Source of the DNA: Coriobacteriia bacterium
Lineage (GTDB): Bacteria > Actinomycetota > Coriobacteriia > Anaerosomatales > Anaerosomataceae
Assembly (NCBI GenBank): GCA_030655755.1
Contig: JAUSOQ010000078.1
Coordinates: 1 to 64,000 of the forward strand
Length of the DNA stretch: 64,000 bases
Direction: 5' to 3'
Under the pieces are notes generated by a model. That model was not told where the DNA came from. It made no database searches and was given only the letters and a program-made list of their open reading frames with translations. Positions 1 to 64,000 of the stretch are shown here, in pieces; the first letter of the stretch is position 1; each line of letters starts with the position of its first letter. Position numbers and translations under genes: made by a program.

Positions 1-30
1 GAGCGGGGTCGTAGCGTTTCTCTTGGTCAT
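1..30 (-). CDS. N-terminal fragment of an unknown protein, cut by the window edge
   Basis: Reading leftward, an ATG at 30 follows a strong ribosome-binding site (AAGGAGGAG on the minus strand, about 36-44). It opens a frame encoding MTKRNATTPL before the window ends. The RBS-start pair is the only support; ten residues cannot identify a family. The gene is divergent from the ferredoxin at 288, so the 31-287 gap probably holds promoters for both. Confidence 0.55.
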   Translation of the reverse strand, partial: MTKRNATTPL

Positions 31-197
31 CGTCTCCTCCTTGGTAGTCGGCCTCGAACACCAACCATCATGGAGGGCGGTGGCCACCCTCGTCATCTCA
101 GGCGGCCATGCTACTTACAGAAGATTCCGGACACGACCCCGAACACAGTTGCTATGCCAAAGTTCGACGCGTCTTCAGTGGTGTGCAAAATGACTGC

Positions 198-226
198 TTT
201 ACAGCCCCTGATACCTTAGATATGGT
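198..226 (+). promoter_or_regulatory. Predicted sigma-70-type promoter of the ferredoxin gene
   Basis: TTTACA (198-203) and TATGGT (221-226) are separated by 17 bp, matching 5/6 and 4/6 consensus positions. The expected start of transcription near 233 gives a leader of about 55 nt to the ATG at 288. Sequence match only. Confidence 0.5.
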
Positions 227-287
227 ACGTGCGAAACTGAACACCGAAGGCCTCGAGAGGCCGATCGATGCGAACAAGGAGAGTCAC

Positions 288-476
288 ATGCCCCGACCCA
301 TCATCAATGAAGACGAGTGCTCGGGATGCGGCATCTGCGTGGATGCTTGCCCTGAGGGCGTCCTGGTACTCGTCGGTGACGTGGCCAGCGCCGAGAACGA
401 GGACGCATGCACCGGTTGCGCGACGTGCATGGAGGAGTGCCCGATGGGTGCTATCGAGGAGATCGAAGAGGACTGA
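288..476 (+). CDS. Small 2[4Fe-4S] ferredoxin
   Basis: This 62-residue protein begins MPRPIINEDECSGCG and carries two CxxCxxCxxxCP motifs, one per half, the classic bacterial 2[4Fe-4S] ferredoxin plan. It is a soluble low-potential electron carrier and could serve the pyruvate:ferredoxin oxidoreductase encoded at 37.7-40.7 kb, which is inference. The frame stays open upstream to 108, but the ATG at 288 has AAGGAG at 276-281 with 6-nt spacing, and the family starts here. It is monocistronic: a promoter-like pair lies upstream and a terminator hairpin immediately downstream. Confidence 0.9.
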   Translation: MPRPIINEDECSGCGICVDACPEGVLVLVGDVASAENEDACTGCATCMEECPMGAIEEIEED

Positions 477-498
477 CCGGCCTGTAGACCAAGAGTAT

Positions 499-532
499 GG
501 GGCGTCTTTTCAGGCGCCCCGTTTCGTTTCTT
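499..532 (+). terminator. Rho-independent terminator after the ferredoxin
   Basis: GGGGCG (499-504) pairs with CGCCCC (515-520), followed by the T-rich stretch GTTTCGTTTCTT. It sits between the convergent ferredoxin (stop 476) and the minus-strand gene ending at 540. Confidence 0.7.
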
Positions 533-539
533 GCGGCCA

Positions 540-1055
540 TCATCCGCGTCGCACACTCTTGAGCTGACGCCACACGCGGAGCTTGCCGTCCTCGTCAACA
601 AGCGAAGCCTCAAGCCCGTCGATAGCTAGCACGATCCGGCCCGCGACTCTCACCGGCTCCCCGGCGCGAAGTGTCTCGATGCCGAGCGCTGTACCGACAT
701 CGGCAGCAGCGACCCCGTCTAGGGCAAGAACGAGATCGGGGTCGACCGCTTCGACCACCACTGCGAGAGACTCCGGTCCGAGTACGACCGTCTCCCCCTC
801 GCGAGTGCAGATGGCGAACGACGACGTGTCCCAACCTAGCGCGGAAAGCGCCTTGTGCGCCGCCTCTCCGTCCTCGCCGGCCAGCGCCGTACCCAAGGAC
901 ACGTCCTGCGCTCCTGCGACACCCTTGATCAGCAGCACATCGGCAGGAGCTGTGCCCGTTGGGGCCACTCGGCCCGCAGGGAGGACCGCTCTCAGTTCGG
1001 CTTCCGTCTTCTGCGACACCAGACGGGCGAGTCGCGCAGCGGCTGCGTCGGTCAT
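540..1055 (-). CDS. Divergent uracil-DNA-glycosylase-superfamily-like protein, probably non-catalytic
   Basis: This is a 171-residue protein. The layout resembles family 4/5 uracil-DNA glycosylases: a strand plus loop (DVLLIKGVAGAQDV, about 40-53) where those enzymes have GEAPGxxE, then VDPDLVLALDGVAA (about 104-117) matching the conserved RPxVIVALG-x-A region, and a C-terminal RVWRQLKSV matching the typical KRxxWxxLK ending. The active-site loop and the HPA/HPS motif are missing, so catalysis is unlikely. That assignment is inference from pattern. Its ATG overlaps the stop of the upstream epimerase by 4 nt (ATGA), indicating translational coupling. No frameshift is visible. Confidence 0.45.
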   Translation of the reverse strand: MTDAAAARLARLVSQKTEAELRAVLPAGRVAPTGTAPADVLLIKGVAGAQDVSLGTALAGEDGEAAHKALSALGWDTSSFAICTREGETVVLGPESLAVVVEAVDPDLVLALDGVAAADVGTALGIETLRAGEPVRVAGRIVLAIDGLEASLVDEDGKLRVWRQLKSVRRG

Positions 1056-1993
1056 CGGTTCTGCGCGAACCAGGCGGCTGTGCGCGCCAGACCGGCTTCA
1101 AGGCTCACCCGCGAATGCCAACCGAACACCTCTTGGGCTTTCGTCGGGTCGAGCACACTGCGCGCAACATCGCCCTCGCGCGCAGGAGCATGCTCTACGG
1201 GACCGAAGTAGCCCGCCGGTGAGCGCAGGTGCTGGATGAGCATCTCGACAGACGTCTCGTCACCAGTCGAGATGTTGTACGCCGATCCGTCATCACCCGG
1301 CAGAGCAAGAGTCACGTCCGTATCGGCGGCCTCGATCAGGGCCAACACGATGTCACCCACGAATATGAAGTCCCGCGTCTGCGTACCTTCCCCGAAGACC
1401 ACCGGCGCCTCCCCCGCCGCCATGCGTCCACAGAAGATCGCGACAACGCCGCCTTCACCATGCGGATCCTGCCGTGGTCCGTATACGTTGGCGAAGCGCA
1501 GCGACGCGAAGTCGACGCCCACCGGGCGGAGCTCGTCGGCGAGAGCCTGCTCTGCGGCAAGCTTGGAGTGCCCGTAGGGGTTCTCCGGAACCTTCGGATC
1601 GGCCTCGCCCACAGGCAGCGATACCGGAGTGCCGTACACGGCCGCCGAGGATGCTGAGAGCACCCGCCGGGCACCCGCCACCGCGGCCGCGCGTGCAACA
1701 GCCCGTGTGCCTTCGATGTTGACAAGGCGATCGCGCTCGGGGTCCCGCTGCGACACGGTGATGGAGGACTGTGCCGCCAGGTGTACGACCACCTCCGGCC
1801 GGAAGTCCGCCACCGCATCCTGCAGACCCGGATCGGTGATGTCGAGTCCCCTGAACCAGGCAGCCGGATGCAGGTTCGCCATCGAGCCTGTCGAGAGATC
1901 GTCGATGATCCCCACCTGATGTCCGCCGCTCAGCAGGCTGAAGACCAGATTGGAGCCGATGAAGCCGGCGCCGCCGGTCACGAGTATGCGCAT
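1052..1993 (-). CDS. NAD-dependent sugar-nucleotide epimerase/dehydratase (extended SDR, GalE-like)
   Basis: This 313-residue protein starts MRILVTGGAGFIGSNL, with the extended-SDR Rossmann motif GxxGxxG. It then has HLAAQSS (about 77-83), the catalytic Ser region SASSAAVYG, and YxxxK in NPYGHSKLAAE. C-terminal motifs such as RFANVYGPRQDP and RDFIFVGDIV are typical of UDP-glucose 4-epimerases and dTDP-glucose dehydratases. The exact sugar cannot be decided. The start at 1993 is fixed by AGGAGGG 4-5 nt upstream; the longer open frame to 2164 lacks such support. The 263-nt gap up to lon (1994-2256) holds no gene that I can see. Confidence 0.85.
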   Translation of the reverse strand: MRILVTGGAGFIGSNLVFSLLSGGHQVGIIDDLSTGSMANLHPAAWFRGLDITDPGLQDAVADFRPEVVVHLAAQSSITVSQRDPERDRLVNIEGTRAVARAAAVAGARRVLSASSAAVYGTPVSLPVGEADPKVPENPYGHSKLAAEQALADELRPVGVDFASLRFANVYGPRQDPHGEGGVVAIFCGRMAAGEAPVVFGEGTQTRDFIFVGDIVLALIEAADTDVTLALPGDDGSAYNISTGDETSVEMLIQHLRSPAGYFGPVEHAPAREGDVARSVLDPTKAQEVFGWHSRVSLEAGLARTAAWFAQNR

Positions 1994-2256
1994 GGACCCT
2001 CCTAACCTCGATATTTCACGAAGCACCTGAGATTCACGCCTGAAACAGGCGACGGTGGCCCTTTGAGCTGGGATAATGGGAGTTGCGAGACAACCCAGAC
2101 CCCCACGCGAAAGGATCACCGTCTTGGTGAACGCTACCACGCCCGCCGCCCGCTTCCAAGTCACAGTGTTTACATAACGCCCAGAGAGATTACGCCTGGC
2201 GGCTGCACGCAGCTCGGACGAACGGTATCACCAGACAAACCATGAGCCCGGGTGAG

Positions 2257-4602
<2,346 letters not shown>

Positions 4603-4731
4603 CAGGTCAACGTCCTTTCGTCGGTCGGCTGGTATCGTGAGATAATCTGTGCCCAGTACTTCTCTATGGTACACGGAGATACCTGCTCAGCACTCGCGGC
4701 CCGAGGGCTGCGTCGAACCGAACGGTAATGC

Positions 4732-6717
4732 GTGAAGCACCCCGGCAAACATTCCTTCCGGCGCACGGCCATGATGCTCATGGCCGCCGTGTTGGTGACC
4801 GCCGTGTCTGCGCCGGTCCTCGCACAGCCCGCAGAACCCGAAGTCGAGCAGCAGGTTGCTGTCTCACTTCTGTATCCCGCGCCGAGCCTTACTCCTCTCG
4901 ACACTTTCGCCCTCAAGGTCCGCACCACGCTCACCACACCCGCGGAGTACTTCGAGGTGCGCGTCAGGATATACCGTCCATCCGGCGCGCTGCTGTACCA
5001 GAAGACCGAGGTCAGGCATGACGTCGAGGCCGGAGACACTTCGCTTGACTTCGAGCGGACTCTCGCCGACATCGCGACCGTTCCCGGACGATACCCGGTG
5101 GAGGTACGCGTCCTCGTCTCCGGCGCTGAACAGACGACCGTGAAGTCCCGTGTGCTCGTGACCGATGAGACCTTCGACCCGCTACCCGTGGCCGTGGTTG
5201 TGCGCCTGGACTGCTCGCCAGCGTTCGACCCCTCCGGGCGGTTCGTACTCGACCCTGCGACGCACGACTCGCAGCGCAAGGCGATAGATGCACTCATCAC
5301 TCTGGTCTCGGGCCGCAGCGAAAGCCTGACGATCGCCGTGCCTCCCCTGCTACTCGAGGAATGGTCGCGTGTGGCCTCCGGTTACCAACTCATCGGACCC
5401 GAGGGTGTCGTCGAAGTCCCATCGGACGCGGACGTGCCCCGTGCGTACGCATCCACGCTCGATGCACTGTCCCTCGCCGCGCAGACCGGCCGCGTGGAAC
5501 TGCTCGACGTACCGTACGCCGAGCCGAATGTGGGAGGACTCCAGCAGATCGGCGCCATCGATGACCTTGCTGTGCATTACACGCTCGGTCGGTCAGTCTA
5601 TCAAACCGTCCTCGGGACGAAACCTTCCACCGGTACAGGCCTTTGCACAGACATGGTCCCGGCCTCGGCGGCACAGATCATGGCCGAGACCGATCACGAC
5701 TACTTCCTCTGCTCTGCCGACTCCCAGACCGGACCGGCGACCACCGGCGTCCACCGGGAGAGCCGGACCGGGACCATTGCGCTTCTGACCGATTCCGGAC
5801 TTGCCGCGCTCATGACATCGGGCACCGCCGAGGATATCTACGATCACATCTACGATGCCGCAGCCGCTAGCAACGATGTCGGGGCACTGGTCATCATGCT
5901 CGACCTGGGCCCCGGCCAGGAACACACCACGGACGATCTGGAAAGACTGCTGGCGACGATCGACAGTGTCTCCTGGCTTAAGGCCATACCTGCCGTCCGC
6001 GCTGCGCAGCTCACATCTTCAGACACGATCGACCTTATCGAGAAGGCGCCTGCACCCACAAGCGCCCCGGCGGACTACTGGAGTGAAGTCTCCGAAGCCC
6101 GCCGCAACGCGCTCGGCCTGGTTAAAGCTTGGGGACCCGAAGACCCTGCGGGTGCCGCGGCCTTGTCGGCAGCACTCATCGCCGAGAGCTACTGTTGGGC
6201 CGGACCCGACGACAGCTACCCCTTCGCCGACCGTGGCCGTGCATTCGCCGCCTCGGTCACAAGACTCGCTGACGACGTGTTCGGCGGCATACATGTCGAG
6301 ATGCGCGACGTCACTCTCGCCGGCCGCACGGGCGACGTACCGCTGACGATCGTCTCGACCACCAACCGCGAGCTCATACTTCGAGTCGAGACCAGCGCCA
6401 GCAGACTCTCGCTGCGAAGCACCGAGGAGACGGCCGTTGTCGAACCTGGAGACAACTTCCTGACGATTCCGGTAGACCTTGGCACAGCGATCTCCGACTC
6501 ACTCGAAGTGCGCGTCTTGGCAGGCGATGTGCTTGTCGCCAAGACAACGGTGACCGTGCATGCGTCCTACCTCGACCGCGTGAGCACCGTTGCAGTGGTC
6601 GTGCTCGTCCTCATCGGCCTGCTTCTGTTCATACGCAGGAGGGTCAAGACCGCTGATGCTGGTAGTATGCCAGTGGAAGCTGGCGAGGGACACGACGCGA
6701 CTCCCGACCACGAGTGA
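4732..6717 (+). CDS. Secreted, membrane-anchored DUF6049-type protein
   Basis: This 661-residue protein starts at GTG. Residues 1-31 form a signal peptide (basic KHSFRR, hydrophobic core, APVLA cleavage site). A large extracytoplasmic region follows, with beta-sandwich-like segments and an alpha/beta core. A C-terminal transmembrane helix (about 617-637) precedes a basic RRRVK stop-transfer and a short acidic tail. Size and architecture match actinobacterial DUF6049 proteins, often found in envelope or MurJ-related loci; the function is unknown. A later ATG (4771) would remove the basic n-region, so GTG is preferred although its RBS is weak. The PIN-TPR gene follows after 19 nt. Confidence 0.6.
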   Translation: MKHPGKHSFRRTAMMLMAAVLVTAVSAPVLAQPAEPEVEQQVAVSLLYPAPSLTPLDTFALKVRTTLTTPAEYFEVRVRIYRPSGALLYQKTEVRHDVEAGDTSLDFERTLADIATVPGRYPVEVRVLVSGAEQTTVKSRVLVTDETFDPLPVAVVVRLDCSPAFDPSGRFVLDPATHDSQRKAIDALITLVSGRSESLTIAVPPLLLEEWSRVASGYQLIGPEGVVEVPSDADVPRAYASTLDALSLAAQTGRVELLDVPYAEPNVGGLQQIGAIDDLAVHYTLGRSVYQTVLGTKPSTGTGLCTDMVPASAAQIMAETDHDYFLCSADSQTGPATTGVHRESRTGTIALLTDSGLAALMTSGTAEDIYDHIYDAAAASNDVGALVIMLDLGPGQEHTTDDLERLLATIDSVSWLKAIPAVRAAQLTSSDTIDLIEKAPAPTSAPADYWSEVSEARRNALGLVKAWGPEDPAGAAALSAALIAESYCWAGPDDSYPFADRGRAFAASVTRLADDVFGGIHVEMRDVTLAGRTGDVPLTIVSTTNRELILRVETSASRLSLRSTEETAVVEPGDNFLTIPVDLGTAISDSLEVRVLAGDVLVAKTTVTVHASYLDRVSTVAVVVLVLIGLLLFIRRRVKTADAGSMPVEAGEGHDATPDHE

Positions 6718-6736
6718 ACCGACCGAGTGAGGCCTC

Positions 6737-7858
6737 ATGCGCACTGTTGTTCTAGACACCAACGTACTGCTCGCGGATCCCAACACGCTCCTGGCGTATC
6801 CGGATGCGGAAGTCCTGCTGCCCGAGACGGTTCTCGGCGAGATCGACAAACTCAAGACGAGTCGCGCTGATCCCGAGCTCCGGTTCCGCGGACGCGAAGT
6901 CAGTCGGATCCTCTTCGATCTGTCCGAGACCGGCAATCTGCTCGAAGGCGTCGACCTTCCCGAGGGAGGACGTCTCCGCATAGCCCCGCTCGACAACGAC
7001 GCCGAGATGCCCGAGGGGCTCTCGACACGCAACGCCGATGATCGCATCCTCGCAGTCGCCCACCAGGCATGCGCGGCGGGTTGCGAGGGGCTCACCCTGG
7101 TCACCAACGACCTCAACATGCTCCTCAAGGCCCAGGCGTTCGGTCTTACTGTGGAGCGACGCGAAGACGCCTCGGACGGCAGCTGGGCCAAACGCTTCAT
7201 CGTCCGCCCGTTCCAGCGCTACAAGATACCGATCGCCATTCTCGCAATCGCCATAGCGGTGTTCGCCGGCGTCGTCGCATTCGCTTTCTACTCGTCGAGC
7301 CTGGTCCAGCCCGGGACTGTCGTATCGGGCGTGCCTGATGAGTTCCGCGACCAGCTCAGCTCGGAGAACCGTGCACTGCTTGACGGGCTCACCGCGCTCG
7401 ATGCGGATCCTAATGACGTCGAAGCGATGCAGTCGGTCGCAAACGCCTATTACAACCTCCGCGATCAGACTGGCAACGTCGCCTACACCCAACGCGCGAT
7501 CTCCTATTACGAGCGCTACCTGGCAGCACGGCCGGATGATGCGGCCGTCCGGACCGACATGGCCGCAATGTATTTCTACTCGGGCACGACCGATCGGGCG
7601 ATCCAGGAAATCACCAAAGTGCTCGAGACCGAACCCGATCACATACAGGCGAACTTCAATCTGGGTATCTTCTATTGGCGCGGTCGCCAGGACTACGAAG
7701 CGGCAGCGCTGCAGTTCTCCAAGGTCGAGGCGTTGACGCGCGACGGCGATGTGCACGCGCAGCTGATCAATGAGGATGCGAAGACCAACCTAGCGGCCGT
7801 CATCACAGAGGCTCAAGAAGCAGGGCAACCCATCGACGTCCCCGGAGGCAGTATCTAG
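6737..7858 (+). CDS. Membrane-tethered PIN-domain protein with C-terminal TPR repeats
   Basis: This 373-residue protein has three parts. Residues 1-150 form a PIN nuclease domain of the type seen in PhoH-like ATPases: LDTNVLL (Asp7, Asn9), Glu35 in VLGEIDKLK, Asp101/Asp102 in NADDRILAVA, Asp125 in LVTNDLNMLLKAQAFGL. The acidic metal-binding set appears intact. Residues about 164-186 form one transmembrane helix. Residues about 215-350 hold TPR-like helices (NAYYNLRD, YYERYLAARPDDA, ETEPDHIQANFNLG). PIN domains usually cleave RNA; here the nuclease would face the cytoplasm if the N-terminus is inside. No PhoH ATPase is fused or adjacent. The stop abuts the trxB start (TAG then ATG), so both are on one transcript. 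Confidence 0.75.
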   Translation: MRTVVLDTNVLLADPNTLLAYPDAEVLLPETVLGEIDKLKTSRADPELRFRGREVSRILFDLSETGNLLEGVDLPEGGRLRIAPLDNDAEMPEGLSTRNADDRILAVAHQACAAGCEGLTLVTNDLNMLLKAQAFGLTVERREDASDGSWAKRFIVRPFQRYKIPIAILAIAIAVFAGVVAFAFYSSSLVQPGTVVSGVPDEFRDQLSSENRALLDGLTALDADPNDVEAMQSVANAYYNLRDQTGNVAYTQRAISYYERYLAARPDDAAVRTDMAAMYFYSGTTDRAIQEITKVLETEPDHIQANFNLGIFYWRGRQDYEAAALQFSKVEALTRDGDVHAQLINEDAKTNLAAVITEAQEAGQPIDVPGGSI

Positions 7859-8794
7859 ATGGAAACAGTCGACATAGCGATCATCGGCGGAGGACCTGCC
7901 GGACTCACCGCAGCGCTCTATGCAGCCCGTGCCCGTGCGAAGACCGTCGTGTTCGAAACGGGACTCCCCGGGGGGCAGATCGTGACGACCGACTGGGTCG
8001 AGAACTATCCCGGCTTTCCCGAGGGACTCTCCGGTGCCGAGTTGGCCGATCTCATGCACAAGCAGGCTGAACGTTTCGGAGCGGAGTTCCGCACGTTCGC
8101 CCAAGTCGAGAGGGTCGAGCCTGTCGACCTTGACTTCAAGCTGACAGTCGAAGGCGAGGACATCCTTGCTCGAGTGGTCATTCTCGCCACAGGCGCAGTA
8201 CCCAAAAAGCTCGGTGTTCCGGGTGAAGCCGAGTTCACCGGCCGCGGCGTCTCGTGGTGCGCAACGTGTGACGGCGCTCTCTTCCGCGACAAGACGGTCG
8301 CCATCATCGGCGGCGGCGATGCGGCGATCGAAGAGGCTATCTTCCTCACCAAGTTCGCGAGCCGTGTGCACATCGTGCATCGTCGGGACGAACTTCGCGC
8401 CACGAAGTGCATCCAGGAACGTTGTTTCGAGAACGAGAAGATCGAGCTGCACTGGAGCCGTGTCGTCAAAGAGGTGAAAGGCGAGAACGGGAAGGTGACC
8501 GGGATCGAACTGGCAGCCACCAACGACGATCCCGACGAGTTCCTGCCCCTCGACGGCATCTTCATCTTCGTCGGCATCGACGCGACGAGTGGACTCGTCA
8601 GCGACCTCTGTGACCTTGACGAACGCGGCTTCGTGCAGACAGACCATAACGGCCTTACCTCGTATCCGGGCTTGTACGCCGCCGGAGACGTCACTGATTC
8701 CGAACTGAAACAGGTGGTCACTGCTGCGGCGAAGGGCGCTTCAGCAGCGTTCGAGGCATTGCGGTATCTTGACAACAGGCTCTGTTCGATCTGA
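7859..8794 (+). CDS. trxB: Thioredoxin reductase (NADPH-type flavoprotein)
   Basis: At 311 residues it is normal length for bacterial TrxR. It has the FAD-binding GGGPAGLTAALYAARA, the redox-active WCATCDG (CxxC), the second Rossmann motif IIGGGDAAIEEA, an NADPH-type HRRDELR, and the C-terminal FAD motif GLYAAGDVTD. It reduces thioredoxin using NADPH. The start codon lies directly after the PIN-TPR stop, and trxA follows 25 nt downstream, so reductase and substrate are co-transcribed. Confidence 0.95.
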   Translation: METVDIAIIGGGPAGLTAALYAARARAKTVVFETGLPGGQIVTTDWVENYPGFPEGLSGAELADLMHKQAERFGAEFRTFAQVERVEPVDLDFKLTVEGEDILARVVILATGAVPKKLGVPGEAEFTGRGVSWCATCDGALFRDKTVAIIGGGDAAIEEAIFLTKFASRVHIVHRRDELRATKCIQERCFENEKIELHWSRVVKEVKGENGKVTGIELAATNDDPDEFLPLDGIFIFVGIDATSGLVSDLCDLDERGFVQTDHNGLTSYPGLYAAGDVTDSELKQVVTAAAKGASAAFEALRYLDNRLCSI

Positions 8795-8819
8795 GCGTCC
8801 CACACGAAAGGAGCGTCGA

Positions 8820-9149
8820 ATGAGCGAGAATCTCACGCACGTCACCGATGATAGCTTCGAGGCTGACGTCGTCAGCAGCGACAAGCCCGTCATCCTCGAC
8901 TTCTGGGCACCATGGTGCGGCCCATGTCGCATGATGGAGCCCATCTTGGAGGAGATCGCTGCCGAGTACGCATCCAAGATCTCGGTCGCCAAGCTCAACG
9001 TCGATGAGAACCCTGTTACCGCGACCAAGTTCGACGTGCTCTCAATCCCGACATTGCTCGTCTTCAAAGAGGGTAAGGTCATCAAGAAACTCGTTGGCGC
9101 CATGCCCAAGAAGCGTCTCATCGAGGAACTCGCCGGATTGCTCGGCTGA
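8820..9149 (+). CDS. trxA: Thioredoxin
   Basis: This 109-residue protein has WAPWCGPC (the CGPC active site), the conserved proline in LSIPTLLVFKEG and a full thioredoxin fold length. It is a general cytoplasmic disulfide reductant and the partner of the adjacent TrxB. The ATG at 8820 is preceded by AAAGGAG at 8807-8813; the frame extends upstream to 8769 but lacks an RBS there. Confidence 0.95.
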   Translation: MSENLTHVTDDSFEADVVSSDKPVILDFWAPWCGPCRMMEPILEEIAAEYASKISVAKLNVDENPVTATKFDVLSIPTLLVFKEGKVIKKLVGAMPKKRLIEELAGLLG

Positions 9150-9180
9150 TCCCGGACTACGTCAGACCGCCACTGGTACA

Positions 9181-9196
9181 GGCCACGCACGTGGCC
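9181..9196. repeat. Perfect inverted repeat between trxA and the small downstream gene
   Basis: GGCCACG-CA-CGTGGCC, two 7-bp arms around CA, lies 5 nt before the GAGGAGG ribosome-binding site of the gene at 9216. It could be an operator or a processing/attenuation hairpin. It has no T-tract, so it is not a classic terminator. Confidence 0.5.
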
Positions 9197-9215
9197 GCAA
9201 CGAGGAGGAACCTGC

Positions 9216-9461
9216 ATGTGTGAGGGAGGCATCAACACCGGTCAGATGAAGCAAGCGATGGCCATGGTCGACGACCAGCTGGCGCTCGCTCAGCAGTGGC
9301 TCGAGCAGCTGCATCACCTGGCCGATCACGGTGATCGTGCTGCTTCGAGCGCAGAGTTGGCGCAGGTCACCGTGATGCTCGGCCAGGCTCGTGAGAAGAT
9401 CGAGAACGCCGTGAACCAGCTCGACGTCGGGACCGATGACGTCACCATCGAGCGCGTCTGA
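9216..9461 (+). CDS. Small helical protein of unknown function
   Basis: This 81-residue protein starts MCEGGINTGQMKQ, with GAGGAGG at a good distance and a terminator just after it. The body is alpha-helical and amphipathic (LALAQQWLEQLHHLADHGD; VMLGQAREKIENAVNQLD), suggesting a coiled coil or helical hairpin with a His/Asp-rich turn (HHLADHGD) that might bind metal. I recognise no family. It is the last gene of the trxB-trxA transcript, so a redox or stress role is possible but unproven. Confidence 0.6.
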   Translation: MCEGGINTGQMKQAMAMVDDQLALAQQWLEQLHHLADHGDRAASSAELAQVTVMLGQAREKIENAVNQLDVGTDDVTIERV

Positions 9462-9479
9462 GATCCGCGTGATCGGCCC

Positions 9480-9514
9480 GGCCCCGCTCTCCATAAGACG
9501 GCGGGGCCGTTTTG
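9480..9514 (+). terminator. Rho-independent terminator of the trx operon
   Basis: GGCCCCGC (9480-9487) pairs perfectly with GCGGGGCC (9501-9508), followed by GTTTTG. It lies 19 nt after the small gene's stop codon. Confidence 0.85.
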
Positions 9515-9539
9515 CGTCTTGTCGGAGGCAGGTTACTGC

Positions 9540-9545
9540 TACAAT
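9540..9545 (+). promoter_or_regulatory. Predicted -10 box of a leaderless promoter
   Basis: TACAAT at 9540-9545 ends 7 nt before the ATG at 9553. Transcription would therefore start at or next to the start codon, a leaderless arrangement common in actinobacteria. No Shine-Dalgarno sequence precedes this ATG, unlike most genes in the window. A weak -35 (TTGTCG, 9519-9524) lies 15 bp upstream. Confidence 0.5.
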
Positions 9546-9552
9546 CAGCTGG

Positions 9553-10185
9553 ATGACAGCCAAGCGATATACACCGAAGACCGTCTTTGCCGAGGCGACC
9601 GACTCCGCACCGGTCTACTGGGAGTGCCCGGTCTGTGGACACCTTTCCGGCGACCCCAAGTTCCTCGACGTCGAGCATCCTTGCCAGCACTGTCACGCCA
9701 CCGGCAAGACACGGCGCACCTTCCCCGCCGACCGCATCCGGCGCCTTGACGAGCGCATCCGCGCCTACGAACGCCAGGGCGACTCGGAGGTCGTCGTGAT
9801 CTTGGTGATGGCGTTCCTCGAAGCGTTCCTTGAAGACGTGCTCGACCGCATCATGGCCTCTCACGGGGCTGATCTCAGACTTCGACGAACCGTCATGGAC
9901 ATGCAACGCTCGATCGGGGTACGCATAGGGAAGGTCTTCCCTACGCTCGCCGGCGAGGAGTTCGAAGACGCCGCAGCCGAGCTCGGCTACCGTGACTTCC
10001 CGAAGCGCTGGCGTCAGATGCGGGAGGCGCGCAATGCGTTCATCCACGACTCGCCGTTCAACGGCCCCCAGGAGACCCTCAACCCTCAGATGGCCACCGA
10101 CGCGATGGAACTGCTCGACCAAGCGTATAAGCTCTTCGTGCTCATGAACAACCGCTTCGTCGCGGACAGCGTCCACAAGAGGTGA
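9553..10185 (+). CDS. Zinc-finger HEPN-domain protein (putative RNase)
   Basis: This 210-residue protein has a zinc ribbon near its N-terminus (Cys25-x2-Cys28 and Cys44-x2-Cys47), then an arginine-rich helix, then a mostly helical domain. That domain ends in ARNAFIHDS, an Rx4H motif (Arg160, His165) with Asn after Arg, the signature of HEPN ribonucleases. The AFLEAFLEDVLDRIM helix also fits HEPN families related to abortive infection. No partner nucleotidyltransferase or antitoxin lies nearby. The longer frame to 9436 would run through the terminator, so 9553 is the start, probably leaderless. hypF begins 4 nt after its stop. Confidence 0.65.
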   Translation: MTAKRYTPKTVFAEATDSAPVYWECPVCGHLSGDPKFLDVEHPCQHCHATGKTRRTFPADRIRRLDERIRAYERQGDSEVVVILVMAFLEAFLEDVLDRIMASHGADLRLRRTVMDMQRSIGVRIGKVFPTLAGEEFEDAAAELGYRDFPKRWRQMREARNAFIHDSPFNGPQETLNPQMATDAMELLDQAYKLFVLMNNRFVADSVHKR

Positions 10186-10189
10186 GACG

Positions 10190-12529
10190 GTGACCAAGGC
10201 GCTGTCGCTGCACGTCACAGGCGTCGTGCAGGGCGTGGGTTTTCGCCCGTTCGTCTATCAACTCGCCAGTGATCTGAGTGTGTCCGGCTGGGTCCGCAAT
10301 GCCTCCGACGGCGTCTACTGCGTGGTCGAGGGAGACCCCGCCGCCGTGGATGCGTTCGCTCGCAGTCTGCACGACTCCGCCCCTCCGATGGCGGTCGTGG
10401 AGTCTGTGGTCGGCGAGGAGGTCGACCCGGAAGGCTTCGAGGGCTTCTCGATCATCGCCTCCGAAGCGATCGAGGGCGTGATGACGCTCGTCTCCCCCGA
10501 TATCGCAACATGCGAGGCATGCGAGCGCGAGCTTCTCGACCCCGAAGACCGCCGCTACCGCTATCCGTTCATCAACTGCACCAACTGCGGTCCGCGTTTC
10601 ACGATCATCTCAGACGTCCCCTACGACCGCCCGATGACCACGATGCGAGACTTTCCGATGTGTCCCGAGTGCTCCGCCGAGTACGGGGACCCCATGGACC
10701 GTCGATTCCATGCCCAACCCGATGCATGCTTCATCTGCGGTCCGCGCCTGTATCTGAACGCTCCCGGTGTCGAAGACGAATGGCGATGGTCGATCGAGCG
10801 CGAGGTGACGCCTCGTCCGCATCGAGACCAGAAGGCAGAATGCGTCCGCTCCGACGCGCTGCTCGCCTCGGCAGCAGAACGGCTGCTCGGCGGCGACATC
10901 CTTGCGGTGAAAGGACTCGGCGGTTTCCAGCTGGCCTGTGACGCCACCTCCGAGGCTGCGGTCACCCGGCTGCGCGAGCGCAAACATCGCTGGGGCAAGC
11001 CGCTTGCCGTGATGGTCGCGACTCTTGACGAGGTACGCGACCTTTGCCACGTGCCCGACGAAGAGGAGGCCCTGCTCGCTGGTTCCGCTCGGCCGATCGT
11101 GCTTCTGCGCGTGCGCGAAGACGCGCAGGTGCTCGCGCCTTCCATCGCACCCGGTCTGGCCGAGGTGGGCGTCATGCTGCCGTACACGCCGCTCCACCAT
11201 CTGCTGCTGCGCGAGGTCGGTCGGCCACTCGTGATGACCAGCGGGAACCTCTCGGAAGAACCGATCGCGACGGGCAACACCGAGGCGCTGGAGCGACTCG
11301 GTGATATCGCTGACGCGTTTTTGATGCACGATCGCGACATCTACTCACGCTATGACGACTCGGTCACGCGCGTCGTACGCGGTGCGACCGAGTTCGTCCG
11401 GCGCGCACGCGGCTTCGCGCCGTTCCCGCTCCGGTTGCCGTTCGAGAGCGATATCGCGATCCTGGCGGCCGGCCCCGAGCAGAAGAACACCTTCGCGCTG
11501 GTGCAAGGCGACTACGCCTTCGTGAGCCAGCACATCGGCGACATGGAGAACGCCGAGACGCTCGAGTACTACGAGCGCACACTAGAGCTCTACCGGCGGC
11601 TCTTTCGCATACGCCCCGAACTCGTGGCCTACGACCTGCACCCCGAGTATCTGTCCACGAAGTTCGCGCTCGCCCTCGATCTGCCGAGCGTCGGCGTTCA
11701 GCACCACCACGCACACGTCGTCGGCGTCGCCGCAGAACACGGCGTCACGGAGCCGTTCGTAGGCGTCGCATTCGACGGCACCGGCTACGGGACCGACGGC
11801 CACATCTGGGGAGGCGAGGTCCTGCTGTCTCGCTGGGACGGCTTCACACGCTTCGCACACCTGAGCGAGATGCCGCTCGTCGGCGGGGCGTCCGCTATCC
11901 GCAGACCCGCTCGCATGGCCGTGGCGGCACTGCAGGCGGCGGGGCTTCTCGGCCATCCGGGGGCAGAGGCACTCCGCTCACGTCTGGCTGAGGGCGAAGA
12001 GCGCACACTGCTCACGATGATCGAACGCGGAGTGAACAGCCCACCGACATCATCGATGGGAAGACTCTTCGACGCGGTGGCAGCGCTCTGCAGCGTTCGT
12101 GACGACGCACTCTACGAGGGACAGGCGGCGATCGAACTCGAAGCGCTTGCCGACCACTCGGCGGACGGCGAATATCACTTCGAACTCGTGGGTGGCGATC
12201 CGGTGATCATCGACAGCGGACCGGTGCTCTTGGGCGTGCTTGACGATCTAGCCTCGGGCATACCCTCCCGGGTAATATCAGCACGCTTCCACCGCGCAGT
12301 GGTTGCCGCTATAGTTGACGCATGCGTCCGGGCGTCTGCCGCGCTCGGGAATGCGACAGTCGCCATGGCGGGCGGAGTCTTCATGAATCGCCTCGTCTTA
12401 GGCGGAGCGATGGAGCGGCTGACCGTCGCCGGCATGCGGCCACTCACCCATGTGCGCCTCCCCGTCAACGACGGCGGTATCTCTTACGGCCAGGCCGTTG
12501 TGGCCTGGGCGCGACGACACGAAGTGTGA
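10190..12529 (+). CDS. hypF: Carbamoyltransferase HypF, [NiFe]-hydrogenase maturation
   Basis: This 779-residue protein starts at GTG. It has an N-terminal acylphosphatase domain (VTGVVQGVGFRPFVYQ, catalytic Arg19), two C4 zinc-finger halves (CEACE...CTNCG; CPECS...CFICG, about 105-185), a YrdC-like domain (about 215-400) with KRxKP-like chemistry, and a C-terminal Kae1-like carbamoyltransferase domain with QHHHAHVVGVAAEHG. HypF makes the carbamoyl group that becomes the cyanide ligands of the NiFe site, handing it to HypE. It is the first hyp gene in an HEPN-hypF-C-D-E run with short gaps. Confidence 0.95.
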   Translation: MTKALSLHVTGVVQGVGFRPFVYQLASDLSVSGWVRNASDGVYCVVEGDPAAVDAFARSLHDSAPPMAVVESVVGEEVDPEGFEGFSIIASEAIEGVMTLVSPDIATCEACERELLDPEDRRYRYPFINCTNCGPRFTIISDVPYDRPMTTMRDFPMCPECSAEYGDPMDRRFHAQPDACFICGPRLYLNAPGVEDEWRWSIEREVTPRPHRDQKAECVRSDALLASAAERLLGGDILAVKGLGGFQLACDATSEAAVTRLRERKHRWGKPLAVMVATLDEVRDLCHVPDEEEALLAGSARPIVLLRVREDAQVLAPSIAPGLAEVGVMLPYTPLHHLLLREVGRPLVMTSGNLSEEPIATGNTEALERLGDIADAFLMHDRDIYSRYDDSVTRVVRGATEFVRRARGFAPFPLRLPFESDIAILAAGPEQKNTFALVQGDYAFVSQHIGDMENAETLEYYERTLELYRRLFRIRPELVAYDLHPEYLSTKFALALDLPSVGVQHHHAHVVGVAAEHGVTEPFVGVAFDGTGYGTDGHIWGGEVLLSRWDGFTRFAHLSEMPLVGGASAIRRPARMAVAALQAAGLLGHPGAEALRSRLAEGEERTLLTMIERGVNSPPTSSMGRLFDAVAALCSVRDDALYEGQAAIELEALADHSADGEYHFELVGGDPVIIDSGPVLLGVLDDLASGIPSRVISARFHRAVVAAIVDACVRASAALGNATVAMAGGVFMNRLVLGGAMERLTVAGMRPLTHVRLPVNDGGISYGQAVVAWARRHEV

Positions 12530-12545
12530 ACGAACGGAGGACGGC

Positions 12546-12809
12546 ATGTGCCTTGCGATTCCCGCGAAGATCATCGATAAGCCCGAGGACAGTCCGGTAG
12601 CCACGGTGGACATCCTCGGCGTCAAGCGCCAAGTGAACATCATGATGGTGCCGGGTGCCAAGCTCGAGGACTACATCCTCGTGCACGCAGGGTTCGCGAT
12701 CGAGGTCATCTCAGAGCAGTTCGCTGAAGAGACCCTTGAGATCATCAAGGAATATGGCATCCCGACAGAGTACGAAGAGATCGACGTCGAAGAAGCTGAG
12801 GCGTCGTGA
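12546..12809 (+). CDS. hypC: Hydrogenase maturation chaperone HypC
   Basis: This 87-residue protein starts MCLAIPAKI, with the invariant Cys2 used to carry the Fe(CN)2CO unit with HypD and to bind the hydrogenase precursor. The acidic C-terminus (EYEEIDVEEAEAS) is normal. The start is set by GGAGGA upstream and by the essential Met-Cys. Its stop overlaps hypD by 4 nt (GTGA), suggesting translational coupling and equal expression with its partner. Confidence 0.95.
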   Translation: MCLAIPAKIIDKPEDSPVATVDILGVKRQVNIMMVPGAKLEDYILVHAGFAIEVISEQFAEETLEIIKEYGIPTEYEEIDVEEAEAS

Positions 12810-13903
12810 GCGACCTGGTGTCGGGCTTCCGGGATCCTGAGGTCGCCCGGCAGGTCATCGAGCAGCTCCAGCGCGTCGCGACCCGGCCATGTAAGCTCAT
12901 GGAAGTCTGCGGCACCCACACCATGGCTATCGCGAAGAACGGACTACGCGGAGTCATGCCCGAGACCATCACGCTCCTCTCGGGTCCTGGCTGCCCGGTA
13001 TGCGTGACCGCGAACGCCGAGATCGATCTCGCGATCGAGATAGGCCGTCAGCGCGGCGTCATCCTCACCACCTTCGGCGACATGATGAAGGTCCCGGGCA
13101 GCTACTCATCGCTGTCGGGCGAAAAAGCGGACGGGCGCGACGTGCGCATCGTCTACTCGCCGCTCGACTCGCTCACCATCGCCGAGAAGAACCCGGACAA
13201 CCACGTCGTGTTCCTCGGCGTCGGCTTTGAGACCACCGCGCCCGCCGTTGCCCTCACTATCCGTGAGGCGGCGCGTCGCGGCCTTGAGAACTGGTCGGCG
13301 CTCTCGCTCCACAAGACGGTCCCCACGGCGCTCGAGGCGCTCGTTAACGACCCGGACGTGCAGATCAACGGCTTCATCCTGCCCGGCCACGTCTCCACCA
13401 TCATCGGAGTGGAACCCTACCGCTTCTTGGCTGAACGCTACGGCGTACCGTGCGTGATCACCGGCTTCGAGCCGGTGGACATACTGCAGGGCGTCTACAT
13501 GCTGGCCCGCCAGCTGGCCGAAGGCCGCGCCGAGGTCGAGAACGCCTACAAGCGAGCCGTCATGTCCGAAGGCAACCGTACGGCTGTGGCTGCGATGGAG
13601 AAAGTCTTCGAGCCGACCGACGCCGAGTGGCGCGGCATTGGCGTCATCCCGGGCACCGGCCTTGCGGTACGCCCCGAGTTCGAGCGCTACGACGCCCGCA
13701 TACGAGTGCCGGTAACGCCGCCGGAACCCCGCGAGATCAAGGGCTGCCAGTGCGGTGATGTACTGCGCGGCGTGGTGCTCCCCTACGAGTGCAAGCTCTT
13801 CGGCAAGGGGTGCACGCCAGAGCATCCGATCGGCCCGTGCATGGTCTCGAGCGAAGGCTCGTGCGCGGCGTACTACCGCTACACCGACTACGGCAGGGCC
13901 TAA
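12806..13903 (+). CDS. hypD: Hydrogenase maturation protein HypD
   Basis: This 365-residue protein has the signature MEVCGTHTMAI (iron-binding Cys), GPGCPVCV (the second conserved cysteine pair), GFETTAPAVA and a C-terminal cysteine cluster (CQCGDVL...CKLFGKGCTP...CMVSSEGSCAAYY) that holds the [4Fe-4S] cluster. With HypC it forms the scaffold on which cyanide and CO are added to iron. The GTG start is nested in the hypC stop. Confidence 0.95.
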   Translation: MSDLVSGFRDPEVARQVIEQLQRVATRPCKLMEVCGTHTMAIAKNGLRGVMPETITLLSGPGCPVCVTANAEIDLAIEIGRQRGVILTTFGDMMKVPGSYSSLSGEKADGRDVRIVYSPLDSLTIAEKNPDNHVVFLGVGFETTAPAVALTIREAARRGLENWSALSLHKTVPTALEALVNDPDVQINGFILPGHVSTIIGVEPYRFLAERYGVPCVITGFEPVDILQGVYMLARQLAEGRAEVENAYKRAVMSEGNRTAVAAMEKVFEPTDAEWRGIGVIPGTGLAVRPEFERYDARIRVPVTPPEPREIKGCQCGDVLRGVVLPYECKLFGKGCTPEHPIGPCMVSSEGSCAAYYRYTDYGRA

Positions 13904-13934
13904 CGCCCGCCATTTCTCCAGGGAAGGAACTGCG

Positions 13935-14945
13935 ATGCTACAGGACCGCATCTTACTCGCGCACGGCAGTGGCGGCACGATGATGCGCGAGCTCATCGAG
14001 GACGTCTTCATGGCAGGCTTCGCTGACGATGCGCTCATGCGCATGGACGACGCCGCATCGCTCGACTTTCCTGGTTCACGTCTCGCGATCAGCACCGACA
14101 CCTACGTCGTGAACCCGCTCTTCTTCCCCGGTGGCGACATAGGCCGTCTCGCGGTCTGCGGGACCGTGAACGATATCGCCACCTCCGGCGCCCGCCCGCT
14201 CTACCTTTCGGTGGGCTTCGTGCTCGAGGAGGGCATGCCAGTCGCAGACCTTCGTCGCATCCTCATCTCGATGCGCCAGTCCGCTGCCGAGGCAGGCGTT
14301 CGCATCGTCACCGGGGACACGAAGGTGGTCGAGAAGGGCCACGGAGACGGCTGTTACATCAACACTGCCGGCGTCGGCGTATTGGCCGAGGGTGTCGACC
14401 TCTCCGGATCGCACTGTCGCCCCGGCGACGTCGTGCTTCTCTCGGGCACACTCGGAGATCACGGCATCGCCATCATATCCACGCGAGAGGGTCTCTCTTT
14501 CTCCACCGACATCAAGAGCGACGCAGCACCACTGAACATACTCACCGCAGCCGTGCTCGAAGCCGCGCCTGATGTCCGCTGCTTCCGCGACCCCACACGC
14601 GGCGGGCTGGCTTCCACGCTCAACGAACTCGCCAGCGCGTCCGGAGTCTCGATCACTGTCGAAGAGTCCGCCGTACCCGTACTCGACCAGGTACGCGGTG
14701 CGAGCGAGATGCTCGGCTACGACGTCTTCCAGGTCGCCAACGAGGGCAAGATGGTCGCCGTCGTTCCCGCCGAACAGGCCGACGCCGCACTGGCAGCGAT
14801 GCGCGAGGCGCCCTACGGAGCCGCGGCGGCGATCATCGGTACCGTGGCCGAGGGACCCACCGGCAAGGTCTACGTGAAGACCGCCTTCGGTGCGACACGC
14901 ATCATGGACATGCTCGTGGGTGAGCAGCTGCCACGGATCTGCTGA
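13935..14945 (+). CDS. hypE: Carbamoyl-dehydratase HypE
   Basis: This 336-residue protein starts MLQDRILLAHGSGG and ends PRIC, whose C-terminal cysteine receives the carbamoyl group from HypF and is dehydrated to thiocyanate. The PurM-like ATP-binding fold is visible (DTYVVNPLFFPGGDIG, VNDIATSGARP, DPTRGGLA). GGGAAGGAAC upstream sets the ATG; the frame open to 13755 overlaps hypD. hypA and hypB (nickel insertion) and the hydrogenase structural genes are not in the window. Confidence 0.95.
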   Translation: MLQDRILLAHGSGGTMMRELIEDVFMAGFADDALMRMDDAASLDFPGSRLAISTDTYVVNPLFFPGGDIGRLAVCGTVNDIATSGARPLYLSVGFVLEEGMPVADLRRILISMRQSAAEAGVRIVTGDTKVVEKGHGDGCYINTAGVGVLAEGVDLSGSHCRPGDVVLLSGTLGDHGIAIISTREGLSFSTDIKSDAAPLNILTAAVLEAAPDVRCFRDPTRGGLASTLNELASASGVSITVEESAVPVLDQVRGASEMLGYDVFQVANEGKMVAVVPAEQADAALAAMREAPYGAAAAIIGTVAEGPTGKVYVKTAFGATRIMDMLVGEQLPRIC

Positions 14946-14951
14946 CGCGCC

Positions 14952-15881
14952 ATGATACGCGCGGCTCACAGCGATACCGCGTCCGGCCTCACCCTGATCG
15001 CGACCGCCGCGATAGCCTGGGGGACGATCCCGCTCGTGCTCGAGGCAACCGGGAATGTCCATCCGGTCATCGCGGTCTTCTACCGTGTGGGTATCTCCGC
15101 GCTCGTCCTGCTCGTCGTAGCGCCGTTCACCGGCACCTATCGCGAGTTGAAGAGTATGTCCAGACAGAACTGGCTCGGGCTGGCGACCAACGGAGTACTC
15201 CTTGCAGTGAACTGGGTGCTGTTCTTCCTCGGTCTGAGGCTTGCCGGGGTCGCAATAGGCGAGATCTTGGGCTACACGGGCCCGGTCTGGGTGGCGGTCC
15301 TGTTGCCACTCTTGCTCAATGAGCGGTTCGATCATCGTGTGGTGCTCCCGCTTGCACTTGCGCTGAGCGGGACCATAGCGGTGCTGCTGGCGACGGTGGG
15401 ACACGAGTCGGGCAGCTCGATGCTCCCGGGCGCATTGCTCGCGTTCGCCTCGTCACTCACCTATGCGATGCTTATCTTGAACGCGAAACGGCTGCTGCGC
15501 GGCGTGGGAGCCGTGACACTGATGCTTGTCGAAGACGTGGTCGCGGCCACCCTGCTCTCACCTGCACTGCTCTTCCTCGCCGGACCCGCAACGGCACGCG
15601 AATGGGGTGCGCTCGCAACGCTCGCCATCGTGTTGACGGTCGGCACCGGCTTCCTCTTTCTCTCGGGACTCAAGCGTGTACGCGCGGACCATGGGGCTAT
15701 ACTCACCTACGCCGAACCGGTCAGTGCGGTGATCTTCGGCGCGATCTTCCTCGGCCAGCATCTTACGTTCCTCGTGGGGCTGGGAGGGGCACTCGTCGTC
15801 ACAGGGGGCGTCATAGTGGCTAGAATGGGACCAACGCCTGCGATCGAAGTGCCGAGTCTTATCACCGACGCAATCGAATAG
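14952..15881 (+). CDS. DMT-superfamily (EamA) transporter
   Basis: This 309-residue protein has ten hydrophobic helices in two EamA repeats: about 15-140 (AIAWGTIPLVLEATG, GEILGYTGPVWVAVLLPLL) and about 160-290 (ASSLTYAMLILNAKRLL, AILTYAEPVSAVIFGAIFLGQ). These are usually metabolite exporters; the substrate is unknown. It begins 6 nt after hypE and ends 11 nt before pgi, so it may be co-transcribed with both. A link to hydrogenase maturation is not implied. Confidence 0.85.
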   Translation: MIRAAHSDTASGLTLIATAAIAWGTIPLVLEATGNVHPVIAVFYRVGISALVLLVVAPFTGTYRELKSMSRQNWLGLATNGVLLAVNWVLFFLGLRLAGVAIGEILGYTGPVWVAVLLPLLLNERFDHRVVLPLALALSGTIAVLLATVGHESGSSMLPGALLAFASSLTYAMLILNAKRLLRGVGAVTLMLVEDVVAATLLSPALLFLAGPATAREWGALATLAIVLTVGTGFLFLSGLKRVRADHGAILTYAEPVSAVIFGAIFLGQHLTFLVGLGGALVVTGGVIVARMGPTPAIEVPSLITDAIE

Positions 15882-15892
15882 GGGGGCCAGTC

Positions 15893-17545
15893 ATGGACGC
15901 GCTGCAACGGCTCATCGATGCCGACGCCATCGATCGGCTCAACAACCGCGATGCAAGCCTGTACTGCGAGGAGTTCGACAATCGCATACCTATCGTCCAA
16001 CGTATGGGCTGGACCGACCTTGCGAGCAAAGCCTCCGGTCGTTTTCCGCTACTCGAGAACCTGGCAAAAGCGATCTTGAGCGAGGGCACCGACGACCTCG
16101 TGCTGCTCGGCATGGGTGGCTCTTCACTCGCTCCGCTGGTGCTCTCACGCGTGATCGGTTCGGCACCGCGGATGCCGCGGATGCACATCCTCGACACGAC
16201 CTCTCCACTCGCGGTGAAATCCTTACTCGACACGCTCGACCCCAACCGCACGTTCTTCGTCCTCGCGTCCAAGTCCGGCACGACCCTCGAGCCGCTGTCG
16301 CTCTACGCGATCTTCCGTCAGTGGATGGAAGCTACTATGCTAAGACCGGCAGCCGGACGACGCTTCATCATCATCACTGATCCCGGCTCGCCCCTTGAGA
16401 AGCTACGCCAGCGCGAACTCATGCGCGTGACGCTCTCCGCACCCGCCACCGTGGGGGGACGCTACTCGGCGCTCAGCATGTTCGGCCTTGCACCTGCCGC
16501 ACTCATCGGGATCGACGTGCCTACGCTGATCGAGCGTGCTGCAGTCATGGAGGAAGCGTGTAAGGCCCCTGCCGAGCAGAATCCGGGCGCCCTGCTGGCC
16601 GCATGGATGACCGACCGCTACGAAGCGCAGCAAGACAAACTGACGCTCGTATGCTCCCCGACCCTGCGCTCGTTCGGCCTTTGGATCGAACAGCTCGTGG
16701 CCGAGTCACTTGGTAAGACGGGCAAGGGCATCGTGCCCGTCGTGGAACAGGGCATCTCCATACCCACCGGCTACGGACCCGATCGTGCAGTCGTTGTCAT
16801 CCGTTACGCAGACGATGAGGACCTGCGAACCTGGTCGAAGAACGTCGCGGCAGACTCCCCCATCTTCGAACTCGTGTTGTCGGATCCTTACGACATCGGC
16901 GTCGAGTTCCTGCGCTGGGAGTACGCGGTGGCGCTGACCGGCTTCCTGATGGGCGTCAACCCGTTTGACGAACCCAACGTCACTGAGGCGAAAAAGGCGA
17001 CGACGGCGATCCTCGCCGGTGAGTCATCGGCACCGCGCGCGAGCGCGGACCTTGGCGGGACGTGGGTGACCTACGCCGGCGGCATGGCCCAGCCAACGAC
17101 AGAGCCGACCGAGCGTATCGAGGCTCTTCGCGCCCTGTTCGGCACACTGCAGCCAGGCGACTACCTTGCCGTCCTCGCCTACCTTCCCGAAGACGAGACG
17201 TTGCTGATGCCTCTGCGCACCGCGACCAAGCGCATCGCCGATGCGACAGGGGTGCCCGTCTGTCTCGAACTCGGACCCCGCTACCTCCACTCGACCGGCC
17301 AGCTGCACAAGGGCGGTCCCGACACAGGTGTCTTCCTTGTCCTGACGACGCGCGATCACACCGACTATGAAGTACCGAAGCAAGACTTCCATCTCTCGGC
17401 ACTCCATCGTGCACAAGCCGAGGGCGACCTCGTCACGCTTGCGGCACACGGCCTTCGCGTGATGCGACTCGATCTCCCGGGCACCGATGCTCACGACATC
17501 GCGGCACTGGTCGACGACCTCGCAACCGCAGCAGGGACTTCCTGA
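15893..17545 (+). CDS. pgi: Glucose-6-phosphate isomerase, Tal-Pgi-type, stand-alone
   Basis: This 550-residue protein has the SIS-domain phosphosugar signatures LLGMGGSSLAPLV (about 67-79), ASKSGTTLEPLSL (about 125-137) and the C-terminal LGPRYLHSTGQLHKGG expected of phosphoglucose isomerases. The overall sequence looks like the isomerase half of bacterial transaldolase-isomerase fusions rather than ordinary Pgi, but no transaldolase domain is attached and none is adjacent. It interconverts glucose-6-P and fructose-6-P in glycolysis. AGGGGGG lies before the ATG. A strong hairpin follows the stop. Confidence 0.85.
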   Translation: MDALQRLIDADAIDRLNNRDASLYCEEFDNRIPIVQRMGWTDLASKASGRFPLLENLAKAILSEGTDDLVLLGMGGSSLAPLVLSRVIGSAPRMPRMHILDTTSPLAVKSLLDTLDPNRTFFVLASKSGTTLEPLSLYAIFRQWMEATMLRPAAGRRFIIITDPGSPLEKLRQRELMRVTLSAPATVGGRYSALSMFGLAPAALIGIDVPTLIERAAVMEEACKAPAEQNPGALLAAWMTDRYEAQQDKLTLVCSPTLRSFGLWIEQLVAESLGKTGKGIVPVVEQGISIPTGYGPDRAVVVIRYADDEDLRTWSKNVAADSPIFELVLSDPYDIGVEFLRWEYAVALTGFLMGVNPFDEPNVTEAKKATTAILAGESSAPRASADLGGTWVTYAGGMAQPTTEPTERIEALRALFGTLQPGDYLAVLAYLPEDETLLMPLRTATKRIADATGVPVCLELGPRYLHSTGQLHKGGPDTGVFLVLTTRDHTDYEVPKQDFHLSALHRAQAEGDLVTLAAHGLRVMRLDLPGTDAHDIAALVDDLATAAGTS

Positions 17546-17556
17546 CGAACGTGAAA

Positions 17557-17589
17557 GCGCCGGCCCTCCGGGGGACGGAGGGCCGGCGC
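17557..17589. terminator. Strong hairpin between convergent pgi and symporter genes
   Basis: A perfect 13-bp stem (GCGCCGGCCCTCC, 17557-17569, with its complement at 17577-17589) has a 7-nt loop. Read on the minus strand it is followed by TTTCAC, read on plus by CTGTG. It probably ends transcription from both sides. Confidence 0.75.
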
Positions 17590-17639
17590 CTGTGTCAGAA
17601 GCTCCCTGGGGGGATGAGCTTCGACCGAGGGGGGTCGAT

Positions 17640-19472
17640 TTAGTGCTTGTTGAACATGGTACTCACTTTGTCCAAGCCAAGATCTCTCTCATGCCGCTCG
17701 TGGGCGGTACCATGGATTCGCATCCAGATCTCGTCCAAGTTCTTGGGAAGCTGCCCGTCCAGCTTGCTGACGACGATGATCGTCGCGATCGCCAGCGGGA
17801 ACGTGAACAGCGTCGGGAAGGTCAGACCTCCGAGGAACCCGATCAGGCCCGTCTTTCCGATGATGCCAAGCTGGCTCAGGATGTTCAGCACGATGATGAA
17901 TATCGAGCCGCCGCCGCCGACGAGCATGCCGGAGATAGCGCCACGCTCCGTGGTGCCCTTCCACCAGATGCCGGTGAGCAACATCGGGACGAACGCTCCC
18001 GCGCCAACAGCGAACGCCCAGGTCACCATCATGGCGATCAGCGCCGGGTACGCCTGGTCCAGACCTGAGGCCGGGATACCCAGACCGATACCCATCGCGA
18101 TGAGAGCGAAGACGACGACTGCAGCCTTACCGACGAACACACGCTGCTTCTCACTTGCATTGGGGTTGACGTACTTCTCATAGACGTCGTGGCCGACGGC
18201 TGATGCCGAAGCGATGAGCAGGCCACCGATCGTGGAGAACATAGCCGCGAAGGCGCCCGCCGAGACGATACCCATCAGCCATTCGCCGCCAAGGATCTGA
18301 GCGATGGTCGGCATGATGGCGTCAGACTTCACAAGCATGCCATTGACGTAGTCGGCGGTGGCCGGAGCCGTGCCGTTGGCCACAGCATTCTTGATGAGAT
18401 TGATACCGGCAAGACCGGCGATGGGGGCCATGATATAGAAGATGCCGATGAAGACGAGCACCCAGAAGGTGGAGCGGCGCGCTGCCGCACCAGACGGGTT
18501 GGTGTAGTACCGGTTCAGGATGTGTGGCAGACCCGCGGTACCAAGGACAAGGGCCAGCACCATCGAGAACTGGTCGAAAGTGTTGTAGCGATGTCCCGGC
18601 TCGTTGAAGAGCGCATCGCGCATCTCGTGCAGCTTGTTGACGGCAGGCAGTGCCACGGGGACCTTGGCAGCTGAATCACCGGCATCAACGACCGCTTCTA
18701 CCTTGGCGAACTCCTCGGCAGACATGACGCCTTCGGCTTTCGCCAGCATCGCGCCGTCGTCGGCGGTCAACTGCTCGACCGTCACTACCTTGCTGTTGAT
18801 GATCGTACCGTCCGATGCCGCCTGGAGAGCAGCCGGATAGCTGAAGCCGTTGCCGAAGGCGAAGATGACCACCATGATCATCGCGAAGTTCAGCCACCAG
18901 AACTGGAAGATCTGGTTGAGCGTGGTGCCCTTCATGCCGCCGACGGCGACATAGAACATCATGATCGCCGCGACGACGACAACGCCGGACGTGTATGGAT
19001 TCATGCCGAAGATGCCACGACCCACGAGTACCTTCCACGTCGTGCCTGCGCCATACATCTGAGGCGCCATGTAGAACATGCTCGTAATGAGCACCATGAC
19101 CACGGTAACGAGACGGATACGGTGAGATCCGAAACGCCCGAACGCGAAGTCGGCGACCGTGTACTCACCGAAGCGGCGAAGCGCCGATGCGATGAAGAGC
19201 ACCACGACCATGAAGCCGCCGGCAAATCCCGCCGCGTACCAGACGCCGTCAAGGCCGGACGCGTAGACGGCGCCGGCGACGCCGAGGAACGACGCGGCGG
19301 ACAGATAGTCGCCCGAGATCGCCGATGCGTTGGCAAAGGAGCCAACCTTGCGACCAGCCAGATAGAAGTCGGCAGTCGTACGGGTAAAGCGATTAGCGAA
19401 GATCGTCAGCGAGACCGTGAACAGGATCAGAGCAATGACGAGCGCGATCGCTATGGTGTTGAGGTTACCCAC
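17640..19472 (-). CDS. Sodium:solute symporter, large subunit (VC_2705-type, acetate/organic-acid symporter-like)
   Basis: This 610-residue protein has about 13 transmembrane segments and the SSS-family signatures FYLAGRKVGSFANASAISGDYLSAASFLG near the N-terminus and GAFAAMFSTIGGLLIASASAVGHDVYEKY later. A soluble insert (about 215-265, rich in TVEQLTADDGAML) interrupts the membrane helices. The family imports organic acids such as acetate with sodium. The pairing with a small membrane subunit 2 nt upstream marks the two-component (DUF4212 plus large subunit) type. Substrate unproven. Confidence 0.85.
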   Translation of the reverse strand: MGNLNTIAIALVIALILFTVSLTIFANRFTRTTADFYLAGRKVGSFANASAISGDYLSAASFLGVAGAVYASGLDGVWYAAGFAGGFMVVVLFIASALRRFGEYTVADFAFGRFGSHRIRLVTVVMVLITSMFYMAPQMYGAGTTWKVLVGRGIFGMNPYTSGVVVVAAIMMFYVAVGGMKGTTLNQIFQFWWLNFAMIMVVIFAFGNGFSYPAALQAASDGTIINSKVVTVEQLTADDGAMLAKAEGVMSAEEFAKVEAVVDAGDSAAKVPVALPAVNKLHEMRDALFNEPGHRYNTFDQFSMVLALVLGTAGLPHILNRYYTNPSGAAARRSTFWVLVFIGIFYIMAPIAGLAGINLIKNAVANGTAPATADYVNGMLVKSDAIMPTIAQILGGEWLMGIVSAGAFAAMFSTIGGLLIASASAVGHDVYEKYVNPNASEKQRVFVGKAAVVVFALIAMGIGLGIPASGLDQAYPALIAMMVTWAFAVGAGAFVPMLLTGIWWKGTTERGAISGMLVGGGGSIFIIVLNILSQLGIIGKTGLIGFLGGLTFPTLFTFPLAIATIIVVSKLDGQLPKNLDEIWMRIHGTAHERHERDLGLDKVSTMFNKH

Positions 19473-19474
19473 CG

Positions 19475-19861
19475 CTACCCCTCCTTTCCGGTCATCGCAG
19501 CCGACGCCTCATCGGCGTCCGCCATATGCATGAGCTGTTCGTCGAGCTTGTCGGCCTGCTTCGAGTAGGTCCAGGCCATCGTCCAAAGAAACACGTAGTA
19601 GAACAGTGATACGAACAGGTAGTTCAACGTGAAGCCGCCCCAGATCGGGGTGGCGTACCAGCCCTTCCACCACACCGAGGACGCCGGGATCGCAAGCGTC
19701 ACGCCGAAGAACCACGCGCCGTACGTGAAAGAAAGCTTCCGCTGGGCACGAAATACTATGTCGACGTTCTCGATGGTGTCGACGTGGGCCCCGTGCCGGA
19801 TCTCCGTTTGTGAGTTACCTGGTCCCGCAGGGACTGCGGCTTTCATCGTCGTGTCTCCCAT
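19475..19861 (-). CDS. Sodium symporter small subunit (DUF4212-like)
   Basis: This 128-residue protein has a soluble N-terminal 40 residues, then two hydrophobic helices (TYGAWFFGVTLAIPASS; GFTLNYLFVSLFYYVFLWTMAW) and a charged coiled tail. This is the layout of the small subunits that accompany VC_2705-type symporters. It is longer than usual at both ends. GGAGGTG is ideally placed for the ATG at 19861. It is co-transcribed with the large subunit (2-nt gap). Confidence 0.8.
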   Translation of the reverse strand: MGDTTMKAAVPAGPGNSQTEIRHGAHVDTIENVDIVFRAQRKLSFTYGAWFFGVTLAIPASSVWWKGWYATPIWGGFTLNYLFVSLFYYVFLWTMAWTYSKQADKLDEQLMHMADADEASAAMTGKEG

Positions 19862-19919
19862 GTTGCACCTCCTTCATTGCCTTCCAGCCGAGTCCCTCGG
19901 CATAGGAACGAAAACGTGT

Positions 19920-20414
19920 CTAGTCGACCTTCACAACCATCACAGGGATGGGCGAACCTTTGACGACCGTCTCGGCGACCGAACCGAGAGCGATGCGTTT
20001 GATGCCCGTACGGCCGGTATCACCGACAACGATCATGTCGGCCTTCCACGACTCGGCTTCGGCGATGATGCGCTTGGCCACGCCGCCTTTGATGACGTCG
20101 ACCTCACACTCGACACCGTTGCGCTCACACATCGTCTTAGCGATGACAAGTCCCTTGATCGACGGGTGGACACCCTCGTAGACGTCCTCGTTCATAACCT
20201 CCTCGGGATATTCAAGAGCTTCCAGACCCGTATCCACGTAGATCGCCCTGACCTTTGCACTGAACGTCTTGGCTAGAATCACCGCGTATTCCGTTGCCGC
20301 GACCGAAGGCTCGGAGCCATCAGTCGGAAGCAGGATGCGGTCGATCTCGTGACACACCTCCTGGATATCGCCGAGTTTGAGGTCCTCTGCGGCACCCTTG
20401 ATGCAGACCTTCAT
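19920..20414 (-). CDS. Universal stress protein (UspA family)
   Basis: This 164-residue protein has the UspA fold with RILLPTDGSEPS near residue 30 and the nucleotide-binding motif GDTGRTGIKRIALGS at the C-terminus, i.e. G-x2-G-x9-GS, so it belongs to the ATP-binding subgroup. The first 25 residues (MKVCIKGAAEDLKLGDIQ...) are an extra N-terminal segment. The ATG at 20414 is preferred over the GTG at 20423 because that GTG lies inside the GGAGGTG ribosome-binding site. It sits upstream of the symporter pair, 58 nt away, probably in the same operon. Confidence 0.9.
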   Translation of the reverse strand: MKVCIKGAAEDLKLGDIQEVCHEIDRILLPTDGSEPSVAATEYAVILAKTFSAKVRAIYVDTGLEALEYPEEVMNEDVYEGVHPSIKGLVIAKTMCERNGVECEVDVIKGGVAKRIIAEAESWKADMIVVGDTGRTGIKRIALGSVAETVVKGSPIPVMVVKVD

Positions 20415-20589
20415 GCGCTTCACCTCCTAGCAGACAGATGGGCGGATCGGCCGCCCGCACAATCAACGTACAAGGGCAGCGCCGCACGCGCGATGAAGCC
20501 GCCGTGTACGGCGTGCGTTCTTCGGTCAGAGGGATGACTGGCGAGGTGAGTGGCGAGCGACAAGGTGGCCGAGCGTTTCCAGGCCACTC

Positions 20590-20629
20590 ACGGCCCCTGA
20601 CGACCGTTCACCGCCGGTGTAGGGGCCGT
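20590..20629. repeat. Inverted repeat just after the phosphoesterase gene
   Basis: ACGGCCCCT (20590-20598) and AGGGGCCGT (20621-20629) are perfect 9-bp complements with a 22-nt loop. The hairpin begins 9 nt past the minus-strand stop at 20639 and may act as a terminator or 3'-end stabiliser. There is no T-tract. Confidence 0.5.
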
Positions 20630-20638
20630 CCGCAGGGC

Positions 20639-21091
20639 TTAGAGACCGACGATGCGTGCCTCGAGACCGCCGACGGCGTCTTCAACGACGGCAACGGTGT
20701 GGCCGTGGCCTCCTCTGCTGCGCGAAGCCGAGCCGGGGTTCACATACAGGACGCTGCTGCGGCGTTCTACCAGCGACACATGTGTGTGCCCGAATACGAT
20801 GACGTCGACGTCATCGGGAATACCCGACCTTACAAGCTCGGCAAGGACGTGTCCCACGAGGAACCGCGTGGACCCGATCGCTACCGAGATGCGGCCGGGA
20901 AGCGTGAAGGCGATCTCTGCGAAGTCGGTGTTGCCGTGCACCGCAGTGACGGGGGCGATCGTCTCAAGTTCGGCGATGACAGCGGTCGAACCGATGTCGC
21001 CGGCATGGATGATGCGATCGACGCCCGCGAACACGTCATGTACCGCCGCAGGCAGTGAACCATGCGTGTCCGAGATGACCCCGACGCGCAT
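20639..21091 (-). CDS. YfcE/MJ0936-type metallophosphoesterase
   Basis: This 150-residue protein has every metal-binding motif of the compact calcineurin-like phosphodiesterases: SDTHG (8-12), HAGDIG (29-34), HGNTD (52-56) and VFGHTH (98-103). It hydrolyses phosphodiesters in vitro; the physiological substrate is not known for most members. The start lies 3 nt after the LytTR regulator's stop, so it is the distal gene of the two-component operon. Confidence 0.9.
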   Translation of the reverse strand: MRVGVISDTHGSLPAAVHDVFAGVDRIIHAGDIGSTAVIAELETIAPVTAVHGNTDFAEIAFTLPGRISVAIGSTRFLVGHVLAELVRSGIPDDVDVIVFGHTHVSLVERRSSVLYVNPGSASRSRGGHGHTVAVVEDAVGGLEARIVGL

Positions 21092-21094
21092 GGG

Positions 21095-21802
21095 TTACAG
21101 TCCTAACGCCTTTTTAAGCGACGGCACGCGCCGTCGGGACGCGGGAACCTGCGTCGAGGCCTTGTCTTTGAGCGTCAGAAGCATCGTCCCACCGTACATC
21201 GGTGCGATCTCTTTGACCTGCGAGAGATTGACGACGAAACGCCTGTGTACACGGAAGAAGCCTTGTGGCTCGAGCTTGTGCTCCAATTGCGCAAGCGAGA
21301 TGGTCGAGAGGTAATGCTCCTCAGATGTGAAGATATAGGAGTAGTCGTCTTTGGCCATGATGTAGAAGATCTCGCCCACCTGGAGAAGCAACTTCTTGCC
21401 CGCCTTCTCCACGGGAATGCGCTCGATACGCACCGGAGTGTCCTCGGGCGGAGTGAGCCGCTCGATGGCCTGTCGCAGCCGGTCGACCTCCACCGGTTTG
21501 ACAAGGTAGTCCGTCGCCTGCACCTCGAAGGCTTTGACCGCATACTCACTGTAGGCGGTGACGAAGATGACGGCTGGCTGACGCTCGAGTTGGGCAAGCA
21601 CCTCGGCAAGCTGCATGCCCGAGAGACCCGGCATGTCGACATCGAGGAAGACGACATCGTAAGGAATGGCCCTGACGAGCTGCAGCGCCTCTTGCGTATT
21701 GGACGCCTCGCCTACCACTTCCACGCCGCCGGCCTCCTCGAGCAGATAGCGGAGTTCGGAGCGTGCCGGAGCCTCGTCATCGACGACGAGCGCTTTAAGC
21801 AT
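21095..21802 (-). CDS. LytTR-type response regulator
   Basis: This 235-residue protein has a receiver domain (VVDDEAPAR, phospho-acceptor Asp in VVFLDVDMPG, Lys in DYLVKPVE) followed by a LytTR DNA-binding domain (about 130-235: IFYIMAKDDYSYIFT, FFRVHRRFVVNLSQVKEI). It is the partner of the LytS-like kinase that it overlaps by 8 nt. The ATG at 21802 has AGGGAGG 5 nt upstream; a GTG at 21805 is possible. LytTR regulators bind direct repeats upstream of targets; none was confidently located. Confidence 0.92.
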   Translation of the reverse strand: MLKALVVDDEAPARSELRYLLEEAGGVEVVGEASNTQEALQLVRAIPYDVVFLDVDMPGLSGMQLAEVLAQLERQPAVIFVTAYSEYAVKAFEVQATDYLVKPVEVDRLRQAIERLTPPEDTPVRIERIPVEKAGKKLLLQVGEIFYIMAKDDYSYIFTSEEHYLSTISLAQLEHKLEPQGFFRVHRRFVVNLSQVKEIAPMYGGTMLLTLKDKASTQVPASRRRVPSLKKALGL

Positions 21803-23099
21803 CACTGCCTCCCTCCGACTCCTCGGGCAGCATCAGCGTCAGCGTCACTGCCGTACCGACACCCTCGACACTCTCCACGAGCAAGCCGCTTCCTGCGCCG
21901 AAGTACCCTTTTAGTCTATCGTCGATGTTCTTGAGCGCAATGCCTAGCCCCTTGCCGAAGCCGGGCATGAGCACCCTTGGTAGATCGTCAACGGCGATGC
22001 CGGCGCCGTCATCCCGCACGATCAGGGTCGCCACTCGTCCATCACGCATGCCCTCGATCGAGATATTGAGCGCACCTTTTGATGTGATCCCGTGCTGTAC
22101 GCAGTTCTCGACGAGCGGCTGCAGGATGAACGCAGGAACCACGATGTCGAGCATCTCATCAGGGACCCGCTCGGCTATGCGCACCCGTTCCCCGAAGCGA
22201 GCTTGCTCGAACTTCAAGTAGCTGCGGGTGTAGTCGAGTTCTTCGCGCAGCGGAACGAGCCCCTCATTGTTCTCAAGCATCCTGCGGTAGAAGCGGGCAA
22301 ACTCGCGGAGCAGGTCACGTGCCTTCATCGGATCGGTTCGGATCAGCATGGCGATGGTGTTGATCGTGTTGAAGAGAAAGTGCGGGTTGATCTGCGCTTG
22401 CAGCGCCTTGAGCTCCATGCGGCACGCAAGCTGCGTCTGACGCTCCAGCTCGGAGAGTTCGAGTTGCGTCGAAAGCAGCTTGGCCAGACCCTCGACCATG
22501 GTCACCTGCGTCTCGTTGAGCAGACGCGGGGTCGTGTAGTAGAACTTGAGCGTACCGACAGGCTCATTGCGGATCTCAAGCGGCACCACGATGGCGGCGC
22601 GAAGCAGACAGTCGACCCTGGGACAACCGATCTCCTCCCGGGTCGAGAGTACGCGGCGTTCGTTGGTCTCGATCGCCTCACGGGTCGCACGGGTGAGGAT
22701 CGGCCTACCCACCTCATGGTGATCCTCGCCAAGGCCAGCGAAACCCAACACCGTCTCAGTGTCGGTGATGGCAACCGCCGCAGCTTCACTATCCGCGAGC
22801 GCGAGGCGGCACACGGCGCCCGCCGTCTCTCTGTCCAGGCCGCGGCGCAGGTAAGCGAGACTGCGATCGGCAACCTCGAGGATCTGGTGCGATTGGAGAG
22901 CCTTGAGATGATCCGGTCTGGTCGCCATGCGTGCGATGACAGAACCGAACGCAACGATAGCGAGACCGATGACGGCCGTGGTGAAAACGGGCCGGGGCAC
23001 GCTGTCAGGCACGATGATGGCGGCAGCGCTTATGACGCCGATGACCGAAGTCGCGATCACCAGCACGATGTCGATCACGATAGTCCGTCTGCTCGACAT
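21795..23099 (-). CDS. LytS-like sensor histidine kinase with GAF domain
   Basis: This 434-residue protein has two N-terminal transmembrane helices (about 6-30 and 36-57), then a GAF-like sensor region with two cysteines close together (IGCPRVDCLLRAAIVVP). The His-kinase domain of the LytS family follows, with phospho-accepting His in QINPHFLFNTIN, and a HATPase domain (DDGAGI). It lacks the 5TM-LYT module of true LytS, so the input is probably cytoplasmic. The ATG at 23099 has AAGGAG upstream. The partner regulator follows at once. Confidence 0.9.
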   Translation of the reverse strand: MSSRRTIVIDIVLVIATSVIGVISAAAIIVPDSVPRPVFTTAVIGLAIVAFGSVIARMATRPDHLKALQSHQILEVADRSLAYLRRGLDRETAGAVCRLALADSEAAAVAITDTETVLGFAGLGEDHHEVGRPILTRATREAIETNERRVLSTREEIGCPRVDCLLRAAIVVPLEIRNEPVGTLKFYYTTPRLLNETQVTMVEGLAKLLSTQLELSELERQTQLACRMELKALQAQINPHFLFNTINTIAMLIRTDPMKARDLLREFARFYRRMLENNEGLVPLREELDYTRSYLKFEQARFGERVRIAERVPDEMLDIVVPAFILQPLVENCVQHGITSKGALNISIEGMRDGRVATLIVRDDGAGIAVDDLPRVLMPGFGKGLGIALKNIDDRLKGYFGAGSGLLVESVEGVGTAVTLTLMLPEESEGGSDA

Positions 23100-23118
23100 C
23101 CGGCTCCTTCCGACAGCT

Positions 23119-23964
23119 TCAGATCGCGTGCGTCTCCGGCGTCCGGCCGAACGCAAGGAACACCGACGACCCGCCCACCTCGCGAAAACCCGCTCTTCTG
23201 TACAACGACCGCGACATCGCGTTGCCCTCCTGCGTGCACAGCGACACTGCATGAACGCCCGCGCGAGCCAGGTACTCCACCGCGTCGTTCAGCAGTCCGG
23301 TACCCACACCGCGACCACGGTGAGGGGGTACCACCGCCAGGCGACCAAGCATACCCTCACCACGCTCGACAGTGGCAAGAGTATAGCCGATGACCCGCCC
23401 GCCGACCTCGGCCACCATGACGCGCCCGAACGCGAGATAGCGATGGATGGTGGGGACGTCTCCACGCCAGAACGCGTCGAATGCAACGATGTCGACAGCA
23501 ACAAGCGCCTCCAGGTCGTCAGGGACGCCCAGGCGCAGTGCCACTCCTTCCGGGAGGACCGAGGGCACCGACTCCCTGCGCTGAAGGCGATCGAGTCGCA
23601 TAGTGATCATGCGCTGACAGATGACCATCCCCGCATCTGTATACTGTCCCGCGTATGACTCCGGTACCACGGGGCTCAACAGATCGGCGAAGCCCTGACG
23701 GGACGCAACGTCATCGAGCGCCCGCATGAGGGGTGCGACCCGTCGCTCCGTACACCACAGGCTGCGAACGCTCAGGATGCCGAGATGGTCTCGCCAGCGC
23801 TCGAGAACGACAGCCTCGCCGGTATCGGTGACCTGGACGCGCCACGGGGCCTCCCTGAAGAGCCGTTCCAGCTCGGCGCGCTCATCGAACACGTGAGCAG
23901 CGCGAACGGCGCTCCACACCATCGCGAGATCGCCTTCGGTGGCGACACGCAACATGTCCCTCAT
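23119..23964 (-). CDS. GNAT-family N-acetyltransferase
   Basis: This 281-residue protein carries a GNAT domain in its C-terminal half: VMVAEVGGRVIGYTLA, the acetyl-CoA motif LAVVPPHRGRGVGTGLL, then AMSRSLYRRAGFREVGG. The N-terminal half (1-140) is a second, weaker GNAT-like unit, as in tandem acetyltransferases. The substrate is unknown. Its ATG overlaps the TauE stop by 4 nt (ATGA), which overrides the longer frame to 24123. Confidence 0.85.
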   Translation of the reverse strand: MRDMLRVATEGDLAMVWSAVRAAHVFDERAELERLFREAPWRVQVTDTGEAVVLERWRDHLGILSVRSLWCTERRVAPLMRALDDVASRQGFADLLSPVVPESYAGQYTDAGMVICQRMITMRLDRLQRRESVPSVLPEGVALRLGVPDDLEALVAVDIVAFDAFWRGDVPTIHRYLAFGRVMVAEVGGRVIGYTLATVERGEGMLGRLAVVPPHRGRGVGTGLLNDAVEYLARAGVHAVSLCTQEGNAMSRSLYRRAGFREVGGSSVFLAFGRTPETHAI

Positions 23965-24761
23965 CCGAGCACTCCGAGCTCTGCCAGCGCAAGCACGATG
24001 CCCACCACCAGCAACAACCCCGAGAACGCGATCTTGACGAAACGCTCGCTCGCCAACGCCGTGACGCGTGCGCCGAGCAGCGCGCCCGGTACGACGCCGA
24101 GCGCCATCACCCCGGCAAGCCATAGGTCGACATGGCCGAGGAAGTAATGCGTGATACTACCCGGCACGGCAAGCACCGAAACGACCACGAGACTCGTACC
24201 GATCGCACGCTTGGCGTCGAAGCCGAACCAGCGGATCAGAGCGGGAACGACGATGAACCCGCCGCCGAGACCGAGGAACCCGGAGTACAGACCGGTCATC
24301 AGTCCGAGCAAGATGTAGCCGACCGGCAGCCGTTTCGCAACACCATGCGGCACTGCCGGTACGACACCGGACTCCACTTCCGCCGACGCTTTACGGAATG
24401 CCAGAAGCGCCATGTCCATCGCCATGTAACAGATGACGACAGCAGTCACGACAAGCACGAACGAGCCGCCGACCAGACGCGTGGACCAAGCGCCCGCCAC
24501 AGACGCGAGCGATCCCGCAAGACCGACCGTGAGTCCCGCTCGCACGTCGATCAGTCCCCGGCGCGCATACGCGATCGCTCCGGCAACCGCCGTCGGGATG
24601 ATGATAGGCAGAGGCGTGCCCACAGCGATAAGCTCCGGCCTGCCGAGCAGCAGCCTGATCGCGGGAGTGGTCACCATCGCGCCACCGATGCCGAACTGGC
24701 CGGAGAGAAAGCCCGACCCGACGCCGATGAGCACAGGCAATACGACGTCTAGGGCAGACAT
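23961..24761 (-). CDS. TauE/SafE-family membrane permease
   Basis: This 266-residue protein has eight predicted helices in two halves, with the family motif GFLSGQFGIGGAMVTTPAI near residue 20 and its echo GLYSGFLGLGGGFIVVPALI near 155. TauE/SafE proteins move organosulfur compounds, sulfite or other anions; the substrate here is undetermined. It is linked on both sides by overlapping codons: TGATG with the glycosyltransferase upstream and ATGA with the acetyltransferase downstream. Confidence 0.9.
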   Translation of the reverse strand: MSALDVVLPVLIGVGSGFLSGQFGIGGAMVTTPAIRLLLGRPELIAVGTPLPIIIPTAVAGAIAYARRGLIDVRAGLTVGLAGSLASVAGAWSTRLVGGSFVLVVTAVVICYMAMDMALLAFRKASAEVESGVVPAVPHGVAKRLPVGYILLGLMTGLYSGFLGLGGGFIVVPALIRWFGFDAKRAIGTSLVVVSVLAVPGSITHYFLGHVDLWLAGVMALGVVPGALLGARVTALASERFVKIAFSGLLLVVGIVLALAELGVLG

Positions 24762-26002
24762 CAGTCCGGACGGATCACAGGAAAGCGACCCGTGATCGCG
24801 CTGCGGTCGACACGACGCTCCCCGGTGAACAGTGACTTAAGAGCGATGTCCTCCCACAAGCGATCCATGAGTATCGGCCAGCGACGCTGGAAGGCGAAGT
24901 AGTGCTCGCAGTTGACGCGAGCATAGGTGGAAGCCTCCGATACGGCGGTACGCGCGATGTTGAAGTATTCTCCTCGCTCCTTGGAGGCAACGGCGCGCAG
25001 CAACGCGGTCGCACGCGCACGCCAGTTGATCGACGAACTCACGAACTGGCCCGGATACGGCATGAGCGACTCGGGGGTCACCTGCCGGAGATCGACCTGC
25101 GACTTGGAGAACTCGAGCTTGCGGTGCTCGTAGATGAAGCGGTAGACGTCCTGGCGGAACTGGCGCGCCGTTCCGGCGATCGTCGGCGGCTTATGAACGA
25201 TCGGCCACTCACCGTCGAGGAACACGTCACCCCCGTGCATACGCGCGTTGATCACGTAGTCGATGTCTTCGCCACGTGCGACCCACGGGTCGAAAGAGAC
25301 GTTGCAGTACATGTCACGGTGCAGGGCCAGACAACCGCCGAAGGCCAGCGAACTCGGCCGGATCCGGGGAGGGGCGGTGATGGCCGCAAGTGCCTGGTTG
25401 TAGAAGTCGTTCTGACGCCAGAAGACATCCGACCACGGTGCGTTGTCCTTGGCGTGATAATCGCCCGCCTCATCGGTGTAAAAGCCGCTCTTGGCAAGGA
25501 TGACCTTGCCGGATGCTGTACGTTCCCCTATCCCCTCCAGTGCAGTCCCAAGGAACGCCGGGTCGGTGATGATCTGGTCGTCATCCACGAACACGACCGT
25601 TTCACTGCCGAGCACAGCGGCGGCTATCAGCCCGACATTGCGCACAGCGCCATAGCCGCACAGGCTGACGCCACCGATAAGGTCGGCGAACTCCAACTGC
25701 TCCATGCGACGGTGCAGCGAGCCCATCTCGGCGCCACCGATGACGAGCGTGTCGATCTCCGGGAAGTCCGCAAGGATACCCTTGACGCGATCCTCAGCCT
25801 CGTGCTCGATGGACGGGTCGGTCGTCGCTACAGTCACCAGGACACGACCGAGGCCGCGAACCTCCTCAAGCGAGCGCAGCAGATCAGGAAGCGTGCCGTC
25901 CTGATCGATAGGCGTCGGATGATCGTAGGTCGCGTGAACACGCTCGGAACCGCGGGGGCGGCGGCGCGTCCAAAACGTTGGGAGTATGACGCATGGATAC
26001 AC
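24761..26002 (-). CDS. GT-A-fold glycosyltransferase-like protein
   Basis: This 413-residue protein starts at GTG. It has a nucleotide-sugar transferase core with VVFVDDDQIITD (DxD-type metal site, near 140), LAFGGCLALHRDMY (acceptor region near 225) and ARGEDIDYVINARMHGGDVF (the ED motif of GT2-like enzymes). It is followed by an all-helical C-terminal region of about 120 residues. There are no membrane helices. Donor and acceptor cannot be read from sequence. AGAGGA precedes the GTG. It heads a translationally coupled trio with the permease and acetyltransferase. Confidence 0.7.
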   Translation of the reverse strand: MYPCVILPTFWTRRRPRGSERVHATYDHPTPIDQDGTLPDLLRSLEEVRGLGRVLVTVATTDPSIEHEAEDRVKGILADFPEIDTLVIGGAEMGSLHRRMEQLEFADLIGGVSLCGYGAVRNVGLIAAAVLGSETVVFVDDDQIITDPAFLGTALEGIGERTASGKVILAKSGFYTDEAGDYHAKDNAPWSDVFWRQNDFYNQALAAITAPPRIRPSSLAFGGCLALHRDMYCNVSFDPWVARGEDIDYVINARMHGGDVFLDGEWPIVHKPPTIAGTARQFRQDVYRFIYEHRKLEFSKSQVDLRQVTPESLMPYPGQFVSSSINWRARATALLRAVASKERGEYFNIARTAVSEASTYARVNCEHYFAFQRRWPILMDRLWEDIALKSLFTGERRVDRSAITGRFPVIRPD

Positions 26003-26062
26003 GCAGGCATCCTCTCATGAACGGCAGCATCGGAAGCGGTCGGACACTATGATACCGCTTCA

Positions 26063-27070
26063 TCACTCGACGATGTTCAGCCACTCGCCGCACTTCGCAC
26101 ACGACCCGGCCGATGTGTCGCGCTCCGTGATCCGATAGTGGTCCCGCCGCACAGCAACCGACCCGCACGCAGGACAGTGCGTGTCCTCGCCGCCCGGCTC
26201 ATCGATGTTGCCGAGATACACGAACCGTAGCCCCTCCTGGACACCGATGTCGCGCGCACGATGCAGTGTTGCGAGCGGAGTAGGCGGAAGGTGCGAGAGT
26301 TCGACGTACGGGAAGAAGCGCGTGATATGCCAGGGTGTCTCAGGGCCAAGCGCTTTCGCGATCCATGAGGCGATCCCCCGCAGAGTCGGCTCATCGTCGT
26401 TGATCGTCGGTATGATATTGGTGACGACTTCCACGTGCATGAGCCAACGCTTCTTCGCGCGCTCGGCCATTTCAAGAACGGGCTGCACGGACCTCACTTT
26501 GCACAGCTCACGATATGTGCGGTCGTCCAACCCCTTCACGTCCACGCGCCACACGTCGATCCGTTCGCCGAGAAGATCAAGGCCCGCTTCGGTGATGTAG
26601 CCGTTCGTGACCATGACCGTGTAAAGACCAGCGGCTCTGCACGCGTCTGAGACGTCGGCAACGTACTCGACCCAGATCACCGGTTCGTTGTAGGTGAACG
26701 CGACACCCTCACAATCGTAGCGTCGTGCGAGCGAGACCACGTCTTCCGGCGCCAGGTAGTCCAGTTCCCCGTCCGCCGGTTTCGCGCGGCTGATCTGCCA
26801 GTTCTGACAGTGTGCGCACCGCATGGTGCATCCGACGCTCCCGAGCGACAGAGCGTGGGTGCCCGGTCGGTAATGGAAGACGGGCTTCTTCTCGATAGGA
26901 TCCACCGCCACCGATGACACGCGGCCGTATGTCGTGGCTATCAGTCTTCCATCGCGATTCTCACGGACACCGCAGACGCCTGCGTGCCCGGCAGCGATAC
27001 GACAGTCATGCGGACACAGGAGGCAGTGGACACGACCATCATCGGCTTCCCACAACAACGCCTCGTGCAT
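26063..27070 (-). CDS. amrS: AmmeMemoRadiSam-system radical SAM enzyme AmrS
   Basis: This 335-residue protein has CLLCPHDCRIAAGHAGVCGVRENRDG (family Cys-rich start, 16-41), then the radical-SAM cluster CTMRCAHC (CxxxCxxC) and VAFTYNEPVIWVEY. C-terminal cysteines (CPACGSV, CAKCGEW) form a second metal site. The family is defined by co-occurrence with AMMECR1 and MEMO1 proteins; neither is visible here, and the reaction is unknown. GGGAGGT precedes the ATG. It starts 10 nt downstream of the hydrogenase-like sensor, so both are probably on one message. Confidence 0.9.
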   Translation of the reverse strand: MHEALLWEADDGRVHCLLCPHDCRIAAGHAGVCGVRENRDGRLIATTYGRVSSVAVDPIEKKPVFHYRPGTHALSLGSVGCTMRCAHCQNWQISRAKPADGELDYLAPEDVVSLARRYDCEGVAFTYNEPVIWVEYVADVSDACRAAGLYTVMVTNGYITEAGLDLLGERIDVWRVDVKGLDDRTYRELCKVRSVQPVLEMAERAKKRWLMHVEVVTNIIPTINDDEPTLRGIASWIAKALGPETPWHITRFFPYVELSHLPPTPLATLHRARDIGVQEGLRFVYLGNIDEPGGEDTHCPACGSVAVRRDHYRITERDTSAGSCAKCGEWLNIVE

Positions 27071-27079
27071 CGGACCTCC

Positions 27080-28888
27080 CTAACCGGGAGCCAGACGCGC
27101 CTGGTCGTTCCCGGCAGCCATCGCTTCGATGAGCGCAGCCTCGGCGGTCTCCAGCAGGACCAACGGCTCCTCCCGGGCAGGACTCGCACTGGTCACCCCC
27201 ACCGAGAGCGTCAGGCTCACCTCATGTGTATACCCGTCGCCCTCGACCCGAACGGGTTCCTCGCGAGCTACGTCCTTGAGTTTCTCGGCCACCGCATAAG
27301 CGGCGGTCTTGCCGATGCCGGGCAGCAGCACCGCGAAACGGTCGCCATCGTGTCGGGCAAGCATGTCGGTGGAACGCAGCTGCGTCGCCAATCGTTCGCC
27401 GAGCGCTCGCAGCACCCGGTCACCGACCGCCTCGCCCAGCGAGTCATTCACTTCACCGAAACTGTCGACATCCATCACCACGAGCGACACCGGCGTCTGA
27501 TACCTCGCGTAGCGGGCCATCTCAAGCGCCAGGCGCTCGCCGAAGATACGCACGTTCCACAGTCCGGTCACCGGATCGAGCGTTTCCAGGGTCTCGAGTG
27601 AACTCTCAGCATCACGTAAGCGGCGCCGTTGCAGCGGGAAGCACATCTCCCACGTCGAACCGCCCTGGTGGATCGCAATGGCATGCTCCACACACGTCGA
27701 AAAACCACATGCCCCGCAGTCCAAAGCGTCCTCCCGGGACATGAAACCACCTTCGGCCAGGATCTCATCTATCCGTGACTGCGTCGGTATGGGGACAACG
27801 ACCGGTGTCACCGAGAAGGAGCGCATCGTATCGATGGTCGGCAACACTCCCAGCAGCGCACGCGTGCTCACGTGCGTCTTGCCACTCGCAGCGTTCGCCG
27901 CAGACTCGATGTTGCGCTTCGCGAAAAGCGAGAGTCCGGGACTCACCGCCGGACCATCGATGCATCCCTCACAGTTGAGCATGTCGACGATGGCCGGCGC
28001 GATCTCGCCCGATGACATCGCCCTAAGCAACCGTTCGAGCGCTTCGATACCGCGAACCACATGCACCTCTGTGTCGGTCATGTCTCGGGAGGTCAATGTC
28101 TGCCGAGGAAAGCCATCGGTGAGCGAGATCTCCTTCAGCAGGCCCGAACGCTGTTTGCCGACCATCGCCGCACGTCCGTGCGTGGGTACATCCTCAAGAC
28201 CGTCCAGGAGGCGTTTCAACTCCAGGAAGTCTATGGCCGCATCCACGGCGCCGCCGAACTCGTCACTGATCGCCTCGTCTTTGCGCGCGTAGCACGGACT
28301 GACGTAGACGACAGCGATGTCATCTTTATAGAGCTCCTTGATCAACCGCGCCTGCGCGATGTAGGGAGGCACGACCGGCGCCAAAGCCGGTGCGAACTCG
28401 GGGTAGTAGGTACGCACGAAGTCAGTGACCACCGGGCACGTCGAACGCAGGATGAAAAGCATGTCCGGACGAGCGTGCAGGCGCTCGTACTCTCGCGCCA
28501 CGATCTCCTCACCCAGCAGCGTGCTCTCGACCGCATGGAACCCGAGCAGCTCGAGCGAGCGTTCGATCTGCATGGTCGTGAAAGGATGCAGGGCCGCGGT
28601 GAACTCAGTGGCGAGCAGTGCGACCACAGGCCGGGGACCGCGCAGCAGCTCGACGACGTCGGGTACGTCGTCACGGACAACGTACGCATGATTGCCGCAC
28701 TCGTTGACGCACAGTCCGCATTTCACGCATTTCTCGGTGATGACCTCGGGACGACCGTCGACCATCCGGATCGCGCGAACCGGACAGACATGCACGCAGC
28801 CCAGACAATCACGACATCGCGCCGCGCAATGGATGATCAGCGGATCCCGAAGCGACAGCGACATCACATGCGGTGCATCGGTTCCCAT
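27080..28888 (-). CDS. [FeFe]-hydrogenase-like sensor fused to a degenerate GGDEF domain
   Basis: This is a 602-residue protein. Residues 20-70 form a 2[4Fe-4S] ferredoxin (Cys25/28/31/35 and Cys54/57/60/64). Residues 85-320 form the large-subunit domain of [FeFe] hydrogenase with candidate H-cluster ligands Cys151 (STCP), Cys199 (SPCYARK), Cys306 and Cys309 (NCEGCIDGP). Residues 390-418 hold a four-cysteine loop (CGACGFSTC...C416) typical of sensory HsfB-type proteins. Residues 436-600 form a GGDEF-like domain whose signature reads DGDRF, so diguanylate cyclase activity is doubtful. HsfB-type proteins normally end in kinase or phosphatase modules. Likely role (inference): sensing H2 or redox state. 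An ATG at 28864 is an alternative start. Confidence 0.85.
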   Translation of the reverse strand: MGTDAPHVMSLSLRDPLIIHCAARCRDCLGCVHVCPVRAIRMVDGRPEVITEKCVKCGLCVNECGNHAYVVRDDVPDVVELLRGPRPVVALLATEFTAALHPFTTMQIERSLELLGFHAVESTLLGEEIVAREYERLHARPDMLFILRSTCPVVTDFVRTYYPEFAPALAPVVPPYIAQARLIKELYKDDIAVVYVSPCYARKDEAISDEFGGAVDAAIDFLELKRLLDGLEDVPTHGRAAMVGKQRSGLLKEISLTDGFPRQTLTSRDMTDTEVHVVRGIEALERLLRAMSSGEIAPAIVDMLNCEGCIDGPAVSPGLSLFAKRNIESAANAASGKTHVSTRALLGVLPTIDTMRSFSVTPVVVPIPTQSRIDEILAEGGFMSREDALDCGACGFSTCVEHAIAIHQGGSTWEMCFPLQRRRLRDAESSLETLETLDPVTGLWNVRIFGERLALEMARYARYQTPVSLVVMDVDSFGEVNDSLGEAVGDRVLRALGERLATQLRSTDMLARHDGDRFAVLLPGIGKTAAYAVAEKLKDVAREEPVRVEGDGYTHEVSLTLSVGVTSASPAREEPLVLLETAEAALIEAMAAGNDQARLAPG

Positions 28889-28897
28889 CGTCCCCCC

Positions 28898-29458
28898 TTA
28901 GGAGTCCTCAGCTAGTCGGCTGAAGCCGAGTCTCTTCAGACCAGCGTACAACGGCAGACCCACACCATAGATAACGACCGCCTCTCCGATCCCGACAGCC
29001 GCGACACCGAGCAAGTACATGCTGAGCCAGTGCCCTTCGAGGTCGATACCCAAGAAGGGAACCTCGTAAAGGCCGAAGCCCTTCAGCAGTATCGGCAGAT
29101 ACGCCGGCACGATGAGAGCATTAGCGATGACCGGCCCCGCGAGCGCGAGCAGCGGGCGCTTGCGCATCCGCCACATCCACGCGGCGCCGAGCAACGAGCC
29201 GAGCGAACCGAACACCACGTCCAGCAGCGCCAGCGGACCGACCTGCGTGAACATGAACGCGTTCGCCAGAAGCGTCCCGACGGCCAACCCGGGAATGCCC
29301 GCAGGAGTGAAGAGCGCGACCACCGTGACAGCCTCGCTGACACGGAATTGCACGAGCCCCCATCCTAACTGACTCGGAAGCTGCAAGACGAGGAGTGTGA
29401 GAGCGGCATAAACGGCGGCGATGACGCCCGCCTGGGCGATGTAGCGCGTGCGTGACAT
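28898..29458 (-). CDS. QueT-family transporter (ECF-type substrate-binding subunit)
   Basis: This 186-residue protein has six hydrophobic helices and the family-typical stretch LGWGLVQFRVSEAVTV in its first third, followed by GIPGLAVGTLLAN. QueT proteins are predicted S components that take up queuosine precursors with a shared ECF module, which is not in the window. The ATG at 29458 has AAGGAG 5 nt upstream, located inside the end of the kinase gene. I see no preQ1 riboswitch, which fits its place inside an operon. Confidence 0.8.
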   Translation of the reverse strand: MSRTRYIAQAGVIAAVYAALTLLVLQLPSQLGWGLVQFRVSEAVTVVALFTPAGIPGLAVGTLLANAFMFTQVGPLALLDVVFGSLGSLLGAAWMWRMRKRPLLALAGPVIANALIVPAYLPILLKGFGLYEVPFLGIDLEGHWLSMYLLGVAAVGIGEAVVIYGVGLPLYAGLKRLGFSRLAEDS

Positions 29459-29460
29459 GT

Positions 29461-30960
29461 TCACTCCTTGATACGGGTGCGTGGCAGTTCGATGTGGAAC
29501 GTCGTACCCACTCCAACACGACTCGAGACCGTGATCGAGCCTTGGCTCATGTCAACGATATGCTTTGCTATCGCGAGACCCAGACCGAACCCACCGGTGT
29601 CTTTGGAACGGGATGCATCACTGCGATAGAAGCGTTCGAACACGTTCGGCAGATCCTTCTCGGGAATGCCGATGCCCGTGTCCTTGATCTCAACGCTCGC
29701 ACGGTCCCGCCGCTTGTGTGTCTCGACAACGATGCTACCGCCGGCCGGCGTGTACTTGCCGGCGTTGTCCAGCAAGATGCCGAGAAGCTCCTCGATGCGA
29801 TCCGGATCACCAACGACCCACAACGGTCCCTCATCAGGACCGGTGAACTCCAGGCCTTTGCCGATGTAACGTGTTGCCGCGGTCGCAAGCGCCTCGCGAC
29901 TGAGCGCATTGATGTCGTAGCGGACATGTCGGTACTCGAGCATCTCTTCACTACGGATCATCGACAGGAGATCGCTGCAGAGTTTCGCCATCCGGCGGGA
30001 CTCACGGTCTATGGCGGCCACCGCCTCGTCACGTGTGGTCGGGTCTTCAGAACCCCAGTCGCGCAGGATGTTGACGTAGCCCCGTATACCGGCGACCGGT
30101 GTCGCCAACTCATGCGAAGCATCAGCCACGAACCGTGTCTGTGCCTCCGCTCGAAGCCTGAGACGGTCCATCAGGTTGTTGAGCGAGCGCGCGAGTTCGG
30201 TGATCTCATGCTCGCCCTCCTCGGGCAGACTGATATCGAGTTGACCAGCGTCGATCGAATCGGCCGCCATACGGACATTGTCCACGAGCGAGAGCACCCA
30301 ACTCATGATGATCTGCATCATGAGGATAGCAACGAGCAGCGCGAAGGCGGCGGCGATGAACATGGGCGCCCGGGCCGAGTCAAGGATCGCTTCTTCTTTG
30401 TCTGGAGTGTAGACCACATCCAGCACACCCTGTGTCCGGTCCGGGAGTATGAGCGGCACGTGGACGACATACGTGCCGAGGTCAGCGCTGGTGAACATCC
30501 CGGTGATCGCACCCGTCGAACCCGGGCCGGACTGTATGGGCTGCTGGCGCTCGATCGCAAGCCTTCGCGGTACCTCTAGCTCGCTTACGCCCGCCTTATC
30601 GCTGTACCACACAAGCCGCAGCACGCCGCCCTCGTCTTCCAAGTAGAGGGCGTACGCACCTTCCTCTGCACCTCCGGAGGCCAGAATGTCAGGGATCGCG
30701 CGCAGAAGCTGGCGTTCAGCTTCATGTTCCCGCTCGACGCCTTCGAGGCCCTTGGCTGCGGCGTCGAGCTTGACGCTGGTGGTGGTGCGCGCGATCGAAC
30801 GCGAGGCTATCTGGGTAAGCCGCCACGTCGTGTCCTGCGCGGACCGCGACATGCCGTCTGCAACGAAGAAGTACGTGGCAAGCGTGACGCTACTGACGAG
30901 GAGGAGCGAGAAGACGCCCGCCAGGTAGAGGACACGCGCGCGGATCGAAGAGAAGCGCAT
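29461..30960 (-). CDS. Membrane sensor histidine kinase (HAMP-HisKA-HATPase)
   Basis: This 499-residue protein has a transmembrane helix at about 10-34, an extracytoplasmic sensor region of about 165 residues, a second helix at about 202-226 and HAMP (230-282). HisKA follows with the phospho-accepting His in FVADASHELATPVAGIRG, then HATPase with N box (LLDNAGKYT), DTGIGIPE and GFGLGLAIAKHI. It forms a canonical pair with the OmpR-type regulator, whose stop directly precedes its ATG. The signal is unknown. Sequence resembles PhoR/MprB-like kinases of Gram-positives. Confidence 0.93.
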   Translation of the reverse strand: MRFSSIRARVLYLAGVFSLLLVSSVTLATYFFVADGMSRSAQDTTWRLTQIASRSIARTTTSVKLDAAAKGLEGVEREHEAERQLLRAIPDILASGGAEEGAYALYLEDEGGVLRLVWYSDKAGVSELEVPRRLAIERQQPIQSGPGSTGAITGMFTSADLGTYVVHVPLILPDRTQGVLDVVYTPDKEEAILDSARAPMFIAAAFALLVAILMMQIIMSWVLSLVDNVRMAADSIDAGQLDISLPEEGEHEITELARSLNNLMDRLRLRAEAQTRFVADASHELATPVAGIRGYVNILRDWGSEDPTTRDEAVAAIDRESRRMAKLCSDLLSMIRSEEMLEYRHVRYDINALSREALATAATRYIGKGLEFTGPDEGPLWVVGDPDRIEELLGILLDNAGKYTPAGGSIVVETHKRRDRASVEIKDTGIGIPEKDLPNVFERFYRSDASRSKDTGGFGLGLAIAKHIVDMSQGSITVSSRVGVGTTFHIELPRTRIKE

Positions 30961-31641
30961 CTATCCCCTCGCGAAGAAGTATCCGACTCCTCGGATCGTC
31001 TGGATGATCTTGTTGTCGCGATCGCCGATCTTGTTACGCAGGTGGCAGATGAAGACCTCGATGACGTTGCTGTCAGTGGTGTGCTGACCACCCCAGACGG
31101 CCTCAAGGATCTCATCACGGGAGATCACCCGACCGGCGTTCTGCACGATGTAGCACAGAAGATCGAACTCCTTGGCGGTGAGGTCGAGCACCCGACCCTC
31201 GAGCGTCGCCTCGCGCTTGTCGATGTCGATGCGTACGCCCGAAGCCTCGTAGGGTGCACTCGGCCCGGCAGCCTTGGCGCGCTTGAGCAGCGCACGCACA
31301 CGCGACAGCAGTTCAGGTATCTCGAAGGGCTTGCGCAGATAGTCGTCGGCGCCTGCCTCGAAACCAGAGACGACATCGTGGGTCTCCGCACGAGCAGTGA
31401 GCATCAAGATCGGCACATCGGAGCCGCGCTTGCGAATGTGCTTCGCAACGTCGATGCCATCGATCCCGGGGAGCATGAGATCCAAGATGACGAGATCCAC
31501 CTCATTGCCGTTCATAAGGTCGATCGCCGCAGGTCCGTCGCCCGCCCTCAGCACGCCGTATCCCTCGTGCTCAAGTTCCAGCTCGATGAAGCGGGCAATC
31601 GTGGCGTCGTCCTCGACAATGAGAACACTGGGTTCCGTCAT
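30961..31641 (-). CDS. OmpR/PhoB-family response regulator
   Basis: This 226-residue protein has a receiver domain (IVEDDATIARFIELE, Asp in LVILDLMLPGIDG, Lys in DYLRKPFE) and a winged-helix output domain (LTAKEFDLLCYIVQNAGRV, SNVIEVFICHLRNKIG, IQTIRGVGYFF). It controls transcription in response to the adjacent kinase. Start ATG 31641 is chosen; a GTG 6 nt earlier is closer to the GGGGAG site and cannot be excluded. The 85-nt gap upstream to asd should hold the promoter. Confidence 0.93.
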   Translation of the reverse strand: MTEPSVLIVEDDATIARFIELELEHEGYGVLRAGDGPAAIDLMNGNEVDLVILDLMLPGIDGIDVAKHIRKRGSDVPILMLTARAETHDVVSGFEAGADDYLRKPFEIPELLSRVRALLKRAKAAGPSAPYEASGVRIDIDKREATLEGRVLDLTAKEFDLLCYIVQNAGRVISRDEILEAVWGGQHTTDSNVIEVFICHLRNKIGDRDNKIIQTIRGVGYFFARG

Positions 31642-31726
31642 GGTCACACAGCTCCCCTCAGAGAATGCCTCTTTGCAGAGACAGAACGCTCCAAATCGTC
31701 GTCCGTTGCGGCCTCGTTCCTTAATA

Positions 31727-32752
31727 TTAACGCGCCAGCAGTGCTTCGGCTATCTGAACGGCGTTGAGCGCAGCGCCTTTTCGAAGTTGATCCGCGACTA
31801 TCCATAGAGCAAGACCGTACGGCACGCTCTCATCCGTGCGCAAACGGCCCACGTAGACGTCGTCGCTGCCCTCGAGCAGCGCCGGCATGGGATAGCTGAG
31901 TGACACCGGGTCGTCAGTGACGATGATACCGGGGGCGGTCTGAAGAACGGCACGTGCCTTCGCCACGGTCACATCACTATCGAACTCGATGTTGAGAGAC
32001 TCAGAGTGACAACGAAGCACCGGGACGCGGACGCACGTTGCGGCGATCTCGATCTCGGGTGCGTGCATGATCTTCTTCGTCTCGACGACCATCTTCCACT
32101 CTTCTTTGGTGGACCCGTCATTGAGGAAGACGTCGATCTGCGGGATGCAGTTGAAGGCGATCCTGTGTGTGAACGCGCTAGGCACGAGTTCGCGACCCTG
32201 CAGGAAGTCACGTGATTGATCGTAGAGTTCGTCCATCGCCGCCTGGCCTGCACCGCTCGCCGCCTGATAGGTGGAGACCACCACACGACGGATGGGTGAG
32301 AGCTCGTGCAAAGGACCGAGAACGACAACCATCTGAATGGTCGAGCAGTTCGGATTGGCGATGATACCCGAGTGCCACTTCAGGTCGCCCGCGTTCACCT
32401 CGGGCACCACGAGTGGTACGTCGTCGTCCATTCGGAAGGCAGAGGAGTTATCGATGACCACGCACCCCGCAGCCACGGCAACAGGCGCCATCGCCTTGCT
32501 CACTGCGGCTCCTGCCGAGAAGAGCGCGATGTCGACGCCATCGAGTGACGTCTCGGTCATCTCCTCGACGATCAGTTCACCACCCGCGAACGGCAAGCGC
32601 TTACCGGCCGAACGCGAAGAGGCAAGCGCGATCACTCTGGACGCCGGGAAGTCCCGCTCCTCGAGTGTCTTCAGCATCTCGATACCGACAGCGCCGGTCG
32701 CGCCCGCTACCGCGACGACGGGATGTTCGGGTAAGACCTTGTCCCAAGCCAT
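31727..32752 (-). CDS. asd: Aspartate-semialdehyde dehydrogenase
   Basis: This 341-residue protein has the NADP-binding GATGAVGIEML, the active-site SNPNCSTIQM (catalytic Cys near 131) and the downstream acceptor motif AFNCIPQID. It converts aspartyl phosphate to the semialdehyde for lysine, diaminopimelate, threonine and methionine synthesis. Its ATG shares a base with the lysC stop (TGATG), so consecutive pathway enzymes are translationally coupled. It ends in an AT-rich palindrome (TTAATATTAA). Confidence 0.95.
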   Translation of the reverse strand: MAWDKVLPEHPVVAVAGATGAVGIEMLKTLEERDFPASRVIALASSRSAGKRLPFAGGELIVEEMTETSLDGVDIALFSAGAAVSKAMAPVAVAAGCVVIDNSSAFRMDDDVPLVVPEVNAGDLKWHSGIIANPNCSTIQMVVVLGPLHELSPIRRVVVSTYQAASGAGQAAMDELYDQSRDFLQGRELVPSAFTHRIAFNCIPQIDVFLNDGSTKEEWKMVVETKKIMHAPEIEIAATCVRVPVLRCHSESLNIEFDSDVTVAKARAVLQTAPGIIVTDDPVSLSYPMPALLEGSDDVYVGRLRTDESVPYGLALWIVADQLRKGAALNAVQIAEALLAR

Positions 32753-34011
32753 CAGTTGCCACCTCCGGTAGTGGGGGCCGTCTCGACATACACCTCATGC
32801 TCGGCGAGGCCGAAGGTCTCGTGCAGAGCGCGCACTGCCTGCTCGGCCTGCTCGCCGGAGATCACGCACGAAACGCGGATGGAAGACGTCGAGATCATGT
32901 CGATATTGACTCCTGCCTCGGCCAACGCGGTGAACATCTGCGCGGCGACACCGGGATGCGTCTTCATTCCGGCGCCAACGAGGGAGACCTTCGCGATCGA
33001 CTCATCCACCGACCATGTGCGCGCGCCAAGGTGGGCCACCATCGTCTCAACGGTCCGCTTGGCACGCACAAGGTCCTCTTTTGGGATCGTGAAGGAGATG
33101 TCGGTGCTCCCCTCCTCGGACACGTTCTGTACGATCATGTCGACGTTGCAGTTCGCCTCAGCCAACGCCGAGAAGACCTGTGACGCGACGCCAGGCTGGT
33201 CCGGAACGTCACGGATGGTGATCTTGGCCTCGGAGGTGTCGTGCGTGACACCGGAGATGATAGCTTGCTCCATTGAAGCGTCAGCCTCCTTGACGATAGT
33301 TCCCGGAAGGTCATTGAAGCTCGAACGAACATGCATGACGACCCCGTGGTTGCGGCCGAACTCCACCGAGCGGAGCTGAAGTACCCGCGCTCCGGTAGCG
33401 GCCATCTCAAGCATCTCTTCGTAAGAGATGACGTCGATCTTACGCGCGTCCGCCACCACCCGCGGATCGGCCGTGAACACGCCGTCGACGTCCGTGTATA
33501 TCTCGCAGACATCGGCCGAGATGCCGGCGGCTATGGCAACAGCCGTCGTGTCTGAACCACCGCGGCCGAGTGTGGTGATCTGTCCTTCGGGCGTACTGCC
33601 CTGGAAGCCTGCGACGATGACGATGCGACCCTCCGCGAGCGCGTCTTTGACGCAGTCGGCCCGGACCTCTTGGATGCGCGCCTTCGTGTGGCCGGCGTCG
33701 GTCACGATACCTACCTGCGCGCCCGTGAACGAGATCGCTTCGTGACCGAGCGCGTGGATCGCCATGGCGAGCAGCGCGATGGTGACCTGCTCACCCGTGG
33801 CAAGCAACATGTCCATCTCGCGCTCGGGGGGTGCCGGATTCACGGCCCGGGCGAGCAAGAGCAGCTCATCGGTGACATCACCCATGGCCGAGACGACCGC
33901 AACACACTCGTTGCCGGCGATATGTGTGGCGACGATCCGCTCGGCCACAGCGCGAATGCGTTCGGTCGTGCCGACCGAGGTGCCGCCGAACTTCTGAACG
34001 ATGAGGGCCAT
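32752..34011 (-). CDS. lysC: Aspartate kinase
   Basis: This 419-residue protein has the N-terminal kinase motif MALIVQKFGGTSVG, the conserved FQGSTPEGQITTLGRGGSDTTAVA, and two ACT domains at the C-terminus (VPDQPGVASQVFSALAEAN; GAGMKTHPGVAAQMFTALAEAG). ACT domains give feedback control by lysine or threonine in this family. The ATG at 34011 has AAGGAA upstream; the frame to 34029 begins at a GTG without support. The leader of about 60 nt is too short for a lysine riboswitch. Confidence 0.95.
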   Translation of the reverse strand: MALIVQKFGGTSVGTTERIRAVAERIVATHIAGNECVAVVSAMGDVTDELLLLARAVNPAPPEREMDMLLATGEQVTIALLAMAIHALGHEAISFTGAQVGIVTDAGHTKARIQEVRADCVKDALAEGRIVIVAGFQGSTPEGQITTLGRGGSDTTAVAIAAGISADVCEIYTDVDGVFTADPRVVADARKIDVISYEEMLEMAATGARVLQLRSVEFGRNHGVVMHVRSSFNDLPGTIVKEADASMEQAIISGVTHDTSEAKITIRDVPDQPGVASQVFSALAEANCNVDMIVQNVSEEGSTDISFTIPKEDLVRAKRTVETMVAHLGARTWSVDESIAKVSLVGAGMKTHPGVAAQMFTALAEAGVNIDMISTSSIRVSCVISGEQAEQAVRALHETFGLAEHEVYVETAPTTGGGN

Positions 34012-34076
34012 GTTTCCTTCCCAACCCACCAGCGGTTCGCCGCAGGTGCACCGTGCAGGTCACGAGATCGGGAGAT

Positions 34077-34082
34077 AGTGTA
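34077..34082 (-). promoter_or_regulatory. Possible -10 box for the lysC-asd operon
   Basis: Read on the minus strand this is TACACT, preceded by a TGCTGG element resembling an extended -10. A start near 34070 would leave a leader of about 59 nt. No good -35 is visible. Confidence 0.35.
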
Positions 34083-34125
34083 CCAGCATTCTTCGTGCAG
34101 GTGGCGAGAGCAAGCGGCACGTTCG

Positions 34126-36723
34126 CTAGACAACGTCGAGCAGACACATCCTTTGAGCGAAGGAACGCATGCGCTCAGGTAGTGCATCGACAGTCTCGGT
34201 ATAGAAATGTTCCACGAGACTCGCCCCGGACGTACGCTCCATTGCTGCCGTGATGACACCCATCGCCCGTCGCATGTCATCGAGCTGCTCTGGTGCGGCG
34301 ACGCTCCCACCGCCTGTGATGCTCAGATGCCCCGCAACGATCGTGAAGGGCATCTGCTTGTCAGTGAAGGCCAGGTTAAGATCTCGCTCCAGGTTCGCAG
34401 CAAGACGCGGACCGCCAAGACGGCGGAAGCTTAAGACCATGCCATCGGCGACCGCCACGAACACGGCACGCCTCTCATCGCCACCCTCGTCATCGCCCAG
34501 ATCCTCACGACCCGGCCGCTCATCGATCGCCGCATGTTCGAGAACCCGGATGAAAGCGTCGACAACGCGTGGGTCGAAGTGGCTGCCTGAACAACGACGC
34601 AGCTCCAAGATGGCATCCTCCTGCGAACGACCGCGACGATACGGACGATCCGAGACCATTGCCTCAAAGGCATCAGCGACAGTGAGCAACCGGGCCAGCA
34701 TCGGTATCTCCTCACCCTTCAGCCCGGCCGGGTAGCCACTTCCGTCGTAGTGTTCGTGGTGATGGCGGACGATCGGCGCAATGGGCCAAGGAAAAGCGAC
34801 CGGCCGCAAGATGTTCGCGCCGATAAGCGGGTGATGGCGCATCTGCGCCATCTCCTCATCAGTCAACTTGCCCGGTTTGAGCAAGATCTCCTCCGAGATG
34901 CCGATCTTGCCGATGTCGTGTAGGTAGGCAGCCATCTTGAGGGCGATATGCTGCTCGGCGGACAGACCCATGCTCTCTGCGATGACGAGGGCGAACTTCG
35001 CAACCCCATCGGAATGGCCACGTGTGTACGTGTCCTTTGCATCGACCGCTGTGGCCAGCGCGCGCACCGTCGCGAGATAAGCTTCCTGTAGGCTCGAGAA
35101 CAGATCGATGTTACCGATCGCAATGGTGACATGGTTGGCGATCGTCGAAAGAAGGCGGACATCGTCACTCGTGAAGCGCTGAGTCGCGTCCCGACTCCCA
35201 ACGGTGATGGCACCGAGTGTGCCCTCGTTGGAGATCAACGGCACGCACAGCGCAGCCAGAGCGCCACTCAGCGTATCGATGCGATTCTCCTCGCCACCCC
35301 GGGGCGGGTTGAAGATGAGCGGTCGGCCCTCACGGATAACCCACTCCGACATCGATGTCCTCACGGCGATCTCATCAGCATGGGACGCACTCCCGCCACG
35401 CCGTGTGCGCACACTCAGCTCGCCCGTCTCGCGGTCCCGCAGTGTCACATAGCCGATCTCGACGTTGAAGATACGCATCGCCGAGTCAAGGACTGAATCC
35501 AACAGCACGTCAAGATCAAGGGTCGATCCGAGTGCTCGGCTCATCTCGTAGAGTGTCGCCAGTTCGAGCACCTTCTTAGTGAGATTCTCACTGCGGTCGC
35601 GCAGAGAATCGGTCATACGGTTGAAGTTCTCGCTCAACTCCGAGACTTCATTAGAGCCCTCGAACGTGACCTTGGTCGAGAAATCTCCATCGGCAACGCG
35701 AGCGACACTATCGGAAAGCGCTGTAAGGGGGTCGGAAACGCGGCGGGCCACCCACCAGTTAAGTCCCAACAGCACAGCAACGGCCACGACCGACCACAAC
35801 ATGATGAGGTTCCGCGTGGCCACGCGTGTCTGCTCGGCTACGCCTGTGCCCAGCACGGTCACGAGATAGGCGGCCGAACGCGTAGGGTCGCTCTCGAACA
35901 GGATCTGGGTGGCGACAACACGGTATTCGACCCCCTCGAAGATGAACTTCCGTGTCACCGCGGCATCAACGTCCTGCCGCGCGGCTTCGAGCGCCTCCAT
36001 CACGCTGCCCGTGGGCGACTTGAGCTCAGCGACCAGAGACTCACCGCCGAGTTCACCCGGGATCTCGATACCGATGGGCGAAAGATCCGCATCATACAGA
36101 CAAAGACCCGCACGTGTGCCCACGCCGAACTCCGCAACGAAGCTGTCGTCCATGATCTGTGAGTAGACCAGCGCATAGACGCGCTGTTCGGGACCCTTGA
36201 CGGGTTCGAAGACCGTGAGCGTGTCCTTGCCCTGCAGCCGGATCATCAGCGGGTGGCTCATCGTAAGGCTGACCCAGTTGCTGTCCTCGCTGCCAAGCGG
36301 GGTATCGTCTGGCGCGATGCTTAGCCCTCCTGTCGACGCGACGACTCTTCCCGTTTCGTCCAGCAGCATCAGGTTGCCGGTCCCAACCCTCTTGTAGCCC
36401 GTGTCGGGAGCGTCGAGCGCCTGGTTGATGCCGACCAACTGGGCGGAGATGGCCATCGGATCACCACTCTGTACCGCCTCGACGAAGCGGGGGTTCTCAG
36501 CAACGAGCCTGACGGCTTGCTGCATCTCCGCGATCCTGTCGTCGAACCGCACGACCACACCGGCCGAGGTGGCGGTGGCCGTTTCGTCGATCCAGCCGTT
36601 GATGATCTGGTCGAGCAGCACCCAAGCGACGACAGTCGCCACCACGGCGACGACAAGCGATGCCACGACGAGCGGCACGACGATCTGATTATGCAGATGT
36701 TTTCCGAACGGGTTGAGTCTCAT
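34126..36723 (-). CDS. Membrane receptor with HAMP, GAF and HD-GYP domains and an unassigned C-terminal domain
   Basis: This is an 865-residue protein. TM1 lies at about 15-38, an extracytoplasmic Cache-like sensor at 40-300, TM2 at about 311-331, HAMP to about 385 and a GAF domain at about 405-545. A complete HD-GYP domain follows (550-710: TRGHSDGVAKF, AAYLHDIGKIGI, RHHPLIGANIL, RHHHEHYDGSGYP, VADAFEAMVSDRPYR), so it should hydrolyse cyclic di-GMP or a related dinucleotide. The last 150 residues match no family I recognise. The PstS-like lipoprotein gene lies 10 nt upstream in the same operon and may supply the ligand, which is inference. Confidence 0.9.
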   Translation of the reverse strand: MRLNPFGKHLHNQIVVPLVVASLVVAVVATVVAWVLLDQIINGWIDETATATSAGVVVRFDDRIAEMQQAVRLVAENPRFVEAVQSGDPMAISAQLVGINQALDAPDTGYKRVGTGNLMLLDETGRVVASTGGLSIAPDDTPLGSEDSNWVSLTMSHPLMIRLQGKDTLTVFEPVKGPEQRVYALVYSQIMDDSFVAEFGVGTRAGLCLYDADLSPIGIEIPGELGGESLVAELKSPTGSVMEALEAARQDVDAAVTRKFIFEGVEYRVVATQILFESDPTRSAAYLVTVLGTGVAEQTRVATRNLIMLWSVVAVAVLLGLNWWVARRVSDPLTALSDSVARVADGDFSTKVTFEGSNEVSELSENFNRMTDSLRDRSENLTKKVLELATLYEMSRALGSTLDLDVLLDSVLDSAMRIFNVEIGYVTLRDRETGELSVRTRRGGSASHADEIAVRTSMSEWVIREGRPLIFNPPRGGEENRIDTLSGALAALCVPLISNEGTLGAITVGSRDATQRFTSDDVRLLSTIANHVTIAIGNIDLFSSLQEAYLATVRALATAVDAKDTYTRGHSDGVAKFALVIAESMGLSAEQHIALKMAAYLHDIGKIGISEEILLKPGKLTDEEMAQMRHHPLIGANILRPVAFPWPIAPIVRHHHEHYDGSGYPAGLKGEEIPMLARLLTVADAFEAMVSDRPYRRGRSQEDAILELRRCSGSHFDPRVVDAFIRVLEHAAIDERPGREDLGDDEGGDERRAVFVAVADGMVLSFRRLGGPRLAANLERDLNLAFTDKQMPFTIVAGHLSITGGGSVAAPEQLDDMRRAMGVITAAMERTSGASLVEHFYTETVDALPERMRSFAQRMCLLDVV

Positions 36724-36733
36724 CGGGCTCTCT

Positions 36734-37576
36734 TCACTTCGCTGGTGCGAACCCCCGGCTCTTCATCAGTTCTGCGACTTCGCTGCTCGTAGCCCACTCG
36801 AGAAACGCTGCAATATCCGCTGAGGGCGTGCTCGCCGTCACGACGCCGAGTGGACGCACCATCTTGTACGACCCGTTCAAGATGTTGTCCACAGTCGCCG
36901 CGACACCGTCCAACTCGAGATAGCGGACCGGCACGTCCTGGGAGAGCCCCTGGCCAAGAGAGAAGTAGCCGATCGCACCCACCGTTGACTGCAGGCCCTC
37001 GATCATGTCCGACTCGTAGTAGAGATTGACCGCCTTGGGCGTGATCTCCAGATCGGAGCCGAGCACATACTGGCGAAGGATGATCTTTGCTGATTCGTCC
37101 TCGTTGCGATCGAGTATCGTGATGGGCGCATCCTCCCCACCGAGCTCGGCCCAGTCAGAGTACTTGCCCGCATAGATATCGCGGACCTGCTGTGTGGTCA
37201 GACCATCGATGGTGACCGAAGGGTGCACCGCGATGACGAGTCCGTCATCGGAAAGTGCGACGTAGTCCAGACCGAGCGCCGCTTCATCCTCGCTCAACTC
37301 GCGTGACACCGCGCCTATTTCGAGGTCGCCGTTCGCCACACCCTCGATCCCACCGCCGGAGTGTAGACCAGGCAAGTACACGAATTCTGCGTTGCCGGGA
37401 TATTCCTCGCTCAGAATGTGAACGAGGGGAAGACAGGTACCTGAACCCGAGATACGAAGCTGCTCACCGGTAGCCGCCACGGAAGCGTCGGTCCCACTAT
37501 CGACAGAAGATGTACAACCGCCGATCAGGACGAGTATTACCAGTGCGAACAGGGCCAGGTATGCGCGACGTCTCAC
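36734..37576 (-). CDS. PstS-like substrate-binding lipoprotein
   Basis: This 280-residue protein starts at GTG with a lipoprotein signal peptide (MRRRAYLALFALVILVLIGGC; lipobox IGGC, Cys21). The mature protein resembles phosphate-type periplasmic binding proteins: GSGTCLPLVHILSEEYPG at the ligand-binding start, IGAVSRELSEDE, LTTQQVRDIYAGKYSDWAELGG, and AFLEWATSSEVAELM near the end. No transporter permease or ATPase lies nearby, so it may feed a signal to the HD-GYP receptor downstream rather than a pump. AAAGGA precedes the start. Confidence 0.8.
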   Translation of the reverse strand: MRRRAYLALFALVILVLIGGCTSSVDSGTDASVAATGEQLRISGSGTCLPLVHILSEEYPGNAEFVYLPGLHSGGGIEGVANGDLEIGAVSRELSEDEAALGLDYVALSDDGLVIAVHPSVTIDGLTTQQVRDIYAGKYSDWAELGGEDAPITILDRNEDESAKIILRQYVLGSDLEITPKAVNLYYESDMIEGLQSTVGAIGYFSLGQGLSQDVPVRYLELDGVAATVDNILNGSYKMVRPLGVVTASTPSADIAAFLEWATSSEVAELMKSRGFAPAK

Positions 37577-37627
37577 AATCGATCCTTTCGCATGACGCGC
37601 TTAGCGACGTTCATGCTCCAATAGTAG

Positions 37628-37665
37628 CATCAGGAGTTCCGCTCAACGTCGCGGAACCCCTGATG
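37628..37665. terminator. Long hairpin after the por operon
   Basis: CATCAGG-A-GTTCCGC (37628-37642) pairs with GCGGAAC-C-CCTGATG (37651-37665). On the minus strand the central pair is a G-U wobble, giving a continuous 15-bp stem with an 8-nt loop. It lies 43 nt beyond the porB stop, before the PstS-like gene. There is no T-run, so termination is likely but not certain. Confidence 0.6.
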
Positions 37666-37707
37666 AATAGCAAGAACCGTACCGCCGAAAACCTGTCGGC
37701 GGTGTGC

Positions 37708-38637
37708 CTATCCTTCGCAGCGCGCCAAGACTGCGGCGTATGCGCGATCGACGTCTGCCTGGATCTCGGCAAGCAAGTCGGCGTTCTCGGGCTTGAAGAG
37801 ATGCTTGAAGCGGCCCTGGGGCCTCAGGAACTCCTCGACCGGCTTCTTATTGTGGACCTTGACGGTCTGGCGCCATACACCGTCTTCGACCTCGTACAGC
37901 GGCCAGAAGCCGGTCTGCACCGCAGCCTTGGCGACCTCGACGGTCTTGTCGTACGGGATGCGCCACCCACGCGGGCAGGGGGCGAACACGTTCATGAACG
38001 CCGGACCTTCCACCGCGAATGCCTTCTCGGCCTTCATGGTGAGGTCCTTCCAGTGCGAGATCGAAGCCTGCGCGACATACGGGATGCCGTGCGCGGCCAT
38101 GATCTGTGTGAGGTCCTTGCGACGCTGCTGCTTGCCCTGCTGTGCCACGCCCACCTGAGCGGTGGTGGCCCAGGCACCCTTCGGCGTGGCCGAGGAGCGC
38201 TGGATGCCCGTGTTCATGTACGCACCGTTGTCGTAGCACACGTAGACCATGTCGTGCCCACGCTCCATCGCACCGGAGAGCGACTGCAGACCGATATCGT
38301 ACGTACCACCGTCGCCGCCGAACGCGACGAACTTGATGCGCTTGTCTGCCGGGATCTTGCCGGCGGCCTTGAGCCCCTTGAAAGCAGCTTCGACGCCGGA
38401 CACCGTCGCAGCGGAGTTCTCAAAAGCGTTGTGGATGAACGGGGTCTTCCACGACGAGTACGGGTAGATGGTCGTGGACACCTCGAGGCAGCCGGTCGCG
38501 CAGCCGACGACGACCGGGTCTTCGCCGGCGCCAAGAAGCACCTGGCGGACGGCGATCGAGGCGCCACAGCCGGCACATAGACGATGGCCGCCTTCGAGAC
38601 GATCCTCGCGATGGGTGAGTTCCTTGAGTGTTGCCAT
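37708..38637 (-). CDS. porB: Pyruvate:ferredoxin oxidoreductase, beta subunit
   Basis: This 309-residue protein has HRLCAGCGASIAVRQ with cysteines for the [4Fe-4S] cluster, CATGCLE, the thiamine-diphosphate motif FGGDGGTYDIG...N (GDG-x-N type), and the PorB tail motif FAPCPRGWRIPYD. With the other three subunits it oxidises pyruvate to acetyl-CoA and CO2, reducing ferredoxin. It is last in the porG-porD-porA-porB transcript, 14 nt after porA. Related 2-oxoacid specificities cannot be fully excluded. Confidence 0.92.
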   Translation of the reverse strand: MATLKELTHREDRLEGGHRLCAGCGASIAVRQVLLGAGEDPVVVGCATGCLEVSTTIYPYSSWKTPFIHNAFENSAATVSGVEAAFKGLKAAGKIPADKRIKFVAFGGDGGTYDIGLQSLSGAMERGHDMVYVCYDNGAYMNTGIQRSSATPKGAWATTAQVGVAQQGKQQRRKDLTQIMAAHGIPYVAQASISHWKDLTMKAEKAFAVEGPAFMNVFAPCPRGWRIPYDKTVEVAKAAVQTGFWPLYEVEDGVWRQTVKVHNKKPVEEFLRPQGRFKHLFKPENADLLAEIQADVDRAYAAVLARCEG

Positions 38638-38651
38638 GTGTGACCTCCCTC

Positions 38652-39839
38652 CTACCGGGCGCCCAGGTAGACGAGTCCACCGGGCTGGGCGGTGCCGGCG
38701 GCGATATCGGACAGGTCAGCATAGACGCGCTCGATGAGGTCCAGGCGTACATCACTGCCACCGAGACCGTAGATGTAGCCGACGATCGGCACACGGGTCT
38801 CGGCATCGTAGAGCGCACTGCGGACCTCAAGGAAGAGCGGTCCACCCTCGGCGCCAAAGGACTCGGCACGGTCCATGACCGCAACGGCCTTCACGCCGGA
38901 TAGCGTGGCGGCAAGCTCCGCGTACGGGAAAGGTCGGAAGACGCGGACCTTCACCACACCGGCCTTCACACCCTGCGCACGCAGCTGACGCGCGACGTGA
39001 CGGGTGTTGCCGGCGGTGGAGCCGATGACGACAATCGCGACCTCGGCGTCTTCCATGCCCCATGTCTCGATGGCGCCGAACGGGCGGCCGGACAACTCAC
39101 TGTACTCGGCAGCAACGCTCTTGATGACCTCACGAGAGCGCTCGATCGCGTCGCGCTGCGCACGCTTGAACTCGAAGAACGGGCCGCCGAGACCGGAGAA
39201 TGCACCGTGCGTGACAGGCTGGTCGATATCGAGCAGCGCGTTCTGCGGGACGTACTCGCCCACGAACCCGGCCACCGTGTCATCGTCAAGAACGTCGATG
39301 CGATCGATCGAGTGTGTGGTGATGAAACCGTCCAGGCAGCTCATCACGGGCAGAAGCACATCGGGGTTCTCGCCGATACGCGTCGCCATGATGGTGTTGT
39401 CGTACGCCTCCTGGGCGGTCTCAGCGAAGAGCATGACCCAGCCGGCGTCACGCGCGCCCATAGCGTCACTGTGATCGCAGTGGATGTTGATGGGTGCCGA
39501 CAGTGCACGGTTCGCGTTCGCCATGATGATCGGCAGACGCATGCCGGACGCGATATGCAGCTCCTCCCACATGAGCGCCAGACCCTGCGAAGAGGTCGCC
39601 GTCATGACGCGAGCACCTGCAGCCGAAGCGCCGATGCAGGCGCTCATGGCCGAGTGCTCGGACTCGACAGTGATGTACTCGGTGTGCACGCGACCTTGGG
39701 CGACATACGCGGCAAACTCCTCAACGATGGTGGTCTGAGGAGTGATCGGATACGCAGCCATGACGTCAGGCCTGCACTGGCGCATCGCGTCGGCGACGAC
39801 GATGTTGCCGGTAGTAGAAACGGTCTTCTGGGTGGCCAT
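38652..39839 (-). CDS. porA: Pyruvate:ferredoxin oxidoreductase, alpha subunit
   Basis: This 395-residue protein has VADAMRQCRPDVMAAYPITPQTTIVEEFA, the pyrimidine-binding end of the thiamine diphosphate site, then the C-terminal transketolase-like domain (VVIGSTAGNTRHVARQLR, KVRVFRPFPYAELA, VMDRAESFG). Length and motifs match archaeal-type four-subunit PorA. Its ATG follows the porD stop without a gap. Confidence 0.93.
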   Translation of the reverse strand: MATQKTVSTTGNIVVADAMRQCRPDVMAAYPITPQTTIVEEFAAYVAQGRVHTEYITVESEHSAMSACIGASAAGARVMTATSSQGLALMWEELHIASGMRLPIIMANANRALSAPINIHCDHSDAMGARDAGWVMLFAETAQEAYDNTIMATRIGENPDVLLPVMSCLDGFITTHSIDRIDVLDDDTVAGFVGEYVPQNALLDIDQPVTHGAFSGLGGPFFEFKRAQRDAIERSREVIKSVAAEYSELSGRPFGAIETWGMEDAEVAIVVIGSTAGNTRHVARQLRAQGVKAGVVKVRVFRPFPYAELAATLSGVKAVAVMDRAESFGAEGGPLFLEVRSALYDAETRVPIVGYIYGLGGSDVRLDLIERVYADLSDIAAGTAQPGGLVYLGAR

Positions 39840-40163
39840 CTACTTCACCTCCGGCAGTTCGCAGCCCTCAGGCACCATCGTGATGGCGTCTGCAGGACAC
39901 TCGTTGGCGCACACGCCGCAGCCCTTGCAGTGATCGAGCTTGAAATCTGTGACCTTCTCATCGACCACGACGATGGCCGAGTCGGGGCACATGATCCAAC
40001 AGATGAGGCACTGGGTGCATTTTTCGCTATCGCGCACCGGCCGCTGACTGCGCCAACCGCCGGTCACATATTCACGCGAGTTGCCGGACTCGGGGATGCA
40101 TGCGCCGAGAGGGAACTCGTCGCCCTTCCACTCGTCGATTCGCGAGATGTCCCACTTAGCCAT
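39840..40163 (-). CDS. porD: Pyruvate:ferredoxin oxidoreductase, delta subunit (ferredoxin-like)
   Basis: This 107-residue protein carries two [4Fe-4S] sites, CTQCLICWIMCPD and CKGCGVCANECPA, that pass electrons from the catalytic subunits to ferredoxin. The GGAGGTG site fixes the ATG at 40163; the longer frame to 40241 overlaps porG. It overlaps the porG stop by 8 nt and abuts porA. Confidence 0.93.
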   Translation of the reverse strand: MAKWDISRIDEWKGDEFPLGACIPESGNSREYVTGGWRSQRPVRDSEKCTQCLICWIMCPDSAIVVVDEKVTDFKLDHCKGCGVCANECPADAITMVPEGCELPEVK

Positions 40164-40731
40164 CGATGGACACCTCCTCATATGCCGAGCGCACCGACGC
40201 GATGTTCGCGTCGATGACTTCCTGGGCGAACTTCTTACCAAAGGTCTTGGATAGGTGGTCGCACACAGCGTTGAGTTCGAACAGGCCCGTCACCTTCGCG
40301 AGCGCACCGATCATCGGAGTGTTCGGCATGTCGCGCTTCAGCTTGTCGAGCGAGATGCCTGAGGCGTCCACGCACGCGACGCGACCGGTGGCGCGGCCGA
40401 GCCGGACGCGAACATCCGCTGCAGGAGTACAGGTGTTCACGATGACGGCGCCGTCATCCTTGAGCCCCCGCACCACGTCGACGATCGAGAGTAGGCTCTC
40501 GTCGAGTACGACGACGACGTCGGGGTGCTCGATGTTGTTGTGGATCTCGATGGGGGTCGAGCTGATGCGCGTGAACGCTTGGATCGGCGCGCCCATGCGC
40601 TCCGGACCATACTCGGGCATGGCTTGCATGTATTGATCGAGTTCCAGCGCGGTCTCGGCGACGAGCTTTGCCGCTGTAACGGCGCCCTGGCCGGCGCGCG
40701 CATGCCAACGGATCTCCGTCAGCTGCTGCAT
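40156..40731 (-). CDS. porG: Pyruvate:ferredoxin oxidoreductase, gamma subunit
   Basis: This 191-residue protein has EIRWHARAGQGAVTAAKLVAETA (the GQG motif of CoA-binding gamma subunits), MPEYGPERMGAPIQAFTRIS and PNTPMIGALAKVTG. It is the first gene of the operon. GGAGGG lies 7 nt before the ATG at 40731. A 177-nt gap upstream contains three phased CGGTGAG repeats. Confidence 0.93.
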   Translation of the reverse strand: MQQLTEIRWHARAGQGAVTAAKLVAETALELDQYMQAMPEYGPERMGAPIQAFTRISSTPIEIHNNIEHPDVVVVLDESLLSIVDVVRGLKDDGAVIVNTCTPAADVRVRLGRATGRVACVDASGISLDKLKRDMPNTPMIGALAKVTGLFELNAVCDHLSKTFGKKFAQEVIDANIASVRSAYEEVSIDG

Positions 40732-40837
40732 GGTCTCACCCTCCTCAGAAATCGTTGTGACCCGTCCCCGGGGTATCGTCAGATGCATCGTATGTGTGGT
40801 GGGACGGTGGGTCACACAAGGATACGGGTGCGACTGG

Positions 40838-40885
40838 CGGTGAGGGGCTGTCTACAGCGGTGAGCGGCGGCAATGAATCGGTGAG
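40838..40885. repeat. Three phased CGGTGAG direct repeats upstream of the por operon
   Basis: CGGTGAG occurs at 40838-40844, 40858-40864 and 40879-40885, spaced 20 and 21 bp, i.e. two helical turns apart on the same face. On the por coding strand the unit reads CTCACCG. The array ends about 107 bp upstream of the porG ATG and 24 bp past the recR stop, a sensible place for an activator or repressor of por. The binding protein is unknown. Confidence 0.55.
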
Positions 40886-40908
40886 CGGTAGCCAATTACT
40901 GGCATATG

Positions 40909-41508
40909 TCACATCTCACGGCGAGCTTCCAGCGCCCTTCCCAGAGTCACCTCATCAGCGTACTCCAGGTCACCGCCTACCGGCAGCCCCGATGCGATCC
41001 TGGTGACGCGCACGCCAAGGGGCTTGACCAGCCGGGCGATGTAGAGAGCGGTGGTCTCTCCTTCAACGTTGGGATCGGTGGCAACGATGAGCTCAGTGAT
41101 GCCGCCCGCCCCGATACGATCGATGAGTTCACGGACACGAAGCTGCTCGGGGCCGATGCCGTCGATCGGAGAGATCGCACCCTGCAAGACGTGATAGAGG
41201 CCCCGGAACTCACCGGTACGTTCGACCGCCACGACATCACGCGGCTCTTCGACAACGCAGAGAATCGACGCGTCCCGCTCGGGATTGGCGCAGATGTCGC
41301 AGAGATCTTCCTCGGCGAAGTTGAAACACTTCGAGCAGAAGTGGATCAAACGCTTCACGTCGACGATGGCGGTAGCGAGGCGTTCAGCCGCCTCGTCATC
41401 GGAGCGAAGGATATGGAACGCGAGGCGCTGTGCGCTCTTCGGACCGATGCCCGGGAGTCGCTCCAACTCCTCGAGTAGTCTCACGATGGGTGCGGCGTAA
41501 TACGGCAT
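40909..41508 (-). CDS. recR: Recombination mediator RecR
   Basis: This 199-residue protein has the helix-hairpin-helix [19 protein letters not shown], the C4 zinc finger [16 protein letters not shown] and the Toprim core ([22 protein letters not shown]). It loads RecA at gaps together with RecF/RecO. It begins directly after the ybaB stop, in the conserved dnaX-ybaB-recR order. Confidence 0.95.
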
Positions 41509-41826
41509 CTACATCAGACCGGGGATGCCCAGCCCACCGGTGACGGCGGCCATCTTGCGCTGCGCGACCTCTTGAGCCTGGCGAACCGCTTCGTTGACGG
41601 CGGCAGTCACGAGGTCCTCGAGCATCGACACGTCATCGGGATCGAGTGTCGCAGGATCGATCGTCACTGACTCGACGAGTAGCTCACCGGTCATGACTAC
41701 CTTGACCGCGCCCCCGCCAACCGATGCTTCCACGCGCTCGAACTTGAGCTCGTCCTGTACGCGGGCCATATCGGTCTGCATCTTCTGGGCCTGCTTCAGC
41801 ATGCTGGCCATGTCGTTCGGTTTCAT
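41509..41826 (-). CDS. YbaB/EbfC nucleoid-associated protein
   Basis: This 105-residue protein starts MKPNDMASMLKQAQKMQTDM and includes GGGAVKVVMTGELLVESVTIDP, the standard YbaB features. It is a small dimeric DNA-binding protein found between dnaX and recR in most bacteria. The C-terminal MAAVTGGLGIPGLM is typical. Confidence 0.93.
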   Translation of the reverse strand: MKPNDMASMLKQAQKMQTDMARVQDELKFERVEASVGGGAVKVVMTGELLVESVTIDPATLDPDDVSMLEDLVTAAVNEAVRQAQEVAQRKMAAVTGGLGIPGLM

Positions 41827-41855
41827 CGTGCTCCTCCCAAGAACGCCTACCGATG

Positions 41856-43583
41856 TCAGCTCTCGGTCTCGTGTTCGACGATCACTTCTGCCCCAAGCTC
41901 ATCCATGACGAGCTTGGTGATGTCGGCATCATCCCCTGCGACCGACGGACGCGAGTCCGTCTCATCGGTCAGTGGCGACGCCGTGTCTTCTGCCGAGGGC
42001 ACCGCAGCATGCGGGCGTGGCCCAGAACCCCCTGACCTGCCGAGTCGCAGCTCAAGCGGCGGGTCTACGCGGAGAACCACCGCTATGCTGCGCTTGAGCA
42101 GCGGCATCGTCTCAGGTGTGCGCGCGATCTGAAGCGAGAAGTCCTGACCGGCAGGGAATTCGATGACCAGTACGTCACCCTCGACTTCGACCTCGGTGCT
42201 ATCGAACAGGTGCGAGCGCGATGGCTTCAACTTCTTGAACTCTGCCTGCACCGCCGGCCACGCACGCTTGATGGCGGCCGGGTCGAGCGGCCCGCCCGCC
42301 ACTGCCGCCACTGGGACGACCGTAGGCGCATCGGGCGAAGACGTGCTCTCGTCGCGTTTCACCGGAGTGACACTCTCCGGGGCGGGCGCCTTCGCAGCCG
42401 GGGTCGGCGTAGGTGTCGCAACAGGCTGCGGTAGCCGACCGAACGCTTCAAGCTCGGCGATCCTTTCGGCAAGCCCCTCGAGCGTCAAGTCCGTCTCCGG
42501 ACGGGCCATCCGCGTGAGCGCTACCTCGACCGTGAGCCGTTGATCCGCGGCCCAACGCAGCTCCGCAGCGAGGCGACCGAGCACATCGAGCACGCGCGCC
42601 AGACGTTGTACGCCGAACGCTGCAGCCTGTGCCTCGAGACGCACCAGCGCCTCGGTAGTGACATCGACAGCGCCACCCACATCACCCACCGCCGAGATGA
42701 CGAACAGGTCGCGAAAATGCTGGATCATGCCCTTCACGAACTCGGTCATGTCAACGCCCGCTTCGGCCAAACGCGCGACGAAACGGAACGCGCCGGCGAC
42801 ATCGCGTTGCAACACGAGATCGGCGACCTCGAAGAGCAGATCATCGTCGACCTCGCCGAGCAGTCCTTCGACGTCACTCAACGCGATGTTTCCCGATGTG
42901 AACGACGCAAGCTGTTCCAGCGTCGTGATGGCATCACGCATGCCGCCGAGCGCATGTTTTGCGATGAGCGTGAGTGCACCGTCAGAGACCTGCACGCCCT
43001 CGGTGTCAGCGATGTAGCGCAATCGCGCGACGATGTCTTCGACACTCAGACGGTGGAAGTCGAAGCGCTGGCAACGAGAGTGGATCGTCTCGGGCACCTT
43101 GTGCGGATGCGTGGTGCACAGGATGAAGACGGTATGGAGCGGAGGCTCTTCAAGTGTCTTGAGCAACGCATTGAACGCCGAGGTCGACAGCATGTGGACC
43201 TCGTCGATGATGTAGACCTTCCACGTGCGCCGGGTCGGCGCATAGTTCACCCGAGAGATGATCTCCTCACGCACCGCGTCGACACCCGTGCGCGAGGCGG
43301 CATCCAGCTCATAAACGTCCGGGTGGCGACCTTCGGCGATCAAACGGCAGTCTTCGCAGGTGTCATCAGGCTCGCCGGTCGGACCCTTCTCGCAGTCCAA
43401 AGCCTTGGCAAGGATGCGCGCGGTCGTCGTCTTGCCGGTACCGCGCGGTCCGGTGAACAGATACGCATGCGCCACACTGTCGTCGTCCACGGCATTGCGC
43501 AGCGTTCGCTCGATGTGCGACTGCCCGACGACCTCGTCGAAGCGCTGGGGACGGTATGTTCGGTACCAGGACTGGTGTGCCAT
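41856..43583 (-). CDS. dnaX: DNA polymerase III gamma/tau subunit
   Basis: This 575-residue protein has AHQSWYRTYRPQRFDEVVGQ at the start, Walker A GPRGTGKTTTARI, a zinc-binding insert (C-x8-C-x2-C spacing around EKGPTGEPDDTCEDC), IIDEVHML and the clamp-loader lid. A proline/alanine-rich linker (about 385-430) leads to a tau-type C-terminal domain. I found no A-rich slippery site for making gamma by frameshifting. The clamp loader is the processivity engine of the replicase. It lies just downstream of the SRP RNA gene. Confidence 0.95.
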   Translation of the reverse strand: MAHQSWYRTYRPQRFDEVVGQSHIERTLRNAVDDDSVAHAYLFTGPRGTGKTTTARILAKALDCEKGPTGEPDDTCEDCRLIAEGRHPDVYELDAASRTGVDAVREEIISRVNYAPTRRTWKVYIIDEVHMLSTSAFNALLKTLEEPPLHTVFILCTTHPHKVPETIHSRCQRFDFHRLSVEDIVARLRYIADTEGVQVSDGALTLIAKHALGGMRDAITTLEQLASFTSGNIALSDVEGLLGEVDDDLLFEVADLVLQRDVAGAFRFVARLAEAGVDMTEFVKGMIQHFRDLFVISAVGDVGGAVDVTTEALVRLEAQAAAFGVQRLARVLDVLGRLAAELRWAADQRLTVEVALTRMARPETDLTLEGLAERIAELEAFGRLPQPVATPTPTPAAKAPAPESVTPVKRDESTSSPDAPTVVPVAAVAGGPLDPAAIKRAWPAVQAEFKKLKPSRSHLFDSTEVEVEGDVLVIEFPAGQDFSLQIARTPETMPLLKRSIAVVLRVDPPLELRLGRSGGSGPRPHAAVPSAEDTASPLTDETDSRPSVAGDDADITKLVMDELGAEVIVEHETES

Positions 43584-43638
43584 GTAAGGCCTTCCAAGAA
43601 GTCACAGAGATCGCGTGTTCCACCCACAGAAGTATACA

Positions 43639-43665
43639 GGGCCGAACCGACAAACGGTCCGACCC
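43639..43665 (-). terminator. Hairpin after the SRP RNA gene
   Basis: On the minus strand GGGTCGGACCG pairs with CGGTTCGGCCC over 11 bp including two G-U pairs, with a 5-nt loop. It lies directly 3' of the SRP RNA and before dnaX. The downstream sequence is only modestly T-rich. Confidence 0.55.
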
Positions 43666-43679
43666 ATCAGCTCCGGTGC

Positions 43680-43782
43680 TCGCGACCGGATCCGAACACC
43701 CGGCAGAGGCCGCTTATGGCTGCTTCCTTCCGGATCTGACCAGGTTCACGACATACCGCCGTCCGGACCCGGACGCCAGCAT
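43680..43782 (-). ncRNA. ffs: Small signal recognition particle RNA (4.5S type)
   Basis: On the minus strand the universally conserved core GGTCAGATCCGGAAGGAAGCAGCC is present, i.e. the GGAA tetraloop and asymmetric loop that bind Ffh. The outer helix is formed by 43761-43774 with 43684-43697 (13 of 14 paired, counting G-U). Length is about 100 nt; the ends are approximate. Position before dnaX is conserved in many Gram-positives. Confidence 0.93.
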
Positions 43783-43798
43783 CGGAGCGCGAATGCAC

Positions 43799-43804
43799 AG
43801 TATA
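43799..43804 (-). promoter_or_regulatory. Likely -10 box of the SRP RNA promoter
   Basis: On the minus strand this reads TATACT, 5/6 to TATAAT, ending 16 nt before the predicted outer SRP helix region. No clear -35 lies at the proper distance. Confidence 0.4.
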
Positions 43805-43831
43805 GGACGAAGGGGCCAATGGCGCACGTTC

Positions 43832-44206
43832 TCAGACGCGGGCATCCAGCAAGACACGGATGCGCTGCAGCAGGCCTTCCGCATCCACCGGTTTGGTGAC
43901 GTAGTCGTTACAACCTGCCGCAAGCGCCTTGCCGCGGTCGCCCTTCATCGAATGCGCCGTCAAAGCAATCATCGGGATGTCTTTGAAGCGCTCGTCAGCC
44001 TTGATCCGCCGAGTGGCTTCATAGCCATCGAGTTTGGGGAGCTGCACGTCCATGAGGATGAGATCGGGGCGCTGTTCTTCCACCAACGCGATCGCCCGCT
44101 CGCCATCTTCTGCCGAAACGACCTCAAAACCGTTCTTCTCCAACAGGAACGTCACCAGGTAACGGTTCTGGGGGTTGTCCTCGACCAGAAGTATCTTCTC
44201 AGCCAT
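43832..44206 (-). CDS. Single-domain (CheY-like) response regulator
   Basis: This 124-residue protein is a lone receiver: ILLVEDNPQNRYLV, the phosphorylated Asp in LILMDVQLPKLDG, Thr in MIALTAHSMKGD, Lys in DYVTKPVD. It has no output domain. Close relatives sit at the end of hybrid phosphorelays or act as DivK-like shuttles. No kinase is adjacent. AAGGAGCTGG sets the ATG at 44206. Confidence 0.92.
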   Translation of the reverse strand: MAEKILLVEDNPQNRYLVTFLLEKNGFEVVSAEDGERAIALVEEQRPDLILMDVQLPKLDGYEATRRIKADERFKDIPMIALTAHSMKGDRGKALAAGCNDYVTKPVDAEGLLQRIRVLLDARV

Positions 44207-44270
44207 GCAGTCCAGCTCCTTGGGCCAGCCGCCTCGGGGGGAGCGGCATGCCTTCATCTATCTTGTCCAC

Positions 44271-44298
44271 TATGTACCCTGACACGACCCGAGGCAAA
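44271..44298 (-). promoter_or_regulatory. Possible promoter of the CheY-like gene
   Basis: On the minus strand TTTGCC (44293-44298) and TACATA (44271-44276) are 16 bp apart; the leader would be about 58 nt. Sequence match only. Confidence 0.35.
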
Positions 44299-44415
44299 GT
44301 ACCTTATTTTTCGAGGCATCACGAGTCCCGCGCGAAGCGACATCTCTTCATCGTTCGTGTCCACCGTGTACTACACTTGGATTCGGAACTGTCAGACCGA
44401 AGCAAAGGGGGAGCC

Positions 44416-45093
44416 GTGGAATCCGGACAGCTGCGATTCTGTACCGCTTGTGGCACGCCGATCAAGCCCGGAGCCGCATTCTGCGCGGCATGTGGCGCAA
44501 AACTCGAGATAGTAGCGGATATCGCAGTCCCCTCTCCCACGCCGACACCTGCGCCTCCAGCGTCCCCCGCCGTCACATCCACCGAGATGCCCACCCCGAC
44601 GCCCGTTGTCTCGATGGCGGACCCCAACGTCGAACGGATCGTCTCGGCAGCCGCAGGCCTCAGCATGAAAGCCGGGCTGCTCAAGCGTGTGACCTACACG
44701 CTCGTGATGACGAACTACCGCATCCTGTTCGCGCAAACGACTTCAGCGATGCTCAAGCAGAACGTCATGGAGGCGCGCGACAGTGCGAAAGCGGAGGGTG
44801 GAGGCTTCTTCAAGCAATGGGGAGCGCAGATCTCGGCCGGATTCAACTACGCTGACCGCTACCTGGAGATGACGCCCGAGCAGGTACTCGCCGAGACACC
44901 CGGGAACTGGGCACTTGAGATCGCACGCATACAGAAGGTGAAGTACAAGGTGGGTATGGTCGGCGACGCCGAGACGACCAGCACGCCCGACAAGATCACC
45001 ATCAAGACCGCCAACCAGAAGTACGTGCTGGAGCTGTCCGGTGGAAGCACCAACGCAACACGTCAGGCATTCATCGACGCCGGCCTCATCTGA
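44416..45093 (+). CDS. Zinc-ribbon protein with proline-rich linker and PH-like C-terminal region
   Basis: This 225-residue protein starts at GTG after AAAGGGGGAG. Residues about 6-30 are a C4 zinc ribbon (FCTACG...FCAACG, CxxC-x12-CxxC). Residues 33-70 are a Pro/Thr/Ala-rich linker. The rest (MSMKAGLLKRVTYTLVMTNYRILFAQ... and KITIKTANQKYVLELSGG) looks like a PH/GRAM-type beta-sandwich of unknown role. The 281-residue frame from 44248 has no RBS. It stands alone between the divergent receiver gene and the convergent YtxH gene. Confidence 0.75.
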   Translation: MESGQLRFCTACGTPIKPGAAFCAACGAKLEIVADIAVPSPTPTPAPPASPAVTSTEMPTPTPVVSMADPNVERIVSAAAGLSMKAGLLKRVTYTLVMTNYRILFAQTTSAMLKQNVMEARDSAKAEGGGFFKQWGAQISAGFNYADRYLEMTPEQVLAETPGNWALEIARIQKVKYKVGMVGDAETTSTPDKITIKTANQKYVLELSGGSTNATRQAFIDAGLI

Positions 45094-45104
45094 GGCCGGC
45101 GTCG
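45075..45104. terminator. Perfect 14-bp hairpin overlapping the zinc-ribbon gene's stop
   Basis: CGACGCCGGCCTCA (45075-45088) and its exact complement (45091-45104) flank TC. The stop codon TGA (45091-45093) is the start of the second arm. It probably terminates the convergent genes on both sides despite lacking T-runs. Confidence 0.6.
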
Positions 45105-45120
45105 CTACGCGCGATCGTGA

Positions 45121-45357
45121 TCAGGCTCGACCCGTGAGGGATGCTATCTGCCCTTTGAGCCCGTCGAACGCCTTCTGCACCTCGTTCATGCTCTTGTAGT
45201 ACTCGGCTCGCCCCTTCTGCCAGTCGGCTTCCGCCTCCTTGCGAACGCGCACCTGAAGCTCCTTGCCGGACATCGGCGCCAAGAACAGCATCACCACGGC
45301 GCCGACCACGACGCCTACAAGGAGCCCCACCAATGCGCTCGCCATGCGATCGGACAT
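45121..45357 (-). CDS. YtxH-domain small membrane protein
   Basis: This 78-residue protein starts MSDRMASALVGLLVGVVVGAVVMLFLAPMSGKE, one N-terminal helix ending in the APxSGKE motif typical of YtxH proteins, followed by a charged amphipathic helix (EAEADWQKGRAEYYKSMNEVQ). The function is unknown; some relatives are stress-linked. The longer frame to 45684 has no support; AAGGGGAG precedes the ATG at 45357. Confidence 0.85.
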   Translation of the reverse strand: MSDRMASALVGLLVGVVVGAVVMLFLAPMSGKELQVRVRKEAEADWQKGRAEYYKSMNEVQKAFDGLKGQIASLTGRA

Positions 45358-45410
45358 CTCACTCTCCCCTTCCAGGGTACGAAGAACGTCTCTTTTGAGT
45401 AGATACCCAT

Positions 45411-45434
45411 GCACGGGCCCCCTCTCGCCCGTGC
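45411..45434. repeat. Inverted repeat between the DUF362 and YtxH genes
   Basis: GCACGGG (45411-45417) and CCCGTGC (45428-45434) form a 7-bp stem in the gap after the DUF362 stop. It may end that transcript; no T-tract follows. Confidence 0.4.
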
Positions 45435-45491
45435 GGGACCACATGTCGAGTGTCAGTGCGGTATCTGCCAGCCCCGGTGAGGGTCCCGCCG

Positions 45492-46640
45492 TCAACGACG
45501 GTGGATGAGCCTGCCCAAGATGGGCGTCTTCACGGTGATCGCGTGCTCCGGGCAGAGCTCCTGACAGCAATAGCATCTGATACAGCGCTCGTAGTGGTAT
45601 ACCGGCGGCACCGCATGGCCCAGCTCGCTGTCGAAGTCCACGGCCTTGGGATCGATCGGACACATCTGGACACACGTACCGCAAGACGTGCAGCGAGAAG
45701 TGTCTATCACCGGTCGAGGAACGACCCAGTCCTTGACGAGCGCGCCGAAGCGACCTTGCGTGGTGGTGGTCGATCCGGTGCTGCGGTTGACGACGAAGTC
45801 CTCTACGACGAACGTCTCGAGCGCATCACCGAGATACTCGATGTCCTCGGCGTTGCCGAGACCCCACTCTGCGCCCCAACGCACGGTCGGGACGAGACGG
45901 GAATCGAGCTTGACCATCGCGCACACGGTCGCATCCAGTGCGACCGGGTCCTCGGATGCGATGATGACGTTCATCATCCGCGGATCACCTCCACGCGGAC
46001 CGTTGCCTTCCATCCCGAGGATGCCGTCCATCACAAACAACCTCGGTGCGATCACGGCAGTCAGGTCGACGAGCATCTGCGAGAAACGCTCGACGTCTGG
46101 CATGCGGGCATGGAACTCGCCCTTGAGCACACCCGGGATGCAACCGAACTGGTTCTTCACCGCACCGGTCATGCGGGTCAGCCCGTGTGTTTTCAGCTTG
46201 GAGAGCGATACGATCCCGTCGGCGTCCAGCACAGGTGCGGCGAGCGTGAACTGCTTGATGAGACCGCCATCCGGGAACGAGACCTGCCGGCCCTCAGTGA
46301 ACTCCTTGAACGCCACATCGTAGCGCTCCGCCACCTCGGCAAGACCCCCACGCCGCGCAGCACCTTCCGCCTTGCCGAATGCCGGTGAGTCGCCGTACGT
46401 GAGTGTGGCGCCGGCGGCTTGCAGATGTCGGATGACCGCCTCGAACACCGCAGGGTGCGTCGTGACGGCATCGGCAGGTTTGGATGCGACCAGCAGGTTG
46501 GGCTTGAGCAGCAGCCGCTCTCCGGGTCGTGCGAACCTCCCGGCGCCGCCGAGCAGGTCCAGTGCCCGACCTATCGCCTCATCAACGGCCTTTGGATCGT
46601 AGGACTCACATCGAACAAGCGCCACTTGCGAGCGGGTCAT
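45492..46640 (-). CDS. DUF362 protein with C-terminal 2[4Fe-4S] ferredoxin domain
   Basis: This 382-residue protein has the DUF362 core (about 1-290: LLLKPNLLVASKPADAVTTHPAVF, VSLSKLKTHGLTRMTGAVKNQFG) and two iron-sulfur motifs at the end, CTSCGTCVQMCPID and CIRCYCCQELCPE. The family is common in anaerobes and has no firm biochemical role; the clusters suggest redox chemistry. The start ATG lies after GGAGGAGACTC. Confidence 0.9.
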   Translation of the reverse strand: MTRSQVALVRCESYDPKAVDEAIGRALDLLGGAGRFARPGERLLLKPNLLVASKPADAVTTHPAVFEAVIRHLQAAGATLTYGDSPAFGKAEGAARRGGLAEVAERYDVAFKEFTEGRQVSFPDGGLIKQFTLAAPVLDADGIVSLSKLKTHGLTRMTGAVKNQFGCIPGVLKGEFHARMPDVERFSQMLVDLTAVIAPRLFVMDGILGMEGNGPRGGDPRMMNVIIASEDPVALDATVCAMVKLDSRLVPTVRWGAEWGLGNAEDIEYLGDALETFVVEDFVVNRSTGSTTTTQGRFGALVKDWVVPRPVIDTSRCTSCGTCVQMCPIDPKAVDFDSELGHAVPPVYHYERCIRCYCCQELCPEHAITVKTPILGRLIHRR

Positions 46641-46757
46641 CGTGAGTCTCCTCCTTCGAGATGCTCGTGCATCAGGCCGAGCATAGCAGAGGAACAGGCG
46701 CGTGGACTGCCGAGAGGACGCGTGCGACGGCGAGCGCTACGTTGGCGGGAAGCGCAG

Positions 46758-47660
46758 CTAGAGCACGGCGGCTATCTCGGTCGCCAGACGCACGTTCGAG
46801 TAGACCAGCTGCTTGTTCGCTTCCTCGCTCGCACCCCCTGTCAGCTCGTGGATCCGCGCCAACAGAAACGGCGTCACGTCCTTGCCATGCACGCCCTGCG
46901 CGTCCGCCTCGGCCAAAGCCGAATCGATGACGCCTTCAAGCATCTGCGGGTCGAGTTCGTGTTGTACAGGGATAGGGTTGGCGACCACTGCACCACCACT
47001 CAACGCCAGTCCGCGTTTCGCGCGCAGGAATGCGGCGATATCCTCGGCAGTCTCCACTCTTTCGTCCACGCCGAAGCCGCTTGAGCGCGTATAGAACGCA
47101 GGGAACTCGTCGGTGCAATATCCGATCACGGGCACCCCGTGCGTCTCCAGGTACTCCAGCGTCAGACCGATGTCGAGGATCGACTTGGCGCCCGCGCACA
47201 CGACCGCCACATCCGTGCGCGATAGCTCGACCAGATCCGCCGAGATGTCGAAGGTCTTCTCCGCCCCGCGATGCACCCCACCGATGCCGCCTGTGGCAAA
47301 GACCCGGATGCCAGCCATGGCAGCGATCAGCATCGTACCCGCCACCGTGGTCGCGCCATCCATCTCACGCGCCGCGAGCATGGCGATATCCCGGCGACTT
47401 GCTTTCGTGATGCCCGGCGCCGTCCCGAAGTGCTCGATCTGTTCGTCTGTGAGACCTACCGTCAGACGGCCGCCCACGATGGCGATCGTGGCAGGAACCA
47501 CACCTGCCTCGAGCGCGACCCGCTGCGCTTCGTACGCACACTCGACATTGGCAGGGTACGCAAACCCGTGTGAGATGATCGTGGATTCAAGCGCGACCAC
47601 GGGTACGCCCGTTGCGAGCGCTTCAGCGACCAGCGGTGCAATATCGAGATGCACGTTCAT
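46758..47660 (-). CDS. psuG: Pseudouridine-5'-phosphate glycosidase
   Basis: This 300-residue protein has VPVVALESTIISHGFAYP, EAGVVPATIAIVGGRLTVGL, FATGGIGGVHRGAE and ANPIPVQHELD, the standard PsuG signatures. It reversibly cleaves pseudouridine 5'-phosphate to uracil and ribose 5-phosphate. The usual partner kinase PsuK is not found. The ATG at 47660 overlaps the stop of a 32-codon ORF (ATGA) and has only a weak site of its own, so reinitiation from that ORF is likely. The longer frame to 47771 is rejected. Confidence 0.93.
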   Translation of the reverse strand: MNVHLDIAPLVAEALATGVPVVALESTIISHGFAYPANVECAYEAQRVALEAGVVPATIAIVGGRLTVGLTDEQIEHFGTAPGITKASRRDIAMLAAREMDGATTVAGTMLIAAMAGIRVFATGGIGGVHRGAEKTFDISADLVELSRTDVAVVCAGAKSILDIGLTLEYLETHGVPVIGYCTDEFPAFYTRSSGFGVDERVETAEDIAAFLRAKRGLALSGGAVVANPIPVQHELDPQMLEGVIDSALAEADAQGVHGKDVTPFLLARIHELTGGASEEANKQLVYSNVRLATEIAAVL

Positions 47661-47755
47661 CGTGTTCGCCCTTCCGCACCGGTGATGTTGGCGATCGTCA
47701 CATGCGGTGCGCGGACCGCTGTTCGGCCACCGATGACCAGCACGCTTCCTGCCAC
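47657..47755 (-). CDS. Short ORF translationally coupled to psuG
   Basis: A GTG at 47755 follows a strong AGGAGG site (5-nt spacing) and opens a 32-codon frame, MAGSVLVIGGRTAVRAPHVT...TGAEGRTR, that ends by ATGA overlap with psuG. The VLVIGG start resembles the first strand of PfkB-type sugar kinases, so it may be a remnant of a psuK-like kinase or a true leader peptide. Too short to identify; support is the RBS and the overlap. Confidence 0.5.
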   Translation of the reverse strand: MAGSVLVIGGRTAVRAPHVTIANITGAEGRTR

Positions 47756-47787
47756 GATCGCCTCCTCTCATGGGAACATCTTAAGCC

Positions 47788-48636
47788 CTAGGGTAGCGCG
47801 GTCAGGACCACCGCAACGAGCGCCAGGACCACGCCGATGCGCTGCACCCAGCGAAGCCGTTCGCCGAGGAACACGCGAGCGAGCAACAGCACCACGACGG
47901 GGAACATCGAGCCGAGCACCGCCGCGACCGCAAGCGGGCCGAGGCGTATCGCACCGAGCATCGTGACATTGGCGAGCGCCTCGAACGTACCAGCCCCGAA
48001 GACCGCTCCGCGAGCCGGCGCGCTTGCCACAAGCGGACGGCGCAACACCGCTGCAAGCCCGAACAGCAACACTGTCGATGTGACCCTCGCCGAGAGCAAC
48101 GGCCAAAAACCCGATGCGGTGGCGGTATAGGACAGGGCGATGAATCCTAAGGCGAAACACGTGCCCGCGAAAGCCGAGAACGCCACCGCCTTCGGCGGCA
48201 TACCACGTCCCTCATCTGTCTCATGACCGGGAGCGAGACTCACGACGATGACCGCGATAACGGCCAGTACGAGACCGAAGACTGCACGAGGGCCGACTTC
48301 GGTGCCGCGCAACAGATCGAAGAGTGCAGGCAGCGATCCCGCAAGGCTGGCCGTGATGGGCGCGACGATGCCCATGCGACCGATTGCAAGCGCCGCGTAC
48401 AGCGACACCACGCCCACGCCACCCACGGCACCGGCCACAGCGCCCCAGGTCAGGTCGACAGTGGCGTAGTGTGCTGTCGGCGCGACGAGCAGCACGATCG
48501 CGAACATCGCGATCTCGAGCACATGCGCGTTCGCGGTCACCGTGATGGGAGACTCACGCCGACTCGCAAGACCTCCGAGGAAGTCGGAACCACCGAACAG
48601 CACGGAGGTGAGCAGTGCGAGTACCGGGGTGAGCAT
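47788..48636 (-). CDS. EamA/DMT-family transporter
   Basis: This 282-residue protein has ten hydrophobic helices in two halves, beginning MLTPVLALLTSVLFGGSDFLGG, with the second EamA unit ending in LLARVFLGERLRWVQRIGVVLALVAVV. Likely a metabolite exporter; substrate unknown. It is distinct in sequence from the DMT protein at 14952. It lies 3 nt after the HAD phosphatase stop. Confidence 0.85.
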   Translation of the reverse strand: MLTPVLALLTSVLFGGSDFLGGLASRRESPITVTANAHVLEIAMFAIVLLVAPTAHYATVDLTWGAVAGAVGGVGVVSLYAALAIGRMGIVAPITASLAGSLPALFDLLRGTEVGPRAVFGLVLAVIAVIVVSLAPGHETDEGRGMPPKAVAFSAFAGTCFALGFIALSYTATASGFWPLLSARVTSTVLLFGLAAVLRRPLVASAPARGAVFGAGTFEALANVTMLGAIRLGPLAVAAVLGSMFPVVVLLLARVFLGERLRWVQRIGVVLALVAVVLTALP

Positions 48637-48639
48637 GCG

Positions 48640-49110
48640 CTAGCGTCGCAGCGTCGCAGCGAGTCGTGCGGGATGGGCGAGCAGACCGATCGCGTGAACG
48701 ATGTCACCCGTGACGACATCGGCGGCGTGCATCGCCTCAGCAGATGCACCCTCGCCTCCCACCACGCAGACACCCAGCGCGACCTCGCGCAGCATCGCGG
48801 CGTCGTTCACGCCGTTGCCGATAGCGGCAACACTCGCTGCACCGAGTTCTCGCACGAACGCGAGCTTCTGGGCGGCTTCAGCTCCCCGCTCGACGATGTG
48901 TACCTCGATCCCAAGCTCGGCAGCCATGTTGTGGGCGGTACCCTGAGTGTCCGCCGTGATGGCGACCGGGTGAAGGGTACCCGACACAGCCGCGAGCGCC
49001 TCGGCAACCCCGGGTATGAGCTCGCCATCAAATGCAAGAGTGCCGTTCACGTCAAGAACGAGGTGTTCGAGATCGAGGTGACCGCGACCCGGGATGTCGA
49101 TACTCAACAT
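48640..49110 (-). CDS. HAD-superfamily phosphatase related to soluble P-type ATPase domains (COG4087-like)
   Basis: This 156-residue protein has HAD motif I as LDVNGTLAFDG: the nucleophile Asp is present, but the usual second Asp is Asn. Motif II is in AITADTQGTA and motif III/IV in AIGNGVNDAAML. The DVNGT form is typical of the soluble P-type ATPase-like group rather than decay. The substrate is unknown. It has no strong RBS and starts 20 nt after the LOG gene's stop. Confidence 0.75.
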   Translation of the reverse strand: MLSIDIPGRGHLDLEHLVLDVNGTLAFDGELIPGVAEALAAVSGTLHPVAITADTQGTAHNMAAELGIEVHIVERGAEAAQKLAFVRELGAASVAAIGNGVNDAAMLREVALGVCVVGGEGASAEAMHAADVVTGDIVHAIGLLAHPARLAATLRR

Positions 49111-49130
49111 GGCGATGCGCCTGCGCTTCC

Positions 49131-49865
49131 TTAAGAGTTGGAGTGGTTACCGTGCGGATGCGCCTTGATGAAGGCGACCGCATCCTCACACGAGTCGGTC
49201 ATATGTACGAGATCCGTGTCGCCCGCAGCGATTGTTCCTTCGGCGACGAGCTTCTCCAGGAAGAAGTCCATCATCGGCTTCCAGAACTCTGTACCCATCG
49301 CCACCACGGGGAAAGACTCCATCTTCCCGGTCTGGATGAGCGTGATAGCCTCGAAGAGTTCATCAAGCGTCCCGAAGCCGCCGGGCATGATGACGAAAGC
49401 GCGCGAGTACTTCACCATCATGACCTTGCGCACGAAGAAGTGCTCGAAGGTCATGACGCGATCGACGTAGGGGTTAGGCTTCTGCTCGTGCGGCAGGTGG
49501 ATGTTGGCTCCAAGCGAGAGTCCGCCTGCTTCCTGCGCACCACGGTTGGCCGCCTCCATGATGCCGGGGCCACCACCGGTCATGACGCTGTAGCCCGCCT
49601 TGGCCAGCTCCCCGCCCATCTTGCGCGCCAACTCATAGTGCGGATGGTCCTCTTTGAAGCGTGCCGAGCCGAACACCGTGACCATCGGCACATCAAGGTT
49701 GAGGAACTCGAAACCGCGCAGGAACTCAAGGAAGATACGCACCGCACTCTCCGTGTTCTCGGCATGACCGTGCCCGCCGGCGAGGAACTCCGCCTCGGCG
49801 CCGACGACCTGCTCGAGCAGAGACGACGGATAGGCGTCAAGATCGTAAGGATTCGCGTCGGTCAT
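49131..49865 (-). CDS. LOG-family protein (cytokinin-riboside monophosphate hydrolase-like)
   Basis: This 244-residue protein has VTVFGSARFKEDHPHY, the phosphoribohydrolase motif GGGPGIMEAANRGA and MPGGFGTLDELFE, all diagnostic of LOG proteins (TIGR00730). In bacteria they cleave nucleoside 5'-monophosphates to base and ribose 5-phosphate, so with psuG it could feed ribose phosphate salvage (inference). The start MTDANPYD at 49865 follows GGAGGC; the extension to 49922 is rejected. Confidence 0.9.
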   Translation of the reverse strand: MTDANPYDLDAYPSSLLEQVVGAEAEFLAGGHGHAENTESAVRIFLEFLRGFEFLNLDVPMVTVFGSARFKEDHPHYELARKMGGELAKAGYSVMTGGGPGIMEAANRGAQEAGGLSLGANIHLPHEQKPNPYVDRVMTFEHFFVRKVMMVKYSRAFVIMPGGFGTLDELFEAITLIQTGKMESFPVVAMGTEFWKPMMDFFLEKLVAEGTIAAGDTDLVHMTDSCEDAVAFIKAHPHGNHSNS

Positions 49866-50018
49866 GGGGAGCCTCCAGAGTGGTGTCCGATACGTCAATC
49901 CTAGCAGGATGGCGGGATGCAAGCAGTGGATGTCGCAGCGTCACGTGAAGTAACACGTAGCACGGCGCCGCAGGAGGGCTGTATGCTTGGCTCACGAAGG
50001 TGACCACCGGGAGGACCC

Positions 50019-50384
50019 ATGCCGCTCGTACGTATCGACATCACCGGGGCGAAGCCGGAGACCTACAAGCGCGCGCTGCTGTCAGGTGCAAGGCTCGCCG
50101 TCACCAGCGCACTCGGTGTGCCCGACAGCCGCGTGACCGTACGCCTCTTCGAAGCCACTCCGGAGTGCGTGGACATGCCGGCCTGCCGCACCGACCGTTT
50201 CACGACCGTCGAGGTGCTGCTCTACGAAGGCCGCACACCGGAACTCAAAGCCGCTCTTATCTCGACGCTGCGCACCGTCTACGCCGGTAACCCGGGCATC
50301 GAGCCCTCAGAGGTCGCGATCTTCATCCACGACGCATCGCCGCAAGACCTCGACGTGCTGCCGGGTGAAGCCGAGGCACACTGA
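50019..50384 (+). CDS. Tautomerase-superfamily protein
   Basis: This 121-residue protein starts MPLVRIDITG, so processing would expose Pro1, the catalytic base of 4-oxalocrotonate tautomerase enzymes. Arginines near the expected positions (RVTVRLFEATPE) are present. It is about twice the length of a single 4-OT unit, so it may form trimers like MSAD/CHMI. The substrate is unknown. GGAGG precedes the ATG. Confidence 0.8.
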   Translation: MPLVRIDITGAKPETYKRALLSGARLAVTSALGVPDSRVTVRLFEATPECVDMPACRTDRFTTVEVLLYEGRTPELKAALISTLRTVYAGNPGIEPSEVAIFIHDASPQDLDVLPGEAEAH

Positions 50385-50407
50385 TGCTTGGGGAATAGAA
50401 GTGTTGC

Positions 50408-50425
50408 GGGAGCCGCGGGGCTCCC
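50408..50425 (+). repeat. Short hairpin in the leader of the nucleotidase gene
   Basis: GGGAGCC (50408-50414) and GGCTCCC (50419-50425) form a 7-bp stem with a 4-nt loop, between the tautomerase stop and the nucleotidase RBS. It may be a weak terminator or leader structure; no T-tract. Confidence 0.4.
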
Positions 50426-50442
50426 TGACTCGAGGGGACGTT

Positions 50443-51909
50443 ATGGGCGTGACGAAGCGGTTCACCATTCTGCACTCCAATGATATGCACGGCGACTTCC
50501 TCGCCGAGCAAGAAGCAGGCGGAGGCCCGCTCACCGGAGGTCTGCCGCTGCTCTCGGCGTACGTGAGCAAGGTCCGCGCCACAGAAGAGAACGTCATCTA
50601 CGTGATCGCCGGCGACATGGTGCAAGGATCGATCATCGACTCGGACTTCAAGGGCATTTCCACGATCGAGATCATGAACTACCTGGCGCCCGATGTCGTG
50701 AGTCTGGGGAACCATGAGGTCGACTATGGTGTCCCCCACCTGCTGTTCCTGGAGAAGATCGCGAACTTCCCGCTCGTCAACGCCAACCTTTACATCAAAC
50801 CGTTCAACAAGCGCATGATGCGCCCGTTCTACATCATGGAGAAGGCCGGTTTCGACATCCTGTTCACCGGCATCATCACCGAGAAGATCATGGATGCGAT
50901 CAACCTCGATGAGCTCGTGGGCACGTTCGTCGACATTCATGAAGCCGCCGAAGAGGTCGGTCGCATCTGCAACGCATACCGCAACGACGACATCGACCTG
51001 ACGATCCTGCTCACGCACATCGGTTTCGAGTCCGACAAGCAGCTGGCCGCGCTACTCGACCCCGACTGGGGCGTGGACATGATCATCGGAGGACACTCGC
51101 ACACGATCCTGAGTGAGCCGGTGCTCGTCAACGGCGTGCTCATAGCACAGGCGGGCGTCGGCACGAATCAGATCGGACGCTTCGACATCACCGTGGATGA
51201 CGACACCAACGCCATCATCGATTGGAAGTGGGAGCTCATCCCGATCGATGAGCACCTCATCGAGCCCGACCGTAAGCTCATGGAGTTCATCGACTCCTAT
51301 AAGCAAATCGTCGACCGGAAGTACGGCGTGGTGATCTGCAAGTTAACCGACACACTCACTCACCCGTTCCGCGAACAGGAATCCTCGCTCGGCAACCTGC
51401 TCGCCGATGCGCTCGCCGAGTCGATCCAGGCCGACGTCATGCTGCTCGGCGCAGGCTCGGTGCGCGTCAAAGAGCTCGGCCCCACCGTCACGCTGATGGA
51501 CTTCATGTCCTGCTTCCCATACGACGACAGCGTGAAGCGCTACACGGTGACGGGTGCGACGCTGCGCAAGATGTTCGCGCACTGGATGCGCACGCCCAAC
51601 CGCGACGGCGAGGGCGAGTGCTACCAGGTGAACGGTGCGGTGCGGGCGGCCTACTCGGACGCGGAGGGTCGCCTCGTCTCACTGCAGGTGAGCGGCGTCG
51701 AGGTCGAAGACACAGCCACCTTCACGGTAGCGCTTCAGGGCTACCACGCGGCGAATGCGAAAGCGTACCTTGATGTGTCTGCCGAGGAGCTCACGCAAGA
51801 GGGAGACCCCAAGGTCGTGACCACGTCGGCCGCCGAGGTCCTCGAAGAGTGGCTTCGCACCAACCAGAACGTCGGCCGCCACATCGAAGGACGGCTCACC
51901 TACGTGTAG
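50443..51909 (+). CDS. 5'-nucleotidase/2',3'-cyclic phosphodiesterase family protein (UshA-like)
   Basis: This 488-residue protein has a metallophosphoesterase domain (TILHSNDMHGDF, VIAGDMVQGS, SLGNHEVDYG, LLTHIGFESD, IIGGHSHTIL) followed by the nucleotidase C-terminal domain (GNLLADALAESIQADVMLLGAGSVR, CFPYDDSVKRYTVTGATLRKMF). Such enzymes are usually secreted; no signal peptide is visible here (MGVTKRFTIL), so it may be cytoplasmic. The ATG at 50443 follows GAGGGG. Its stop lies 3 nt from the convergent typA stop. Confidence 0.9.
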   Translation: MGVTKRFTILHSNDMHGDFLAEQEAGGGPLTGGLPLLSAYVSKVRATEENVIYVIAGDMVQGSIIDSDFKGISTIEIMNYLAPDVVSLGNHEVDYGVPHLLFLEKIANFPLVNANLYIKPFNKRMMRPFYIMEKAGFDILFTGIITEKIMDAINLDELVGTFVDIHEAAEEVGRICNAYRNDDIDLTILLTHIGFESDKQLAALLDPDWGVDMIIGGHSHTILSEPVLVNGVLIAQAGVGTNQIGRFDITVDDDTNAIIDWKWELIPIDEHLIEPDRKLMEFIDSYKQIVDRKYGVVICKLTDTLTHPFREQESSLGNLLADALAESIQADVMLLGAGSVRVKELGPTVTLMDFMSCFPYDDSVKRYTVTGATLRKMFAHWMRTPNRDGEGECYQVNGAVRAAYSDAEGRLVSLQVSGVEVEDTATFTVALQGYHAANAKAYLDVSAEELTQEGDPKVVTTSAAEVLEEWLRTNQNVGRHIEGRLTYV

Positions 51910-51912
51910 CCG

Positions 51913-53721
<1,809 letters not shown>

Positions 53722-53752
53722 GATGCTCCGAATGTTGAGGATTGCTGATGCA

Positions 53753-53769
53753 GGCCCGCGTATCGGGCC
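53753..53769. repeat. Hairpin between the DEAD helicase and typA genes
   Basis: GGCCCG (53753-53758) and CGGGCC (53764-53769) pair over 6 bp with a 5-nt loop, 30 nt past the helicase stop on the minus strand. Possible weak terminator; no T-run. Confidence 0.35.
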
Positions 53770-53798
53770 GCACGGATGTGACTTCTACGCTCTTGATC

Positions 53799-55025
53799 CT
53801 AGCGACGACCGATCCGGCCGCGACCGCCGCGACGACCCATGACGCCACTGGAGAACACAGCACGCGTCTTGGTTGGAACCGCACGATCCGCGCTGGGCAC
53901 GATGCGGTCCTTGTAATCGAATCCCTCGAGGTCTTCGCACGCGATCGTCGTACCGATCTTGCGCTCGATGTCCTGCAACTGCGCGTTCTCCTCGTAGGCG
54001 AGGAAGCTGAGCGCGCTGCCGGAGGCGCCCGCACGGGCCGTACGGCCGATGCGGTGTACGTAGTCATCGGGGCTGTTCGGCATATCGTAGTTGATGACGT
54101 GTGTGATCTCGTCGACGTCGATACCACGCGCCACCACGTCAGTGGCAACCAGCACCCGCGTCTTGCCGGCCTTGAAACTGTCGAGCGCCCTCTGCCTCTG
54201 CGCCTGGCTGCGATCGCCGTGAATGGCGGCCGCACTGATCCCACTGCGCTCCAGGATACGGTGCACCCTGTCGGCACGGTGCTTGGTGCGCGTGAAGACA
54301 AGTACGCGGTCGAGACCCTCGCGCTTCATCAACGCCACGAGAAGGTCCGACTTCTGCATCTGGTTCACGGGGTAGATCGCCTGATGAATGTTCTCCACCG
54401 GCGTCGCCGTCGGTGAGGTCTCGACACGCACGGGCTCGTGCAGTGTCGATTGCACGATGCGCAGCACGTCGCTCGACATCGTGGCCGAGAAGAGCAGGTT
54501 CTGGCGCTTCGCGGGCAGCAGATTGATGATGCGGCGCACGTCAGGCCAGAAGCCCATGTCGAGCATGCGATCAGCCTCGTCGAGCACGAGGACTTCGATA
54601 CCCGAAAGATCGATGGCGCCGCGGTTGTGGAGGTCGAGCAAACGACCGGGTGTGGCGACGACCACGTCGACGCCCTTGCGAAGCTTCTGGAGCTGCGGCT
54701 CGTAACCGACGCCACCGTGGATGACGACGAAGCGGTGACCCGTGAAGCGGGCCGCGTCACGGGTGACTTCGCCGATCTGCAGCGCAAGCTCCCGCGTCGG
54801 CGTCACCACAAGTGCCTTCAGCCCGCCACGCGGCGGGATCCGGTGCAGTGTGGGAAGCACGAATGCGGCGGTCTTTCCTGTGCCGGTCTGGGCACAACCG
54901 ACAACGTCTGAACCCCTCATGATGTGCGGAATAGCTTCCCGCTGGATGGGCGTGGGCGACGTGTAGCCCAAAGCCTCCACGCCTTTGAGCAGGCGTGGTT
55001 CAAGGTCGAGCGCATGAAACGACAT
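53799..55025 (-). CDS. DEAD-box RNA helicase
   Basis: This 408-residue protein has the Q motif (PTPIQREAIP), Walker A AQTGTGKTAAF, VLDEADRMLDMGF (DEAD), FSATM (motif III), VATDVVARGIDVDE and HRIGRTARAG (motif VI), then a short basic tail (MGRRGGRGRIGRR) for RNA binding. It belongs to the RhlE/CsdA-like group and remodels RNA or ribosome precursors. AGGAGA precedes the ATG at 55025. Confidence 0.93.
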   Translation of the reverse strand: MSFHALDLEPRLLKGVEALGYTSPTPIQREAIPHIMRGSDVVGCAQTGTGKTAAFVLPTLHRIPPRGGLKALVVTPTRELALQIGEVTRDAARFTGHRFVVIHGGVGYEPQLQKLRKGVDVVVATPGRLLDLHNRGAIDLSGIEVLVLDEADRMLDMGFWPDVRRIINLLPAKRQNLLFSATMSSDVLRIVQSTLHEPVRVETSPTATPVENIHQAIYPVNQMQKSDLLVALMKREGLDRVLVFTRTKHRADRVHRILERSGISAAAIHGDRSQAQRQRALDSFKAGKTRVLVATDVVARGIDVDEITHVINYDMPNSPDDYVHRIGRTARAGASGSALSFLAYEENAQLQDIERKIGTTIACEDLEGFDYKDRIVPSADRAVPTKTRAVFSSGVMGRRGGRGRIGRR

Positions 55026-55169
55026 ATGTCTCCTGTACTGGGCGCCTTTCTGGCGCTCCTGTTGCAGACGCAGCTGATCCGTAAAGCGCGCTGCATTCCG
55101 CAAGGCACAGGACAACCGAGTCTTAGGTGTAGAACCGAACTACCTGGAGCAGTATGCATGCCAACGCCG

Positions 55170-55190
55170 AAAAAAGCCAGCTTGACGGCT
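55170..55190 (-). terminator. Possible short terminator of the ABC exporter operon
   Basis: On the minus strand AGCC ... GGCT followed by TTTTTT (plus-strand A6 at 55170-55175). The stem is only 4 bp and begins inside the stop region, so the T-run is the main support. Confidence 0.35.
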
Positions 55191-55866
55191 ACAGGCTCTC
55201 GGCCACCCGCCCGTCGATAAGACGCAGTATGCGGTCCGCGCCCTCGGCCATCCGCCCGTCATGAGTGACCATCAGACACGTCATGGCGCGACCGCGGACG
55301 TGTTCGCCCAGCATCGTGACGACCTGCGTCCCGCGCTCCGTATCGAGGTTGGCCGTGGGCTCGTCCACCAGCATGATCTCCGGGTCGTTCATGAGCGCCC
55401 GGGCGATGGCCACCCGCTGACGCTCGCCTCCTGACAGCTCCGAAGGCATGTGCTTCGCGCGCTTCTCAAGACCGAACTCGCCGAGCAGCCCACGCGCCTT
55501 CTCGCGATGCTCGGCGGACACCCGACCCGCGAGTCTCGGCATCAGAAGCAGGTTCTCGACGGCGCTCAAGTACGGGATGAGATGGTAGTCCTGGAACACG
55601 AGACCTATCTTCTCCCGGCGATATGCGGCTGCCGTGCGCGACGAGCGGAGGTGGATGGGATCCCCGTCGATCACGATCTCGCCCGATGAAGGCTGGAGCA
55701 GACCCGCGATGATCGAGAGGAGCGTGGTCTTCCCCGAGCCCGACGGACCGAGGATGGCGAGCATCGAGCCGGTCTCGACCGAGAAGGTGACCCCGTCAAG
55801 GGCGGCCACAGCGGCTCGACCGGAGCCATAGGTCTTGCTCACGTCTCTGACTTGAAGAAGGCTCAT
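55189..55866 (-). CDS. ABC transporter ATP-binding protein (LolD/MacB type)
   Basis: This 225-residue protein has Walker A GPSGSGKTTLL, the Q-loop in LVFQDYHLIPYLS, signature LSGGERQRVAIARAL, Walker B IMLVDEPTANLD and the H-loop His in VTHDGRMAE. The sequence groups with FtsE/LolD/MacB ATPases that act with FtsX-like permeases such as the one upstream. The ATG at 55866 is chosen; an in-frame ATG at 55890 would overlap the permease. Confidence 0.92.
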   Translation of the reverse strand: MSLLQVRDVSKTYGSGRAAVAALDGVTFSVETGSMLAILGPSGSGKTTLLSIIAGLLQPSSGEIVIDGDPIHLRSSRTAAAYRREKIGLVFQDYHLIPYLSAVENLLLMPRLAGRVSAEHREKARGLLGEFGLEKRAKHMPSELSGGERQRVAIARALMNDPEIMLVDEPTANLDTERGTQVVTMLGEHVRGRAMTCLMVTHDGRMAEGADRILRLIDGRVAESL

Positions 55867-55876
55867 CTTGTGGCCC

Positions 55877-57031
55877 CTAGTGTTCCGCATGATCCAGCGC
55901 GGTGGCCGGATCGATCCGCAGGATACTGCGCAGGGAGAACAGACTGCCGACGAACGCCATCAGGTAGACGAGACCTAGAGTGACGGCCCAGCGATCCAGC
56001 CGCGGATCGAACGCCATCGTCGACGGCATGCCAGCGCCCGCGCCAAGTGCGAGACCGGTGCCGATAAGTGCGCCGAGTGTCACCAGCACGAGTATCTGTG
56101 CGAGAAGCTGACGGTAGACGAAGGCGTTGGACGCACCGAGCGCCTTGACCGCAGCGATCTGCCCGGTCTTGTGCAGCGTCGTGATGTAGAAGAAGACGCC
56201 GATCACGAGCGCGCCGATCACGAATGACACGACCTGTATCCCGTTCACTGCAAGGACCATCACCGGCATTCCGTTGCCCGCAAGCGCTGCCTCATCCGGC
56301 GTCACGACATCGAACTCCCCGCCAAGCGTCTGTGCAAGATCGTCGACCGTCACGCCCGGCTCGAGCTTGACCGCTACGACCGAGACACTGCCATCGACCG
56401 CGTCCGTGACATGTGTGGCCGAGGGAAGCTCGGCGTCAGTCGTCTCGGCCATCGCGCCGAACATCGACGCCACGCGAAGATCCTCGTAGGTCTTGAGGTT
56501 GACGTAGAACACCGGAGCCATGACGTAACGGCGGTTCTCGGTGAAACCGATGACGGTGAGTTCGCGATCGATCGGTGTGAGGGCGAGCGTGTCCCCCACC
56601 TCGATGCCGTCGGCCCTCGCCGTCTCGTCCACGATCGCCTCGCCGTCGGTGGGCATGCCGCCTGTTCCCTCGACGATCGGTAGCTGCTCGAAGTCCCCCT
56701 CGAGTCCGAACGCGCGTGTGTCGAACGCCTTGGCGGGTGCGTCCACCGAGATGAAGATGTGCCCGACGCCGTAGGCTTCGGCCACTCCGTCCGCAGCGCG
56801 GACCCGCTCGACCTCCTCGGCGGTGAGCAGACTCCGCTCGAGGTTGAGGTAGGTATCCCCTTGGAAGACGACCGCGTCGGCGTCGAGGTTCCCTTTCGCG
56901 CCGGTCATGCCGGTGACAAGCCCTTCGGACATGGCCGAGAGGGTCATCGTAAGCGCCACGATCAGCCCTATCGCAAGCGCGATGAGCGCGAACTTGAGCT
57001 TGCTGTGCAGTATCTCGCTCAGTGCGAGCAC
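55877..57031 (-). CDS. ABC transporter permease (FtsX/MacB type)
   Basis: This 384-residue protein starts at GTG. It has one N-terminal helix (LKFALIALAIGLIVALTMTLSAM), a large extracytoplasmic MacB-like core (about 35-250), then three C-terminal helices of the FtsX domain (VVSFVIGALVIGVFFYITTLHKTGQIAAVKALGASN, LVLVTLGALIGTGLALGAG, VTLGLVYLMAFVGSLFSLR). It probably exports or mechanically releases an envelope substrate with the adjacent ATPase. GGAGGAG precedes the start. Confidence 0.9.
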   Translation of the reverse strand: MLALSEILHSKLKFALIALAIGLIVALTMTLSAMSEGLVTGMTGAKGNLDADAVVFQGDTYLNLERSLLTAEEVERVRAADGVAEAYGVGHIFISVDAPAKAFDTRAFGLEGDFEQLPIVEGTGGMPTDGEAIVDETARADGIEVGDTLALTPIDRELTVIGFTENRRYVMAPVFYVNLKTYEDLRVASMFGAMAETTDAELPSATHVTDAVDGSVSVVAVKLEPGVTVDDLAQTLGGEFDVVTPDEAALAGNGMPVMVLAVNGIQVVSFVIGALVIGVFFYITTLHKTGQIAAVKALGASNAFVYRQLLAQILVLVTLGALIGTGLALGAGAGMPSTMAFDPRLDRWAVTLGLVYLMAFVGSLFSLRSILRIDPATALDHAEH

Positions 57032-57097
57032 GCCGACTCCTCCAGATGCATGAATGTCCGCTCGATGATACCCGATGTCATGTGGTGGTGCCGCGAC

Positions 57098-57130
57098 ACA
57101 AAAGAAGGGCGGCCCCCGTGAGGGCCGCCC
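57098..57130 (-). terminator. Rho-independent terminator of the cold-shock gene
   Basis: On the minus strand GGGCGGCCC (57130-57122) pairs with GGGCCGCCC (57115-57107) over 9 bp, followed by TTCTTTTGTG. It lies 30 nt after the csp stop. Confidence 0.85.
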
Positions 57131-57160
57131 TTCCGCTGCATGCTATGTGCTTCGCCGCTC

Positions 57161-57364
57161 TTAGATCTTGCGGACGTTGCTCGCCTGCTGCTTGCCGTTC
57201 TGGCCCGTCGTCACTTCGAACTCCACGGCCTGACCCTCGTCGAGAGTCTTAAAGCCCTCGCCCTGGATCTCGGAGAAGTGGACGAATACGTCCTCGCCAT
57301 CCTCGCGCGCGATGAAGCCGTAGCCCTTGTCCGGGTTGAACCACTTGACGGTACCCTGTGCCAT
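57161..57364 (-). CDS. Cold-shock protein (CspA family)
   Basis: This 67-residue protein starts [19 protein letters not shown] and contains DVFVHFSEI, the two RNA-binding motifs RNP1 and RNP2 of the cold-shock domain. It is a single-stranded nucleic-acid chaperone. It has its own terminator and a long leader of about 130 nt, as seen for cold-regulated csp genes. GAGGAT precedes the ATG. Confidence 0.95.
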
Positions 57365-57509
57365 TTAAATCCATCCTCTCGCCCCGCAGGGCAAAAACAG
57401 AGCGACTCGACCTTCCCCGACGCGTCTGCTTTCAGACGCTTGCCCTCTACAGACCCGGGGTGTCACGCCGCGAATCCTTGGGCCGTTAGTCGACCCAAAA
57501 CACAGTGTA
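57365..57509 (-). promoter_or_regulatory. Promoter and structured 5' leader of the cold-shock gene
   Basis: On the minus strand a -10-like TACACT (57509-57504) would start a leader of about 130 nt. The leader holds a perfect 7-bp hairpin with a 4-nt loop (GCGTCTG/CAGACGC, 57422-57439) and a smaller GCCC/GGGC hairpin (57381-57392) just upstream of the ribosome-binding site. Such leaders can act as temperature-responsive RNA; that is inference. Confidence 0.45.
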
Positions 57510-57544
57510 AGCGAATCTTTCCCCGATGGCGATAGCGGTGACTT

Positions 57545-58270
57545 TCACTCAGATTGGAGCCATGCCGGAACGTGTCCCCAGCCAACATCGCGCAGCTCGC
57601 GCTTGAGCCTCCTGTGCCCGGGCTCATGCATGCCGACACGCGCCCAGAAGGCCGCCGAGTGATCAAGGTTCACCGTGTGGCAGAGCTCGTGCAACAGCAC
57701 ATACTCGGCCAGCGGGGCCGGCAAGAAGAGCAGCTGTGTATTGAGGCTGATGGTTCCCGATGGCGAGCAACTGCCCCACCGCGAACGCTGCCAACGCATC
57801 GCCACTCGCCTTACGGCGTAGCCGTGCTCCTCGGCCAGCAGAAGGAGTCTTCGTGCGAGGGTTGCCTTCGCACGTCGCGCCAGCCAGCGTCTGATGGCAT
57901 CCCGTGTCGCTGTGGGGTCGGCGATGCCACCCGACACCACGAGCCGGTATCCGTCATGCTCGCGTGCCGAGACACCCGCAGCGGTCGTCTTGCGGTACTC
58001 GACACTCCACTCCTCATCGATCGCACGCAGGTGGAGTCTTTGTGGTGGCCCCGCAACGAGTTGGGCGGCCCGCAGCTCCCGCTGTGCTTCGACACTTCCA
58101 AGGGCCCGCTCGATCCACGGACGCCGAGACTCCAAGAGCGCCGGGACCCGCCTGACCTCGAAACCACGCGGTACCACGACCACGAGACCATCGCGAGCAG
58201 ACACGCGAAACCGCACGTTCCGAGCCCGCGGACTCTCACGAAGGGTGTAGTCGAACATCTCAGGATGCAT
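57545..58270 (-). CDS. YgjP/DUF45-type M48-like metallopeptidase
   Basis: This 241-residue protein has a beta-rich N-terminal half (NVRFRVSARDGLVVVVPRG) and the zinc site HELCHTVNLDHSAAFW (HExxH plus third His) near residue 200, with RWGSCSPSGTISLN before it. This is the YgjP-like metallohydrolase layout. The in vivo role is unknown. The ATG follows the amidohydrolase stop by 3 nt. Confidence 0.88.
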   Translation of the reverse strand: MHPEMFDYTLRESPRARNVRFRVSARDGLVVVVPRGFEVRRVPALLESRRPWIERALGSVEAQRELRAAQLVAGPPQRLHLRAIDEEWSVEYRKTTAAGVSAREHDGYRLVVSGGIADPTATRDAIRRWLARRAKATLARRLLLLAEEHGYAVRRVAMRWQRSRWGSCSPSGTISLNTQLLFLPAPLAEYVLLHELCHTVNLDHSAAFWARVGMHEPGHRRLKRELRDVGWGHVPAWLQSE

Positions 58271-58273
58271 GCG

Positions 58274-59062
58274 CTATAAACCGAGGAGACGCTCGGCATT
58301 ACCGCCGCAGATGGCGTCGATCTCCAATGCCGTCAACGGCAGAGACCGCAGATGCTCGAGCTCCAACGCCTGGTCTGTCCATGGACCATCGGAACCGAAC
58401 AGCACGCGCTCGGCACCATGCTTGCGCACGAGCGAGACGAACTCATCATCCGGCAGATGGCCGAGCGTGAACGCGGTGTCGAAGTACACATCGCGACCGG
58501 CCAGCACCTCGGCAGTCTCGGACCATTGGCGATAGCCGCCCATATGCGCAAGCACTGCCGTGAGCCCGGGAAACTCATCGAGCATCGTCACGAACGCGCG
58601 AGGTGTGCCGTGTACGGTCGAGTGGATCTCATCGGCACCCGCATGGAAGAGCACGACCATCCCGTACGCTTCAGCCGCCACGTAGATCGGCGTGAGACGC
58701 TCCTCGTCAGGCGCGAAGTCCTGGTGCTCCGGATGCATCTTGAAGCCCCGCAGACCCAGCTTGGCCATCCGGGCAACCTCAGCCAGCGGATCCTCGAAAT
58801 CGGGATGCATGGCACCGAACGGGACCACACGCGGATCATCAGTAGCTGCGACCCAGTCGTTGATGGAGCGTACCTGACCCGGCTTGGTCGCGACCGGTTG
58901 GATCACCGAGATGTCCACACCCGAACGGGCCATCTGGCGAACAAGACCGCGGATCGTGCCGTCATAGACCGCCCGCAGAGTGCCCCGCTCCTCAAGCGTG
59001 GACACCGCCGCCGAAGCGATGTCGTCGCGAAACACATGCGTATGGAAGTCGATGATGTGCAC
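58274..59062 (-). CDS. Amidohydrolase-2-family metal-dependent hydrolase
   Basis: This 262-residue protein starts at GTG (VHIIDFHTHVF), with the HxH metal site at the first strand, FKMHPEHQDF and VLFHAG later, LAHMGG and a final LFGSDGPW (Asp ligand). It forms a TIM-barrel hydrolase or decarboxylase; substrate unknown. The GTG at 59062 has AGGAG at ideal spacing, and the family starts here, so the ATG at 59098 is rejected. Confidence 0.85.
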   Translation of the reverse strand: MHIIDFHTHVFRDDIASAAVSTLEERGTLRAVYDGTIRGLVRQMARSGVDISVIQPVATKPGQVRSINDWVAATDDPRVVPFGAMHPDFEDPLAEVARMAKLGLRGFKMHPEHQDFAPDEERLTPIYVAAEAYGMVVLFHAGADEIHSTVHGTPRAFVTMLDEFPGLTAVLAHMGGYRQWSETAEVLAGRDVYFDTAFTLGHLPDDEFVSLVRKHGAERVLFGSDGPWTDQALELEHLRSLPLTALEIDAICGGNAERLLGL

Positions 59063-59133
59063 GGTACTCCTCGGGTCTCGACCTGCCGTGCTTGCCATGG
59101 TAGCGCGGGCATCGCCGGAGTGTCAGACCAAGC

Positions 59134-59445
59134 TCACTCCGTTTCCGGATTACTGCTCTTGCCCGCCTTGTACAAGCCGAGGAAGTAGCGGTGCGGACCG
59201 GGTGTACCGTATGGCACGAACGCGACCTCGTCTTCCGGCCTGATGGTGCGGTCCAGCCCGTAGACAGTGTGGTTGCAGAACACGCCTTCGATCTGATCGA
59301 GCGGCAACCCTAACTCGACAGCAAGCTCGCGGGCCGTGATCCCCTCGGCAGGTACCTGCATGGTGACCACAGATGGCAGCCCCCGCTCCTTTCGAAACGC
59401 CTGCAGCATACCGAACATCCGGACGTTCACGTTGTCCGCGCTCAT
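59134..59445 (-). CDS. MoaD/ThiS-like ubiquitin-fold protein lacking the C-terminal Gly-Gly
   Basis: This 103-residue protein has a beta-grasp pattern: NVRMFGMLQAFRKERG, GITARELAVELGLPLDQIEGVFCN (the MoaD-like helix and turn), IRPEDEVAFVPYGTPGP. True sulfur carriers end in GG; this one continues YFLGLYKAGKSSNPETE, so it cannot be activated in the usual way unless processed. It starts 10 nt after arcA's stop, so it is co-transcribed with arginine deiminase. Confidence 0.65.
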   Translation of the reverse strand: MSADNVNVRMFGMLQAFRKERGLPSVVTMQVPAEGITARELAVELGLPLDQIEGVFCNHTVYGLDRTIRPEDEVAFVPYGTPGPHRYFLGLYKAGKSSNPETE

Positions 59446-59455
59446 GCGAGCCTCC

Positions 59456-60718
59456 CTAGATAGCGTCGCGCGCGATGGGGCATGTCATGCAGTGGCAGCC
59501 GCCGCGTCCCTTGCCGAGTTCGGAACCCTCGACCTCGATGACCTCTATACCCGCTGCGTGCAGGCGAGCATTGGTGTGCGAGTTCTTCGAATAGGCCACG
59601 ACCACGCCCGGCTCCAGCGCGACGACGTTGTTCGCATCATCCCACTGCTCGCGCGCCGTCTGGAAGCTGTCGCCGCCCGTGGGTACGATACGCATCCGTT
59701 TGACGCCGAGCGCATCGGCCAGCGCCGAGAGCAGGTCGCGTTCCTCGGTGATCTCGAAGACGTCCGAACCGTCGCCGGGCCGCACGCTGTACACCTTCAT
59801 GGCGTCGATGACCGGCGGGTAGAGCGTCACCGCATCGCGATCAAGGAAGCCGAGCACGGTGTCCACATGCATATACGCGCGATCCTGGGGCATCCGACAG
59901 GCGATGATCCGCTCGACCGATCCTGCCGAGAAGAGCGAGCGGGCCAGATGCTCGACCATGCAACCGGTCGAACGCTCCCCCATCCCGACGAGTACGGTCT
60001 TGTTGCCGATGGGCATGATGTCGCCGCCTTCAAGCGAGATACCCTGCCCGAAATCCTCGACAGCGAAGCGCTCCGCATCCCCGGACGGCGGATACCAGAA
60101 CGAGAAGCCGGCATCTGCAAAACACGGGTGGAAGCGGTAGATGGTCGAGACGTTCACGACCTCGAGGCGGCGTGCGTGCCAGAACAGAGGCGGCAACACC
60201 ACACCACCGTAAAGCCATGCGCTCGAATCGCGGGTGAACATCGTGTTCGGCAACGGCGGCAACACGAACGTATCGGGTCCCGCCATGACGGCGCCAAGCG
60301 AGTGTCGCGTCAAGGCCGCGTGGTCGACGCCTTCCATCTCCGAGAGGAGCAGACCGCCGACAAGAGCAGACGCAAGTCGGGCGGCGGGCAGTTCGAGAAG
60401 GAACGCACGCAGCTCAGCAACGAGCGAGAGGCCGATCGTGAACGACGACACGGCGCGCTCGACGACGAAGCGCCGCGCCTCTATTGAGGCCTCGAGTGTC
60501 TCGGAGAGCAGCGTCTGCAGATAGAGCACCTCGGCGCCACGGCTGCGCAATGCATCGCAGAACGCATCGTGCTCGCGTTGTGCGCGCTCGATCCACACGA
60601 GGTCGTCGAAGAGGAAGTCCTGACGATTGGAGGGTGTCAGTCGCTCGAGCGCGAGACCGGGACGGTGGACCATCACCGTTCGAAGTGTGCCTACTTCCGA
60701 GTGGACGCCGACCTGCAT
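59456..60718 (-). CDS. arcA: Arginine deiminase
   Basis: This 420-residue protein has the guanidino-modifying-enzyme motifs MVHRPGLALERLTP, PNTMFTRDSS, ISLEGGDIMPIG, the catalytic His in MHVDTVLGFLD and the C-terminal catalytic Cys in GRGGCHCMTCP. It turns arginine into citrulline and ammonia, the first step of an ATP-yielding fermentation. Its ATG overlaps the tdk stop by one base (TGATG). The carbamate kinase is 3 kb away; the linking ornithine carbamoyltransferase and the antiporter are not in the window. Confidence 0.95.
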   Translation of the reverse strand: MQVGVHSEVGTLRTVMVHRPGLALERLTPSNRQDFLFDDLVWIERAQREHDAFCDALRSRGAEVLYLQTLLSETLEASIEARRFVVERAVSSFTIGLSLVAELRAFLLELPAARLASALVGGLLLSEMEGVDHAALTRHSLGAVMAGPDTFVLPPLPNTMFTRDSSAWLYGGVVLPPLFWHARRLEVVNVSTIYRFHPCFADAGFSFWYPPSGDAERFAVEDFGQGISLEGGDIMPIGNKTVLVGMGERSTGCMVEHLARSLFSAGSVERIIACRMPQDRAYMHVDTVLGFLDRDAVTLYPPVIDAMKVYSVRPGDGSDVFEITEERDLLSALADALGVKRMRIVPTGGDSFQTAREQWDDANNVVALEPGVVVAYSKNSHTNARLHAAGIEVIEVEGSELGKGRGGCHCMTCPIARDAI

Positions 60719-61290
60719 CAGTGACCCTCCGGTCTTCCGGGCACCTCATGACAGTCAGGGCAGCGCGCCTCGTAATAGTCGGCGCCGCCCACGAGTACCG
60801 TCGGCGAATCCCATGGGGCGGGACTGCCGTCCACGACACGTTGCGTACGCGTGGCGACTCCGTGACACCTCTGGCAGATGGCGGTCAACAGTGAAAGCTC
60901 GTCAGCGAGCGACATAAGCACCGGCATCACGCCGAACGGCTCGCCACGGAAGTCCTGGTTGAGGCCTGTCACGTACACCTCATGCCCATCCGCCAGGAGT
61001 TGACGGACCTTGGGCGCAAGTCCGTCGCCAAAGAACTGCGCCTCCTCGATGGCGACCACGCGACAACCGTCGCCGAGGATCGCTTCGGGGCCCGATACGA
61101 CCCGTGCCTCCATCTCCGTACCGAGTCGCGAGCGTGCCTTACAGCCGTCACGAGAGTCGACCGAATGCTTGTAGATCACCATCGTGTCGCCGATGACGGC
61201 ATGGCGCGACAGCAGACGGATGAGCTCACCGGTCTTGCCACTGCTCATGCAGCCGGCGATCACATGCAGACGACCGTACTTCTCCGACAC
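60718..61290 (-). CDS. tdk: Thymidine kinase
   Basis: This 190-residue protein has the P-loop GCMSSGKTGELI, IEEAQFFGDG, the lasso and zinc-binding cysteines (CQRCHG...CPDCHE) and the thymidine-binding VLVGGADYYEARC. This is the type-II (TK1-like) enzyme for thymidine salvage. GGAGGT precedes the ATG. Confidence 0.95.
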   Translation of the reverse strand: MSEKYGRLHVIAGCMSSGKTGELIRLLSRHAVIGDTMVIYKHSVDSRDGCKARSRLGTEMEARVVSGPEAILGDGCRVVAIEEAQFFGDGLAPKVRQLLADGHEVYVTGLNQDFRGEPFGVMPVLMSLADELSLLTAICQRCHGVATRTQRVVDGSPAPWDSPTVLVGGADYYEARCPDCHEVPGRPEGH

Positions 61291-61347
61291 GGTACCTCCT
61301 CCGGTTGCGGTTAGACAGAGCCGTGCTCAGCACTCTTCGTTCATGGG

Positions 61348-61728
61348 CTAAAGTCCCGGACGCCGGGTCGGCGTACGCAGGATCATCCAGCTACCGGCCA
61401 CGGCGCAGCCGATCACCGCGATGTCTCCGACCAGCACGGGCACGACGATGATTGCCGAGGAGACACACGCGATCCACATCAGCGAGAGCGCGACGATCTT
61501 GGCGCGCAGAGGCATACCTTTGCCCGAAAGGTAGTCACGGATATAGGGGCCGAGGAGCGGATGGGCGATCAGCCATGCGTGAAAACGTTCGCTGCTGCGC
61601 GCGAAACACCACGCCGCGATTATGAGGAAGATCGTGGTCGGCATAACGGGCAGGAACACGCCGACGAAACCCAGTCCCACACACAGCCAGCCACACACAA
61701 TCAATATCGGTCGCGAGAAGCGTCCCAT
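61348..61728 (-). CDS. DUF454 (YbaN-like) membrane protein
   Basis: This 126-residue protein has three or four hydrophobic helices and the family hallmark VGVFLPVMPTTIFLIIAAWCFARSS followed by HPLLGPYIRDYL. The function is unknown. The ATG at 61728 follows GGGAGG; the frame to 61938 overlaps the divergent pseudogene's upstream region and is rejected. Confidence 0.9.
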   Translation of the reverse strand: MGRFSRPILIVCGWLCVGLGFVGVFLPVMPTTIFLIIAAWCFARSSERFHAWLIAHPLLGPYIRDYLSGKGMPLRAKIVALSLMWIACVSSAIIVVPVLVGDIAVIGCAVAGSWMILRTPTRRPGL

Positions 61729-61875
61729 CCTGCCTCCCGAGGTTCGATGACCCGAGGTCGCGGTCGCGATACCCACCCATACTACCAGCAGCAAGTCGCA
61801 GTGCGGGGCCCTGGGCACGATGGCTCCGGGGAGCGGTATCATCCATGGTGCGCCCGCAATCACACCGGAGGACCG

Positions 61876-62287
61876 ATGACCGCGTATGAATACTCGAACT
61901 ACGATGCCGCCTTCGCCGACTTCCTCGGCAAGAACCACGGGTACCGAGACACCTCACACCTGGACACGCTGCGGGCGACCGACTACGGGCGGCTCGATCG
62001 TCTCGGCCATGTGTATCTGGACTACACCGGCGGAGGACTCTATGCAGAGTCTCAGGTCGCCGCGCACCACGAGCTGCTCAGTAAGGGGATCTACGGCAAT
62101 CCCCACTCACACGATCCAACGTCGCTGGCCGCGACGGTCCTGGTGGAGGAGGCGCGCGACGGGGAAAGTCCCCAACACGATCCGATTGTCACTGGGCCTG
62201 GCTTCCAACTTCCCGGACGTGTACCGCTTCATGCGATTCGCCGCCGCGTTCAAGGACCGGAACGCCGAACAGGGGGATGACTCGTGA
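61876..62287 (+). pseudogene. Aminotransferase class V (MOCOS/cysteine-desulfurase-like) pseudogene with a large internal deletion
   Basis: The ATG at 61876 (GGAGGACCG upstream) opens MTAYEYSNYDAAFADFLGKN..., continuing through HVYLDYTGGGLYAESQV and LVEEAR, the start of a class-V, PLP-dependent family of about 450-500 residues. After about 92 residues the match ends, and a second frame gives IRLSLGLASNFPDVYRFMRF...DDS, which looks like the same family's last 30 residues and ends at 62287. The middle 350-400 residues are missing and the join (about 62155-62180) is out of frame. The C-terminal frame keeps the GTGA overlap with the next gene, showing the intact ancestor filled this slot. Confidence 0.75.
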
Positions 62288-62781
62288 GACAACGAGTCCT
62301 TGCAGCTCAGAACATCAGCCGCATGTGTGTGGTGTGCGGTATCGACAACGATATGGGCCTTCACGCCCGCTTCTACGAACTCGAGAACGGCGAGCTGTTC
62401 GGCATCTTCGCGCCGCTCGAGCACCATCAGGGCTACCCGGGGCGACTGCATGGTGGTATCGCTTCAACGATTCTCGATGAGATGATCGGCAGAACCATCA
62501 ACATCAGCGACCACGATGTATGGGGTGTGACAGTCGAGCTCTCGGTGCGCTTCAGAAAGCCGGTCCCTCTCAATGGCGAGATACGCGCGATCGGACGCAT
62601 CACAAAGAACTCCAGGCGGCTGTTCGAGGGCACCGGGGAGATCGTGCTGGAAGACGGCACCGTTGCCGTGCAGGCCTCCGGTCGCTACATGAAGATGCCG
62701 ATCGAGCGCATAGCCGATGGGGACTTCGGCAAGGAGTGGTTCGCTGACGAGCGGGAGCGCCCTGACGAGGTGGAGTTCTAG
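62284..62781 (+). CDS. PaaI-like hotdog thioesterase
   Basis: This 165-residue protein starts at GTG. It has the hotdog fold with [20 protein letters not shown] (the HGG motif of PaaI thioesterases) and [33 protein letters not shown] near the start holds a CxxC. It probably hydrolyses acyl-CoA thioesters. Its stop overlaps the convergent arcC stop by 4 nt (62778-62781). Its start overlaps the upstream pseudogene's end, so loss of that gene may alter its translation. Confidence 0.85.
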
Positions 62782-63713
62782 GGCAGCTTCCCGGCTGGAA
62801 CGACGTTCGTGCCTGCCTCGCCGTTCACGATCAGCTCGATGTCCTCGAGTCTCCCGATGGCCGCCCGGTTACCGGTCTCTCGCACGAACCTGACGGCCGC
62901 TTCGACCTTCGGTCCCATCGACCCGGTCGCGAATTCGTACTTGCCAAGCTCCTCCGGGGTCACATACCCAAGAAGCCTCTGTTGAGGCGTTCTCCAGTCC
63001 AGATACACACCCTCTGCATCCGTCGCCATCACGAAGAGGTCAGCTCCGAGCTCACGGGCCAACAACTCACTCGCGAAGTCCTTGTCGATGACGGCCTCGA
63101 TCCCCACGAGCGTGCGCGTGCCGTCAGGGAGGTAGCCGGTGGGTATGCCGCCACCGCCCGCACAGATCACGACCACGTCATGTTCAAGCAGCCACTTGAT
63201 GGGACGGAGCTCGAATATCCGCTTGGGCTCCGGCGATGCCACCACTCGACGCCACTTCTCGCCGTCTTGCTTGAAGCTCCAACCCTTCTTCTCGGCAAGG
63301 CGATCCGCATCGCCCTTGACATAACCGGGACCGACGAACTTGGTAGGGTCATCAAAAGCGGGATCAAGCGGATCCACCTCGACCATGGTGAGAACGGTGG
63401 CAAGCGGCTTCTCGAACGGCAGGAGGTTGCCGAGTTCCTGCTCGACCATGTAGGCGATCATGCCCTGCGTCTGTGCGCCCAGCACGTCGAGCGGGAACGG
63501 CTCGGCATCGCTGTAGGCCGCGGCCTGCAGCGCGAGCAGCCCGACCTGCGGACCGTTGCCGTGCGCAAGCACAAGATTGTACTGCTCAGCCAGCGGTGCG
63601 AGCGCCCTGGCGGCGATCTTGACGTTCACGCGTTGTGCCTCTGCCGTCATCGGGTCCGAGCGTCGCAGAAGCGCATTGCCTCCAAGGGCCACGACGACCG
63701 TTGGCTTGGCCAT
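62778..63713 (-). CDS. arcC: Carbamate kinase
   Basis: This 311-residue protein has [74 protein letters not shown] and [14 protein letters not shown], the standard carbamate kinase set. It makes ATP from carbamoyl phosphate, the last step of the arginine deiminase route (arcA at 59.5 kb). AAAGGAG precedes the ATG at 63713; the extension to 63926 is rejected. Confidence 0.95.
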
Positions 63714-63780
63714 GACAGTCCACTCCTTTGTGAGCTGGGGCGATCCAGAACGCACTAGACATATGCGTTCTCGGCACCGT

Positions 63781-64000
63781 CTAGTCGAGTCTCCCGCCGA
63801 TGATGCGTGCCACCTCGGCCTTGTCGCAGTTGCCGCCGGTCTCTGCGACCACAAGTCCGATCGCCTTGCCCATGTCGCGCTTCTCCGTGCATCCGCCCTC
63901 GGCAAGCACGCGGTCGATGATTGCAAGCAGCTCGTCGCCCGCGACCTGTGTGGGCAGGTAGCCGTTCAGTATCTCCACCTGCTCTTGCAATAGCGCGATG
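63781..64000 (-). CDS. yqeY: GatB/YqeY-domain protein, C-terminal part
   Basis: The frame runs off the window end on the minus strand. The visible 73 residues read ...[32 protein letters not shown]..., with [14 protein letters not shown] and a final [10 protein letters not shown], matching the C-terminal half of YqeY proteins, which resemble the tRNA-binding tail of GatB. The role is unclear; many actinobacteria and firmicutes have it. Confidence 0.85.

Follow-up and report, generated by a model that had tools for sequence, protein, structure and literature searches.

The gene at positions 27080–28888 of the window, the 64,000-nucleotide stretch of Coriobacteriia DNA analysed here, encodes a protein (P0001) in which a hydrogenase-type domain is joined to a GGDEF domain. 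The initial annotation described it as an [FeFe]-hydrogenase-like sensor whose GGDEF output would tie H2 or redox sensing to nucleotide signalling. The architecture raises two questions: which signal is received, and whether the output domain makes or binds a cyclic dinucleotide.

P0001 is encoded on the reverse strand by a single intact open reading frame of 602 amino acids, with an ATG start a short way downstream of the purine-rich sequence AAGGGGGG. All four modules named in the annotation, a ferredoxin, a hydrogenase large-subunit domain (H-domain), a four-Cys loop and a GGDEF domain, were matched by Pfam in that order: Fer4_10 (1.6e-6), Fe_hyd_lg_C (residues 88–313, 6.2e-33), FeS PF04060 (residues 389–418, 3.8e-6) and GGDEF (residues 437–595, 1.9e-32). 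The feared lack of a significant Fe_hyd_lg_C or GGDEF match did not arise, and the positions given for the H-domain cysteines (151, 199, 306 and 309), the loop cysteines (391, 394, 399 and 416), DVDSFGEVND (473–482) and DGDRF (514–518) proved exact. No PAS domain was detected in P0001 in the Pfam scan. Among NCBIfam models, named hydrogenase families matched only below threshold (best FeFe_hydrog_B1, 131 bits against a cut-off of 450), and GGDEF matched at the domain level. The features of the gene are as follows.

27080–28888, reverse strand: whole gene of P0001, ferredoxin, H-domain, Fe-S loop, helix and GGDEF domain, 602 amino acids
28688–28825, reverse strand: N-terminal ferredoxin module, residues 22–67, predicted to hold two [4Fe-4S] clusters (Pfam and eight invariant Cys)
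27950–28627, reverse strand: Fe_hyd_lg_C (H-domain), residues 88–313, with Cys151, 199, 306 and 309 (Pfam, Cys invariance and structure match)
27950–27973, reverse strand: L3 motif CEGCIDGP, residues 306–313, one residue shorter than the CxxxC of groups A, C and D (alignment)
27635–27724, reverse strand: C-terminal Fe-S loop Cx2Cx4Cx16C, residues 389–418 (PF04060)
27587–27640, reverse strand: predicted helix 417–434, from the last Fe-S Cys to the GGDEF domain, a candidate signalling helix (AlphaFold2 secondary structure; putative role)
27104–27580, reverse strand: degenerate GGDEF domain, residues 437–595 (Pfam and structure match)
27365–27376, reverse strand: RxxD (RSTD, 505–508), candidate c-di-GMP I-site (R and D invariant in 51 of 51 members)
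27335–27349, reverse strand: degenerate signature DGDRF (514–518) replacing GGDEF (sequence)

The AlphaFold2 model of P0001, computed from an input of 58 sequences, has a pLDDT of 93 and a pTM of 0.81. The model bears out the assignment of the H-domain: residues 8–360 match the solved [FeFe]-hydrogenases with Z-scores of about 32–34, an r.m.s.d. of 3.1–3.5 Å and 17–20% identity, the individual matches including CbA5H (9f46; Z-score of 33.9 and r.m.s.d. of 3.4 Å over 343 residues) and CpI (4xdc; Z-score of 32.7). Residues 431–602 match the GGDEF domain of PleD (Z-score of 28.3 and r.m.s.d. of 1.4 Å over 170 residues). The eight ferredoxin cysteines (25, 28, 31, 35, 54, 57, 60 and 64) are invariant; together with the four of the H-domain and the four of the Fe-S loop they make 16 that are invariant in 35 orthologues, and the same 16 are kept in an alignment of 58 homologues down to 28% identity, kinase-fused proteins included. 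Loss of the four H-domain cysteines in orthologues, the other outcome that could have overturned the assignment, did not occur. Group C and D sensors are reported to carry the same Cx2Cx4Cx16C loop motif (PMC8163306).

The suggested census of this domain order across Coriobacteriia placed the protein in 62 of 298 sampled genomes of the class, all 62 within the window's order, Anaerosomatales, and in single copy save for two genomes in which the gene is split over two contigs. Counted by Fe_hyd_lg_C family, the gene is present in 63 of 69 Anaerosomatales genomes, again in single copy and as the sole Fe_hyd_lg_C protein; no genome of the 69 holds a second, different Fe_hyd_lg_C protein. The order has cultured members, among them Anaerosoma tenue and Parvivirga hydrogeniphila. 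Public genomes were scanned with an H-domain profile, seeded with C[ED]GC[IV]DGP and PC[YF]ARKDE and hence biased towards CxxC members. The scan recovered four further proteins of the GGDEF type, encoded in other Actinomycetota-like genomes (L131, L133, L138 and L161), and about 28 more distant members with 27–35% identity. The hosts of the latter are Myxococcota, Deltaproteobacteria, Dehalococcoidia, Clostridia, Gemmatimonadota, Ignavibacteria, KSB1, Riflebacteria and one archaeon. Among the distant members scanned with Pfam, eight carry HisKA and HATPase domains (one with an additional PAS and one with an additional GAF domain), and the archaeal member has a weak MCPsignal match. No relatives were found on viral contigs.

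A tree of 92 sequences was computed from the Fe-S and H-domain part, with SH-aLRT support and a quick search. In it, the CxxC proteins with a GGDEF fusion group together (support of 100), as do those with a kinase fusion (95). The sister group of these two clades combined (91) consists of CxxxC group C-like proteins, several with a PAS domain. Group D-like sequences form a separate clade. The phylogenetic placement against groups C and D called for in the annotation thus puts P0001 beside PAS-type group C-like sequences and apart from group D; a long-branch warning at the join of groups A and D leaves the CxxC clade unaffected.

Aligned with the group A, C-like and D-like sequences of the fetched genomes, P0001 reads RSTCP at L1, PCYARK at L2 and NCEGCIDGP at L3, so that the last H-cluster Cys pair is indeed CxxC and not CxxxC, as had been noticed. 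Every A, C and D sequence in which L3 is covered has CxxxC, and every sequence of the CxxC clade has one residue fewer; in this alignment the deletion is a marker of the whole clade, with its GGDEF-fused and histidine-kinase-fused branches. The residue after PCxA in L2 is Lys in the canonical motif and corresponds to K358 of CpI, which contacts a cyanide ligand. Anaerosomatales have Arg at this position and the four outer GGDEF-type members either Ala or Met; in kinase-fused members it varies among Lys, Arg and Gln. A group D-like sequence (L256) likewise has Arg here, so the L2 residue is by itself not decisive.

Assembly of the [2Fe] part of the H-cluster is established to require HydE, HydF and HydG (PMC3105041). 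None of the 69 Anaerosomatales genomes has a match to HydG above the curated cut-off, to HydF at an E-value of 1e-40 or to HydE at 1e-20, with Thermotoga maritima, the positive control, exceeding the cut-off in each search. One of the 69, a single-contig genome rated 100% complete (G003), carries a P0001 orthologue and is devoid of HydE, HydF and HydG matches. Candidates below threshold were rejected. For HydF, the genome that contains the window has partial GTPase-domain matches far below the cut-off; for HydG, four matches in the order cover the model partially (E-values down to 7.6e-57, 161–192 bits against a cut-off of 312), and we take these to be related, ThiH-like radical SAM proteins.

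Among the genomes of distant CxxC members, HydG is present in 14 of 30, and all 14 also hold strong group A-type hydrogenases. HydG was found in 14 of the 17 with a group A hydrogenase and in 0 of the 13 without (Fisher p = 5e-6, for rows that are not independent, given the relatedness of the genomes and the many draft assemblies among them). By these counts HydG follows the group A enzymes, not the CxxC proteins. The three genomes with a group A hydrogenase and no HydG match (G300, G306 and G318) presumably reflect assembly gaps. A further Fe_hyd_lg_C family (L205, L206 and L207; 431–465 amino acids, L3 CLxCPDGCIGG) was seen in three genomes with no HydG match.

The output domain of P0001 has the GGDEF fold, with DGDRF in place of the GG[DE]EF signature and FGEVND in place of the FK..ND core. 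That the DxDxFKxxND motif is altered had been noticed in P0001 itself; the comparison confines the loss to the window's family, and its sisters keep an intact GGDEF domain. K478 (FK to FG, FS, FA and others) and E517 (GGDEF to xGD[RQT]F or VADQF) are lost in 23 of 23 window-family sequences, as is K590, the lysine of AK..G, where covered. Of the other GGDEF-type sequences, the 28 whose domain could be read come from within the order and beyond it, and all retain FK..ND and GGDEF; the 27 of these that extend to K590 retain it too. Positions invariant in the others and free in the window's family comprise F477, K478, N481, D482, G485, H486, G489, G514, G515, E517, Y587, K590 and nine more; by comparison with PleD, we take them to be largely the GTP-handling core.

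R505, D508, R512, D516 and F518 are invariant in both sets. R505 and D508 of RxxD, kept in 51 of 51 members, lie five residues before the signature, where PleD-type cyclases have their product-binding I-site; RSTD thus adds to the inactive site the second mark of a degenerate-GGDEF receptor. The metal-site residues Asp473, Asp490 and Asp516 are also invariant in the window's family, in which 27 of the 162 positions of the domain are invariant overall. Mean identity there is 0.555 for the GGDEF domain against 0.676 for the H-domain (0.568 and 0.568 in sister families), and no frameshifts or internal stops were found in family members; by these measures the domain drifts faster than the H-domain and yet is not decayed. 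The included members form one supported set of ten rows (98) in the tree, as expected if the active site was lost once. Judged on these alignments, the degeneracy is genuine and clade-specific, and a switch from cyclase to receptor in the window's family is its best reading. The annotation's suggestion of a receptor rather than a cyclase gains from this: P0001 is probably no cyclase. The genome that contains the window encodes 13 GGDEF domains, at least seven of them with a GGDEF or GGEEF signature among the readable motifs, and c-di-GMP is therefore very probably made there.

We consider it fairly probable that P0001 is a cytosolic Fe-S redox sensor derived from an [FeFe] H-domain without the [2Fe] subcluster and that, in the window's family, it serves as a joint receptor of redox state and c-di-GMP. 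The modules, the Cys conservation, the missing maturases, the L3 deletion and the clade-specific loss of the active site can be read from the sequences. From these we infer a cluster content that includes a [4Fe-4S] cluster in the old cubane site, a redox signal, its transmission through the helix, c-di-GMP binding at RxxD and a partner. P0001 would no longer carry the [2Fe] organometallic part of the H-cluster. By prediction its 16 cysteines bind four [4Fe-4S] clusters, with the ferredoxin accounting for two and the old cubane site and the Cx2Cx4Cx16C loop for one each. Reduction by a low-potential donor, or oxidation, would alter the state of the clusters. Helix 417–434, at the start of which the loop cluster would lie, could relay this change to the GGDEF domain. 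Where that domain is intact (most Anaerosomatales and other Actinomycetota), the output would be c-di-GMP synthesis. With the GTP-handling residues lost and RxxD kept, the output in the window's family would most likely be binding of c-di-GMP supplied by the genome's other cyclases, and the joint receptor would act on a protein partner. Two points count against parts of this scheme: RxxD is common among GGDEF domains generally, and R and D may be retained for a structural reason. Moreover, the C-terminal cluster of TamHydS shows no redox change with H2 (PMC13104023), which counts against assuming a redox role for the loop cluster.

Regarding the signal, the main competing account is that P0001 is a genuine H2 sensor, in which a maturation route not yet recognised supplies a complete H-cluster and H2 binding tunes the GGDEF domain. 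The kept fold and four H-domain cysteines would suit an H-cluster if such a route existed, and the sister group C proteins have been proposed as H2 sensors (PMC10055695, PMC8924675). H2 is also relevant to these organisms: two isolates of the order grow on it with [NiFe] enzymes (PMC9686372), and 67 of the 69 order genomes have a NiFeSe_Hases match. These observations, however, indicate that H2 matters to the order through another, non-[FeFe] enzyme type. P0001 lacks the L3 CxxxC, the Lys of L2 PCxxK and a host with HydEFG, and the order genomes hold no other [FeFe] enzyme with which maturases could be shared. Given the absence of HydE, HydF and HydG from all 69 genomes and the L3 deletion that marks the clade, P0001 is unlikely to have a true H-cluster and so to sense H2, and we give this account only a slim chance. 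The hydrogenase-derived sensor with GGDEF output put forward in the annotation thus survives as a group C-like GGDEF fusion with conserved cysteines, and H2 as its signal is not supported; [4Fe-4S] clusters that sense redox state fit better. A still smaller chance falls to an Fe-S scaffold or carrier that uses the hydrogenase fold in the manner of Nar1 and is not a sensor. Eukaryotes do have hydrogenase-like proteins with no H2 function (PMC8924675), but here a signalling output is always fused: GGDEF, HisKA/HATPase in the sister clade, and a weak MCPsignal match in the archaeal member.

For the output, the intact fold and the invariant metal-site aspartates would allow P0001 to make a cyclic dinucleotide still, at a low rate or with changed specificity. 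This is improbable given the loss of E517, K478, K590 and the constraint on both glycines in the 23 family sequences, where all 28 sisters keep FK..ND and GGDEF. A structural or dimerisation remnant, with signalling by protein contacts and no nucleotide, would explain why conservation of the GGDEF domain falls below that of the H-domain in this family and equals it in sister families. We regard it as an outside chance, since R505, D508, R512, D516 and F518 stand among just 27 of 162 invariant positions and the genes are free of internal frameshifts and stops. The joint redox and c-di-GMP receptor remains the reading we prefer for the window's family. The broader proposal, that an order-wide, H-cluster-free, hydrogenase-derived sensor of redox state (or of another Fe-S ligand) controls c-di-GMP and that one family's cyclase turned receptor, is more tentative, and we would put it slightly below an even chance.

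P0001 shares with group C (M2f) sensors such as TmHydS, its sister clade, the N-terminal 2[4Fe-4S] module, the four-Cys H-domain and Cx2Cx4Cx16C; unlike them, it has no PAS domain, has CxxC at L3 and Arg at L2, comes from an order with no HydEFG and has a GGDEF output. Group D (M2e) proteins such as TamHydS have the same three Fe-S modules (PMC8163306, PMC13104023), but are about 450 amino acids long, with no output domain, a CxxxC and a separate position in the tree. The nearest clade, the histidine-kinase-fused CxxC proteins of Myxococcota, Deltaproteobacteria, Dehalococcoidia, Clostridia and others, has the CxxC deletion and Fe-S modules of P0001; it differs in its HisKA/HATPase output, and many of its members come from genomes with group A hydrogenases and HydG. 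These proteins may correspond to the kinase-linked class C1 of HydDB. Several of their genes (L135, L141, L143, L144, L146 and L158) adjoin group A hydrogenase genes by their coordinates, and this branch may therefore still regulate hydrogenases. [NiFe] group 2c (diguanylate-cyclase-linked in HydDB) likewise pairs a hydrogenase-type sensor with a proposed c-di-GMP output, although its metal site and protein family are unrelated. Degenerate GGDEF receptors of c-di-GMP such as PopA resemble P0001 in their dead active site and retained RxxD. P0001 differs from them in its hydrogenase-derived Fe-S input, and its c-di-GMP binding is predicted from sequence.

The [FeFe] classes of HydDB (2016) are C1 (kinase-linked), C2 (chemotactic) and C3 (phosphatase-linked); it lists diguanylate-cyclase linkage only for [NiFe] 2c and no GGDEF-linked [FeFe] class. 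No description of a GGDEF-fused [FeFe]-type protein was found in the literature searched, which was mostly open-access. Sensory [FeFe]-hydrogenases are assumed to be H2 sensors, a role still termed putative (PMC8924675). If the proposal is true, the CxxC deletion would mark a widespread class of hydrogenase sensors, free of the H-cluster and with kinase or cyclase outputs, that is currently filed among the H2 sensors. The clade would separate the sensor scaffold from the H-cluster, conserved as it is in an order unable to mature one by any known route. The L3 CxxC could then serve surveys as a sequence mark to distinguish likely non-H2 sensors from H2 sensors, and close relatives with live and dead GGDEF domains offer pairs for a direct test of how a cyclase becomes a receptor.

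The immediate neighbours of the gene in the window are as follows.

26063–27070, reverse strand: downstream neighbour, radical SAM enzyme of the AmmeMemoRadiSam system (TIGR04337), 9 bases from P0001, in order-wide synteny
28898–29464, reverse strand: upstream neighbour, QueT-like transporter, 9 bases from P0001
29461–31647, reverse strand: histidine kinase (29461–30960) and OmpR-type response regulator (30961–31647), upstream of QueT

A block of aspartokinase, ASD, response regulator, kinase, QueT, P0001, radical SAM, glycosyltransferase-like and TauE genes is kept across the order. Because about ten surrounding genes are syntenic in this way, adjacency says little and no functional link is drawn; the neighbours do not name the signal. 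No riboswitch was found in the window with Rfam. The TIGR04337 radical SAM gene lies directly 3' in nearly all order members with a contig that reaches that far. In many lineages outside the window's family an HD-GYP gene lies between the kinase and QueT. A PocR-HD-GYP gene occupies this place in L102 (3555–5264) and, with an added GAF domain, in L107 (3115–5265); the insertion occurs in many order members with an intact GGDEF domain and in none of the window-family members seen.

The genome that contains the window also encodes a [NiFe] large subunit (L269, G000:C36:16729–18231) with an in-frame TGA at the first Cys of the C-terminal DPCxxC (DP*IGC), as does L270. This position suggests that both are probably selenocysteine [NiFeSe] enzymes. 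The same single in-frame TGA is present in most large subunits of Anaerosomatales.
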